Positions 1-44,945 of a DNA stretch of 44,945 nucleotides are shown here, in pieces (within the stretch, counting starts at the first letter, position 1; each line of letters starts with the position of its first letter). The notes beneath the pieces were generated by a model. That model was not told the origin of the DNA, did no database searches, and was given only the letters and a program-made list of their open reading frames with translations. The position numbers and the translations under genes were made by a program. Source of the stretch: a virus; the IMG/VR virus record IMGVR_UViG_3300025133_000214, positions 1 through 44,945 of that record; one strand, 5' to 3'.

Positions 1-7
1 GCGATTC

Positions 8-214
8 GTGTTGTGGCTGAAGTGCCGACTCGGCTGGCACGACTGGCAGAGGCACCGTGACGGGGGCTGGTGGTGCGCCGCTTGCCCGAAAGGCCGGGCG
101 GTCGGGGTGACTCCGTGCCCGTCGTGCTGGGGCCTCGGCGGGGAGAACTTCTGGGACATGGAGCGAGACCGCTGGTTCACCCGGCCGTGCTCACTCTGTG
201 GGGGTGGGCGATGA
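8..214 (+). CDS. Cys-rich zinc protein, DnaJ-like CxxCxGxG motifs (probable C-terminal part of the gene entering from the right end)
   Basis: Short frame with three CxxC pairs (CAAC, CPSC, CSLC); the last two sit in CxxCxGxG-like contexts (CPSCWGLGG and CSLCGGGR) as in the zinc domain of DnaJ. No J domain is present, so a chaperone role is not implied. The frame is open to the left edge and is in phase with the partial gene at 44647-44945, so on a circular molecule this is the C-terminal part of one protein of about 170 residues. If not, a GTG at 8 could start a 68-residue protein. Its stop overlaps the next ATG (ATGA). Likely zinc-binding; partner unknown. Confidence 0.6.
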   Translation: MLWLKCRLGWHDWQRHRDGGWWCAACPKGRAVGVTPCPSCWGLGGENFWDMERDRWFTRPCSLCGGGR

Positions 215-501
215 CCTCCCACTACGAGATCAGAGTCCACGCCGGCTCAAGGTCTTGCTCCGGCGAGGCCGAGGTCGCCGTCGATAGTGTCCGCACACGA
301 GGCGGACACTTGGTTAGGCAGTACGTCGTGACCACGAAGAGATCGTACGTCAAGTTCAACGCGAGGTTCGCTGGCGCAATTGCCCGCAAACTGAGCACAA
401 CCGGACCAGTCGCCTGCATTCGAGCAGGCGACTATGAGGTTCACATCAGCAACCCGAAGAGGGTTGCATTGGAGATACAGAATGCAGAAGTCCCTCGGTG
501 A
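211..501 (+). CDS. hypothetical protein, 96 aa
   Basis: I do not recognise this protein. The ATG at 211 overlaps the TGA of the upstream gene, giving translational coupling; an upstream in-frame start at 70 would lie wholly inside the upstream gene and is less likely. The product is basic and rich in Ser, Val and Arg, with no membrane segment. It overlaps the start of the next gene by 20 nt, in keeping with the compact operon. Confidence 0.6.
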   Translation: MTSHYEIRVHAGSRSCSGEAEVAVDSVRTRGGHLVRQYVVTTKRSYVKFNARFAGAIARKLSTTGPVACIRAGDYEVHISNPKRVALEIQNAEVPR

Positions 502-751
502 AAAGATCCTCCCCGAACTCGTCCTCGTCTTCGCTCACACGCACGGCGAAGAGATCCTCATGCGCGCCCTGGTCGAGAACTACACCATCGATCAGGCGGT
601 CGGCCACTACGTGAACAGTCTCGGCTGGTCCCGGCGCGGTCAGCTGTCGCAGGAGTTCCTCGCCGGCGTCGCGAAGGCGGTCAACGACGCGGCCCTGCGC
701 ATGGCGGAGAGCGAGAAGAAGACCGCGACCGCCTCGACGCCCCCGAAGTAG
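482..751 (+). CDS. hypothetical alpha-helical protein, 89 aa
   Basis: Not recognised. The start at 482 was chosen over 434 because a GGAG lies just upstream (about 470) and the extra N-terminal residues would fall inside the preceding gene. Most of the protein is predicted helical by eye and it ends in a charged, Thr/Pro-rich tail (EKKTATASTPPK). It lies immediately before the endolysin gene. Confidence 0.6.
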   Translation: MQKSLGEKILPELVLVFAHTHGEEILMRALVENYTIDQAVGHYVNSLGWSRRGQLSQEFLAGVAKAVNDAALRMAESEKKTATASTPPK

Positions 752-752
752 G

Positions 753-1373
753 ATGCCCGACCTCTACTTCCCGTACTGGCGCAACGTGCCGAACAATCAT
801 CATGACGGGTGCAAGCGTGACATGCTTACGCTCAAGGCCGGCGAGCTGTACTGTGTTCCGTGCGGGATTGTGATCCCGACCGAGATCTGGGTCGACGGCT
901 ACAACGCCGAGTCTGGAGCCAGCGACGACCCACCGTGGATCAAGTCCGCCCTGAGCATGAAGGGGATCAAGGAGATCGCGGGTGAGCAGGACAACCCCGA
1001 CATCGTGATGTTCCACCAGACGACCACCCTCAAGGCGACGGACGACGAGACGCCGTGGTGCGCCTCGTTCGTCAACTGGTGCTTCACGGTCAACGGCATC
1101 AGGGGGACCGACTCGGCGCATTCGAAGTCGTGGCTCAGCTGGGGGCGCAAGCTCGACACCCTGGAGGATTGGACCGTCGGCGACGTCGCGGTCTTCCAGC
1201 GGAGCGGGAACACCTCCTACCTCAGCGGCGGCGGCCACGTCGGGTTCATCGTCGGCATCGAAGGTGATCACGCGCTCGTCCTCGGCGGGAACCAGAGCAA
1301 CACGGTCAAGGTGTCGAAGTACCCGCTCGATTCCCTTCTGGAGATTGTGCGGTACGATGCTCCGCTGCCCTAG
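753..1373 (+). CDS. endolysin, TIGR02594-type NlpC/P60-CHAP-like cysteine peptidase
   Basis: Probable peptidoglycan hydrolase that releases progeny. Residues about 60-206 match the TIGR02594 pattern: PWCASFVNWC carries the nucleophile C103, GGGHVGFIVG the general base H162, and LGGNQSN the third polar residue N180; the intervening SWLSWG and GDVAVF motifs also fit. The first about 50 residues are extra and hold a possible zinc site (His16/17, C20, C34, C37), perhaps a small wall-binding or structural domain. Neighbours are tiny zinc-binding and membrane proteins. Family assignment is confident; the exact bond cleaved is not visible. Confidence 0.85.
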   Translation: MPDLYFPYWRNVPNNHHDGCKRDMLTLKAGELYCVPCGIVIPTEIWVDGYNAESGASDDPPWIKSALSMKGIKEIAGEQDNPDIVMFHQTTTLKATDDETPWCASFVNWCFTVNGIRGTDSAHSKSWLSWGRKLDTLEDWTVGDVAVFQRSGNTSYLSGGGHVGFIVGIEGDHALVLGGNQSNTVKVSKYPLDSLLEIVRYDAPLP

Positions 1374-1740
1374 CCCGCAATGCACTGGCGTGCTCAAGAA
1401 GGTCCACGACTCGCGGTCTGGGACCTACATGGGCAAGGGGGCGCAGAAGGAACTCGCGATCGTGCAAGCGATCATGGGACCGCAGGACGGGTACATCTAC
1501 CGACTGCGCGAATGCGACACGTGCGAGCGCAGGGCCGCGACGACCGAGATGGTCTTCGTCGTCGGCGGAGCGCTCCTGAAGGCTCCGCGCATCCCCAACC
1601 CACCCCTTCTGGACGCAAAGAGGGCAACGCAGCAGGGCTATACGGGTCAACCGTGTAGCCGGTGCCAGTCACTCAGGACCGTTCGGAGCGGGACGTGCGT
1701 GAATTGCCTCGACTGCCTTCACTCCGGGGAGTGTGGGTGA
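1357..1740 (+). CDS. NrdR-like zinc ribbon joined to a class II RNR-type C-terminal Cys tail
   Basis: 127 residues. The N-terminus resembles the NrdR zinc ribbon: RCPSPQC (C4, C9), a DSR motif at 18-20, then YIYRLRECDTCERRAATTE with C53 and C56, like the IRRRREC..CG.RFTT of NrdR. The NrdR ATP-cone is absent. The C-terminus (C100, C103, C114, C117, C120, C126, ending SGECG) resembles the Cys-rich tail of adenosylcobalamin-dependent ribonucleotide reductases. No reductase is encoded in the window. It may bind DNA or interfere with host nucleotide-reductase control, which is inference. The start at 1357 overlaps the endolysin by 17 nt. Confidence 0.6.
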   Translation: MLRCPSPQCTGVLKKVHDSRSGTYMGKGAQKELAIVQAIMGPQDGYIYRLRECDTCERRAATTEMVFVVGGALLKAPRIPNPPLLDAKRATQQGYTGQPCSRCQSLRTVRSGTCVNCLDCLHSGECG

Positions 1741-1934
1741 TGAACTTCATATACATCGCCGGTCCATACACCGGAGGCGATCAGGTCCTGAACGTGCGAG
1801 CAGCGATCGAAGCGGCCCAGCGTGTGGTCGAATGCGCAGACCGCGAGGCGCTTCGCGCCGCCGTGCTAAAGATCCCAGTGTTCAGTATGATGGAGTATGA
1901 GGAATGGACGACGAAGAACAAGTCTGGCGCCTGA
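1740..1934 (+). CDS. short nucleoside 2-deoxyribosyltransferase-like protein, apparently truncated
   Basis: The first 25 residues (MNFIYIAGPYTGGDQ, then NVRAAIEAAQ) match the N-terminal strand-loop-helix of DUF4406/nucleoside 2-deoxyribosyltransferase-like proteins. Members usually run to 100 residues or more and carry further catalytic Asp/Glu residues; this one has 64 and its second half does not resemble the family. It may be a remnant or a fusion with a short foreign tail. The ATG overlaps the upstream TGA. Confidence 0.5.
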   Translation: MNFIYIAGPYTGGDQVLNVRAAIEAAQRVVECADREALRAAVLKIPVFSMMEYEEWTTKNKSGA

Positions 1935-1996
1935 TGACCATCTTCGTGTGGCTGTGCCTCGTGGCAATCATGGTGTCGGACTGCCTCTTTCACTAG
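1904..1996 (+). CDS. single-span membrane micropeptide, 30 aa
   Basis: A short frame starting MDDEEQVWRLMT and followed by a hydrophobic run (IFVWLCLVAIMV) that would span a membrane once, ending DCLFH. A GGAG precedes the ATG by about 8 nt and the frame overlaps the end of the preceding gene by 31 nt. Its acidic N-terminus and position a few genes after the endolysin suggest a lysis-associated role such as pinholin or regulator, but nothing in the sequence proves this. Confidence 0.5.
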   Translation: MDDEEQVWRLMTIFVWLCLVAIMVSDCLFH

Positions 1997-2021
1997 TGGT
2001 TACGCACACTTAGAGGATCTC

Positions 2022-2050
2022 TTGACAGGCACGCATGGTGCCTGTACCAT
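2022..2050 (+). promoter_or_regulatory. leaderless sigma70-type promoter with overlapping dyad
   Basis: TTGACA (2022-2027), 17-bp spacer, TACCAT (2045-2050). The start site expected 7 nt downstream falls on the A of the ATG at 2057, so the mRNA should be leaderless. The spacer contains the inverted repeat AGGCAC-GCATG-GTGCCT, a candidate operator. Confidence 0.7.
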
Positions 2051-2056
2051 CTTCTC

Positions 2057-2425
2057 ATGCGTATCAGTGGCACGATCCCGAGCGGCGACTACCAGGTGGT
2101 CCCATTCCTCAAAGAATACGCGCTCGAAGCTGGAGATTTCGATCTCGCTACGATCCTGCTGGCCCTCTCGGGCAACGTCGCGAATTGCGAGTTCGCGCTC
2201 TACCTCGCGGAGAGCGGCAAGGCGGCTCTGACCAACGCAGAGCGAGCAGCTTCGGAGATCTTCATCGACACTGCGGTCGTGGCGGCCGCCGACCCTGATC
2301 CCGACCTCTACGTGAAGGCCGCAGAGCCGATCGTCATCCCGTCGAAGAGCGGGGAGAGCCTGTACATCTACCTGAGCACCGGCGACGCTGCGGTGAGCGG
2401 GTCCTTCCGACTGGCGATCAAATGA
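2057..2425 (+). CDS. hypothetical protein, possible virion or tail accessory, 122 aa
   Basis: Not recognised. The N-terminal half is helical and alanine-rich; the last 30 residues look like beta strands (ESLYIYLSTGDAAVSGSFRLAIK). There is no Shine-Dalgarno sequence before the ATG, which fits a leaderless mRNA from the promoter ending at 2050. It overlaps the next gene by ATGA and is probably co-expressed with the fibre-like protein. Confidence 0.55.
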   Translation: MRISGTIPSGDYQVVPFLKEYALEAGDFDLATILLALSGNVANCEFALYLAESGKAALTNAERAASEIFIDTAVVAAADPDPDLYVKAAEPIVIPSKSGESLYIYLSTGDAAVSGSFRLAIK

Positions 2426-3234
2426 CGCAACGACCCTCCAGTCTCGGCGGCGGCGGCGGCCTCTCCTCTCCTGTCGGGGTCGCCGACGGCGGAACCGGGC
2501 AGACCGACGCCCTTTCGGCAGGCAAAGCTCTCGGGCTCCACCAGGGCTGGCCGACCTTCCCGTACATGTACCCGGTCGACCTCTCTTCGGATGAGGCCGA
2601 TGCGATCGCGACGCCTCCGCCGGACCCGATCAACGGAGGGAATCTGGTCTGGGATCTCTCGGCAGGTCTCGACGCTGCTGCCGTAGCAGCCGGAGCGCTT
2701 GACGCAGACTTCGACGCAACCAGCACGAACTTCGCAGGAGGGCCCCGCCTGACCAGCACGATCGTCCCGGCGCCCGGAAAGGGGCGGGGCGTAGCAGCGT
2801 TCGTGAGCACGGCGGACCTGGACGCCAACACCGAGGCTGGCGGTGTCGTGATGGAGACCGGACCTGGCGTGAATGCCACGGGCCTCGTCGTCCGCTCTTC
2901 TGGTGGGGCGTGGCAGGTTCAGCTTCTGACCGACGGCGGCAGCGTTGCCACGGTCAACATCGTCGAAGCCGACGTGATCAGCGGTGTCTGGCTCATGCTC
3001 TGGCAGGAGTACCAGTCTGGCGCAGGGATCATCATCGGAGGGCGCTACGCTCTGGGCGGGTCCGCGGCCGTGTACCCGTCGCTTGCCGACTGGCGCAAGG
3101 TCCACACCGGCCCGAACGCAGACGCAGGCAACGCGACCGACGATCTCAACTGTGGAATCGTCGGCAAGACCGCGAACACTGACGACGCTCTCAACGTCAA
3201 GTACGGGGCGATCCTGGTGGGGTGGGTAGCCTAA
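2422..3234 (+). CDS. tail-fibre-like protein with GGTG repeat motif
   Basis: 270 residues. Near the N-terminus the segment VADGGTGQTDALSAGKALGL matches the GGTG-x-A-x-ALGL repeat common in phage tail fibres and spikes. The remainder is beta-rich and glycine/alanine-rich, with a stretch (about 130-250) that could be a concanavalin-like sandwich, though I see no diagnostic motif. Likely surface-exposed and involved in host recognition. It lies away from the leftward virion operon. The stop is followed by the next promoter region. Confidence 0.5.
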   Translation: MTQRPSSLGGGGGLSSPVGVADGGTGQTDALSAGKALGLHQGWPTFPYMYPVDLSSDEADAIATPPPDPINGGNLVWDLSAGLDAAAVAAGALDADFDATSTNFAGGPRLTSTIVPAPGKGRGVAAFVSTADLDANTEAGGVVMETGPGVNATGLVVRSSGGAWQVQLLTDGGSVATVNIVEADVISGVWLMLWQEYQSGAGIIIGGRYALGGSAAVYPSLADWRKVHTGPNADAGNATDDLNCGIVGKTANTDDALNVKYGAILVGWVA

Positions 3235-3267
3235 AACCTCAATGAAACCGGCCTCTTACGGCTCTGG

Positions 3268-3296
3268 TTGACACTTCGCGCCCCGCCCGCTACCCT
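3268..3296 (+). promoter_or_regulatory. sigma70-type promoter for the structured-leader transcript
   Basis: TTGACA (3268-3273), 17-bp spacer, TACCCT (3291-3296). The expected start site is about 3303, just before the first strand of the folded leader. Confidence 0.75.
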
Positions 3297-3302
3297 GTAG
3301 GT

Positions 3303-3401
3303 GAGTGAGTGTGGGCTCACGGGTCGTTGAACGAAACGATCGGGTTCGGCGTTGAGGTGTGGCTGCTCCCCGGCGCCGAACCCACCCACACTGGAGCAGT
3401 G
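3303..3401 (+). ncRNA. candidate riboswitch-like 5' leader: three-way junction with RBS-sequestering pseudoknot
   Basis: P1 pairs 3308-3315 with 3385-3392 (8 bp), P2 pairs 3324-3328 with 3335-3339 (5 bp), P3 pairs 3342-3351 with 3374-3383 (10 bp, no mismatch). The P3 loop has CTGCTCC at 3363-3369, perfectly complementary to GGAGCAG at 3393-3399, which contains the Shine-Dalgarno of the gene at 3402. GTGAG at 3301-3305 or 3305-3309 can pair with CTCAC at 3316-3320 as an alternative that disrupts P1. All pairs were read directly; the switching role is inferred. Confidence 0.6.
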
Positions 3402-3908
3402 ATGTCGTCAGACCTCATAGGAGAGCGCGTCGGGCCATACAGCCGATGCCTTGAGGTCGCGACTGACTCGAATCTCCACAAAGACTTCTCTGGCGGTCCC
3501 GCAAGGGCCGACTTCCCGAAGGCCCACGAAGGGCACTTCTACAAAATCCACTCTGTCAAGTTCGTAATCTGCGATGGTGCCGCGCTGCCGTACAACAGCT
3601 TTGGTGCCGTAGCTGCTCTGACGAATGGGGTAAGGTTCGTGTACCGGCTGGGAGCCGATCACGAAGAGGTGGACATTCCGAGCGGGGGCGCTCTGAAGGC
3701 TAACGAAGATTTCTTTGAAGACTTCGAGATTGAGTTCATCGACGACACTGCGATCTACATCATGTTCGCAGAGTGGACGCCGAAGCAGGCGTTCGACATG
3801 GATGCAGACGACCCCCATAGCTACATCGCGGTATACCTGAACGACGACTTGACGGGTCTGACAAAGTTCAGGATCACGGCGCAAGCCGATCTGTACAGGA
3901 AGACCTGA
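3402..3908 (+). CDS. hypothetical protein under the structured leader, 168 aa
   Basis: Not recognised; an acidic soluble protein, beta-rich near its C-terminus (FRITAQADLYRKT). The start at 3402 has a GGAG 5 nt upstream. A longer in-frame start (GTG 3309) would translate through the folded leader and has no ribosome-binding site. The next gene starts in a TGATG overlap. Since it heads a transcript with an apparently regulated leader, its dosage seems to matter. Confidence 0.6.
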   Translation: MSSDLIGERVGPYSRCLEVATDSNLHKDFSGGPARADFPKAHEGHFYKIHSVKFVICDGAALPYNSFGAVAALTNGVRFVYRLGADHEEVDIPSGGALKANEDFFEDFEIEFIDDTAIYIMFAEWTPKQAFDMDADDPHSYIAVYLNDDLTGLTKFRITAQADLYRKT

Positions 3909-4135
3909 TGTTGCCGACTCTGATCGAATGGTGGCCGGTCTTCAGCGCGGCGGTCCTAGTGGTTCTCGGAGCCATGAAGTGGGCCCACCAGATGCACACG
4001 ATCCAGATCGCTCAGCTGAGGCAGCTGGCAGTTCACAACAAGATTCTGCTGAAGCACAAGCACAAGGAGGACGGATCGGTCGACATCGATCCGGCTTCGC
4101 TTCACATCTCCGAAGAAGAACTCTTCTCCTACTAG
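3908..4135 (+). CDS. small membrane protein, possible holin or spanin-like, 75 aa
   Basis: One N-terminal hydrophobic span (about residues 8-24, WWPVFSAAVLVVLGAMKW) followed by a charged, soluble tail with a Lys/His cluster (LKHKHKED). An N-in/C-out or inner-membrane anchor is likely. Size and topology would suit a holin with one span or an i-spanin, but the endolysin lies elsewhere, so this is tentative. Confidence 0.5.
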   Translation: MLPTLIEWWPVFSAAVLVVLGAMKWAHQMHTIQIAQLRQLAVHNKILLKHKHKEDGSVDIDPASLHISEEELFSY

Positions 4136-4144
4136 GAGCGAACG

Positions 4145-4510
4145 ATGGCACGAACTCCCGCCCCCCGAACCCGCGCAGGACAGCGCAGCCGCCTCTTCCG
4201 GCGTTGCTGGGACGTCGCCCTGGTCGAAGGTCACAAGCTCATGGAGTCGTCAGACTTCAAGGAGGGCGACTGGACCGGCGGCCAGTTCCGGCAGCAGTTG
4301 AAGATGCGGCTGGACCGCATCTTTGAACTCCCGCCCATCGCCGAAGAGATCAGCGACATCGTGATCAGCGTCGTCGTCGACTCGGTCGCATGGCGCATCC
4401 GTGAGACGAACTCGAAGTGGGCGCTCGTCCGACGCGACTGGATCGTCTACGCGAAGGAGTGCGTGGCGTACTGCGAAGCCCAGCGCGATGAGCGCGGGAT
4501 GGAGCCCTAG
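4145..4510 (+). CDS. hypothetical basic protein, 121 aa
   Basis: Not recognised. AGGAG lies 5 nt before the ATG. The N-terminus is Arg-rich and likely disordered (MARTPAPRTRAGQRSRLFRR); the rest is helical with Trp residues. There are no metal or catalytic motifs. Confidence 0.55.
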   Translation: MARTPAPRTRAGQRSRLFRRCWDVALVEGHKLMESSDFKEGDWTGGQFRQQLKMRLDRIFELPPIAEEISDIVISVVVDSVAWRIRETNSKWALVRRDWIVYAKECVAYCEAQRDERGMEP

Positions 4511-4512
4511 CC

Positions 4513-5121
4513 ATGCCGGCGCCGTTCATCGAACTCGGAAACAACCACCGCATCGACTTCCAGAGCGGCGAGGCCCTCGACCAAGTCGTCGGCGACAAGG
4601 CGCTGCTTCCGGCGTCGTGCGAAGGAACTCGGGTGCAGATCCTGGCGACCGGGGCGAAGCGTCAGATCGACCTCGTGCCGTCCGGGATCAACTCGGAGTA
4701 CCTGCAACTCGAAGCCGGGAAGTTCCTGGGAGCCAGCATCGCGGACAGCAACGTCGACCCGGCGGGGATGTTCGCCCGGCAGAACACGTCCGGCAAGGAC
4801 CTCTGGATCGCCCGGCTCTGGGTGGTCGGAGGGACCGTGCCGGCCCTGGCGGCGACGGCGGACATCGGGACCAGCGCCAACCCCGTTCCGGTCGGCGGCT
4901 CCAACAACATCTTCGACGGCATCGACCTCCGCAACGGCGGCGTCGTTCGGGACTGGGACTCTGCCCTCGCGGCAGACCACCCGCTGGCAGGTCGACCGAG
5001 CCGGCTGTGGCTCCAGAACGAGTGGCTGTCCATGACGATGGCGACCGGTGACGTGACCGGGTTCGTCGGCAAGCTGATCGTTCAGGTTGTTGCCCTCAAC
5101 GACTTGAAGACGGTTTTCTAG
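4513..5121 (+). CDS. hypothetical beta-rich protein, possible virion component, 202 aa
   Basis: Not recognised. The start follows a GGAG at 4501. Composition (many Gly, Ala, Asn, Val and short hydrophobic strands) resembles phage decoration or fibre-associated proteins. The C-terminal GFVGKLIVQVVAL strand suggests a jelly-roll or sandwich edge. Location near the fibre-like gene gives weak support for a virion role. Confidence 0.5.
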   Translation: MPAPFIELGNNHRIDFQSGEALDQVVGDKALLPASCEGTRVQILATGAKRQIDLVPSGINSEYLQLEAGKFLGASIADSNVDPAGMFARQNTSGKDLWIARLWVVGGTVPALAATADIGTSANPVPVGGSNNIFDGIDLRNGGVVRDWDSALAADHPLAGRPSRLWLQNEWLSMTMATGDVTGFVGKLIVQVVALNDLKTVF

Positions 5122-5147
5122 AAGGATTCTAGGTACTTACAAGACAG

Positions 5148-5176
5148 TTGACAGGCGCCTCAGCCTATGAGACACT
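5148..5176 (+). promoter_or_regulatory. probable promoter for the replication module
   Basis: TTGACA (5148-5153), 17-bp spacer, GACACT (5171-5176), similar to the TACACT -10 elements elsewhere in this genome. A second TTGACA at 5178-5183 has no matching -10 and may be part of a control site. Confidence 0.45.
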
Positions 5177-5202
5177 GTTGACACTACCAGGAAAGAGAGG
5201 GG

Positions 5203-5574
5203 ATGAGCAGCCATTCGCCCCGAGGTTTTCTTCACGATCCGGATGGGAAGCGGTCCTTTGGCCGCGGAATGATCGCCTTCGCGGTCGTCATCATGTGCAT
5301 CGCAGCATACCTCAAGCACGAAGACCTGCTCGAAACCGCAACTCTTCTATTCACGACCTTTATGGGTTGGGAGGCGCGAAAGAGTTCCAATGAGCAGCCA
5401 AAAAACCGAGAAGCCACCGATCAGGTTCAGCGAGATCATGGAGTACATGTCTTGCCCGGAACTGGGACGTCGGTCGAGCGAGAGCAAGAGCCCCGGGAAC
5501 GTTCACACCGTCAACGGCATTACGATGGCGCTGATGGTGGAGACCTACCTGAGCGGTTCCGTCAAGAACCCTGA
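5203..5574 (+). CDS. holin-like membrane protein overlapping the downstream nuclease gene
   Basis: Strong ribosome-binding site (GAGAGGGG) before ATG 5203. Residues about 21-38 (RGMIAFAVVIMCIAAYLK) and 45-56 (ATLLFTTFMGWE) form two hydrophobic segments, the usual layout of small holins. From 5390 to 5574 it shares DNA with the nuclease gene in another frame; that half is Arg/Glu/His-rich and looks unconstrained, so the functional part is probably the first 65 residues. Confidence 0.5.
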   Translation: MSSHSPRGFLHDPDGKRSFGRGMIAFAVVIMCIAAYLKHEDLLETATLLFTTFMGWEARKSSNEQPKNREATDQVQRDHGVHVLPGTGTSVEREQEPRERSHRQRHYDGADGGDLPERFRQEP

Positions 5575-6367
5575 CCCTGAAGCGCACGCGAGCAACTGCC
5601 TTCAGGTAGCGATTACAGAAGAAGAGCAGCGATCCGGCAAGGTCTGGATGACCCCGCAGCAGGCGGGGATCATCATCGACCGCTGCGCGTCCGCCTTCTA
5701 CCACTTCATGCACTGGTGGCCGAAGCAGGGCCTTGAGGTCGTCGCCGTCGAGATCGAGGTGCGGTCGAATCACATCGTCGAACGAGGTGGGCGCCTGGAC
5801 ATGCTGGTCTACAGGCCCGCCGACGGCAAGTTCGGAATCCTCGACGGCAAGGGATACGGCATGGGCGGGAAGTCCGTGAACTCCCAGTCGATCACGCCGG
5901 ACCTCAACAAGGAGAACCAGTGCGGCTGGTACGGAGCAATCCTGGAGGCTGGCTGCACGGCGTTCAAGGGCGTCCCGAACCGAGAGCGCCGCACGCTCAC
6001 CTCCGAGTTGAAGAAGAAGTACGAGCACATCGAACTCAACTTCGAGATCGGCTTCTACGGACAGATCCTCTTCGGCCACTTGATCCCGTTCAAGGTCGGC
6101 GCGAAGAAGGGGACGCAGCGCGGACAGTGCCTGTTCACCGCAGAGTTCCACCAACACCTCGTGACGAACGCCAACCGGCTCGCCGACTGGTACCACGTCA
6201 TGAAGACCCTCGCACCATCCCCCTCCGTTCGCCGGTACGACACCGGTGGGCGATACACCTGTGACCGATGCAGGTTCGCAAAGGACTGTTGGCCCGACGC
6301 GAACACGCCCGCCCCGGTCGCAACCATCCCGGATTTCGTGAACGAGATCCTCAAGGAGCAGCCATGA
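5390..6367 (+). CDS. PD-(D/E)XK exonuclease with Cas4/RecB-type Fe-S cluster
   Basis: 325 residues. C22 in EYMSCPELGR plus the C-terminal triad TCDRCRFAKDC (about 290-302) form the one-plus-three Cys pattern of Fe-S nucleases (Cas4, AddB). The catalytic core is GRLDML (Asp about 134) and ILDGKG (Asp-Gly-Lys about 151-153), followed by a Gln/Tyr motif (NQCGWYG). Expected to be a DNA exonuclease in recombination or end processing. No Cas1/Cas2 is present, so it is not an adaptation module. The Cys at 22 and the conserved RFSEIMEY before it fix the start near 5390 despite overlap with the upstream gene. Confidence 0.75.
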   Translation: MSSQKTEKPPIRFSEIMEYMSCPELGRRSSESKSPGNVHTVNGITMALMVETYLSGSVKNPDPEAHASNCLQVAITEEEQRSGKVWMTPQQAGIIIDRCASAFYHFMHWWPKQGLEVVAVEIEVRSNHIVERGGRLDMLVYRPADGKFGILDGKGYGMGGKSVNSQSITPDLNKENQCGWYGAILEAGCTAFKGVPNRERRTLTSELKKKYEHIELNFEIGFYGQILFGHLIPFKVGAKKGTQRGQCLFTAEFHQHLVTNANRLADWYHVMKTLAPSPSVRRYDTGGRYTCDRCRFAKDCWPDANTPAPVATIPDFVNEILKEQP

Positions 6368-7275
6368 GTGACGCACCCCCTTCTGGAAACCTCCCCGCAG
6401 TGGCGGGTGGTTCGAACATGCCGGCATTGCCGGACTTCATGCAGCAGTTCGCCAGCATGTTCACCATGCCGACAGCGGAGGACCTGCAGACCCTCGGCGA
6501 GCCGATGATCATCCTCACGGTCACCGGCGACGGGATCGTGAAGGTCCGCCGCAAGAAGGAGACGGCGGCGACGCTGCTCCCCGGCGGCATGATCATCGCG
6601 GTGCCGGTCAAGGTCGCAACGCCGCGCGCCTACTGGCCGAGCGAGATGCACGACTCCCCGACCTGCAAGTCCAACGATGCGATCGTCGGCATCGGCGACA
6701 ACGGCGACGGAGAGAGCAAGACCCGTGAGTGCAAGTCCTGTCCGCAGGCGCAGTGGGGGTCGTCGACGACCGGCTCCGGCAAGGGGCAGGCATGCACGCA
6801 GACGAAGATCCTCGCCCTGTCCTGCGCAGCGGTCGCAGACGCCGGTGACCACGAGGGCCGCGGGATGGTGAAGATCTCCACCAACCCCGACCACCGATGG
6901 TGGTCCGACTTGTACGAGGTCGGCACCTCGGACGAGGGGACCGCCTGGAAGGACGACTTCTCCGAGAAGCTCGGCCCCGTGATCCTCCGCATGACCGCCT
7001 CGTCGTTCCCTGCCTGGGAGCGCGCGATGGAGGACATCAAGAAGATCCACGAGTCGAAGAACTGGCCGCTCGAAGCGACGTGGTGGATGATCGAGTGGGA
7101 GGCCAAGGACTTCGGCGGCTACACCGTCGGCGCCTGGAAGTTCCGGGTCAACCCGATCCAGAACGAGCAGCAGGCCCTCTGGCTCCGTCAGGCGGTCAAG
7201 CTCAAGGACCACCCCTCGCTCGCCTCGATGGGCGACGCGGGCCACGAGGCCGAAGGGGTCATCGACCACGTGTAG
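6364..7275 (+). CDS. Cys-rich protein, candidate single-stranded DNA-binding protein
   Basis: 303 residues, start in an ATGA overlap with AAGGAG upstream. The centre has a four-Cys zinc-type cluster: SPTC, then ECKSCPQAQWG, then GKGQAC and ALSC. A cluster of this CxxC...GxGxAC kind inside a beta-rich core occurs in several phage proteins annotated as ssDNA-binding. The N-terminal 40 residues are low complexity, the C-terminus acidic. Its position between an exonuclease and the primase-helicase supports a replication or annealing role. Function is inferred from motif and neighbours. Confidence 0.45.
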   Translation: MSDAPPSGNLPAVAGGSNMPALPDFMQQFASMFTMPTAEDLQTLGEPMIILTVTGDGIVKVRRKKETAATLLPGGMIIAVPVKVATPRAYWPSEMHDSPTCKSNDAIVGIGDNGDGESKTRECKSCPQAQWGSSTTGSGKGQACTQTKILALSCAAVADAGDHEGRGMVKISTNPDHRWWSDLYEVGTSDEGTAWKDDFSEKLGPVILRMTASSFPAWERAMEDIKKIHESKNWPLEATWWMIEWEAKDFGGYTVGAWKFRVNPIQNEQQALWLRQAVKLKDHPSLASMGDAGHEAEGVIDHV

Positions 7276-7284
7276 AAGGAAACC

Positions 7285-7380
7285 ATGCTCTGTATAGGTA
7301 GAGAGCACGTCCCCCTCAACCAGACCTACGAGCGGGTGCAAGGCCCGCATTTTATCACACGCTGGGAGGCGGTCAAGTGA
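7285..7380 (+). CDS. 31-aa micropeptide coupled to the primase-helicase
   Basis: ATG 7285 follows AAGGA at 7276-7280. The peptide starts MLCIGREHVPLNQ and ends RWEAVK; its TGA overlaps the GTG start of the primase-helicase (GTGA), so its translation would deliver ribosomes to that gene. No function is apparent beyond coupling. Confidence 0.5.
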   Translation: MLCIGREHVPLNQTYERVQGPHFITRWEAVK

Positions 7381-10300
7381 ATCTAGAATCGATCATGGCG
7401 CAATTCGGTGGCAGGCTGACCACCGTCGCGGACGTAGAGCTACCCGCTCCGCCGCCTTTGCGTAGGAAGATCGACGCCGAGAGCCTCAAGCAGCAGGTCG
7501 TCGAGAAGGGGATCAAGAGCTTCTTCGACGCGCTCACAGGTCAGGCCGGCCAGCGCGTGAGCGAGACCATCCTCTACAAGTGCTGGCACCACGTAGACAA
7601 GCATGCCAGCCTCTGCGTATCCGTCGCTCACGGCGGCTACCAGTGCAAGGCTTGCGGAGAGTCACGGGACCTGATCGGCGGGTGGATGGCTATCCGCTCC
7701 GTAGGGTTCAAGGAGTCCCTCGATCAGATCGTTGAATGGCTCGGCGGCGCACTTACGCTGCCGCCGCCGGTCTTCGCGCTCAAGGCAACCCCTTCCGGTG
7801 AAGCGAAGCACAAGAAGGACGTCGAAGCAAAGTACAAGACCGTAGACCCTAGGGTTTCTGAAGAGCTTGAGGGCTGGCAGCGGTCGATCCTCAGCAACCC
7901 TTCCGTCCTTGAGCGGCTCGCGACTAACTACGGCGTGACCAGAGAGTCCGTCGAGATGTTTGGCCTGGGCTGGATCTCCCGCGAGAGTCGCCTCGCGATC
8001 CCGGTCTACATAAGCGGTCGCCTCGTAAACGTGCGCAAGCACGACATTATGAGAAAGAACTGCGTCTGGGTCAGTGACGACGGGGCTTCGATCTCGAAGG
8101 AAGAAGGGTTCGGTCGCAAGCCGACGTGGGACAACAAGGTCTGCCGCAAGAAGGGGCGCCGCGGTGGCAAGGTCACTGGCGTAGCAGGACATAACAGCAA
8201 CAACCTGTACCCGAGCGACAACCTCAAGAGCTTTGGCTCGACCGCCGTCAGGGAGACCGGCGCCCCGAATCCGTGGGTGTGTATCACTGGCGGAGAACTC
8301 AAGGCAATCCTCCTGAACCAGAGCGGCATCCCCGCTGTCACGTTCACGGGTGGCGAAAACTCTTTCGCGAAGGGGTGGATTGAGAAGTTCCGTGGGCTGA
8401 GCGTTGACATCTGCCTCGACGCCGACAAGGCCGGACAGTCCGGAGCGAAGAAGCTCGCGAAGGTCCTGTTCGGCGTCGCGGCCGAGGTCAGGATTATCAT
8501 CCTACCTTTCGGTGACGTCAACGACTACTACCGCTCACGTGAGTTCAACTTCGACGACTGGTGGGATCTGCCGCGCGAAGGTCACACGAAGAGTCCGTAC
8601 GAACAGAGCCCCATTGAGATCAACTTCGGGCAAGTCCACGAGGTTGAGATGGCTGAGCGCCCGGTCGTCATGCAGGCTGTAGTGGCCGGCGGGACCGACC
8701 GGACGAAGTTCGTAATCTGCGGCGCGAAGGTGGCGTGCGAGTACGGAGAGAACAACGACAAGCTGCCGAACTGTGGCAAGTGCGCGCTCCCTTCGCACGG
8801 CTTCGAGCGAGAGATCAGGGTCCCGTCTGACCGCATCGTGAGCCTGTCAAAGCAGGCCCCGAGCAGACAGGAGAAGGACGTTCGCGAGCGAATGCTCGGC
8901 ATCCCTTCGCGCTGCCCGCACCCTGAGTACGAGTTCATCCGCTCACGAGTCATGCCTGTGCTGCTGGCACCAGACACTGAAGCTCGAACTAGCGTAGACT
9001 GGACCGACCAGCGACACTTCATCTTCCCTACGTACCACCTCGGAGCAGACATCCCGAGGGACAACGAGCCGGTCACGGTCGTCGGGCGCCTCTGCGCTGA
9101 TCCGGTAACTTCCGACGCCACGATGATCATCGACACGATCAAGCCGGCGAAGAGGTCGATCCACTCCGCAGTGATGTCGCCGGAGACTGAGCAGTACCTG
9201 CTCGGTCTGTCTGAGCACGACCCCAGCACGCAGGCCGGAGCGGCCGAGCGGTTCCAGAAGATCCTCAGCGACATGGAGTTCGGGGTCACCCGCATCTACG
9301 ACCAGCGCACGATGCTGGCTGCGTACCTGCTGCTCTACTTCATGCCCATCCGCTTCAGGATGTTCGGCGAAATGAACCAGAAGGTATCGCCAGAGATCCT
9401 CGCGCTCGGAGACTCAAGGCAGGGTAAGACCACATCGGCCAACAAGATGATCAAGCACTTCGGGGCCGGGGCCGCTGTTGACGCAGAAGGGGCGACCTAT
9501 GTCGGACTCGTCGGCGGGCGCAACGAGTTCGGCTCTGCTGGCAAGGTCTTTGCGTGGGGAGTGCTGCCGCTCAACAATGGCGGCCTCGTATTCCTGGACG
9601 AGATCGATGGACTGGTCGATGAGGGCATCTTCTCAAAGCTGACGTCAATCCGGTCAAGCGGAGTCGCGCAGCGCACGACCGCAGGAGGCAACCGTCGCAC
9701 GTCAGCAGCCCTCCGCATGATCATGGCGTCGAACCCAGTGGGGTCCAGGCGGCTCGCGCAGTACGACTCCCTTCTTTATGCCGCGAAAGAACTCATCAAG
9801 AAGCCGGCAGATCTCGCTCGCTTCGAGTTCATGATCGGTGTCTACAAGATCAGTACGCCGGACTTCGACTACACCAGAGAGAAGTTTACCTACACCTCGG
9901 AGCGTGCTCAAGAGCATCTCCGCTGGGCGTGGCAGCAGCAGCCATCGCTGACCGACGACGTGTCGAAGTATGCCGCCGAGTGCGCGAAGTGGCTCTGTGA
10001 GCAATTCCCGAACATGCCCACGCTTGAGCCCACCGAAGCCCGCTGGAAGGTTGGCCGAACGGCCTGCGCCATGGCTGCCCTCGCCTTCTCACGTGACGAG
10101 AAGGGTAAGGTTAAGGTCACGACGGACCACGTCAAGGCGGCGTCGGAGTGGATCTCTAGCATCTACTCGACCCCGCAGTGGAACATCAGCAAGGCGCTCG
10201 GACACGGAAACATCAACGACGACGACGTGAAGAACGCGATCGACGCCCTGGGAGGACGGAAGTTCGCTCTCATGATTATGGACAGAGGGTCCATCAAGGG

Positions 10301-10481
10301 CAACGACCTTCACACGGCGTACTCAATTTCGACTGCCATCGGCAAGAAGTCCTTCGACGAAGTCAAGGCTACTCTGACGATGTTCAATGACTGCTTCGTA
10401 GAGAGACGGGGTTCGTACAGGAAGACAGAACAATTCCGACGGTGGCTTGAGCACCACTACACGGAAGAGGAGGTGGCGTGA
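7377..10481 (+). CDS. DnaG-like primase fused to MCM-like replicative helicase
   Basis: 1034 residues. In order: a CHC2-like zinc finger (CWHH at about 68, CKAC at about 90-93), a Toprim-like core (GGELKA at about 305; CLDADKAGQSG at about 345), an MCM-N-like region with an OB-type strand pattern and a CxxxxxC...CGKC zinc site (about 448-471), then an MCM-type AAA+ module: Walker A GDSRQGKTT (about 680), GLVGG, Walker B VFLDEID (about 740), an insert before ASNP (sensor 1, about 782) and arginine finger LARFEF (about 812). A helical C-terminus follows. It should unwind and prime the phage replication fork. GTG start with GGGAGG 7 nt upstream. Confidence 0.8.
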   Translation: MNLESIMAQFGGRLTTVADVELPAPPPLRRKIDAESLKQQVVEKGIKSFFDALTGQAGQRVSETILYKCWHHVDKHASLCVSVAHGGYQCKACGESRDLIGGWMAIRSVGFKESLDQIVEWLGGALTLPPPVFALKATPSGEAKHKKDVEAKYKTVDPRVSEELEGWQRSILSNPSVLERLATNYGVTRESVEMFGLGWISRESRLAIPVYISGRLVNVRKHDIMRKNCVWVSDDGASISKEEGFGRKPTWDNKVCRKKGRRGGKVTGVAGHNSNNLYPSDNLKSFGSTAVRETGAPNPWVCITGGELKAILLNQSGIPAVTFTGGENSFAKGWIEKFRGLSVDICLDADKAGQSGAKKLAKVLFGVAAEVRIIILPFGDVNDYYRSREFNFDDWWDLPREGHTKSPYEQSPIEINFGQVHEVEMAERPVVMQAVVAGGTDRTKFVICGAKVACEYGENNDKLPNCGKCALPSHGFEREIRVPSDRIVSLSKQAPSRQEKDVRERMLGIPSRCPHPEYEFIRSRVMPVLLAPDTEARTSVDWTDQRHFIFPTYHLGADIPRDNEPVTVVGRLCADPVTSDATMIIDTIKPAKRSIHSAVMSPETEQYLLGLSEHDPSTQAGAAERFQKILSDMEFGVTRIYDQRTMLAAYLLLYFMPIRFRMFGEMNQKVSPEILALGDSRQGKTTSANKMIKHFGAGAAVDAEGATYVGLVGGRNEFGSAGKVFAWGVLPLNNGGLVFLDEIDGLVDEGIFSKLTSIRSSGVAQRTTAGGNRRTSAALRMIMASNPVGSRRLAQYDSLLYAAKELIKKPADLARFEFMIGVYKISTPDFDYTREKFTYTSERAQEHLRWAWQQQPSLTDDVSKYAAECAKWLCEQFPNMPTLEPTEARWKVGRTACAMAALAFSRDEKGKVKVTTDHVKAASEWISSIYSTPQWNISKALGHGNINDDDVKNAIDALGGRKFALMIMDRGSIKGNDLHTAYSISTAIGKKSFDEVKATLTMFNDCFVERRGSYRKTEQFRRWLEHHYTEEEVA

Positions 10482-11752
10482 TGCTTGACCGAGAGATCCT
10501 AGAATACACCTCAGACGGGCAGCCGTACTCGCTCACGGCGATCGCAAGCGCCCTGAAGGTGCCAGAGTTCCTCCTGAAGATCTCGATCGATGCGCTGGTC
10601 CCGCACAAGCTGTCGTGCCGGAACTCTAGCAGTGGGCCGATTTACCAGTCCCCGACCGTGAAGTCGAGGATGCCCGAACTCGACAAGAAGGTGGATGATC
10701 TGCGTGACGCGCAGTTGCCCGGATTCCGACCGGACGACCCGACCGCGATCATCCCGCCCCTTTCGGACGCATCGATCCCGCTCGACGTTCCCGCGACGCC
10801 GGACACGGTCAAGTGGTCCTTCGAGTTGCCGGAAGGTATGAAGGACCTGCGCCCGTGGATGCAGTCCGCGATGGGCTGGGACATGGACCCGTACGCGAGC
10901 CCGACTCCGATCGGGAACGGCAACGACGTCAAGACCGACAGCGCGATCCGCTGGATGGGCGGCAAGTCGAAGATGCTGCCGTGGCTACTCGACCGTTACC
11001 CTGCGCACTACGCATACGTCGAGGTGTTCGGAGGATCGCTCAAGCCGTTCTTCAGCAAGCCTCGGTCGAAGGTGGAGATCGTCAACGACTTCTACGACGG
11101 CCTCGTGAACTTCTGGAGGGTCATGACACACTGGCCCGAAGAGTTGGCGGAAGCGATCAACGCGCTTCCGTCGAGCCGCGTCTACCAGCGGTGGTTCCAG
11201 AGGCCGCATGCCTACAGGAACGAGTTCGAGTGGGCCGTTATGTTCGGCTACCTCTCGCTCCACAGCTACAACGGGCTGGTCTGGAAGCCGTTCGCAGGCA
11301 CGTCACACCAGCCGCCCGGCAAGGCGAATGCCGAGGTCTTCAAGTCGTGCGCGGCGAGGCTCGAAGGGGTCTACATCGAATGCCTCGACTTCCGGGAGAT
11401 CATCAGAAGGTACTCGCTGAAGAAGGTCGCAGCCGGCCCGGTCTTCACGTACCTGGATCCGCCCTACATGAAGACTGAAGGCTACGCTCTCAAGTTCCCG
11501 GACGAGTGGCACCAGGAGATCGCGGACCTCATGGTCAAGATCCACGAAGCGGGCAACCTCGTCCTCATGACCAACAGCGAGATCGCCGGCGATGCCTACA
11601 TGCGCTGGTTCGGAACGGCGAAGAGCGAGTTCAGGGTCGAGTACATCAACGTTGACTACACGCTCGGGCACGCGGACAGTCGAGGTGCTCGCAAGGAGGC
11701 GATCATCTCGAACTTCAAGCTCGAAGCAAAGCAAGGGGGGCTGTTCGGATGA
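10481..11752 (+). CDS. D12-class DNA N6-adenine methyltransferase with N-terminal winged-helix-like domain
   Basis: 423 residues. Motif I is YVEVFGGSLKPFF (FxGG, SAM binding) and the catalytic motif is TYLDPPYMKTEGY (DPPY); the spacing fits Dam/D12 methyltransferases. The first 45 residues (DREILEYTSDGQPYSLTAIA) look like a winged-helix, joined by a long Pro/Asp-rich linker. No cognate endonuclease is adjacent, so it is an orphan that may protect against restriction or mark replication. ATG 10481 overlaps the helicase stop and has GAGGAGG upstream; a GTG one codon earlier is possible. Confidence 0.8.
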   Translation: MLDREILEYTSDGQPYSLTAIASALKVPEFLLKISIDALVPHKLSCRNSSSGPIYQSPTVKSRMPELDKKVDDLRDAQLPGFRPDDPTAIIPPLSDASIPLDVPATPDTVKWSFELPEGMKDLRPWMQSAMGWDMDPYASPTPIGNGNDVKTDSAIRWMGGKSKMLPWLLDRYPAHYAYVEVFGGSLKPFFSKPRSKVEIVNDFYDGLVNFWRVMTHWPEELAEAINALPSSRVYQRWFQRPHAYRNEFEWAVMFGYLSLHSYNGLVWKPFAGTSHQPPGKANAEVFKSCAARLEGVYIECLDFREIIRRYSLKKVAAGPVFTYLDPPYMKTEGYALKFPDEWHQEIADLMVKIHEAGNLVLMTNSEIAGDAYMRWFGTAKSEFRVEYINVDYTLGHADSRGARKEAIISNFKLEAKQGGLFG

Positions 11753-11913
11753 TCAGGTTCAAGGTCCCGCCCGAAGAAGCCAAAGAGTTCGGGGAGCGCA
11801 TCCTGTGCTCTCTCGGCAAGGGGAAACCAGCAGGCCCGTTCAAGTATGGCGGTTGGCGGATCTGCGTAAATGAAATCGCCGCCTACCACGTCCCTGAAAG
11901 GGCAGCCAAATGA
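11749..11913 (+). CDS. hypothetical protein, 54 aa
   Basis: Not recognised. Start and stop both sit in ATGA overlaps with the methyltransferase and the acidic protein, so all three are translationally coupled. The sequence begins MIRFKVPPEEAKEFG and has a GGWRICVNEI core, a plausible small alpha-beta fold. Confidence 0.55.
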   Translation: MIRFKVPPEEAKEFGERILCSLGKGKPAGPFKYGGWRICVNEIAAYHVPERAAK

Positions 11914-12374
11914 ACTACAGCTACAAGATCACCATCGAGATCGAGTCCCCAGACTTCATCGACGTCGAAGAGTTTCGGGAGATGCTCGCTGGCGCAGTCA
12001 CGATGGAGATGGTCGACAACTGCGACTCGATCTCGGTCGGCGTGACGCGGACGGATCTCGGCGACGAGGACGAAGAGGACGAAGAGGAGGACGACTTCGA
12101 CGAAGAGGACGACCTCAACTACGACCCGGACGAAGACCCGGACCTCGACGACGAGGAGGAGGACGAGCCGCCGACGGTCCCCGCCTCGGTCACCGCGCTC
12201 ATGCGCTCCATCGTCAGCATCGCGAACGACCGCAGGAACGCCAGCAGCCAGGACGAGATCCGTCGCTGCGACGCGCGCGCGAAGTCCCGCATCTCGAACG
12301 AGGGTGACGCCTACCTCGAATCCGGCTGGGCGCTCTACTGCGAGCAGGCCGGCATCGTCCAGAACGGGGTGTGA
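11910..12374 (+). CDS. highly acidic protein, possible DNA mimic, 154 aa
   Basis: The N-terminal 50 residues look like a small alpha-beta domain; residues about 51-88 are almost entirely Asp and Glu (for example DEDEEDEEEDDFDEEDD); a helical domain with Arg and Ser follows. Long acidic tracts occur in DNA-mimic inhibitors of restriction enzymes and DNA-binding proteins, and the gene lies downstream of a methyltransferase, but a disordered acidic linker is equally possible. No known family was recognised. Confidence 0.6.
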   Translation: MNYSYKITIEIESPDFIDVEEFREMLAGAVTMEMVDNCDSISVGVTRTDLGDEDEEDEEEDDFDEEDDLNYDPDEDPDLDDEEEDEPPTVPASVTALMRSIVSIANDRRNASSQDEIRRCDARAKSRISNEGDAYLESGWALYCEQAGIVQNGV

Positions 12375-12381
12375 CAACTGC

Positions 12382-12411
12382 GCCCGCGGTCGGCTTCGGT
12401 CGACCGCGGGC
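12382..12411 (+). terminator. 13-bp GC-rich hairpin with UUCG tetraloop
   Basis: Arms 12382-12392 and 12401-12411 are perfectly complementary (11 bp); G393-T400 and C394-G399 (numbers after 12000) extend the stem to a C(UUCG)G tetraloop. There is no T-tract. It lies in the gap between genes, just before the GGAGGG of the next one, so it may attenuate transcription or protect an mRNA end. Confidence 0.5.
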
Positions 12412-12421
12412 TGGAGGGCGA

Positions 12422-12610
12422 GTGATCTACGTCAATGTCAATGGAGTGATCCTGACACTCGGACAGATCGAGGCAGCAGCGGAGCGCGCCTCGGAGGTCG
12501 TGGACTTCAGCGAAGGCGCCAACGTTGTCGAGTTCGTCGTAGGCGACTTGATCGCGGCGCTGGCCAGCATCATCAGGGAGTATGAAGAGAAGCTCACCAA
12601 TGAGACGTAA
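12422..12610 (+). CDS. hypothetical protein, 62 aa
   Basis: Not recognised. The GTG at 12422 has GGAGGG at 12413-12418; the longer frame from 12371 would run through the UUCG hairpin and is unlikely. Sequence MIYVNVNGVILTLG followed by helices (IEAAAERASEVV; DLIAALASIIREYEEKL) suggests a small alpha-beta protein. Confidence 0.55.
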   Translation: MIYVNVNGVILTLGQIEAAAERASEVVDFSEGANVVEFVVGDLIAALASIIREYEEKLTNET

Positions 12611-13007
12611 CTTCGCCAACCGCTCCGGGAACAAGAGCAGCAAGAAGAACGAGTCCGCGCACACGCGAGACCTTCGGATTGCACTCGCCCGCACATGGCC
12701 CGGCTCCTTCTGGTGGAAGGAGGTCGGCGGCGAGTTCGGGATGAACGGACTGCCGGACCTCTTCGGCTGCGTCGACGGATTCCTGTACGGCTTCGAGATC
12801 AAGCTGGACGGCAACTGGTTCAGCGCGATCCAGATCAAGCGCCTTCGACAGCTTCACGCTGCGGGAGCTTGCGCTGGCGGTGTGATCCTCACAAAAGACG
12901 GCTGGATGTGGGTCGCCATAGAGCATCTCGGCCACGCCGGGGACCGAAGGAGGTCGAAGTGGATTCCGTTCGTACTGGCGGACCTGAAGCTCTACCGCTC
13001 AGAGTAG
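12600..13007 (+). CDS. VRR-NUC-like PD-(D/E)XK nuclease
   Basis: 135 residues. Core motif: GLPDLFGCVDG, then FEIKLDGNWFSAIQIKRLRQL (Asp; Glu-x-Lys; Gln in the following helix) and AGACAGGVIL, the layout of VRR-NUC and related Holliday-junction-type or structure-specific nucleases. The N-terminus is basic and disordered. Probably trims or resolves replication intermediates. The start may be 12582 instead, but its Shine-Dalgarno spacing is too short. Confidence 0.7.
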   Translation: MRRNFANRSGNKSSKKNESAHTRDLRIALARTWPGSFWWKEVGGEFGMNGLPDLFGCVDGFLYGFEIKLDGNWFSAIQIKRLRQLHAAGACAGGVILTKDGWMWVAIEHLGHAGDRRRSKWIPFVLADLKLYRSE

Positions 13008-13474
13008 TCCTCTGGAAGACGATCTGCCGACTGTCCGGTCGCACTGTCCCTAAGTGTGACCGGCTGCCTACGCACGAACCGACCGTAAAGGGCTGGTATC
13101 TAGGCAGCGACCCGCACGGCAACGTCACACTGTTCACGGTTGACGAGGCGATCGAATACCACCTTGGCTGGATCTACCTGGGCAGCGAGCCCAGCCTTGA
13201 GTCCGTCTGCTCTGCGCTGGCGTGGACCTACCTATGGTCCATCGGCAGAGTGTCGGAAGTGACGTATCGCGCCGCGCTCATGAACGGGATGGCTGGATGG
13301 CACATTCTCCGCACCGGCGAGCGTTACGACGCAATCCTTTTCGAGAACAGGGCAGGCAGGCTCGATCTTGCCATCGCGGAGCCTGACGGCTTCTGGTCTT
13401 GCGAGGGCTGGGAAGTCAGGCCCGAACCAGGGATGGTTGCTATCCCGATTGAACTCTTTGCGAGGGAAGAATGA
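12959..13474 (+). CDS. hypothetical protein, 171 aa
   Basis: Not recognised. GTG 12959 was chosen because a near-perfect AAGGAGGT lies 5 nt upstream, even though it overlaps the nuclease gene by 49 nt. The product is Trp- and Leu-rich with several short hydrophobic helices (ALAWTYLW) and no full membrane span. It overlaps the next gene by ATGA. Confidence 0.55.
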   Translation: MDSVRTGGPEALPLRVVLWKTICRLSGRTVPKCDRLPTHEPTVKGWYLGSDPHGNVTLFTVDEAIEYHLGWIYLGSEPSLESVCSALAWTYLWSIGRVSEVTYRAALMNGMAGWHILRTGERYDAILFENRAGRLDLAIAEPDGFWSCEGWEVRPEPGMVAIPIELFAREE

Positions 13475-14277
13475 ATCATATTAAGCTCTTGAGGGCCGAC
13501 GGTACGTACGTCAAATTCAAGTTCGGGGACGCGGTCGTCTTCGGAGTCATCGTCGAGGACGACATTGAAGCAGCGATGGTCGAGTATGCGCTCAACGCGG
13601 CGCTGCATGAATCGCTGCCGGTCTCGTTCGAGAACGTGGGCACGGATGAGGATCCGGTGTCGGTCAAAAGGCGGCTCCAGGGGGGTGATCCTGGCGATGC
13701 CACGACGGCCCCCGGATCCAGGGCCCCAGATGGCCCCAGGAAGGCCCCTCAGCCGCCGCAGGAAGCGTCGCAGGCCGAGGCCCCTTCCCATGAGGCGGAT
13801 TCCAGGCCGCAGGCCAAGGAGGTGCCTGTCAGGCCCTCTAAGCCAACAGCCCCACAGGGGCCCTGGGAGGGGATGACCGAAGAGGACTTCGCGTTCCACG
13901 AATTGACCGGATGGTACGGAAAGCACGGGATGAAGAGGAAGGGTCAGATGCAGTTCGCCATGCCGCAGGTCCTGATCCTCGGAAGTAGGCGACTGAACAA
14001 GAAGCAGAAGATCAAGCTCTTTTGCGCAATCGCCACCGAAAGGTGGACACGCATCCGTGGCGAGATCGCGAAGGACCTGGGTAAGAAGTCGATCAAGAAG
14101 ATCGACGCGAAGCACTACGAGTTCGGGAGCGAGACGGTCGGCGGACTGTTCGGTAAGCTGCCGAAGGCTGAGCCGATGAAGGCACACCACGCTCAGAAAG
14201 GCGTCCATCTCCCGAGGCCGGTCCAGCGACCGGATCTGACTCCGGCGGCTGCGCTCGGGATGGTGGGGGATGAATAG
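13471..14277 (+). CDS. hypothetical two-domain protein with Pro-rich linker, 268 aa
   Basis: The N-terminal about 60 residues form a small acidic alpha-beta domain; residues about 70-130 are a Pro/Ala/Gln linker whose DNA is built from repeated GGCCCC units; the C-terminal domain (about 135-230) is basic and helical (SRRLNKKQKIKLFCAIATE). The layout suggests a nucleic-acid-binding adaptor, but no family was recognised. Confidence 0.55.
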   Translation: MNHIKLLRADGTYVKFKFGDAVVFGVIVEDDIEAAMVEYALNAALHESLPVSFENVGTDEDPVSVKRRLQGGDPGDATTAPGSRAPDGPRKAPQPPQEASQAEAPSHEADSRPQAKEVPVRPSKPTAPQGPWEGMTEEDFAFHELTGWYGKHGMKRKGQMQFAMPQVLILGSRRLNKKQKIKLFCAIATERWTRIRGEIAKDLGKKSIKKIDAKHYEFGSETVGGLFGKLPKAEPMKAHHAQKGVHLPRPVQRPDLTPAAALGMVGDE

Positions 14278-14833
14278 TCGCCCCTACATTTACGACCACG
14301 TGACTCGCACGGTCGTCTATCTGCCGCCGAAGATGACGTTCGCACAGCTAGAGCAGTGGCTGAAGGACGCGCAAAGATTCTTCAAGGCCCGCGGGCAGAA
14401 GCTTCCGGTGTACGGCCTGTTCGACTCCACGTACTACATGCATTCAGCGCAGGTAGCGCTCTCTCCGGTGCGCTTGTGGGCCCCGAACGGTCCTGGCATC
14501 GTCGCACGATCGATCAAGATGGGTCGAGAGTACATGGTCGAGATGAGCTACGACTGCGTAGACCTGTCCGCACACTTGTCCAGGCCAGATGTCGTAGAGT
14601 GGGGCGTGCGAAACAAGGTTGTGTCGATCATCGCAGACACGGGCGACATGGTCGCCAAGTACGCACCAAGGTTTGCATGGACGGCAGGGTCGAGGGCTGA
14701 GAGCGAGGGCCGCTCCATCAGCCGGCTCGCGACCGCGTCGTTTACTTTCGAGGTTTCTGCCCCTTCGGGACGTACACCCGACCGTACTTCTTGTAGTACC
14801 CAGCGTTCAGCAGAAGGTTCTGAGCCGCGTTGA
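14270..14833 (+). CDS. hypothetical protein at the end of the rightward block, 187 aa
   Basis: Not recognised. Starts MNSRPYIYDHVTRTVVYLPP, a likely alpha-beta fold. The last about 30 codons (14742-14833) overlap the 3' end of the leftward 1736-residue gene, tail to tail; that part is Ser/Arg-rich and probably under little constraint. The real functional end is likely near residue 150. Confidence 0.55.
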   Translation: MNSRPYIYDHVTRTVVYLPPKMTFAQLEQWLKDAQRFFKARGQKLPVYGLFDSTYYMHSAQVALSPVRLWAPNGPGIVARSIKMGREYMVEMSYDCVDLSAHLSRPDVVEWGVRNKVVSIIADTGDMVAKYAPRFAWTAGSRAESEGRSISRLATASFTFEVSAPSGRTPDRTSCSTQRSAEGSEPR

Positions 14834-17800
14834 TCCTGTCGCGGTTGAAGTACATCTTCCCGCGCTCAGGATCGTAAACGTAGGCCCGAGTGCCCAGAGC
14901 CTCAAGCGCTCCGTCCCACGAGACCTTGCCGGCCTCTGCGACGTCCCCGGAATCCAACGCAGCAATGATCGCCTTCTCGCGACGCTCGTAGGTCCCGATG
15001 AATCGCCCAGCGGGCGAACGACCCAGCAGCCAGCGTCGCCACGCGACCGCCCTTGCCTGCTTCGGGTCTCCATCCACAGCTTCGCTCACGTCCAACGCGG
15101 CCCTAAGCCAGCGCGCGCCGACCTTCTCTCGACGGGAAGGATGGACGAGTGCGGCGGCGTTCTGGTACCTGGAGTAGCCTTCTTCGTTCAGGACTTCTCG
15201 GACCGTACCGGTCGGAGATCCGCTGAAGAGGTCTCGTCCGCTGAAGCCCTCGATGAGGGTTCCCGCGAGGAAGTCGATCTGCGCGAGGAAGCGGAGGTCG
15301 TCTCGGGGGTTGGCGTCGGGCGCAAAGACCTTCCAGGCGAGTTCATCCTGCCCTGTCATCTTCGCGACGCGGTGGCCCATCATCTTCGCGACTTCGGTCA
15401 GGCCGATGACCTGACGAGCGGCTTCGTCAGCATTGATACCGTTGATCAGGTACTTCTTGTAGAGGTCGTCACCCTCTTCAGACCAGATGCCAACGCGCTC
15501 CGCCATCCAGTCAGACTGGTAGTCAGGCGTCGGAGGGGTCGCGCCCATCGAGTCTTGGATCGCCTTCGTTGCCTTCAGGGGGTTCGTCATGGCGGTCGGG
15601 TTCGTCATGACGTCGCGGAAGAATCGCTCCATCGAAAACTGGACCCAGGAGTAGAAGGGCACGAGCGTCCGCATGTACTTCTTCTCGAACTTCGACAGGC
15701 GAGACCAGTCGTTCAGGTGCTTGCGTACTTCTTCCGCGGCTTCGTCGAACGACTTCCCGCGCTTCACTGCATCCGTAAAGATGGCAAGGCGGAACGGAAC
15801 GTCAACGACGTGCTCAGACTTGCGAGCAAGCCAGCGCGCTCCGCCGACCGAGTTCTTCACGAAGCCGGCTGCGGCCCTAGTCGCGGCCCCGGCGGTCTCC
15901 TTGACGACTCCGCCGATCGCGCCCTCTTCTTTCATCGCCTGTGCGTAGCGGACCTTCTGGGCTCCGGCGAAGCTGTCTGCGACCGTGCGCAGCATCCCGA
16001 TGTTCGGAATCATCCGTCCCCGGAAGAGATCCCCGAAGACTCCGTTGACGGCATCGATCTCGTTCGCGACGAATCCCTGCGTCACTCCGCGCATGAACGC
16101 TTGACGGTAGATTTCTTCAGCAGCGTACGCGTTCCCGTTCACTGACGGGATCATGTGGCCCCTGAGCGGCGCCTCCAGGTCGGCCGCCTTCATGCCCTTC
16201 GGGAGATTTGCGGTCTTCCCGAGCGAGCGCGCTACGTCAGTCTCCTTGCCGAAGGTCCCTCGGTACACACCGAGGCCGACTACAGCCGCGGCGTCGATCC
16301 AGTTCTTCGGGTTCAGCATACGCAGGCCAACGTGACCGCTCACGAGGAATGCGTTTGTGATGAAGTTTCTACCGTGGTGCTCAAAGAAGGGGAGTGTGTA
16401 GGGGATCTTCCAGAGCAGCTGGAACTGCTGGTAACCCCCCAGGAATCGGTCGATCTTGTCCGACGGGTTCCAGGTGTGCCCGAATGCTTCGTCGATGGCG
16501 TCGAGCCAGACCTCGGGCACGTAGTACGAGCCTGACAAGGTCTTGTCCCCCCGCATCGCGAGCTTCTGCTCAGCCTCGCGCAGTCCACGGAGCGTCTCGA
16601 CCGCCTCGTCGTGCGCCTTCGCGCCCTCCTGAACCTTACGCGCCCTAGTCCACCTGTTGATGTACCGCTCTGCGTCCTTCAGTTCAGTGGCGAGGGTCGC
16701 CTGACGAGTCTTGAGATCGTCAACCTTCTTCGAGAGGGCCGCGGCCACCTTCTTTGGTCCGGCCTCTTCCTTCCAGAGCGTGCGCTTCGCCTCGCGGAGC
16801 AGCTTCGTCTTCTCGTCTATCTTCGACGAGAGGGTCGCGGCCTGAACTCTTGCACCACGAAGATTGTCGCCACGATGGACGCCGCGAGCAATACGCTCGC
16901 GCACGAGAGCCAGCTTCGCACCGAGAGCTTTGATTTCTGCATTGACCCTCCTGACGGTCTCTCGCTGCGCGCGCGTCGCCGTTCGGGTTGCCGCGTTGTG
17001 ATCTCCCAACGCCTTCTGTGCAGCGTCGATGCGACCCTTGATTCCAGACGCCTCAGCGACCGCCTTCTTGATCTCGGCAGGCACGGACGCCCGAAGGGAC
17101 TTCGCGACCCTGCGGGTCCGCTTCGCCCTCTTCTTCGCTTTGCGTTCCGCCTTCTGGAGACCTTCGTCAATGACGTCGCGGATCAGGCGCTGGGATTGAC
17201 CTGCTCTGGAGGCAACGGCCTCCCGGCCTATGTCTGCAAACTCTTTGGCGCGTTCAGGGCTGCCCGCGTCGGTCCGCTTGCGGATATCTCCATGAAGGGT
17301 GCCGGTCTCAGTCTTACGGCGAGACGCGATCGCTCGCCCGATCTCTTCAAGCTGCTTCGGAGTGTGCTCTACCGCCTCTCGCTCAAGCGAGTGGCCCACG
17401 CGCTTCGTTCGGATGCTGCCAACGCCTCCGCTGATCTCTGTCAGAGCGAGGCGGTGGACGTTGTTCATCCTGCCGATCTTCTCGAACTGCTTGATCGCCT
17501 CGTCGCTCTTGCGCACCGTCAGATTCAGGTAGTCCCGCAGGGCCTCGAACTCACCAGAGCTCAGACGGCTCACAGGCTTACCGAACGCGGACTTCGAGAT
17601 CTTGTCCAAAGCCTTGAGGTTCGCGTTCCTCGTGGCCTTTGAGATCTCTTCGGCCGACACCGGCATCTCCGCCGCAGCCTTGATCGCTGCCGGACGACCC
17701 CGCTTTCTTGGCGGGAACTTCTTCTTCGCTTCATCGATCCGCTTCTGCCGGATCTTGGCGACAGCCCCTTCCGACGTCGCGAACCAGTTCGCGTTCTTGA

Positions 17801-19952
17801 CAGTGGCGGCGTCGGTGAACGAGTCGGCCAGTCGTACGACCTCTTCCTGGCTCACCCTCTGAGGAACGCCGGTATCGATGTAACTCCTGGTCAGTGCCCC
17901 GAGCTTCTCCCCAATCTCTCCGATTGCTGCGTGGGCGTGCTTGAACCCTTCCCCGAGAGCGTCAATGCCGTGCTTCTCGATCATCGCGGCTTGCGCCTTG
18001 ACCTTGCCCTGAAGGCGAAGGGATGCAGACCAGCGGCGCGCTAGGATCGACGCAATGTCGGTGTCAACGGCGCCGGCTCCGAAGGCTCGCTCTGCGTCGT
18101 CGAACGTCGCAATGACTCGATGCATCGCGAAGCTGTTGCGGTTCGCGATCTTCGTTCGGTCCAGTTCAGCGACGAGGCGTCGCGTTCTGTTGCTGTTCCT
18201 GAAGAACTTTGTGACCGCGCCAGCGATCCTCGACCCGTAATAGTGGGTGACATAGTGCTCCCAGGAGTCTCCGAGCATCCCGAGTTCGCGCTCCTGCTGC
18301 GCGATCATTGAGAACTGTTCCTCGACCCACTTCGACGGCCCGTAAAGGGGTGAGGTTTCGTCGATCAGCTTCATGTCGGGGTTGTCGAGGTGCCGCGCGA
18401 TGATCTCGCGGTCAGCCTTCTGGAGCTTGCGTGGTACGACGTTTCCGTCCACGACGTCGTTCACGACCTTCGCGTCGAAGAAGTCGACTAGCTCAGCCTT
18501 CTTCGACGCGACCGCGCCGCCGACCCCGTCCTTGATCTGCTGAAAGAGGGCGGCGTCTTCTGCTGGCATCCGCTCAATACCGGCACGGAACGACTTGTCG
18601 AGAGCGCGGATTGCGCTGGTCGGCATCACGGCCGAGAGCACGGTCTTCCCGAGTGCCGGCACTTCGGTGAGCAGCCCTGCTCCGATGGCATTTCCGACCA
18701 TCCCGAGGTCGCCTGTCACGGCACCGAAGCCTGCCTGAGCGACGGCAGATGCGCGCCCCAGGTCCTTCAGTCCGCGCTCTTTGTGCATGAAGCTGGCGGT
18801 CTCCTGGAACAGCGACTCGACGTTACCTTTCTTTCCGGCAGACCTGTAGCCTCCGATCGCCTTGCCGGCCCACTCCTGAAACAGCGATCCGGGGCCCCGT
18901 CGGATGTTCGCGCGGAACTCAGTCGGAACGTCAAGGCCCCTCGTGAGCGCAGCCTTGTCCTCCCACCCGGACACGCGCAGCGCGAGGCGGTCGTAGTTCT
19001 GGACCATGTACTCGGCGACAGCGCTCTTGTACCACGGCTGCGAACTGAGTCTGCCGAGGTCGCTGGGGGTCAGGGCCTCGATCCCTGCCCGACCAGAAAC
19101 GGAGGGGTCGGTCGAGTCCATCTTCGCGACGAGCTTCTGGAGGCGCTCGGGCATCAGCTCAACGAGTTCCTTCGACGCCGCCTGATAGACCGTCTCGCCC
19201 CATCGGCTGAGCGTGAGGTTCGTTGGAATCTGCGCTGCGCCAGTAGACTCCTGAAGGATCGCGGCGGCGGACTTTGCCTTGCTGGACTTCGAGAGCCCCG
19301 TCTTTGCTGCGCTCTTGAGCGCAATCTTCGACCCAGAAGCAACTCCGAAAGAGAGGTAGGTAGAGGGATCGAGCGCAATATCCATGGCGAGGGCTCCTGC
19401 CCCAGCCTTGAGCCCTCGCATCTCGCTCCCGCCCATCATCCAGATGTCGCGGTATGAGGTCCTCGGACCGTCGGACATCTCGCCCGTCCACGCCCTCTTG
19501 AACTCATCGGTCGAGAATGCGAACCCCCAGGTCCCCTTCTCTTTGAGGCCTTGCGTGACCGCTGCTGAGGCAGACAGGAACATCCTGTAGCCGGAGACGG
19601 TCTCAATGACTCCGAAGACGTCGTCGAGCGCTCCGAGCACACCGCCGGTGTGCGACTTGTAGCCGAGCAGCTTTTCAACCAGCGACCGCTTCTCCTTCTT
19701 GTCGGAGACCGAGATCAGCCAGTCGAATTCAGACTCATTGATGAACCCCTGGCGCTGCGCCTCGCGCGCGTGCGCGATCCCTCTGTTTGGATTGTCGCGA
19801 TTCGACGATCCTCCAGGATCGTTCGCGCCGTACCGCCCGATGCCGGAATTGTTCCAGGCGTACGGAGCGTTCGACGCCTTCTCGGTCGTGATGTCCGAGA
19901 ACGGGTCGTCGCCGAGCGCGGCGTCGAATGTCTTGTTGAATCCGTCACTCAC
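14742..19952 (-). CDS. 1736-aa virion protein, probable internal/ejection protein
   Basis: The largest gene and the last of the leftward virion operon. The N-terminal third has hydrophobic amphipathic stretches (AGAGALAMDIALDP, GKTVLSAVMPTSA); residues about 800-1150 are Lys/Arg/Glu/Ala-rich and likely coiled coil; the C-terminal part has YMRTLVPFYSWVQFSMERFF, an aromatic motif seen in large podovirus structural proteins. No lytic transglycosylase motif was found. Size and position after two other helical proteins match the ejection-protein set of short-tailed phages, which is inference. ATG overlaps the upstream gene by 8 nt. Confidence 0.55.
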   Translation of the reverse strand: MSDGFNKTFDAALGDDPFSDITTEKASNAPYAWNNSGIGRYGANDPGGSSNRDNPNRGIAHAREAQRQGFINESEFDWLISVSDKKEKRSLVEKLLGYKSHTGGVLGALDDVFGVIETVSGYRMFLSASAAVTQGLKEKGTWGFAFSTDEFKRAWTGEMSDGPRTSYRDIWMMGGSEMRGLKAGAGALAMDIALDPSTYLSFGVASGSKIALKSAAKTGLSKSSKAKSAAAILQESTGAAQIPTNLTLSRWGETVYQAASKELVELMPERLQKLVAKMDSTDPSVSGRAGIEALTPSDLGRLSSQPWYKSAVAEYMVQNYDRLALRVSGWEDKAALTRGLDVPTEFRANIRRGPGSLFQEWAGKAIGGYRSAGKKGNVESLFQETASFMHKERGLKDLGRASAVAQAGFGAVTGDLGMVGNAIGAGLLTEVPALGKTVLSAVMPTSAIRALDKSFRAGIERMPAEDAALFQQIKDGVGGAVASKKAELVDFFDAKVVNDVVDGNVVPRKLQKADREIIARHLDNPDMKLIDETSPLYGPSKWVEEQFSMIAQQERELGMLGDSWEHYVTHYYGSRIAGAVTKFFRNSNRTRRLVAELDRTKIANRNSFAMHRVIATFDDAERAFGAGAVDTDIASILARRWSASLRLQGKVKAQAAMIEKHGIDALGEGFKHAHAAIGEIGEKLGALTRSYIDTGVPQRVSQEEVVRLADSFTDAATVKNANWFATSEGAVAKIRQKRIDEAKKKFPPRKRGRPAAIKAAAEMPVSAEEISKATRNANLKALDKISKSAFGKPVSRLSSGEFEALRDYLNLTVRKSDEAIKQFEKIGRMNNVHRLALTEISGGVGSIRTKRVGHSLEREAVEHTPKQLEEIGRAIASRRKTETGTLHGDIRKRTDAGSPERAKEFADIGREAVASRAGQSQRLIRDVIDEGLQKAERKAKKRAKRTRRVAKSLRASVPAEIKKAVAEASGIKGRIDAAQKALGDHNAATRTATRAQRETVRRVNAEIKALGAKLALVRERIARGVHRGDNLRGARVQAATLSSKIDEKTKLLREAKRTLWKEEAGPKKVAAALSKKVDDLKTRQATLATELKDAERYINRWTRARKVQEGAKAHDEAVETLRGLREAEQKLAMRGDKTLSGSYYVPEVWLDAIDEAFGHTWNPSDKIDRFLGGYQQFQLLWKIPYTLPFFEHHGRNFITNAFLVSGHVGLRMLNPKNWIDAAAVVGLGVYRGTFGKETDVARSLGKTANLPKGMKAADLEAPLRGHMIPSVNGNAYAAEEIYRQAFMRGVTQGFVANEIDAVNGVFGDLFRGRMIPNIGMLRTVADSFAGAQKVRYAQAMKEEGAIGGVVKETAGAATRAAAGFVKNSVGGARWLARKSEHVVDVPFRLAIFTDAVKRGKSFDEAAEEVRKHLNDWSRLSKFEKKYMRTLVPFYSWVQFSMERFFRDVMTNPTAMTNPLKATKAIQDSMGATPPTPDYQSDWMAERVGIWSEEGDDLYKKYLINGINADEAARQVIGLTEVAKMMGHRVAKMTGQDELAWKVFAPDANPRDDLRFLAQIDFLAGTLIEGFSGRDLFSGSPTGTVREVLNEEGYSRYQNAAALVHPSRREKVGARWLRAALDVSEAVDGDPKQARAVAWRRWLLGRSPAGRFIGTYERREKAIIAALDSGDVAEAGKVSWDGALEALGTRAYVYDPERGKMYFNRDRINAAQNLLLNAGYYKKYGRVYVPKGQKPRK

Positions 19953-21696
19953 CCGAAAGGACCCTGCGAGCTTCGGCCGTCAGGCCAACTCTCTTGAAGA
20001 CGGCGGCGAGTGCGTTCCTGTCCTGAGAGCGCTCCTCCTCGTCCTTCGTCAGGCTAAACTTGTTCAGCTCTTCGATCCACTGGTCCGCCTCCTTGACGAT
20101 CTGGGAGACGGGGTACTCAGTGGCAGGAAGGAACGAGACCCCTGTAATGTTCACGAAGCGCTTCTCGTCCTTCGGGGCTTCGGGCTCAGCTTCGGGCTCA
20201 GCTTCGGGCTCAGCCTCCTCTTCGACCGGAACCCCAGCGATGCGGTCAGCGATGTCGCGGCTGATGTCGTCGTAGAGACCCTGCCACGCCTTGCCGACCG
20301 CCTCGGTCCCGCCGAACTCCTTGTTCTCGATTTCGCGGAGCACGTTCTGCGCCTCGTTCAATCCTTCGTAAAGGGTTGAAGGGTCTTCGTACTTGCGCGA
20401 GCGCTTCCAGAGGGACCGTGCGCTTGAGAGTTGGTTGAAGTACCCGGACATCACGATCGTGTCGTTCGTGGTCCTGTCTGCATCTTCGGCGTACGGGTCG
20501 TCGTCAGCGATGTTTCCGCCGGCGCGCGACAGGCGCTCTGACGCAATGATGAGCGCGTCAGGAGGAAGTTGGCTGAGCCTCATGTACTCGCCAGCGTTCT
20601 GATAGAAGTACAGGTCCATCTCTGCCGCGACCCGCTCACGCTGAGCGCCGGAGAGTCCGAGGCCTTCGGCAGTTCGGGTGAACGCAGCCTGTCGCTCCAT
20701 TCGCGACAGGCCCTTGCCGTTCGCCCCGCCGATCTCGGTCACGAGCGCCTTGTACGTGTCCGCGTTGTCGCCGGTGAACTCCAGTCCGTCGTCACCACCA
20801 GCATACACCAGACCGGAAGATGTCCGACCTCCGAGTACGGACATCTCCAGATCCGTTGCGTCCTGGTCCATGGCCGCTTGGCGACCCTCATCGCGCTTGA
20901 GCTGGAATGCGCTGCGAGCAGCCTCTTCTCGATCCGTCCTTCCGGTCACGACGCTGTTCATATGCGTGATGAATGCGCCCTCTGTGACGACCTCAGAGAG
21001 ATCGACGCCAGGGAATGTCGGCCCCATGTCGCGCAGGAAATCTTCGCGGGCCTGCTGGGCGACCTGCTTCATAGTCAAACCGCTATCTGAGCCCTTTTCG
21101 TGCTCCTCCCTCCAGCGGTTCGGATTGAAGTTCCCCTTGCCGTCGTCGAAGAAGTTCTGACGCGCCCAGAGCTTCACAGAGCCCCAGATCTTGTCGTCGA
21201 TCTCTCGCTCTTCCTGGCGCGCAGAAGCGCGCGCGGCGATGTAGTAGTGGCCTGTGCGCTGACGAGCGATGGCGAGACGGTTCTGGCGGTCCTTCTCGGA
21301 CTCGTCCGCCTTCCGACCAGCCATGCGGTCTTCGTGCGCCATCTTGTCGTCGAGGATCCGGATCTGCGCGGCCTCGGCCTGATCCTGCAGGTCGATGTCG
21401 TGGTCCATCTTGATTCGCTGAAGACGCTCGCGAGCCTTCTGTCCGCGAAGCTCGCGAGCGTCGATGCTTTCGAGTTCCATCGCGCGAATCTGCATCATCT
21501 GCTTCTGGCGCCGGTCCTGAGCGATCAGCTGCTCCATCCCGAGCGCGATCTGCTGGACGTGCATCATCCGTTCGTGCGTCTGCTTCTGTCGAAGCAATCG
21601 CTCCTTGTTGATGTCCCCCATCGCCTCGGCGAAGCCCTCGGCGCGACCTGCGCTGTCGCCGAGATGGCCGAGCATGGCTTGAGCCTTGAGTGGCAT
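19945..21696 (-). CDS. coiled-coil virion protein, probable internal/ejection protein, 583 aa
   Basis: The first about 190 residues are almost purely charged helix (Gln/Arg/Met/Glu-rich heptads), as in a long coiled coil. The remainder is mixed helical. Near the C-terminus an EAEPEAEPEAEPEA tract is encoded by three tandem 12-bp units. It shares a TAATG overlap with the upstream gene. In short-tailed phages three successive helical genes of increasing size near the end of the virion operon usually encode ejection proteins. Confidence 0.55.
   Translation of the reverse strand: MPLKAQAMLGHLGDSAGRAEGFAEAMGDINKERLLRQKQTHERMMHVQQIALGMEQLIAQDRRQKQMMQIRAMELESIDARELRGQKARERLQRIKMDHDIDLQDQAEAAQIRILDDKMAHEDRMAGRKADESEKDRQNRLAIARQRTGHYYIAARASARQEEREIDDKIWGSVKLWARQNFFDDGKGNFNPNRWREEHEKGSDSGLTMKQVAQQAREDFLRDMGPTFPGVDLSEVVTEGAFITHMNSVVTGRTDREEAARSAFQLKRDEGRQAAMDQDATDLEMSVLGGRTSSGLVYAGGDDGLEFTGDNADTYKALVTEIGGANGKGLSRMERQAAFTRTAEGLGLSGAQRERVAAEMDLYFYQNAGEYMRLSQLPPDALIIASERLSRAGGNIADDDPYAEDADRTTNDTIVMSGYFNQLSSARSLWKRSRKYEDPSTLYEGLNEAQNVLREIENKEFGGTEAVGKAWQGLYDDISRDIADRIAGVPVEEEAEPEAEPEAEPEAPKDEKRFVNITGVSFLPATEYPVSQIVKEADQWIEELNKFSLTKDEEERSQDRNALAAVFKRVGLTAEARRVLSGE
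20177..20212. repeat. tandem 12-bp repeat, three copies
   Basis: The unit GCTTCGGGCTCA is repeated exactly three times and encodes the EAEP-type tract of the leftward protein. Replication slippage could change copy number without a frameshift. Confidence 0.85.
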
Positions 21697-22616
21697 TACA
21701 CGACCGCCGAATCTTCGGGAAGGGTTCCGTGGATGTCACCCGCTCCCGCCGTGCTCGCGTCATTGACCTGAGGGTCAGGCACGCCGCCTTCAGCGGTCTC
21801 GAACGGCTGCGACGTCTGCTGCTGGCTTTGGCCGCCACTCTGGATCAGCTGATCGAAGAGAGCGCCGAACGCCTGTCCGGCAGCGCCGATGCCTTGCTGG
21901 ACCGCTGACGACTCAGCCTGCTTCATAGTCGAGACACGCTCGATCTCCAGAAGCGACTGACGCTCCGCGCTCAACTGAATGCCGTACTTCGCCTCGATGG
22001 CGCTCAGGCGAGCGAGCGCATCACTCCGCGCCTCTCGGGAGGCTTCTCCGATCGCTCTCGTCAGCTGAGGGCCAACGGTCTGTCGGTACTGCTGCTCTGC
22101 GAAAAGCTGTGCTGCGATCTTCTGAGAGCCTGTGAGGTTCTGGCCAGCGGACTGGATCGCGAAGAGGCGAGCGTTCTCCCGCGCTGCGAGTTCGATCGGC
22201 GTCGCCCACTGTGCGAGCTTGTTTTCGATGTCTGCCCGAAACCGCATCACCCCTTCCAGGTCCGACTCGATATCTGACCGCCTCTCGCGAGCTTCGTCGA
22301 TCGCGTCATTGATCGCGGAGTCGTACGCGATCCCGTCGATCAGTCCGTAGATCGCTCCGAGCGCGAGTCCGACGATCCCGTAAAGGGAGCCGCCAGCTTG
22401 CCCGCTTCCTTGGCCGAGGTCGCTGAAGAAGATGCTGGACTTGATCGTGTCTCGGGTGTGCTGCTCGTTCTCGGGGTCGAGCGCATCGGGGTTCGCCTCG
22501 AAGTACGCATCGTAGTCGTACCGCTCCGACGCGAGGTATCCCGACCCGCCAGCACCGCCGATCGAATCGCTCGCTGCGCCGCCGGGGCTTCGTCTGGTGA
22601 ACTCGTCGTCAGGCAC
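21696..22616 (-). CDS. membrane-active virion protein, probable smallest ejection protein, 306 aa
   Basis: A Gly-rich N-terminus is followed by a hydrophobic segment (GSLYGIVGLALGAIYGLIDGIAY, about residues 77-99) and then about 150 residues of Ala/Arg/Gln helix. This layout is like the membrane-inserting ejection protein of T7-like phages (gp14). It is read from its own internal promoter at 22662-22690 as well as from the operon. Confidence 0.5.
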   Translation of the reverse strand: MPDDEFTRRSPGGAASDSIGGAGGSGYLASERYDYDAYFEANPDALDPENEQHTRDTIKSSIFFSDLGQGSGQAGGSLYGIVGLALGAIYGLIDGIAYDSAINDAIDEARERRSDIESDLEGVMRFRADIENKLAQWATPIELAARENARLFAIQSAGQNLTGSQKIAAQLFAEQQYRQTVGPQLTRAIGEASREARSDALARLSAIEAKYGIQLSAERQSLLEIERVSTMKQAESSAVQQGIGAAGQAFGALFDQLIQSGGQSQQQTSQPFETAEGGVPDPQVNDASTAGAGDIHGTLPEDSAVV

Positions 22617-22619
22617 GAC

Positions 22620-22877
22620 CTACTCTCCGAGTGCTTCGCGCACGCGCTTGTCCGATGTCTTATGATACACACCGGGCTCGTACGTGTCAAGGGAGGCTGC
22701 AAGTGCCGAGGAAGACGGGGTTTTCACCTCTTCGCCTGTGGCATCCTCGATTGCCCGCCGGATCTCTTTGGCGGTCATTTTCGAGTCCAGTACACCTTCT
22801 TCATCGATGCGCTGCTCAAGCGGTCGGGCCTGAAGCATCCAATCAGGTGAACTGTCCGTCAGTGTGGTTGTTGGCAT
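22620..22877 (-). CDS. hypothetical protein, 85 aa
   Basis: Not recognised; mostly helical and acidic (starts MPTTTLTDSSPDWMLQ). It overlaps the end of the upstream gene by 35 nt, and a promoter for the next gene lies within its 3' half. Confidence 0.55.
   Translation of the reverse strand: MPTTTLTDSSPDWMLQARPLEQRIDEEGVLDSKMTAKEIRRAIEDATGEEVKTPSSSALAASLDTYEPGVYHKTSDKRVREALGE
22662..22690 (-). promoter_or_regulatory. internal leftward promoter
   Basis: On the minus strand: TTGACA (22690-22685), 17-bp spacer, TATCAT (22667-22662). The start is expected near 22655, giving a leader of about 39 nt before the ATG at 22616. It would boost the three ejection-type proteins. Confidence 0.65.
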
Positions 22878-24105
22878 TGCCGGTCCTCTTCAGCTGAGCA
22901 ACTGCCTGGATCCCGCTCGCCTCGAAGCGCGAGACCAGATTGAGGCCCCAGACGTTCTTCGAGACGTCGCCGGTCGGCGCGTCGTCAGGGGCGCAGTCCC
23001 GCCGCCAGTCGTAGCTCGCGCCGTTCCACTTTCCCCATCCCAGGTAGTGCTCCGAAGAGTACCTGAGCGAGATCGTGTAGTAGCCAGCGGCGGGAATGTG
23101 GATCTCAGACGCGACGCGAAGCATCCCGGTCGGCCACGTGCTCATCTTCCACTCGCGACCTGCGATCGCGGTGTCGAGCCCACGCGCCCCGAGTCCGACC
23201 TCAAGCTCGTTCTGGATCGGAGCCCAGTTCGCTTCGTAGGAGAGCCCGTTGGACCTCCATGCGAACTTGCGGGAATCCTTGTCGTGCGCCTGATCCACGA
23301 AGAGGCGGAAGATGGTCGGGGCGTCGTCGCTCGCGTCCATCCCTCCCCACGCCTTCGCGATCGGTCCGGTCGGCTGTGGGGCGTCCGTGGGGTCTGCCGG
23401 ACGGTGCGCGACCATGTTCCAGGTCCCGCGAGCCCACGCCTGAACGAAAAGCTGACAAGCTTCGGGTACGTAGATCTTCGCGGAAGCGTATGGTACGGTC
23501 TTCCAGGTGTCCCACAGCTCATTCGCAGGAAACCTGTTCCAGGGGAACGAGTTGTACGCGTTGATGGCGGGGCCGGCCCCGAAGTTCGGTCGCTCCAGTC
23601 CGTGCCTCCAGTTGTTCCAGGACCACGTGATGTTCTCGAATTCCCTGGCATGGCCCTTCGGCGTCGGGATGTTCCCGAGGCGCTCGAACACGTAGCTTGC
23701 CTGCCAGGGCTTCCCTGTGATGTTGTATCCGGTGCCGCATGGGTTGACCAGATCGGTCTCCAAAGGGTTTCCTGGAGCGGCGCTGTATGCCAACTGCTGT
23801 CCGCCGTTCATGAACGGCGAGCCGTAGTACAGGAAATCCAGCACCGAGTCGCGGTCGATCGGCCACTCGTGATTGTGGACGACGCTGCGCCTGCTCCACT
23901 CCATCGACGGACCGCTCTCGTAGGGGACCGGGGTGTAGAGCAGGAAGTTCTGGTCCTCGATCCTTGAGTTGTCCTTGATCGGAGTCGTCAGGTCGGAGCC
24001 TGGGACCCCTCCCCGAAGATAGGACTCAATCGCCTGAAGGTTCAGGTCGATGTCTGCGCGAGACATCGCGGTGCCGGTGACGACTGGATTCTGAACGATC
24101 GGCAT
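22843..24105 (-). CDS. tail or appendage protein, 420 aa
   Basis: Beta-rich, Trp/Tyr/Asn-rich protein with no cysteine-metal motifs. It starts MPIVQNPVVTGTAMSRADID and ends in a likely beta-sandwich (AGYYTISLRYSSEHYLGWG). Position between the beta-propeller-like tail gene and the ejection set suggests a tail spike, fibre or nozzle part. TAATG overlap with the upstream gene. Confidence 0.5.
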   Translation of the reverse strand: MPIVQNPVVTGTAMSRADIDLNLQAIESYLRGGVPGSDLTTPIKDNSRIEDQNFLLYTPVPYESGPSMEWSRRSVVHNHEWPIDRDSVLDFLYYGSPFMNGGQQLAYSAAPGNPLETDLVNPCGTGYNITGKPWQASYVFERLGNIPTPKGHAREFENITWSWNNWRHGLERPNFGAGPAINAYNSFPWNRFPANELWDTWKTVPYASAKIYVPEACQLFVQAWARGTWNMVAHRPADPTDAPQPTGPIAKAWGGMDASDDAPTIFRLFVDQAHDKDSRKFAWRSNGLSYEANWAPIQNELEVGLGARGLDTAIAGREWKMSTWPTGMLRVASEIHIPAAGYYTISLRYSSEHYLGWGKWNGASYDWRRDCAPDDAPTGDVSKNVWGLNLVSRFEASGIQAVAQLKRTGNANNHTDGQFT

Positions 24106-24680
24106 TATCCGTTATCCTCTGCCCAGACGACCAGCAATGCCTGACCGCGGACCTTCGGGGTCCAGAATCCGATCTTGTCGTGCGTCACGTCGAAGTTGTC
24201 TAGGGACAGGTTCTTGATCTGGACCCTGTTCCCTCCGCGGTACCGTGTCCACGCGGCGACGCCGCCGTGCGGGCCGAAGCTCGTGTCCCTGTGCCCGAAC
24301 TTGTACACCGGCTCCTGGTCGAAGCCAACGTGGTTGTAAGGCGTCCCGGTCAGGATCTTGAGTTCCGAGTCCTGAGTGAACACCCCGGCCGGAGTCGCGT
24401 TCCCGAAGGGCCAGAAGAAGCCTGTTGCGAACATTCTTGAGTTCGCTGCCCCTGACGACTGGAACGTGACTTCGCAGACCGGGTCGCCAGTCGCAACTTC
24501 GTGCGGCGCATGGTTCCAGTCAGAGAGGAAGTACGCTGGCGGGTGTGCGAGGTGACGCGCCTGGACGACCTGGTCTGCGACTTCATCCGGTCGCCACGCA
24601 GCAATCGCCGCGACGAGACCGTTGTAAGCAACCGAGTCCGCCGGGCTCCATCGCCAGAAGTCTGAGAGCCGGAACGCCAT
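24105..24680 (-). CDS. hypothetical tail-associated protein, 191 aa
   Basis: Not recognised. Beta-rich and aromatic (SDFWRWSPADSVAYNG at the start), similar in composition to the neighbouring 210- and 420-residue proteins. Starts in a TGATG overlap and is translated with the tail genes. Confidence 0.5.
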   Translation of the reverse strand: MAFRLSDFWRWSPADSVAYNGLVAAIAAWRPDEVADQVVQARHLAHPPAYFLSDWNHAPHEVATGDPVCEVTFQSSGAANSRMFATGFFWPFGNATPAGVFTQDSELKILTGTPYNHVGFDQEPVYKFGHRDTSFGPHGGVAAWTRYRGGNRVQIKNLSLDNFDVTHDKIGFWTPKVRGQALLVVWAEDNG

Positions 24681-25312
24681 CAGTGAAGCTCCGCAAACGA
24701 CACGTTCAGCTTCCTGAACTTAACGCGGTCGCTCGTGATCAGTGCGACTTCAACCTTGTGCACGCCCTTGATCAGGTTCACGGCTGCGAATCCGCTCAGT
24801 CTCTTTGGGTCGCCGGCTGGACTGATAGTGAACCCAGAGTCGCCTCCGGCGTAGTCCGTCGCCTGGTCGTGGCGCCTCCCGTCGATATGGATCGTCGCAT
24901 ATGTTCCGCGAGCCCCATGGCCCTGAAGCTTATCCGCTGCCACGAACTCGTATGACACCAGGAAGCGTCCCGTTGCGTTCACGTCCAAAGTCAGGATTGA
25001 CCGGCGAAGGCCAATCGTGCACTTCTCGAAAACGTTGAGTGACGTAGGCCCACCAAAGACCCCTCGCCCGCCGTGCTCCGGCATGTGGACGGTCCACTCG
25101 GAGAACCAGTCTTCGCGGTACGCCTGAAGCTGAGACATGCCGGCGATCTCGACCCAGTACCCTTCCTCGAAATGGCTCCTGTCGAGGGACCCGTCCTGGA
25201 TCGCGATGTCGTCGATCTTCACGAGTCGCCGTGTCATCCAGCGAAGCTGGTCGAAGAACCACTTCCAACTCGGAACCGACTGCTGCACTGCCCTCTTGTA
25301 GATTGAGTACAT
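24680..25312 (-). CDS. hypothetical tail-associated protein, 210 aa
   Basis: Not recognised. The N-terminal 35 residues are helical and Trp-rich (SWKWFFDQLRWMTRR); the rest reads as a beta-sandwich with Gly turns (ATGRFLVSYEF; VHKVEVALI). This could be a carbohydrate-binding or assembly domain attached to the tail. Confidence 0.5.
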   Translation of the reverse strand: MYSIYKRAVQQSVPSWKWFFDQLRWMTRRLVKIDDIAIQDGSLDRSHFEEGYWVEIAGMSQLQAYREDWFSEWTVHMPEHGGRGVFGGPTSLNVFEKCTIGLRRSILTLDVNATGRFLVSYEFVAADKLQGHGARGTYATIHIDGRRHDQATDYAGGDSGFTISPAGDPKRLSGFAAVNLIKGVHKVEVALITSDRVKFRKLNVSFAELH

Positions 25313-27288
25313 TAGGTCGGGTCCTTGTACTCGACCTCAAGGGCAACGCCCCCGAGCATGATGTCGCCGGTCCACTTGATGCGCAGGCTCAGGCGCTCCC
25401 AGGAGTCGCCTCCGATCGCCTTCTTGACCCACCTCCACTTGAAGCGGGGGCCGGACCATTTCGCCTTGTTGTCCCAGGTGAAGTCAGCGTCGTTCCACTT
25501 CGTCTCGTCAGCGTCCGCGGCCTCGATCAGACCGTCGAAGAAGGCATCGCTCGCGTAGTCCTCGTCAGCGTACCCTTCGATCGTGTAGTTCCAGTCGCCC
25601 ATCGAAGCGTAGTACAGCCCGAGTCGACCGAAGTCTTTCCGGAACCAATCCAGCGCGTCGTCGACTCCGAGCGAGCCCGGGATGATGAACTCGATCTCGC
25701 CGCTGCCGGACTCATCCTTGTTGAATGCCTTGAGGTTCCCGAGCGCTCCGAGGAAGACGTCGTTATCCTCAACCAGCACGCAGAAAGCGTTCGTCTCATC
25801 GAGACGAAACCATGCGTTGAACGAGAAGTGATAGCAGAGGATCTGCTGCCCTCTGCCACGGGTCTGCGTCGCTGTGAAGTACATTCCGTCTGGAGAGATC
25901 CAGGCGAACGCTCCGTCATCCTCTTCGACTTCTTCAGAAAGGTAGCCGAGGGTGTTGTTCATCGACTTGAAGGTGAAGCCGTCGAAGACCCCGAAGCCTG
26001 AGTTGAAGAACCCGAGTACATTGTCCTTGTAGGCAATGAGGGTGTTCCCGTACCTCGACCCCTTCGTGGCCTCCGTCCGCGCGTTCGCAAAGGTCCCGTT
26101 GTCCAAGAGTTGCAGCGTCTCGATCGACGACCTCGTGACGACAACAAGCGACTTGCTCAGTGGCACGAGCGCGGTGACGACGTCGGATGCTCGGTACGAG
26201 TTCAGGATCGGCCAGTCCTCGGGGAACCCCGCCTTGCTGTACCTGACGCTGTTCGGGTCCTCCGGGTCGCCGGAGATCATGATGTGGCTCTTGAAGACGC
26301 ACCCGATCTTCCCAGACGGTCCAGGGTACCCACTCAGAGCATCGTAGACCTCGGAGAGCGCTCCATCGGCCTTCGTATCGGTGATCCTGGAGATTGGCAA
26401 CGGCAGAGCGTACGCAAGCTGAAACACTCCAGCTTGATCCGCCTCATGCTCGTTGATCGTTCGCCAGACCACCACGCCGGCGATGTCTTCCTGGCTGAAG
26501 TCGGGTGCCCATTCAACGATCGGCCAGATGAAGTTGTGCGGAGACCACTCGTCCTCTTCGCTCGTCCAGTCTGTCCTGTCGAGTTCGATGTCTCCGGAAC
26601 GCTGCACGATGAACGTAGTCGGCGAACTCATTCGACCGATCTGGCCGGACGTGTTGTAAAACGAAAGCGCCCACTCGTACTTGCGATCGAGCTGGTCGTC
26701 CTTCAGTGGGTTCCGGTCCTGCGTGGGGCTCGGCGGGACATACTTCGGGAACTCTTCGTCGAGAGGATCGAGGTTGTCCATCCCCCACGTGTTCGGGCGC
26801 CTGAAGTAGTCTGCCCACATGCCGTGAGCCCCGAGCGCAACGCGCACCTCTGGTGCCCGCGGGGTCTCGCGAACGCCGAGGAACGTGACGCCTTCGATCC
26901 CGTCCCACTTGTAGGGAGGCTCGTCAATCGACAAGAAGAGCATGAACCCGGCGTAGTTCAGCAGCTTCACCTCGCCGCTGAACTGCTTCAGAAGCACCGG
27001 CGTGTCGCCGCGAAGGTCCCACGCCTGCCAGTCGTCAGTAACGAAGACGCGCTTCTTGATCCCGAGCCTGTTCACGAACGCCGCCGATTGGACAACCTTC
27101 AGGCCGACCCACTCGGCTGGGGTCGCGAAGAGAACATTTTGCCCGCCGCGGTACCCGTACAGGTAGCCTCGGTTGTCCGGGAGCACGTTCACCGTGTGTG
27201 GCCCCAGGTGTCCCAGGGAGGGGAAGCGGCGACCATCTTCGCCGCGAACCGGCGAGAGGATCGTAACCCTCCGGGTGCCACTGCTCAT
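25312..27288 (-). CDS. beta-propeller-like tail protein (nozzle/stopper), 658 aa
   Basis: Repeated blade-like strands with the signature GKIGCVFKSHIMISGDPEDPNSVRYSKAGFPEDW-type block (about residues 330-365) followed by VTALVPLSKSLVVVTRSSIETL; this pattern is common in podovirus tail tubular B or P22 gp10-like proteins that close the tail knob. Length is in the usual range. It overlaps the adaptor-position gene by ATGA. Confidence 0.65.
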   Translation of the reverse strand: MSSGTRRVTILSPVRGEDGRRFPSLGHLGPHTVNVLPDNRGYLYGYRGGQNVLFATPAEWVGLKVVQSAAFVNRLGIKKRVFVTDDWQAWDLRGDTPVLLKQFSGEVKLLNYAGFMLFLSIDEPPYKWDGIEGVTFLGVRETPRAPEVRVALGAHGMWADYFRRPNTWGMDNLDPLDEEFPKYVPPSPTQDRNPLKDDQLDRKYEWALSFYNTSGQIGRMSSPTTFIVQRSGDIELDRTDWTSEEDEWSPHNFIWPIVEWAPDFSQEDIAGVVVWRTINEHEADQAGVFQLAYALPLPISRITDTKADGALSEVYDALSGYPGPSGKIGCVFKSHIMISGDPEDPNSVRYSKAGFPEDWPILNSYRASDVVTALVPLSKSLVVVTRSSIETLQLLDNGTFANARTEATKGSRYGNTLIAYKDNVLGFFNSGFGVFDGFTFKSMNNTLGYLSEEVEEDDGAFAWISPDGMYFTATQTRGRGQQILCYHFSFNAWFRLDETNAFCVLVEDNDVFLGALGNLKAFNKDESGSGEIEFIIPGSLGVDDALDWFRKDFGRLGLYYASMGDWNYTIEGYADEDYASDAFFDGLIEAADADETKWNDADFTWDNKAKWSGPRFKWRWVKKAIGGDSWERLSLRIKWTGDIMLGGVALEVEYKDPT

Positions 27289-28469
27289 CGGCGGGATACC
27301 CTCCGGTTCAGCGCGGCCACTGCCGACCTCGCCGCGATCAGGTGCTTCCCATCTCCGGTCTCGCCGTGCTTCGCGAGGCTTCGCATGACCTCGTAGAACC
27401 TGCCGTCGAAGTCGACTTCATCGTAGTACGAGTGAACCTGCTTGACCCCTGGCCAGCCGGTCACGGCAACGTTTTTGCGCTCCGTCGGAGAGCCTGCGTA
27501 GCTCAGCCCGACCGTCCCCGTCGTAGACTCGAACTTCGGAAGCCGCAGGATAGCAGCCTGATCAAGCTCGAAGTCTTTCGAGAGGTAGTCGGACCATGCG
27601 TTGCGACCGGCGACAACCCGGAGGCCGGTCTTCGAGTGCGTTCCGTGCACGCCGTCGATCGCCTCAATCGGTCCCTCGATGATGAAGACGGTGTCGGTGA
27701 ACTCGTTCACGCCAACGGTGATCCTGCCCTTGTCGCCTGCGACGATTCCCGGGTAGTTCAGGATTGCGGAGGCCGGCGAAAGCTCGCTGATGAATGGCCC
27801 GATTCGGTTCGCGGTGTACGCCCGGTAGTTCCCGATCGTTGCCGGGTTTCCGCCGGCCGCCCCGACCTTCGTGAGCGTCGGCTCGATCGCCGGCGCCGGT
27901 ATGTACGGGCACGTGATGTACGAAAAGGTGTCGGATGATTCGATTCCCGCCCCGGAGAACCTTGACCCTGCGCTCGGGTGGAGCCGTCTCGGGCCCCGGG
28001 CGATCGTATCAAGCGACGCCTTCGTGTGCGTCGGGTTCGACCGGACCTTGCCGAGCGGGCGTCCGGTCCTGGTCTTCGGGGCGTAGCGCCGCCGGCGGAG
28101 AGTCAGTACGGACGCTGTGATGTCTGCTTCGAGGGGGCGGTTCAAGTGGAAGTACCACGAACCGCCCCTGTCTTCGATGCCGTAGATCGCGATCGTCGCG
28201 TCGCCGTTTTCAAACTCGGCGTCGAGATACCGATCGAAGAACGTGTTCGGGGCCGCACTGAGCGAAAGCTCAAGGTCCCCGGCGACTCCCGTAGCGGTCA
28301 CCGTAGTGACAAGCTCTGGGTCGATCTGGTAGAAGAAGGCGGAGTGCTGGTGCGTCCATGCCGAACTCGACAGGCGCTCCAGGATCCCCTGGATGAACTG
28401 GAGGTCGTTCGCATACGCCGGACCGACGCCAGAGTTCCGAAGGAACGTGATGATGTCCGAAACGCGCAC
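27285..28469 (-). CDS. probable head-tail adaptor or tail protein, 394 aa
   Basis: Starts at a GTG (MRVSDIITFLRNSG) with AGGAG upstream. The N-terminal helices look like the adaptor-type start of tail tubular A proteins; the later half is beta-rich (IVAGDKGRITVGVNEF). Position directly before the propeller-like protein supports a connector or tail-completion role. No diagnostic motif. Confidence 0.5.
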   Translation of the reverse strand: MRVSDIITFLRNSGVGPAYANDLQFIQGILERLSSSAWTHQHSAFFYQIDPELVTTVTATGVAGDLELSLSAAPNTFFDRYLDAEFENGDATIAIYGIEDRGGSWYFHLNRPLEADITASVLTLRRRRYAPKTRTGRPLGKVRSNPTHTKASLDTIARGPRRLHPSAGSRFSGAGIESSDTFSYITCPYIPAPAIEPTLTKVGAAGGNPATIGNYRAYTANRIGPFISELSPASAILNYPGIVAGDKGRITVGVNEFTDTVFIIEGPIEAIDGVHGTHSKTGLRVVAGRNAWSDYLSKDFELDQAAILRLPKFESTTGTVGLSYAGSPTERKNVAVTGWPGVKQVHSYYDEVDFDGRFYEVMRSLAKHGETGDGKHLIAARSAVAALNRRVSRR

Positions 28470-28487
28470 GGGGATCTCCTACCCGCA

Positions 28488-28521
28488 GAGGTGGGTGGTC
28501 CAATGCCGAACCACCCACCTC
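28488..28521 (-). terminator. 12-bp perfect hairpin in the virion operon
   Basis: GAGGTGGGTGGT (28488-28499) and ACCACCCACCTC (28510-28521) pair fully, with a 10-nt loop. It lies between the stop at 28534 and the start at 28469, with no T-tract on the minus strand. It may partly terminate or stabilise the upstream capsid mRNA. Confidence 0.5.
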
Positions 28522-28533
28522 GTTGCTGGTCGC

Positions 28534-29223
28534 CTAGAACTGGTTGAGAGCGAACCCGATCTCGTCCAGTTCGAGCCGGCACTGCCCGAACTGGTCAACA
28601 GCGCCGGGGTCGGCGGTGCACCAGCCCACGGCACGGTCGGTCCCCGCGGCGATCACCGCCGTGTGGTCCTCCAGCTGACCTTCCTGCGCCACCCCGCCGA
28701 GTCCGAGCGGAAGCCCGATCGCGCAGGCCGCGGCGCCGTAGTACTCGTACGGTCCGCCGACGACGACCCAGTACCAGTCGCCGTTCTGCAGGTCGGTGAG
28801 CGGCGTCGGGGTCGGCGCACCGCGGTTGGGACGAGAAGCCTTCTCGTCGTAGTAGTTCGCGAAGAGCCCGCCCTTGACCAGGATCGCCTGCGTGGCGGCC
28901 ACGGACATCGTGCCGTCAGAGACCACGAAGCGGCCCTCGGTCAGGCCGCTCTGGACGCCGCGCACGGCGTTGTCCAGGTTGGTCCAGGCGCCACCGTTGT
29001 GCTGCACCAGCTTGAGCGTGAGCGACTGGTAGATGTCGTTCCCGACATCGTGGTAGATCACCTCTCGGATCGCGCCAGGGCGCTCGTGGTCGTCGGCCCC
29101 CAGGTCGTTCTGGGGGACGAAGTTGTTGGTCACGCGGTCCGCGAAGCGGCTCACGTTGAGCGGGTGGAGCCGGAAGGGCTCGTTCGGGTCTCGCTCGCGG
29201 AAGAATTCGTGTGCGTGGATCAT
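28534..29223 (-). CDS. head accessory protein, possible decoration protein, 229 aa
   Basis: The start at 29223 was preferred over 29262 because AGGAGGT lies 8 nt upstream and it clears the capsid gene. The middle (MSVAATQAILVKGGLF) and WYWVVVGG strands resemble compact beta proteins. Location immediately after the major capsid gene and before the adaptor suggests a decoration or head-completion role. Confidence 0.5.
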   Translation of the reverse strand: MIHAHEFFRERDPNEPFRLHPLNVSRFADRVTNNFVPQNDLGADDHERPGAIREVIYHDVGNDIYQSLTLKLVQHNGGAWTNLDNAVRGVQSGLTEGRFVVSDGTMSVAATQAILVKGGLFANYYDEKASRPNRGAPTPTPLTDLQNGDWYWVVVGGPYEYYGAAACAIGLPLGLGGVAQEGQLEDHTAVIAAGTDRAVGWCTADPGAVDQFGQCRLELDEIGFALNQF

Positions 29224-29236
29224 GTCCAGAGACCTC

Positions 29237-30346
29237 CTACCAGGTGTCCACGGAGCCGCCACCGGTGCCGCCGAGGCGACCCTGGACTCCCAGGTTCGAG
29301 TACATCATGACCTGGCTCACGAGGGCGTGAGTCACGTCGGCGAACTGCGTGTCGGAGTACCGCTTCGGTCCGTCGATGGCGACGTCCACCTCGGGGTGGT
29401 GACCGATGTACATGCCCTGGATGTCGCCGGCTTCGAGCGACAGGTTCGGGTCCTCGGTGCCGGAGCCCGCGAGGTTGCCGAACTGGGTCCGCTGCGCCTC
29501 CGCCGTGATCGCGATCCCGCACTCCGCGGGAAAGTCGCTCTCTTCGACGATCGGACAGCCCAGGAGCTGGACCTGATGGGGCACACCGGCGTTCACCGAC
29601 GGGTCGATGCCGCCAGCGCCGCGGAAGGCGAACAGCTGGCTCATTGCGCGGAGCACGTTCAGGTGGATCGCGCTGTTGACGAGGAACACGTTCGGGAAGA
29701 GCGTGCCCTGCTTGCAGTCGGTCAGCAGCTGGAGCATCGTGAAGATGCCTCGGACCAGGTTGCCGCCCAGCGCGTCGCCGAACGCCTGACCGACGGTGTG
29801 CTGCCGGCTCTGGTTCTGCCAGTACGGCGTGGTCGCCTTCGGGATGCGGCCGACGACCGCGGTCTGAGCCGCCGGCGCGGCGTCCTCGATCGCGTTCAGG
29901 ATGCCGAGCGGCTCCTTGCCGCCGGTGCCGTTCAGCGTGTAGAAGGCCAGCCGGTTGCGCAGCGTGATCATCATCTGGCGGAAGCGACGCTCCTCCAGGC
30001 TCATGATCGCGGACTGCCCGCGGTTCTGCCACTTCTTCGTCCACTCGACCGTGAAGGGGATCGCGCCCCAGGCCCAGGTGAACTCAGCCGCGGTGTCGCC
30101 GGGCTGGAAGTCCTTGCCGACCTTGTCGAGGTCGGTGAACCACGTCAGGTCCCCGGTCTCCTGAACGAAGAGGGGCTGGACGATGGTGTGGCCGCCGTCG
30201 ACGGGCTGGACGAAGCCCTTCCGACCGAACCACGAGTTGGTGACGTTGGCGTTGGAAACGAGGTCGACGATCGACCCCATGCGCGACAGCATGGTCGCGA
30301 GCAGAGCCTCGTCCGTACGAGGGTCTCCGCTGAAAAAGACGGGCAT
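29237..30346 (-). CDS. major capsid protein
   Basis: 369 residues. Preceded by scaffold-like and portal genes in canonical order, with AGGAGG upstream of the ATG. The N-terminal region (MGSIVDLVSNANVTNSWFGRKGF) is followed by strand-rich A/P-domain-like segments, and LRNRLAFYTLNGTGGKEPLGILNAI is typical of HK97-fold capsids (the GILN/GLLN motif). The C-terminus is Gly-rich. Confidence 0.75.
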   Translation of the reverse strand: MPVFFSGDPRTDEALLATMLSRMGSIVDLVSNANVTNSWFGRKGFVQPVDGGHTIVQPLFVQETGDLTWFTDLDKVGKDFQPGDTAAEFTWAWGAIPFTVEWTKKWQNRGQSAIMSLEERRFRQMMITLRNRLAFYTLNGTGGKEPLGILNAIEDAAPAAQTAVVGRIPKATTPYWQNQSRQHTVGQAFGDALGGNLVRGIFTMLQLLTDCKQGTLFPNVFLVNSAIHLNVLRAMSQLFAFRGAGGIDPSVNAGVPHQVQLLGCPIVEESDFPAECGIAITAEAQRTQFGNLAGSGTEDPNLSLEAGDIQGMYIGHHPEVDVAIDGPKRYSDTQFADVTHALVSQVMMYSNLGVQGRLGGTGGGSVDTW

Positions 30347-30359
30347 TTCAGCCTCCTGG

Positions 30360-30881
30360 TCAGAGCTTGTTGCTTGCCGAGTAGTTGTTCAGTTCAGCCT
30401 TGACGAAGTCAGCGTTTTCGGGCTGCTCTCGCCACTTGCGCGCGTTCTTGAAGGACATCTTCCTCAGCGACGTCTGCTGCTCCATGACCCGTTCCCTCGT
30501 CCACTCGTGCTCCTGACCCGTCGGGCTCGGCGGCGTCGGTGCGCCAGAGCCTGCGGGGTCCACGGGCGGCTTCTTCAGCGAGTCGGCGCCGTGGTTCGAC
30601 GCCGGGAAGTAGAGCGATGACGCCTCGTCGATCGAGAGTCCGCCTTGCGTAACCGCCTTGCGGAACTGCTCCGACTTCGCCTCATAGAGGTCGTTGCCCA
30701 CACGGGACTTGACCGAACTGAGGTGGCTGTCGATGGCGCGCTTGTTGAGGGCGCTCTGGACGCGGTCGTTGAACTTCCTGTCTTCCTCTGCCGGGTCAGG
30801 CTTCGGAGCCAGGGAGTTCCTGATCTCTTCAGGGAGGCTTTCGGGCTTCCCGTCCCACGTCTCGGTATCGAACAATGCCAT
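30360..30881 (-). CDS. scaffolding protein
   Basis: 173 residues, charged and helical at both ends with a Pro/Gly-rich middle (PAGSGAPTPPSPTGQ), the usual composition of phage scaffolds. Directly upstream of the major capsid gene. Confidence 0.65.
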   Translation of the reverse strand: MALFDTETWDGKPESLPEEIRNSLAPKPDPAEEDRKFNDRVQSALNKRAIDSHLSSVKSRVGNDLYEAKSEQFRKAVTQGGLSIDEASSLYFPASNHGADSLKKPPVDPAGSGAPTPPSPTGQEHEWTRERVMEQQTSLRKMSFKNARKWREQPENADFVKAELNNYSASNKL

Positions 30882-30893
30882 CGCTTGCTTCCT

Positions 30894-31436
30894 TTACGCT
30901 GAGAGAGATTTTTGGTCAGTCGACGTCACTTCGTCGATTCGGGACCCCTTTTTCTTGGCGACGTCCAGAGTCTTCTTGCGAAGGCTCTCCGAACTCTTCA
31001 TCTGGGAGAGCATCTTCATACCCTCTTCGACTTCAGCCTCGAACTTGCGGTCCTTCTCTGCCTTCTGGTCTCTCTTGAACGTGCCCCCTTGAACGAGGTG
31101 GTCTGAGTTGGTTTCCAGTTCCGTGAGTCCATTATTCTTCAGGACTTCCAGGAACTCTTTCCTTGATCCGACTTCGATGTGCTGCATCTTGATACTGCCG
31201 TCGCTGTTCCGCATGACCTCGCCGGTCTTCGGATCACGAACAGGGGGCAGGGTCCACGGGGCGATCTTCATGCCGCCCTCGTAATTCTTTGCCCAGGACC
31301 TCGCCGGCACGCTCTGAATGAGCGTCGCCGGCGATTCGCATTCTTCGCAAAGGACCGGAGCCCGCATCGCTACGTAGTTACGAATGCGCTCGGTCACGTG
31401 ACCTTCTTCGCATTTGTACTCGTAGCGGAATGGCAT
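30894..31436 (-). CDS. FmdB-like zinc-ribbon protein in the head module, 180 aa
   Basis: The N-terminus MPFRYEYKCEEGHV...VLCEECESPATLI matches the FmdB-type zinc ribbon (MPxYEYxC..CGH...CpxC), although its first pair is C-EEGH rather than CxxC. The C-terminal about 70 residues are Lys/Glu-rich helix. It lies between portal and scaffold, where a head-maturation protease or second scaffold often sits. No protease motif was found. Confidence 0.6.
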   Translation of the reverse strand: MPFRYEYKCEEGHVTERIRNYVAMRAPVLCEECESPATLIQSVPARSWAKNYEGGMKIAPWTLPPVRDPKTGEVMRNSDGSIKMQHIEVGSRKEFLEVLKNNGLTELETNSDHLVQGGTFKRDQKAEKDRKFEAEVEEGMKMLSQMKSSESLRKKTLDVAKKKGSRIDEVTSTDQKSLSA

Positions 31437-31441
31437 TCTGG

Positions 31442-33316
31442 TCAGCGTCCTCTGTTCGTCGCGCCAGCACTGGCGCTAACACTATCTTGCACGCCTGCGC
31501 CCGCGCTGTCAACCCCATCCCCGATCCGGGCCGAAGTGCCTGATTCTCCTCCGGTTCCGCCACCTAGGCTGCCCGGGGAGGGCACGCCCGGGCCCGCTTC
31601 CTCTGCATCCCCGCCCGAGAGGACCCGCGAAGGCCACCCGTTGAGCGCCGCGATCAGCTTCGAGACCTCCTTCGGGTCGAAGTGCTGCAAGAGTACCGGG
31701 TTCGCAAACAGCTCCTTCAGCTGCTGAACCATCATCAGTCTGCCCGCCAGCGGGTCGGTTGCCGCCCGATTGACGGCGCTCATCGTGTAGTTCGCGATGC
31801 CGGAGACGGAGTCTCGGTCCATCGTGAAGCTGATCCCGTTGGACGTCACGACGAACTGCGACGACCCGTACTGCATGATCAGCCATGTCGCGATCAGGGC
31901 GACGTCCATGTAGGCGTCGTAGAGCTTGCCCATGATCTCGCTCTGGCGCTTGTCCATGAACGAGGCTTCCTGCACGAAGGCGGTTGCGACCTTGTTCGAC
32001 TCGCCGGAGCCCTGCGACGTCGAGGTCGCCCCGGTGTTCCTGCTGAACGACTGGTCTGCCAACTGGTCCATCTGCACCAGCGACGTCGGGAACTGCCTCG
32101 TGTGCGAGACCGTCGGGTCGAATCGCGGGCCTCCGTACCTGATGATCCGCCGCGTGAAGTTCCCGGAGGCGATCTCCTCCGTGGTCTCGTCGTCGATCAC
32201 GACCGACTCGGGGATCCACATCGCGTCGGACGCCGACCACGCGGCGTGCTCCCGCACGGTCCTGCGCACCCAGGCACGGTCCTTCATGTCGTCCCACGCG
32301 AAGGAGATGTATGACGGCGTGAACCACATGAGCGGGTGCGTGTCGTCTGCGCGGATCACGGTCCAGCGGTTCGGGATCGCCAGCTTGTCCAGCGGCAGGA
32401 TCCACTTCCCGCTGACCATGTCGATCACCCCAAACAGGCCCGACTCTTCCGGCTTGCTCGGGTCCTGGCGCACGTAGACCTCAGCGAGGACGGCCAGCTT
32501 CTGGTTCGTCATGGGCCGGAAGCTGGTCAGCTTCACGTTCCCGAACTTGATCGCCTCGGTGCGCCCTCGCACTTCGACCGTGTCCAAGTGCTCCTTGTAG
32601 CCGTACTGCCGCTCGACCTGGGCCGGCGTCCTGAGCACGAGGTGGGCGATGTAGTACGCTTCCTCCAGGCTCCCGATGTACGGGTCGGTCACGACGTGAC
32701 GCGGATCCACGTACTCCGTCCGCGGCGTGCTCATGTTCGAGAGCGTCGGCATGTCGTTGATCTCGACGCTCTTCATCATCTCCGGGGTCAGCTGAGCGAC
32801 CTGAGCGATGTCGATCGCGGGCATCTGGTCGGGCGGAACCTCGTCGAGCCGGATCGGGCCGCCCTCGTCGGGGGAGCTTCCGTCTCTGGAGGGGTCGGCG
32901 CCCACGTCGGTGACGTCATCGAACGCCCGCTGCCACGCCACCGTGTTCGGCATCGCCGTCTTCAGGAACCCGCACGGCGAGTACACGCAGCAGCGATGAC
33001 CCTGCGAGACCTTCCTGGTCATCTTCATGCGCTTCGCCAGCTGCTCCAGGAACGCCTCCATCCCGAGCGAGTTGTCGAGTCCTGCGCGGTCTGCGTACTC
33101 GATGTCGAGCCACGGAGGCACGCCGAGGAATCCGATCTCCCGCACGAACCGGTCGATGCGGCGCGCGAACGGCGCGATCGCTCGCAGCTCCCCGTCGGTG
33201 ATCTTCTCCTGCGGGTTCAGCAACTTCTGCTGCCTGTCGATCAACGGGTGCACCTCGCTCACGAGGATGTTGAGATCGGACTTGATCACCTCCCACCAGT
33301 TCGTTCCATCGCTCAT
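31442..33316 (-). CDS. portal protein
   Basis: 624 residues, directly downstream of large terminase (ATGA overlap) and upstream of the head genes. Long helical segments near the N-terminus, a Cys-containing region (HRCCVYSPCGF) and a Gln/Asn/Ser-rich middle (QSFSRNTGATSTSQGSGESNKV) match the general portal layout. The C-terminal tail is Gly/Pro-rich and holds a GCGCCAG-CA-CTGGCGC palindrome (31461-31476). Confidence rests mainly on position and size. Confidence 0.65.
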   Translation of the reverse strand: MSDGTNWWEVIKSDLNILVSEVHPLIDRQQKLLNPQEKITDGELRAIAPFARRIDRFVREIGFLGVPPWLDIEYADRAGLDNSLGMEAFLEQLAKRMKMTRKVSQGHRCCVYSPCGFLKTAMPNTVAWQRAFDDVTDVGADPSRDGSSPDEGGPIRLDEVPPDQMPAIDIAQVAQLTPEMMKSVEINDMPTLSNMSTPRTEYVDPRHVVTDPYIGSLEEAYYIAHLVLRTPAQVERQYGYKEHLDTVEVRGRTEAIKFGNVKLTSFRPMTNQKLAVLAEVYVRQDPSKPEESGLFGVIDMVSGKWILPLDKLAIPNRWTVIRADDTHPLMWFTPSYISFAWDDMKDRAWVRRTVREHAAWSASDAMWIPESVVIDDETTEEIASGNFTRRIIRYGGPRFDPTVSHTRQFPTSLVQMDQLADQSFSRNTGATSTSQGSGESNKVATAFVQEASFMDKRQSEIMGKLYDAYMDVALIATWLIMQYGSSQFVVTSNGISFTMDRDSVSGIANYTMSAVNRAATDPLAGRLMMVQQLKELFANPVLLQHFDPKEVSKLIAALNGWPSRVLSGGDAEEAGPGVPSPGSLGGGTGGESGTSARIGDGVDSAGAGVQDSVSASAGATNRGR

Positions 33317-35568
33317 CGCCTGATCTCCATGTGCTTCTTGATGATCTTACGAAGGCCGGGACTCATCGCCCCGAGCATCGTCTCATCTGCTTTGTGTGTT
33401 TCATGTGAAGCCTCAACGACCGCGCCCAGTCCTCTGGAGCGCATCCACACGATGAGTTCCCAGAGGAGGGCGCACATCATGACCATGTCGTCGAAGTAAC
33501 GCTCTCCGGTGCGCTCTGACTTTGTCTTCAGAGCTTCATACTTGCCCTTGTCGTTCTTTACGAACCCCTCAGCGTCCCACTCGAATCGCTCGTCCACGAT
33601 GGTGATCAGGTCGTTGTGGTACGCCTTCCTGAACGCAATCAACAGAGGCTCACGAGAAGCGGGGGTTTGCAGGAACCACACAGCCTTCAGGGTCTCTGTG
33701 TACCCCTTCGTGCGGCGCTCCTGCTCGTAGTCGTGACCGTGCCCGTAGTGCTCCCACGCTTTCAGCGCGACCTTCCCGGGGCCGTTCAGCTCTCCGATCA
33801 CGTATGTGTCCGCGTGCCCGTAGAACGACACCGCTTTCGCGATCTCGTCCGCGCTAATCTCCGGGTCGATCCGCGTCCGACGCACAGCGCAGACGAGGCC
33901 GTCGTTCACTCGCGCTACGCCGATCGGCGAGTAGTCGCTGTCGTTCAGCCCGTCCGCAAAGTCGCCGGCGACCGCGTAGTACGCCTTCTCACCAGGAGGG
34001 AGTGGGGGCGGGTCCCACATATACCAGCCGCCGCGGACAGTGTCGCGGAACCCCACACTGTTCCGTACGGTCTGGACCTGCGCTCCGAACCCTGTCGTGG
34101 TCCACTCGAACTCACCGATGCGGTCCGCCGCCCTGCTCGCCTGGAGCCTCATGAAGAACCCACCAGAGACCAGTCCGAGCGATTCTTCGTACGTGTACGG
34201 GTACTCGGTGTGAACGAGCAGCAACTCGTCCAGCTCTTCGATCTTCCGCCGCCTGAACCCTACCTGCTCTGGTGTGAGCCTAAGTTTGCGAGCGTAGTCC
34301 TTTTCGCAGATCGGGTGCGGCTCGCCGTCGTCGCCGATCTCAAAGTCTGCAAACCTCCCGGCCGGGTTCGTTTCCTGCCTAGGTCCTGGTACAGGGTCGC
34401 CAACGTTACTCGCAAGCGACGCCGCTCCGAAGAACTGGAAGTCAACGTACGAGAGGACGGCGATGCGGTTCAGCTCGTGTGCCTGCTCGTCGTTCGTTCC
34501 CTCGTGCGCAATTACGTTGCGGGTCGACGGGTACACCGCGGGCAGGATCGCCTGATTGATGTTCGACCAGACCTCCCCGCCTCCAACCCGCTCGTACTTC
34601 CCCGCCTCTGAGATGATGACCAGGTTGTACCCTGTGGCGCCGACCTTCTGCACGCCGCCGCTCTTGATGTCCGCGTGCCTGATCTCCCAGGCCGAGCCGT
34701 TCGCGAGCGCGAGCTTCCCCTCGGTGTAATTCTCCTGGATGAGCGGTGGGTACAGGTGCGGCCACTTCGCGTTGAGTTCCCGCAGGTCAGCGGCGATGTC
34801 TCTGAGGTGGTCCTTCGCGTCGTCCTTCATCGGCAGGTGGAGCAGTGTCGCCCAGACGTCGATGTTCGCCCCGCAGAGCACGCTGAACTTCTTCCAGAAC
34901 GTCGTGCTTCCGACCTTACGCGGCTTCGTGCGAGTGATCCAGTGCTTGTCCGTGGTCAGGCGCGGCTTGTGTACAACCTTCCCTCTGCGCACCCGTAGCG
35001 TGGTCTCTGGCACATGCGGGTCGTCGTTGGCCCACCTCTCCAAAAAGGGGCCGTAGCACTGGCGCTGGTAGCGGGAGCGGGGGTCTATCCCATCGAGGTC
35101 GAAGGGGATGATGTCCTTCTTGATCAGGCCCTGGGCATCTTCCGAGGTCAGCTGCGAGTTCACCGTCAGGAACGTCCGCATCCACTCCTTCGGCTTCTTG
35201 AGCGCCATCTTCCTGGCCTCGTCGCGCGTACCTCTGCGGGTCCCCTTCTCTGTGCCATTCTCGTTGTGGAGGTCGTCTTGAAGCTCGACCTCATCGCGCG
35301 ATGCTGTGATCACGTCCAGGGAGGGGAGCGATGCGTCAGGCTTTGACTCGATTACTGAGTCGAGGACCTTGTGCGCTCTGGTTCCAGCCATGACCACTGC
35401 GAACGCGGCCTGTACGTACCAGTGGTTCGCGGGCAACATCTTCCGCAGAAGCTCTGTGCTGGAGCGGATCTTGTCGTCGAGCTGCTCTCGGTCCGCGTTT
35501 GTGCAGTCGAGAGCAGAGCGGCGAGAGACAGCGGCGGCGAGGTCTCGCAGGGACCAGGAGTCTACCAT
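33313..35568 (-). CDS. terL: terminase large subunit
   Basis: 751 residues. ATPase motifs: Walker A-like TKPRKVGSTTFW (about 215-226), Walker B-like NLVIISEAGKYE (about 310-321, SEA in place of DEA). Nuclease motifs: AVAGDFADGLNDSDYS (about 530), VIGELNGPG (about 585), DDMVMMCALL (about 695). An unusual about 130-residue N-terminal extension precedes the ATPase. It drives headful or site-specific packaging through the portal. Confidence 0.8.
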   Translation of the reverse strand: MVDSWSLRDLAAAVSRRSALDCTNADREQLDDKIRSSTELLRKMLPANHWYVQAAFAVVMAGTRAHKVLDSVIESKPDASLPSLDVITASRDEVELQDDLHNENGTEKGTRRGTRDEARKMALKKPKEWMRTFLTVNSQLTSEDAQGLIKKDIIPFDLDGIDPRSRYQRQCYGPFLERWANDDPHVPETTLRVRRGKVVHKPRLTTDKHWITRTKPRKVGSTTFWKKFSVLCGANIDVWATLLHLPMKDDAKDHLRDIAADLRELNAKWPHLYPPLIQENYTEGKLALANGSAWEIRHADIKSGGVQKVGATGYNLVIISEAGKYERVGGGEVWSNINQAILPAVYPSTRNVIAHEGTNDEQAHELNRIAVLSYVDFQFFGAASLASNVGDPVPGPRQETNPAGRFADFEIGDDGEPHPICEKDYARKLRLTPEQVGFRRRKIEELDELLLVHTEYPYTYEESLGLVSGGFFMRLQASRAADRIGEFEWTTTGFGAQVQTVRNSVGFRDTVRGGWYMWDPPPLPPGEKAYYAVAGDFADGLNDSDYSPIGVARVNDGLVCAVRRTRIDPEISADEIAKAVSFYGHADTYVIGELNGPGKVALKAWEHYGHGHDYEQERRTKGYTETLKAVWFLQTPASREPLLIAFRKAYHNDLITIVDERFEWDAEGFVKNDKGKYEALKTKSERTGERYFDDMVMMCALLWELIVWMRSRGLGAVVEASHETHKADETMLGAMSPGLRKIIKKHMEIRR

Positions 35569-35876
35569 TCGATCTTTTCGCCGTAGGCACGTTGGATCTT
35601 TTTCGGCTTGTCTTCCTTCAATTCAAGAAGGGTTTTGAGTGCCTTCAACCGGATCGCTGGGTCTTCGACAAGCGTTTCGCTGACGACCTTACCTTCGCCG
35701 TTGCGGACGATGGTTCGTTTCACTCCTTGTGTTGCGAGGTCAATGATCCCTGCCAGTAGCGCATCATCCGTTGCGCCGAGGCGTTCCATTGCCTTTGCGA
35801 GCTTGTTCTCGCGCGTGGGCGCAGGTGTATCTATGTCGCGCGTAGTGGGCAGGAAGGTGACGTTACTGTCTTCCAT
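35562..35876 (-). CDS. putative terminase small subunit
   Basis: 104 residues, overlapping terL by 7 nt and first in the leftward operon. The middle is helical (NKLAKAMERLGATDDALLAGIIDLA) and the C-terminus lysine-rich. Assigned mainly by position and size. The ATG is the expected transcript start of a leaderless promoter. Confidence 0.55.
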   Translation of the reverse strand: MEDSNVTFLPTTRDIDTPAPTRENKLAKAMERLGATDDALLAGIIDLATQGVKRTIVRNGEGKVVSETLVEDPAIRLKALKTLLELKEDKPKKIQRAYGEKIEW

Positions 35877-35882
35877 GCCTGT

Positions 35883-35910
35883 AGTGTAGCGGCTTGTTTT
35901 GCGTTGTCAA
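35883..35910 (-). promoter_or_regulatory. leaderless leftward promoter of the virion operon
   Basis: On the minus strand: TTGACA (35910-35905), 16-bp spacer, TACACT (35888-35883). The start is expected at about 35876, exactly the A of the first ATG. Confidence 0.7.
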
Positions 35911-36050
35911 GTGGGATGTTGGAAGGGTCATTGTCGATGGGTTTTGAAAAATTGCCAATCCGGTTGAGGGTGGGATACTGATTATTATTACGGTCCACCC
36001 CGACCGTCGTGCAGTTCATTGTACCCCATGCGTGCGTGAAGGGCAAGAGA

Positions 36051-36145
36051 GCTTACAAACGCTTACAATTCTCAGCGACCCACCTTCGCAGACGTAGCAT
36101 AGCACACTTCGACCAACAAAGGTCAATGCTTACAATTGCTTACAA
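36051..36145 (+). repeat. GCTTACAA iterons, two 10-bp-phased pairs
   Basis: Exact copies at 36051-36058, 36061-36068, 36128-36135 and 36138-36145. Within pairs the spacing is 10 bp (same helix face); the pairs are 77 bp apart. Candidate replication-initiator or repressor sites. Confidence 0.75.
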
Positions 36146-36206
36146 TCGATAGCTGGCATGAACCTTGCACCCGCGTGTGTGCGTCACTCTGATCTCCATG
36201 TGTAGA

Positions 36207-36221
36207 TGAGAATGATTCTCA
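36207..36221. promoter_or_regulatory. Fur-box-like 7-1-7 dyad
   Basis: TGAGAATGATTCTCA is a perfect 7-1-7 inverted repeat that matches the TGAnAATnATTnTCA form of Fur-family operators. It lies 36 bp upstream of the -35 at 36257. Confidence 0.5.
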
Positions 36222-36256
36222 ATCTCAATATAGATCGAAAGAATCGTGATCTTTGT

Positions 36257-36286
36257 TTGACAGGCTCAATCCGTTCGTCGTAGTCT
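36257..36286 (+). promoter_or_regulatory. rightward promoter overlapped by long dyad
   Basis: TTGACA (36257-36262), 18-bp spacer, TAGTCT (36281-36286); expected start about 36293. The -10 lies inside the perfect dyad at 36270-36304. Confidence 0.5.
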
Positions 36287-36304
36287 TTGACTACGACGAA
36301 CGGA
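36270..36304. repeat. perfect 16-bp inverted repeat with 3-nt spacer
   Basis: Arms 36270-36285 and 36289-36304 are exact reverse complements around TTT. It covers the -10 and start site of the promoter above, so a DNA operator is more likely than an RNA hairpin; read-through transcripts would form a strong hairpin. Confidence 0.8.
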
Positions 36305-36312
36305 GCGCAGTG

Positions 36313-36480
36313 ATGCAAGATCGATACCAAATCTTTCACGACAAGACCCGAAACGCATGGTACGGGGTCGATCTGGAGCGGCGGGAACGCTTGACGAAGG
36401 CCCGACTCAGCGGCCAAACGCGCTGCACCCCCTACTGCCGAACCAGAGAAGAAGTTCAGGAACGCTTGACTCGCAAATAA
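36313..36480 (+). CDS. hypothetical protein, 55 aa
   Basis: ATG 36313 with GGAG 7 nt upstream. The product is basic (MQDRYQIFHDKTRNAWYGVD, then LERRERLTKARLSG) and carries TRCTPYC. Probably nucleic-acid binding; no family recognised. First gene right of the control region and therefore an early-gene or regulator candidate. Confidence 0.5.
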   Translation: MQDRYQIFHDKTRNAWYGVDLERRERLTKARLSGQTRCTPYCRTREEVQERLTRK

Positions 36481-36493
36481 ACTCCTGTAAGCT
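36466..36493 (+). promoter_or_regulatory. promoter of the large structured RNA
   Basis: TTGACT (36466-36471), 16-bp spacer, TAAGCT (36488-36493); start near 36500. The dyad TCAAC-A-GTTGA (36496-36506) sits on the start site. Confidence 0.5.
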
Positions 36494-36499
36494 AGTCAA

Positions 36500-37140
36500 C
36501 AGTTGAGGTTCATTGATAATCGAATACGGTTGAGGGGCGCCAAAACGGCGCCAGCCCAGGAACCACGCGGACTAATGATCCGTAGTATTGCCAGCGCATT
36601 GAGCGCTCACGGTTAACGCTACGGGTCAGTCCGCGACGGAGAAAGCATCCACGCGCTTGACGGCGCCTCTCAACCGTGCGATATTCATGAGCACAACAGG
36701 GCAAGTACGGTGTGGATTCACCCGAAAAACGCTAAGTAGTTCATTGAAATCCTGCGCGACCCTACGTGCTTTACGCACGGCTTACGAGCTAAGAGGGTCG
36801 GCTACATATTGAAGATGGTACGCCCGGACCGAAACGCGGGCTGAACGCAAGGCGCGTCAATCATGGTGACCGTTGTCAAGGCAGGCACTTTTGATTTTCG
36901 CACCGAAACAAGCGTCACTGTCAAGGACCGCAGCGTTTTGAATCATGAACTAGGCTGCTCCTTTCGCTAATCAATTGCCCCGCATGGCGGTGTGTACCCT
37001 GGTAGCGTTATAAGAGGGCCCCTACTTCACCAGACGTACTGAACGGCGCGACATACGTGGAACGGTTAGCCCACGGGTGAATCGATGGCCGGACGGTCAT
37101 CATGATTGACGCGCCTTGCAAGTTGATTGTGTCACTACTG
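36500..37140 (+). ncRNA. candidate large structured noncoding RNA
   Basis: A gene-free stretch of about 640 nt with nested complementary segments. Domain 1: 36526-36541 with 36662-36677 (16 bp), enclosing 36566-36573/36628-36635 (8 bp), 36577-36585/36619-36627 (9 bp) and 36593-36597/36603-36607. Domain 2: 36757-36763/36794-36800 closing hairpins 36765-36779 and 36781-36793. Hairpin 36822-36826/36837-36841. Domain 3: 36847-36874 with 37092-37119 (28 bp), enclosing 36930-36934/36954-36958, 36965-36969/37003-37007 and 37026-37031/37076-37081. The non-Watson-Crick pairs in the long stems are G-U on this strand. Size and complexity recall GOLLD and ROOL RNAs, but I cannot assign a family. The 3' end is uncertain. 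Confidence 0.6.
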
Positions 37141-37141
37141 C

Positions 37142-37156
37142 GGACCATCACGGTCC
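37142..37156 (+). promoter_or_regulatory. leader hairpin before the 59-aa gene
   Basis: GGACC-atcac-GGTCC, 5 bp, ends 4 nt before the GGAGG Shine-Dalgarno (37160-37164). Confidence 0.4.
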
Positions 37157-37170
37157 AATGGAGGTGACAT

Positions 37171-37350
37171 ATGGACGAACTCGAACTCCTGAGCAGGATC
37201 ACGGACCCGCGCAAGCGCCCCCCCGTGGACGTGAGCGTGCGTGAGCTTGTCACGGACGAGTATGGTGACGTTATCTGTGCGCTCTCGCACGGAATCGTCA
37301 ACGAAGTCGAATACCGCGAGCGCAACGCCACGATCGTGAAGCGCTACTAG
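37171..37350 (+). CDS. hypothetical protein, 59 aa
   Basis: ATG 37171 with GGAGG 6 nt upstream. Product starts MDELELLSRITDPRKRPPVD and is mixed-charge and soluble. Not recognised. It follows the structured RNA region and may share its transcript. Confidence 0.6.
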   Translation: MDELELLSRITDPRKRPPVDVSVRELVTDEYGDVICALSHGIVNEVEYRERNATIVKRY

Positions 37351-37354
37351 AGAC

Positions 37355-37387
37355 CTACTACCGCAGGGAGGACCTTGCGGGCAGTAG
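37355..37387 (+). promoter_or_regulatory. intergenic stem-loop
   Basis: CTACT (37355-37359) with AGTAG (37383-37387), CCGCA with TGCGG (37376-37380), then GG/CC; small bulges. No T-tract. Possibly an mRNA processing or attenuation structure between two genes. Confidence 0.4.
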
Positions 37388-37420
37388 TGACACAATCGGC
37401 ACACTACCCAGGAGGCAGCC

Positions 37421-37885
37421 ATGAGCAATAAGCGTCAGCAGCGTAAGCGTCGGAACCGGCGCAAGGCAAAGCAACGTTCGAAGCGCGGCATGGAGATCTC
37501 GCACGAAGAGGTAGTGCCGTTGCCGGTGCCGTCGGCGCCGATGCCCATCCGAACGTCCGCTGAGCGGCTGTTCAAGATGTGCCAGACCCGACCGCAGCGC
37601 TTCTCGAAGACTCGGAACCTGCAGATCATGAGCGGGAACCGGGAGTGGCGCGAAGATGAGCAGCGGTACGTCGGCAAGAATGCACACAAGCGCAGCCGCA
37701 TCACGGCGCGTGAGTGCCACTACGACGGCGTGACCACGGAATTCCGACGGGACCGGCGCGAACAGACGCCTTACTCGCGGGATATCTACGGACCACGTGA
37801 GCGCAAGGTGACACACGGCGAATGCACGCCGGTCGGCAGCAACGAACACTTCTTCGACCATGTAGACTTCCACGTCGCAACGTGA
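37421..37885 (+). CDS. hypothetical basic protein, 154 aa
   Basis: ATG 37421 with AGGAGG upstream. The first 23 residues are almost all Lys/Arg/Gln (MSNKRQQRKRRNRRKAKQR), like RNA-binding arginine-rich peptides; the C-terminal half has His and acidic residues (GSNEHFFDHVDFHVAT). It may bind RNA, possibly a phage transcript; this is inferred from charge only. Confidence 0.55.
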   Translation: MSNKRQQRKRRNRRKAKQRSKRGMEISHEEVVPLPVPSAPMPIRTSAERLFKMCQTRPQRFSKTRNLQIMSGNREWREDEQRYVGKNAHKRSRITARECHYDGVTTEFRRDRREQTPYSRDIYGPRERKVTHGECTPVGSNEHFFDHVDFHVAT

Positions 37886-37890
37886 CATGC

Positions 37891-37920
37891 GACGGGGGGA
37901 CCGTAAAAAGTCCCTCCGTC
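37891..37920 (+). terminator. 11-bp hairpin terminator-like element
   Basis: GACGGGGGGAC (37891-37901) pairs with GTCCCTCCGTC (37910-37920) with one G-U. No U-tract, as is common in high-GC phages. It is followed by a second hairpin at 37950-37971 (CGCT-a-GGC with GCC-AGCG). Confidence 0.55.
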
Positions 37921-38047
37921 ATTGCATGAAACCGCTAAACCCCTGGTATCGCTAGGCTTTTCAGGCCAGCGCGAAGTGTGCAATGTGGGAAAACCTAATG
38001 ATTCCGGCACAGTCAGCTAACCGTGTGAACTTTCTAATGGAGAAGTG

Positions 38048-38326
38048 ATGACAAATGCTTACGTTGAGATCCTTCGCTCCACCGCGTCGAAGGACATCAT
38101 CGCGATCGACATTGAGTGTCACGGTGCCGTCTTCAAGACGGCCAACGTCGACGATGTTCCGAAGATCCTCGAACTCCTGAAAGCTGTCAACTACGACAGC
38201 GGATACGGATACCAGGAACTCGGCGGGACCATCTGGCTCAGTGACGGCTCTTGGTACGAGCGCGGTGAGTATGACGGCTCCGAGTGGTGGGAGCACAAGT
38301 TGCGCCCCCCGCTTCCCTGGAGCTAG
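38048..38326 (+). CDS. hypothetical acidic protein, 92 aa
   Basis: ATG 38048 (or GTG 38045) behind GGAGA. Alternating strands and helices (NAYVEILRSTASKDIIAIDIE) and a Trp-rich C-terminus (SDGSWYERGEYDGSEWWEHK). Not recognised. Confidence 0.55.
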   Translation: MTNAYVEILRSTASKDIIAIDIECHGAVFKTANVDDVPKILELLKAVNYDSGYGYQELGGTIWLSDGSWYERGEYDGSEWWEHKLRPPLPWS

Positions 38327-38339
38327 TGAATAAGGGCCA

Positions 38340-38384
38340 TGTACACTGGTTTGACCCGGTGTGCATCCCCGTGTACACTGGTTT
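38340..38384 (+). promoter_or_regulatory. promoter flanked by two 13-bp operator repeats
   Basis: TTGACC (38351-38356), 17-bp spacer, TACACT (38374-38379). TGTACACTGGTTT occurs at 38340-38352 and 38372-38384, 32 bp apart (about three helical turns), covering the -35 edge and the -10. A repressor dimer could bind both. Confidence 0.65.
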
Positions 38385-38852
38385 ACACGATGGAACTTTA
38401 GTGAGTAATGACCGCTCGGATGGGCGCCCCTCCCTGATTGCACGTTTGCCCGTTATCAACAGAGAAGGCGGGAACTGAACTGCAACACTAGGGGAGACTT
38501 ACTTATTTAAATTTACACAATGACGAATGTAGTAGTACTAAAAAGGGTAAGGATATCAGCCAGATAACCCCCTCCGTGTACTCCATGCAAACAGGGAGGG
38601 GATTTTCGACCGAACCCCCCTGGCGCCCCCGTCAGAGCGGTTACACTTCCTCCCGCAAACAGGGAGGGGGAGGGGAATCCCCTCCGGGTCATATGGCACA
38701 AAGTGGAGACGTCTAGCGTTTTCCCTGTTTGCGTAAATTTTTCGCCTCTCCGATCCCCGATCGTTGTCATACTGCACATGCGTACAGTTTGAGAACGTGC
38801 AAACAGGGAGGGGGTGGCCTTCGACCCTAAGCCCCCTCGCAAGGAGCCGAAC
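38385..38852 (+). promoter_or_regulatory. 468-nt leader or origin-like region with GCAAACAGGGAGGGG repeats
   Basis: No convincing gene. It contains an AT-rich block (ACTTATTTAAATTTACACA, about 38501-38519), three exact GCAAACAGGGAGGGG repeats (38587-38601, 38655-38669, 38799-38813) and an inverted partial copy CCCTGTTTGC (38723-38732). Copies 1 and 2 sit in the loop and 3' arm of CCCCTCC/GGAGGGG and CCTCCC/GGGAGG hairpins; copy 3 pairs forward with CCCCCTC near 38832. It may be an origin or a structured leader. Confidence 0.5.
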
Positions 38853-39023
38853 ATGAACCCCTTCGGTATCATGGTCACGATCGTCTGCCACAAGTGCCGA
38901 CGGACCGCGAAGTGCAGACGGCGACACGTCAAGGTGTTCGTCTGCCGATGCGAGACCCTCATGACCGAGGACAACATCACAACGATCCACGTCGGATCGT
39001 TGAAGCTGGAGAAGCCGTCGTGA
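38853..39023 (+). CDS. small Cys-rich protein, 56 aa
   Basis: ATG 38853 with AAGGAG upstream. Contains VCHKCRRTAKCRRR and VCRCET: five Cys with many Arg, a probable zinc ribbon binding nucleic acid. GTGA overlap with the next gene. Confidence 0.6.
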   Translation: MNPFGIMVTIVCHKCRRTAKCRRRHVKVFVCRCETLMTEDNITTIHVGSLKLEKPS

Positions 39024-39187
39024 GGGTTTACGTTGTGATCTCAACAAACGGCCGGATCTTCGGGGTTTACTCGTCGCTAGAATTGGCCAAAGAGCGCGTG
39101 ACAGACGTCCGCTCCTATCGCGACTATAGAGACGAGTGCGTGGAGATCTTTGAGGAGGAACTCGATGAGTTCCCTGTCATCTACTAA
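39020..39187 (+). CDS. hypothetical protein, 55 aa
   Basis: GTG 39020 in a GTGA overlap. Begins MRVYVVISTNGRIFGVYSSL followed by a helix and acidic tail (FEEELDEFPVIY): a short beta-hairpin plus helix found in many small phage proteins of unknown role. Confidence 0.6.
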   Translation: MRVYVVISTNGRIFGVYSSLELAKERVTDVRSYRDYRDECVEIFEEELDEFPVIY

Positions 39188-39199
39188 GGAGAAGCCGTC

Positions 39200-39430
39200 A
39201 TGAAAGACCCCGAGAACGACACTGTCATGAAGTTCATGGCGACGATCAGGCACCACGACTCCCCGTGCATCTACAAGGCGGCGGTCGTCGCCTACCTCGT
39301 GCTCCAGGACGGAGTCAACATGCACGTCGCGGAGGGCCTCGTGAGGACCAACCCGGAGATCGTCGCGAACTGCCACAACATGCGCAGCTACACCTACTAC
39401 TGCGCGACCCTGCTGCTGAGGACCCTCTAA
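39200..39430 (+). CDS. hypothetical protein, 76 aa
   Basis: AAGGAG precedes ATG 39200. Helical, with His and Met and no membrane span. Not recognised. TAATG overlap with the next gene. Confidence 0.6.
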   Translation: MKDPENDTVMKFMATIRHHDSPCIYKAAVVAYLVLQDGVNMHVAEGLVRTNPEIVANCHNMRSYTYYCATLLLRTL

Positions 39431-39699
39431 TGCGCTACGTGATCTACATCACCGGGCCGGGCGGCGTACGCACCCTTTACGCAACCTTCGCCCGTCTCTC
39501 GGCGGCGATCAAGTGCGCGAACGGGATGCGGACGAACAAGGATCAGTGGCCGGTTGTCCACGATGCGCGAGACCTCAAGATCGTCCACAACGGCCGACCC
39601 GTGATCGATCTCTCGACCCTCTCGACCGAGGACATGACGCGCCTGCTGAACCAGATGGCGGAGGCACAGCCCGACCTGTTTAAGGAGGTGATCAAGTGA
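39430..39699 (+). CDS. hypothetical protein, 89 aa
   Basis: ATG 39430 overlaps the upstream TAA. Begins MRYVIYITGPGGVRTLYATF, an alpha-beta start similar in style to the 55-aa protein at 39020; helices follow (SAAIKCANGM; TEDMTRLLNQMAEAQ). The two may be distant paralogues. Function unknown. Confidence 0.6.
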   Translation: MRYVIYITGPGGVRTLYATFARLSAAIKCANGMRTNKDQWPVVHDARDLKIVHNGRPVIDLSTLSTEDMTRLLNQMAEAQPDLFKEVIK

Positions 39700-40073
39700 T
39701 CTTCACCTGCCGAACGGTCCCGAGGGCGGCGCACGCCCCGACCGCGCTCGGCCAGCACACGATCACCTCCCTTTTGGAGTACGCCGAAACAAACACCGAA
39801 TGGTTCAACCAGCGCGCAAGGATGATCGCCGGAAACGCGCCCGGGGCTCTGCTCATTCTCAGCCATTGGAAGCCGGGGGCCAACCTTCCCCCCGCGTGCG
39901 TACGTGCCCACAGGCGCCTGCGTACGTACGCGTATCCGCCTTCCTACCCTCAACCGGGGGCCTTGCTTGCTTGGATGGTGCGAAGCCGTCTGACAGCGGC
40001 TGAGGCGTCCTACCACGCACGGAGCGAAAACGGCATCTGGCGCTTGACACTCCGGCTCACTCGTGTAGAGTAG
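39696..40073 (+). CDS. hypothetical basic protein, 125 aa
   Basis: GTG 39696, GTGA overlap and strong AAGGAGGTGATCA upstream. Arg- and Pro-rich in the middle, where the DNA (39894-39930) is a near-perfect hairpin of CGTACG units. Not recognised. The next promoter begins inside its 3' end. Confidence 0.55.
   Translation: MIFTCRTVPRAAHAPTALGQHTITSLLEYAETNTEWFNQRARMIAGNAPGALLILSHWKPGANLPPACVRAHRRLRTYAYPPSYPQPGALLAWMVRSRLTAAEASYHARSENGIWRLTLRLTRVE
40044..40071 (+). promoter_or_regulatory. promoter of the right-hand operon
   Basis: TTGACA (40044-40049), 16-bp spacer, TAGAGT (40066-40071); start about 40078. Confidence 0.65.
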
Positions 40074-40083
40074 TTACACAACA

Positions 40084-40131
40084 GGGCAGCCAACCCACAA
40101 CATTGACCGACCGCCACACTGCCCGGCGGTC
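40084..40131 (+). promoter_or_regulatory. leader hairpin with possible pseudoknot
   Basis: GACCGCC (40109-40115) pairs with GGCGGTC (40125-40131); the loop has CTGCCC (40119-40124), complementary to GGGCAG (40084-40089). The two helices would stack into 13 bp, or act as alternatives. The Shine-Dalgarno GGAGAG follows directly. Confidence 0.45.
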
Positions 40132-40148
40132 ATGGAGAGACTGACATC

Positions 40149-40802
40149 ATGACCGACCTCGACCCCCGTGCATTCCTCGCCGGCCTGACCCCCGAGCAGC
40201 AGGCGCAGTTCGCCGCTGCCTTCTTCCAAGAGGCGCCCGATGCGGTGACCGCTCACCTCGCGGCATCGCCCGCGGCTCAGGCCCTCGCGGCCACCGTGGT
40301 CAAGCCGAAGCGCAAGAGCCAGCGCGGCCCGTCCTTCTGGGACAAGGTCTTCGCCGACGAGGGCGTCATCGCCGGCATCGCGACCCACCTCGGACTCGAA
40401 GAGGGCGCGACCTCCTTCGAGGTCTTCGCCGGACTCCAGGCCCGCATGGAGCGGCCCTCGATCACCGGGACCTTCGACCGCAAGGACGCCGAGGGCCGCG
40501 TCCACAAGATGCGCATGGTGCTCATCGACGAGACCGGCAAGTCCACCGCGTCGATCCAGGGCAAGATCGAGGACATCGCGACCGCGTCCGACACGAAGGC
40601 GCTCACCGCCGCCGTTGAGGCCGCGCTCAAGGCCGTCACGAAGGCGCGCGCCCTGCCCGAGACCGAGTCTGCCGAACTGACGACCGAGATCAACGCTGCG
40701 AAGGCGAGCCGCGAGGCTCAGCTGACCGACGCTGCGACCCCGCCCGAGGCGCCGCCGGCGGCCGAACTCCCGGCCGACGTTCCCCCGGCTCCGCCCGCCT
40801 AG
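40149..40802 (+). CDS. hypothetical Ala-rich protein, 217 aa
   Basis: ATG 40149 behind GGAGAG. N-terminal helices (PEQQAQFAAAFFQEAPDAV), a basic linker (KPKRKSQRG), a globular middle (PSITGTFDRKD to ASIQGKI) and a long helical, then Pro/Ala-rich tail. Flanked by a strong promoter and a strong hairpin, so it is probably made in high amounts; function unknown. Confidence 0.6.
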   Translation: MTDLDPRAFLAGLTPEQQAQFAAAFFQEAPDAVTAHLAASPAAQALAATVVKPKRKSQRGPSFWDKVFADEGVIAGIATHLGLEEGATSFEVFAGLQARMERPSITGTFDRKDAEGRVHKMRMVLIDETGKSTASIQGKIEDIATASDTKALTAAVEAALKAVTKARALPETESAELTTEINAAKASREAQLTDAATPPEAPPAAELPADVPPAPPA

Positions 40803-40810
40803 GGCACGGA

Positions 40811-40860
40811 TGAGCGCCGGGCCTGCCGACCCCTCCCAGCGAGGCAGGCTCGGACGCTCA
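40811..40860 (+). terminator. 17-bp hairpin terminator-like element
   Basis: TGAGCG/CGCTCA, a bulged A854 (after 40000), then 4 bp (one G-U) and GCCTGCC/GGCAGGC; 15-nt loop 40828-40842. No U-tract. It sits just after the 217-residue gene and would make downstream expression partial. Confidence 0.6.
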
Positions 40861-40974
40861 GGGGAGGCCGTGGTGCAAATACGTGGACGCACGTAGAGGT
40901 AACTCGCATTGCGACCTTCCCCTGAGCGGTAACTCTTACCGCAGGCTTCTCCGCCTTTATGTTCAGGAGGATAC
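40861..40974 (+). promoter_or_regulatory. structured leader with GGTAACTC repeats
   Basis: GGTAACTC occurs at 40898-40905 and 40928-40935, 30 bp apart. The second copy lies in a perfect hairpin GCGGTAA-ctc-TTACCGC (40926-40942). AGGAGG (40965-40970) follows. Confidence 0.45.
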
Positions 40975-41436
40975 ATGGACGTTGTTTGCTCGAACTGCAA
41001 GCGCACGCTTTGCCCTAACTTCACAATCCAGAACTCGGTCCGCGTGGCCCTGGAGTGCAAGTGTGGCGAGCGCGCAAACCACTACGTCGCTCAGGACGGG
41101 TCACTGACCGAGCGCAAGCCGGTCCGGTACAAGCCACCTGCCTACTTCGAGTCGCTCGAAAACGACACGGCGACCCTGCGCGAGAGCGCGCAAGCTCTGA
41201 AGGAACTCCGCGTCCTCTATGACAGCACGGGCGAGCGGATCCACGCGCTGAACCAGATGCGGATCCCCGTGATGGACCGCGAGCGGACCAGGGTCATGCG
41301 CGAAGTCATGGGCTCCAGGGTCATGACCACGGCGGGAGGTGATCCCGTCAAGGCGATCGAACTCGTGCTGTCGAGGATGGACCCGGACTCCGCCGCCGAA
41401 CTGCTCCAGAGCATCATGGCCCGGATGCAGTCGTGA
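40975..41436 (+). CDS. zinc-ribbon protein, 153 aa
   Basis: ATG 40975 with AGGAGG. CSNCKRTLC and ECKCGE (residues about 5-31) form a zinc ribbon; the rest is helical, ending VKAIELVLSRMDPDSAAELL. Likely nucleic-acid or protein binding. GTGA overlap with the next gene. Confidence 0.6.
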   Translation: MDVVCSNCKRTLCPNFTIQNSVRVALECKCGERANHYVAQDGSLTERKPVRYKPPAYFESLENDTATLRESAQALKELRVLYDSTGERIHALNQMRIPVMDRERTRVMREVMGSRVMTTAGGDPVKAIELVLSRMDPDSAAELLQSIMARMQS

Positions 41437-41627
41437 ACAAGCTCATGCGACTGTTCATGGTGGCGGATACAGAGACGCTGTGGGTGGTCTCCGCCGGCCA
41501 CCATAACCACGCGAAGAAGTTGGTTCGAAAGAAGCACCCACTCGCTGGCCGCCTGACCGCAACGGCGATCGACAAGCGCGGCGCAATACTCTTCGACATG
41601 CCGTTGTGTAAGGGTATGAGGTCATGA
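41433..41627 (+). CDS. hypothetical protein, 64 aa
   Basis: GTG 41433; begins MNKLMRLFMVADTETLWVVSAG and is basic overall. It ends in an ATGA overlap with the SNF2-like gene. Alpha-beta; not recognised. Confidence 0.55.
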   Translation: MNKLMRLFMVADTETLWVVSAGHHNHAKKLVRKKHPLAGRLTATAIDKRGAILFDMPLCKGMRS

Positions 41628-44080
41628 CCACCGACCTCGAACAAGCCCCCGAGGGCTGGCGCTGCCCGAACTGCAAATTCAAGCTGGCGAACGTCTCGCA
41701 CAAAGAGAAGTGCGTCGAGGTCACTTGCCGCGGGTGCTTCCACAAGCAGACGATCGCACTGCTGGCGCCGACCGCTCCGAAGGTCGTCAAGGAAGTCGAG
41801 GTCGTCAAGACCCCCGACGTGGACTACGGGAAGGCGGACTTCTACTTCGACCAGACGAACATGATCACCGCACCCCGGACGTGGTACAACGGGCGAGGAC
41901 TGTTCCTTCGACCTGAGCACACCGACGTCGTCTGTGCCTACGTCACGAAGGACGGTCAACATATCAGGTTCCCGGCGAACCTGCATAACATTGAGGTGAT
42001 CTCCAGGGAAGGGATCGCGAAGCGACACCTGAGCGGGATCGCCGGCGAGAGGTTCACCAACACGTTCATGGACCGCTGGCACGAACTCGAATGGCGTAAG
42101 CAGGAATTCGAGAGGGCCGAGCGTGTCAAGCTCAAGAAAGGGAAGGACGAGTTCACCCTCTTCGGGCAGCCGGTCGAGATGCCGGTTGACTCCTGGGTTG
42201 ATACGCACACAGCGGACGGTCGACACTTCTACTACCAGCAGAAGGCGGCTGTCGTCCTTGCGGTTAGGGTCAAGCGTGCCCTCCTGGCGTACGAGCAGCG
42301 GACGGGCAAGACCCCGACCATGCAGGCGATCATCCAAGAACTCAAGGACAACGGAGAGATCGACGTCGTCATGGTGATCGCCCCCGTGCGGCTGCTGAAC
42401 ACGGCCTGGGAGGATGAGTTCGAGCGGTACTGGCCCGAGAGCAAGCGCGTGATCATGCGCTCCGAGAAGTCCAGGCTCGAAGCGATCAACTATGAGCAGG
42501 ACGTGTACCTGTCCTCCTTCGAGTCGGCATCGGTGAACTGGTCAGTAATCCGCAGACTCCACCACCCTTCTCGTGTCATGGTGATCTGCGACGAGACGAT
42601 CAAGCTCAAGAACCCGAAGGCCCGGCGCACGCTCGGGACCATGAGGATCTCCCAGGAGGTCGACTACTTCTACGAATTGAGCGGCGCCCCGGTGTCGAGG
42701 CTCCACGAGGATGTGTGGGCGCAAGCGTACTGCATCGACCCCGGTATCCTCGGAGATCACTACGACGCCTTCTCGAACAGCTTCTTCTCCGAAGACTACG
42801 CCGGCCGCAAGGGGTTCCGCAAGCACCGGAAGGCGACCTTCCACGAGCTGACGAAGAACTTCATGTTGCGATGCACGCGCGGCGAGGCGGAACAGTTCAG
42901 CGGACGCGATACCTACACGGTCAACGTCAAGCTGAAGGCCAGCGCAATGCAGGCCACGGTCTACCACGAGATGCTGAACTCTTACATGGCGGTCCTCGAA
43001 ACGGCGACTGGAGCGGAACTCGAATCCGAGGCGCAGAACATCCTGGTCCAATTGCTACGCCTGCGAGAGATCCTGAGCGGCTTCTTCTCCTTTGAGGTGG
43101 GGCCGGACGTCTTCGCGCGAGCGCGCATCCCGGGCAACCCGAAGGTCGAATGGCTCAAGGGCAAGCTGGACAGCAGCCCCGGGCAGCAGGGGATCATCTT
43201 CTGTGAGTTCAACGAAGGTGAAGCGATTATCGCGGACACTCTGGATGAACTCGGGATCAAGTGGGGCGGGCTGTTGCGCGCAACGCGTGAGCGCTCGGGG
43301 CACTACGGTCAGCGGGCGTACGGGAGCCGCGACGACATCTTCGCCGACCACGTGCGAGACTTCCAGGCTGGAGATATCCAGATCTTCGTGGGCAAGCACA
43401 GCAGCATCGGTCACGGGTTGACGCTCAGCGCCGCTGACTGGGCTGCCTTCTGGAACATGGGGTTCAACTCCGACAACTACGATCAGGCGAGGATGCGACC
43501 CGTCGCTGGCGGGAAGTGTGCGCTGATCTATCACCTCATGATCGCGGGGTCTATCGAGACCGAACATATCTACCCCGCACTACGGTCTCGCGGCGACATG
43601 AAGGCGACCGTTTTGCAGGATGCCGCACGCCAGGGCTACTACTCCTTCTTTGAGCAGCTGAGCAAGGAGACGCTCCAGGTGGCAGCAGCGACCGAGTACG
43701 ACAACGACACGCTCGAAGTCGAGGCCCGGAAGATCACTGGGTACTCCGGGAGCCTCGTCCTGAGCGACCTCCAGACGTGGCTGCGCGGCGACAGTCCGGT
43801 CCTCGCACGCCTCGACATGGTGCGCAGCGCAGGCTCGACCTCGAACGCGTACCGCAAGGTGATCGGAATCTACTCGAAGAAGCTGGATGATGAGTCGCAG
43901 GTCATCGCATCCCTCGCCGAGAGCGCGAAGGTGCATGGATGGGATTGGGAGATGTTCCTGACCGAGGTATGCGACCGCCTCATCGTGGCGAAGCATGACC
44001 GAAGGACGGACGACAAGATGTTCGACCTCATGATCGCGTACCTCCGCATGAAGTGCGTGAACGACATTGGAGTGGCGTGA
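41624..44080 (+). CDS. SNF2-like superfamily II helicase/ATPase with N-terminal zinc ribbon
   Basis: 818 residues. CPNCKF and CRGCFH (about 14-44) form a zinc ribbon. The ATPase core has motif I YEQRTGKTP (about 227), motif Ia VIAPVRLL, motif II VICDETIKLKN (DETI in place of DEAH/DESH), motif III LSGAPVSR, and C-terminal motifs V GHGLTLSAADW and VI NYDQARMRP (usual QAEDRxHRxGQ altered). Probably an ATP-dependent DNA translocase that removes proteins or remodels forks. No nuclease domain is fused. Confidence 0.75.
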   Translation: MTTDLEQAPEGWRCPNCKFKLANVSHKEKCVEVTCRGCFHKQTIALLAPTAPKVVKEVEVVKTPDVDYGKADFYFDQTNMITAPRTWYNGRGLFLRPEHTDVVCAYVTKDGQHIRFPANLHNIEVISREGIAKRHLSGIAGERFTNTFMDRWHELEWRKQEFERAERVKLKKGKDEFTLFGQPVEMPVDSWVDTHTADGRHFYYQQKAAVVLAVRVKRALLAYEQRTGKTPTMQAIIQELKDNGEIDVVMVIAPVRLLNTAWEDEFERYWPESKRVIMRSEKSRLEAINYEQDVYLSSFESASVNWSVIRRLHHPSRVMVICDETIKLKNPKARRTLGTMRISQEVDYFYELSGAPVSRLHEDVWAQAYCIDPGILGDHYDAFSNSFFSEDYAGRKGFRKHRKATFHELTKNFMLRCTRGEAEQFSGRDTYTVNVKLKASAMQATVYHEMLNSYMAVLETATGAELESEAQNILVQLLRLREILSGFFSFEVGPDVFARARIPGNPKVEWLKGKLDSSPGQQGIIFCEFNEGEAIIADTLDELGIKWGGLLRATRERSGHYGQRAYGSRDDIFADHVRDFQAGDIQIFVGKHSSIGHGLTLSAADWAAFWNMGFNSDNYDQARMRPVAGGKCALIYHLMIAGSIETEHIYPALRSRGDMKATVLQDAARQGYYSFFEQLSKETLQVAAATEYDNDTLEVEARKITGYSGSLVLSDLQTWLRGDSPVLARLDMVRSAGSTSNAYRKVIGIYSKKLDDESQVIASLAESAKVHGWDWEMFLTEVCDRLIVAKHDRRTDDKMFDLMIAYLRMKCVNDIGVA

Positions 44081-44169
44081 TGGGTAAGCGATGCTCGCTC
44101 TGCGGGAGCAGGGTCTGGTTCTGGCAGAAGTATTGCGCGACCTGTGGTATGCCGCGGTGGTGGCGATGA
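44080..44169 (+). CDS. zinc-ribbon micropeptide, 29 aa
   Basis: MGKRCSLCGSRVWFWQKYCA then TCGMPRWWR: two CxxC pairs 11 residues apart make a minimal zinc ribbon. Start overlaps the helicase TGA; stop overlaps the next ATG. The overlaps and motif argue that it is translated. Confidence 0.6.
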   Translation: MGKRCSLCGSRVWFWQKYCATCGMPRWWR

Positions 44170-44387
44170 CCACCCCATACCAGAACATGCTCGAAGATGC
44201 GTCAGAATCTCTGGCGGACGCAATCTACGTCGCACGCAACGCGAACGACCACGCACAGGCGACTGAAGCTGAGAAGATCTTCTACTCGACCCTGCTCCTG
44301 AACCACAGGCACAAGGTCGAAGAGCGACAGCGCGCCACAGGCCGCGAGGACCTTGAGCGCATCTTGCGAAACGCGGGAGTGAAGTGA
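44166..44387 (+). CDS. hypothetical helical protein, 73 aa
   Basis: ATG 44166 overlaps the micropeptide stop (ATGA). Helical throughout (MLEDASESLADAIYVARNAN; HKVEERQRATGREDL). Not recognised. Confidence 0.6.
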   Translation: MTTPYQNMLEDASESLADAIYVARNANDHAQATEAEKIFYSTLLLNHRHKVEERQRATGREDLERILRNAGVK

Positions 44388-44647
44388 TGAGTACTGAACC
44401 AGGACCATTGCCTGAAGGCGCCGACGCTGACTACCCAGACCGCGCCGACGAACTCGAGGCCGAGCTCAAGGCGTCGAAGGAGCGGGTGGGGGATGCCCGC
44501 ATCATGGCCGGGCTTATCCTCAGCGCTTACGACCCTGCGACTCCGGCAGACCGAGCGGCGCCGACCGCGGCGGCGGCAATCGAACGGGCGCACCGCTTCT
44601 TGTTGGACACGAAGCCCACCGCGCTCAGCTCCGAGGAGGGTGGGTGA
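44387..44647 (+). CDS. hypothetical helical protein, 86 aa
   Basis: ATG 44387 with GGGAG 7 nt upstream and TGATG overlap (GTG 44384 is also possible). Acidic, coiled-coil-like centre (DRADELEAELKASKERVG). Not recognised. Confidence 0.6.
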   Translation: MSTEPGPLPEGADADYPDRADELEAELKASKERVGDARIMAGLILSAYDPATPADRAAPTAAAAIERAHRFLLDTKPTALSSEEGG

Positions 44648-44945
44648 TGGCCCTCGATGACGCGCTCAGGAATCTGGAAGAGGCGGGGCGAATTCGGTCG
44701 CGGTGGCTCCGGGGGATGTCTGGCGTTGATATCAACGGGTTATCGCTGGTTGTTTCGAATAGCCGAACAGAGGCCGAGATGGTCGGGATTTTCGGCTACC
44801 CAGTCACCGTTGACCTCGCCGACCCCCTCACCGTGCAAGGGATCCTGCTGCTCGCGCGGGAGGCGTGGGGGGACCCGACGCTGACCACGATGCGTGAGCG
44901 CCTCGGATGGCGCGTGTACTGCTGGCCTGCGACTCCGCGCGGGTT
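44647..44945 (+). CDS. hypothetical protein, partial; probably joins the Cys-rich frame at the left end
   Basis: ATG 44647 overlaps the upstream TGA. 99 codons to the window edge (MALDDALRNLEEAG to RVYCWPATPRG), mixed alpha-beta. The two leftover bases TT plus base 1 (G) restore the frame used at position 8, so the complete protein would be about 170 residues with a Cys-rich C-terminus if the molecule is circular. Confidence 0.6.
   Translation, partial: MALDDALRNLEEAGRIRSRWLRGMSGVDINGLSLVVSNSRTEAEMVGIFGYPVTVDLADPLTVQGILLLAREAWGDPTLTTMRERLGWRVYCWPATPRG

Follow-up and report, generated by a model that had tools for sequence, protein, structure and literature searches.

A structured region between divergent gene blocks

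What kind of element fills positions 36500-37140, a region without a supported gene that lies between the divergent gene blocks of the 44,945-base virus record IMGVR_UViG_3300025133_000214? An earlier note, made from the letters alone, had read this region as a highly structured RNA made from the + strand and had likened it to the giant phage RNAs GOLLD and ROOL. Here, the window is the whole 44,945-nt record, in whose leftward block three genes flank the region on one side:

29237-30346, leftward block: capsid-like gene
31442-33316, leftward block: portal-like gene
33313-35568, leftward block: terminase-like gene

The rightward genes include those for a primase/helicase, a methyltransferase and a SNF2-type helicase. 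No tRNA gene is found in the whole 44,945 nt, and neither the region nor the window resembles the DNA of known phages or plasmids. Relatives were sought in IMG/VR with terminase, portal, helicase, capsid and 154-aa protein (see below) queries plus one exact DNA pattern, and in GTDB genomes with terminase and capsid queries, which together returned two records. IMGVR_UViG_3300008050_005326 is an identical fragment that stops at about window position 36356, before the structured region. The sole usable relative is therefore IMGVR_UViG_3300009481_000001 (46.7 kb), whose terminase is 64% and whose capsid is 76% identical; L007 is used as its label and coordinate system. Additionally, a 50-kb phage, L013, served as control genome for helix scans.

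Two long duplexes in direct tandem behind a stable hairpin

Helices were scanned on the + strand for spans of up to 450 nt and loops of about 100 nt or longer, with G-U pairs allowed. In the window, the longest helices of this geometry are stem A (28 bp), stem B (20 bp) and the core stem of hairpin I (17 bp), arranged as follows:

36314-36480: plausible 55-aa ORF, just upstream of the structured region
36466-36493, + strand: promoter-like TTGACT-16-TAAGCT, a consensus-like pattern match only; candidate start of the leader transcript
36502-36698, + strand: domain I, a long imperfect hairpin with a 17-bp core stem (36525-36541/36662-36678)
36847-36874, + strand: 5′ arm of stem A, 28 bp, exceeding every other + helix of this geometry in the window
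36875-37091, + strand: interior of stem A, 217 nt, non-coding, with a fold no more stable than chance
37092-37119, + strand: 3′ arm of stem A, pairing with 36847-36874
37122-37141, + strand: 5′ arm of stem B, 20 bp, starting 2 nt after stem A
37171-37350, + strand: 59-aa ORF with a Shine-Dalgarno-like GGAGG, enclosed by stem B
37381-37400, + strand: 3′ arm of stem B, pairing with 37122-37141
37421-37885, + strand: gene of a 154-aa basic protein, starting 20 nt after stem B and conserved in L007

The stems named by the earlier note, including those of 16 bp (36526-36541/36662-36677) and 28 bp (36847-36874/37092-37119), the hairpins around 36757-36800 and the listed G-U pairs of the long stems were all recovered at their places. 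Its extent of 36500-37140 is indeed structured, but the structure continues past 37140, and stem B (37122-37400) had been missed. The promoter that it had placed with its end at 36493 is present as a consensus-like match, TTGACT-16-TAAGCT. No intrinsic terminator was found near the leader.

When the whole window was shuffled 200 times with dinucleotides preserved, the longest helix meeting these criteria had 21 bp, and helix counts in the shuffles drop about 0.4-fold per bp; extrapolation from these shuffles puts a 28-bp helix at about 1e-5 occurrences per genome. By length, stem B would not stand out, since about 3 of 100 shuffled genomes have a helix of at least 20 bp; what is rare is its position 2 nt behind stem A. 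Elsewhere, neither strand of the window genome, L007 or L013 carries a helix of this geometry longer than 20 bp. In the ensemble of the full leader, the mean pair probability is 0.98-0.99 for stem A, 0.99 for stem B and 0.98 for the core stem of domain I.

Folding of 36500-37145 gives a z-score of -6.3 on the + strand and -4.3 on the - strand (20 shuffles each). Specifically, hairpin I (36514-36691) reaches -7.4, with none of 200 shuffles equally stable, whereas the linker 36692-36846 (z -0.5; -0.1 in L007) and the interior of stem A (+1.26; +1.0 in L007) lie near their shuffles (200 each), so the overall value stems from the long stems and hairpin I rather than from an ornate interior. The interior of stem B gives -1.4 in the window and -0.6 in L007 (200 shuffles).

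Just upstream of the 55-aa ORF, the window additionally carries an inverted repeat whose 16-bp arms pair perfectly across a 3-nt loop (36270-36304, TCCGTTCGTCGTAGTC), which lacks a T-run and is perhaps an operator.

The tandem recurs in the relative

A syntenic tandem is found in L007, with the same A-B order upstream of the homologue of the 154-aa gene:

L007 5984-6012/6211-6239, + strand: stem A, 29 bp
L007 6241-6268/6541-6568, + strand: stem B, 28 bp, after a 1-nt spacer from stem A
L007 6284-6367 and 6355-6537: small ORFs of 27 aa and 60 aa, enclosed by stem B

Stems A (29 bp) and B (28 bp) are also the longest + helices of this geometry in L007. In a like place upstream, at 5784-5910, L007 forms a stable hairpin (z -3.4) without detectable sequence similarity to domain I. 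Fold-and-align of the two hairpins, performed with a home-made procedure on two sequences, scores above shuffles (z 3.4, reached by 0 of 200), mainly because both hairpins are strong, and the same comparison of the linkers does not rise above shuffles.

In both phages, stem B closely flanks an ORF and ends shortly before the ATG of the 154-aa gene, at 20 nt in the window and 28 nt in L007. The enclosed ORFs of 59 aa and 60 aa occupy the same place and share no convincing similarity, and no sequence similarity is detectable between the B arms or between the B interiors of the two phages. As the B arms and domain I are unalike in sequence, yet their duplexes persist, selection appears to act on the duplex and not on the sequence.

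The 27-aa ORF of L007 (6284-6367, MYQIFSAHDYLAISAAMSAIALFGWLL) is hydrophobic, has a ribosome-binding-like site and overlaps the 60-aa ORF inside stem B. Read by eye, it raised the idea of a panhandle that encloses a small hydrophobic toxin, a candidate that was set aside as the window has no such ORF. Small ORFs of 35 aa (window) and 32 aa (L007), seen by eye within stem A, were rejected as well, having no ribosome-binding sites and being unlike each other.

Elsewhere in L007, a 26-bp helix at 5025-5147, with a loop shorter than the geometry set, lies in TGTG/CACA-rich repeats. The divergent intergenic stretches 4960-5160 and 5475-5739 hold long inverted repeats of this kind together with repeated CGACAT-ATGTCG and ACTGTACATATGTACAGT palindromes, and these repeats and palindromes are probable operators.

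No elaborate fold is detected in common between the interiors

The earlier note raised GOLLD, ROOL or a new class as possible identities, and the corresponding rival reading is a giant non-coding RNA with an ornate fold, perhaps acting as a multimer. GOLLD and ROOL are described as phage or prophage RNAs that often lie near tRNA islands and whose internal stems are supported by covariation (PMC12286853). The present region resembles GOLLD as a large phage-encoded non-coding RNA with extensive predicted pairing, and ROOL, which forms RNA multimers, in its similar length and phage setting; its long closing stem and the conservation of a non-coding stretch add to the likeness. However, an Rfam covariance-model search of the window found nothing at gathering level and nothing with the cut-off relaxed to E=5. 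L007 gave no meaningful match either: its hits are mostly miRNA models on the low-complexity, TGTG/CACA-rich inverted repeats of 4960-5160, and the small remainder are chance matches that score far below gathering. Unlike GOLLD, the region has no tRNA neighbourhood, the conserved 3′ domain was not found in it, and its sequence is unconserved even between two related phages. Unlike ROOL, it shows no conserved internal structure, and the structure continues around an ORF, the one enclosed by stem B.

The interiors of stem A are weakly alike over their full length, a marginal local similarity that 10 of 200 shuffles equal, and no common fold emerges from their simultaneous folding and alignment (z 0.66, 39 of 150 shuffles as good), a comparison of two sequences and hence a weak test, compatible with a conserved core within A. 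Neither interior exceeds its shuffles in stability, although minimum-free-energy z-scores of this type can overlook RNAs that tertiary contacts stabilise. Taken together, what both phages conserve is a tandem of long closing duplexes and not an elaborate fold, which is a different kind from GOLLD and ROOL, and we consider an ornate giant RNA improbable.

A basic protein gene follows the leader

The 154-aa protein (pI 10.7) is 37% identical to its L007 homologue and begins arginine-rich in both phages, with 13 (window) and 11 (L007) K/R in the first 25 residues. In lambda, the pL-N leader carries an RNase III-sensitive stem before the gene of an arginine-rich RNA-binding protein. The present locus shares with it a putative early leader and a stem ahead of a gene whose protein starts arginine-rich. 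In a rival reading of this kind, the leader RNA would be read by the adjacent 154-aa protein for antitermination or autoregulation, with the stems as processing or binding sites. A strongly conserved hairpin element of about 90 nt just after the gene would suit this reading. On the other hand, the 154-aa protein has no significant family match, basic N-termini are common, and there is no sequence relation to the lambda leader. The arginine-rich start leaves room for a hypothetical N-like RNA-binding role, and we rank this reading below the ornate RNA in probability.

The hairpin element itself (window 37908-38005, L007 7105-7202) is non-coding, and its DNA conservation lies far above the surroundings (local alignment z 11.5). 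Its common letters are ATTGC.TGAAA.CGCTAAACCC.TG.TATCG and GGAAAACC.AATGATT, with GATTGC/GCAATC-like closing arms; it has no Rfam match, is absent from known phages and is possibly a regulatory RNA, a nut-like site or part of an origin. In a gene-poor stretch of each phage (window 37912-38812, L007 7109-7690), repeated CCCTCCNTGATTGC boxes occur on both strands, numbering 5 in the window and 6 in L007 at up to 2 mismatches against whole-source shuffle means of 1.25 and 0.41, and they could be iterons or operators. At window 38337-38384, two direct copies of GTACACTGGTTT stand 32 nt apart beside a promoter-like TTGACC-17-TACACT.

Pairing change and strand bias point to RNA

Stem A of the window and of L007 aligns without gaps around a common TCAAT-ATG core; the alignment holds two sequences only, with arms joined by hand and no gaps inserted by the aligner (a MAFFT alignment of the leaders was unusable, the sequences being saturated). 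In it, 15 of the 28 pairs are changed on both sides and 0 are broken, leaving 100% paired, whereas slid controls give 1-3 doubly changed pairs and 22-54% pairing. As only two genomes carry the structure, this covariation rests on one sequence pair.

In line with an RNA-level role, the mismatches favour one strand. Arms found without G-U preference contain five mismatches (one each in I, A and L007 B, two in L007 A), and 5/5 are G-U on the + strand and hence A-C on the other, with a chance of 1/32 if both were equally likely. With + strand G-U allowed, the stems measure 28 and 20 bp in the window and 29 and 28 bp in L007; read as the - strand they are shorter and the duplexes weaker, most so for stem A of L007 (-48.3 kcal/mol on +, -32.7 kcal/mol on -). 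No translated similarity between the window and L007, in any frame at the syntenic place, covers the region, so no conserved protein explains it. The claim of the earlier note that a structured RNA is made from the + strand is supported by the G-U-only mismatches, the compensatory change in stem A and the lack of a conserved protein frame.

Could the arms instead be inverted repeats of DNA, marking an invertible or mobile segment or forming cruciform signals for replication or packaging? Long near-perfect inverted repeats around segments of about 220 nt do recall the terminal inverted repeats of small elements, and gene conversion can yield paired change, such that recombination-homogenised repeats would also show the pattern of stem A. 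However, none of the five mismatches is read as A-C or a transversion on the + strand, in contrast to the repeat 38427/38794 with its A-A mismatch; stem A has no flanking direct duplication; and the tandem with a 1-2-nt spacer recurs in a distant phage, where it precedes the homologous gene although the B arms are unrelated. DNA-level repeats are, in our estimate, less probable still than the N-like reading. Least probable of all is an unprocessed duplex-rich decoy or shield that would guard the early mRNA against exonucleases or engage the host's double-stranded-RNA factors or its RNA-sensing defences, a reading which selection seemingly on duplex rather than sequence and the triggering of a cGAS-like defence by structured phage RNA in staphylococci (PMC10686824) would favour, but which leaves the close border of stem B with its ORF and the 1-2-nt A-B tandem unexplained.

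A proposed leader with tandem processing stalks

The observed stems, their conserved place and size, the strand bias of the mismatches and the compensatory change in stem A lead us to propose, tentatively and at somewhat less than an even chance, that the region serves the rightward early operon as its 5′ leader, in which hairpin I is followed by tandem A and B domains whose duplexes serve as RNase III-type processing stalks. Precursors of rRNA are processed by RNase III at long stems around 16S and 23S. The present stems share with these, and with T7 R1.1-type sites, long near-perfect and sequence-tolerant duplexes of at least about two helical turns that flank RNA segments of a polycistronic transcript. 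Specifically, both phages have near-perfect duplexes of at least about 20 bp, with 28 and 29 bp for A, 20 and 28 bp for B and pair probabilities of 0.98 or more, and pairing is kept despite sequence change in stem A (15/28) and in the B arms, as judged from two genomes only. For T7, RNase III cutting of pre-mRNA at R1.1 matures and protects the mRNAs (PMC8708148). What differs here is that one stem directly follows the other within the putative leader of a phage early operon and that cleavage is predicted; moreover, stem A surrounds a non-coding segment and stem B a small cistron, in contrast to the local hairpins of T7 and to the rRNA stalks, which surround rRNA.

That the region is transcribed, that RNase III cuts it and what the processing is for are all inferred, and the sequence of events would run as follows. 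The leader RNA would fold into hairpin I and then domains A and B, which lie 1-2 nt apart and are both closed by duplexes of 20-29 bp. An RNase III-type cut in stem A would separate the leader and release a non-coding piece of about 220 nt with paired ends, and a cut in stem B would release the small cistron with paired ends and let the mRNA of the 154-aa protein begin anew about 30-40 nt ahead of its start codon. Because stem B ends 20-28 nt before this codon, such a cut would leave the message a short free leader. Since place and size of the duplexes are kept while their letters change, a double-strand-specific enzyme may be the selecting agent.

Beyond these processing stalks, the tandem may form a new RNA device, in which panhandles conserved in pairing and not in sequence release a stable trans-acting RNA of about 220 nt and an end-paired small mRNA; host RNA enzymes or RNA-sensing defence, for example, would be targets of such a panhandle RNA. 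We regard this as unlikely, if somewhat ahead of the ornate RNA.

A duplex conserved without conservation of its sequence is seldom so clear outside rRNA precursors. The long stems are probably cutting or protecting points for early mRNA and, if they are stalks, an uncultured phage lineage would use a layout like that of rRNA operons to divide its early mRNA into separate messages and a non-coding piece. Elements of this type escape sequence-profile libraries such as Rfam, yet they are searchable by their geometry of two tandem long stems 1-2 nt apart.
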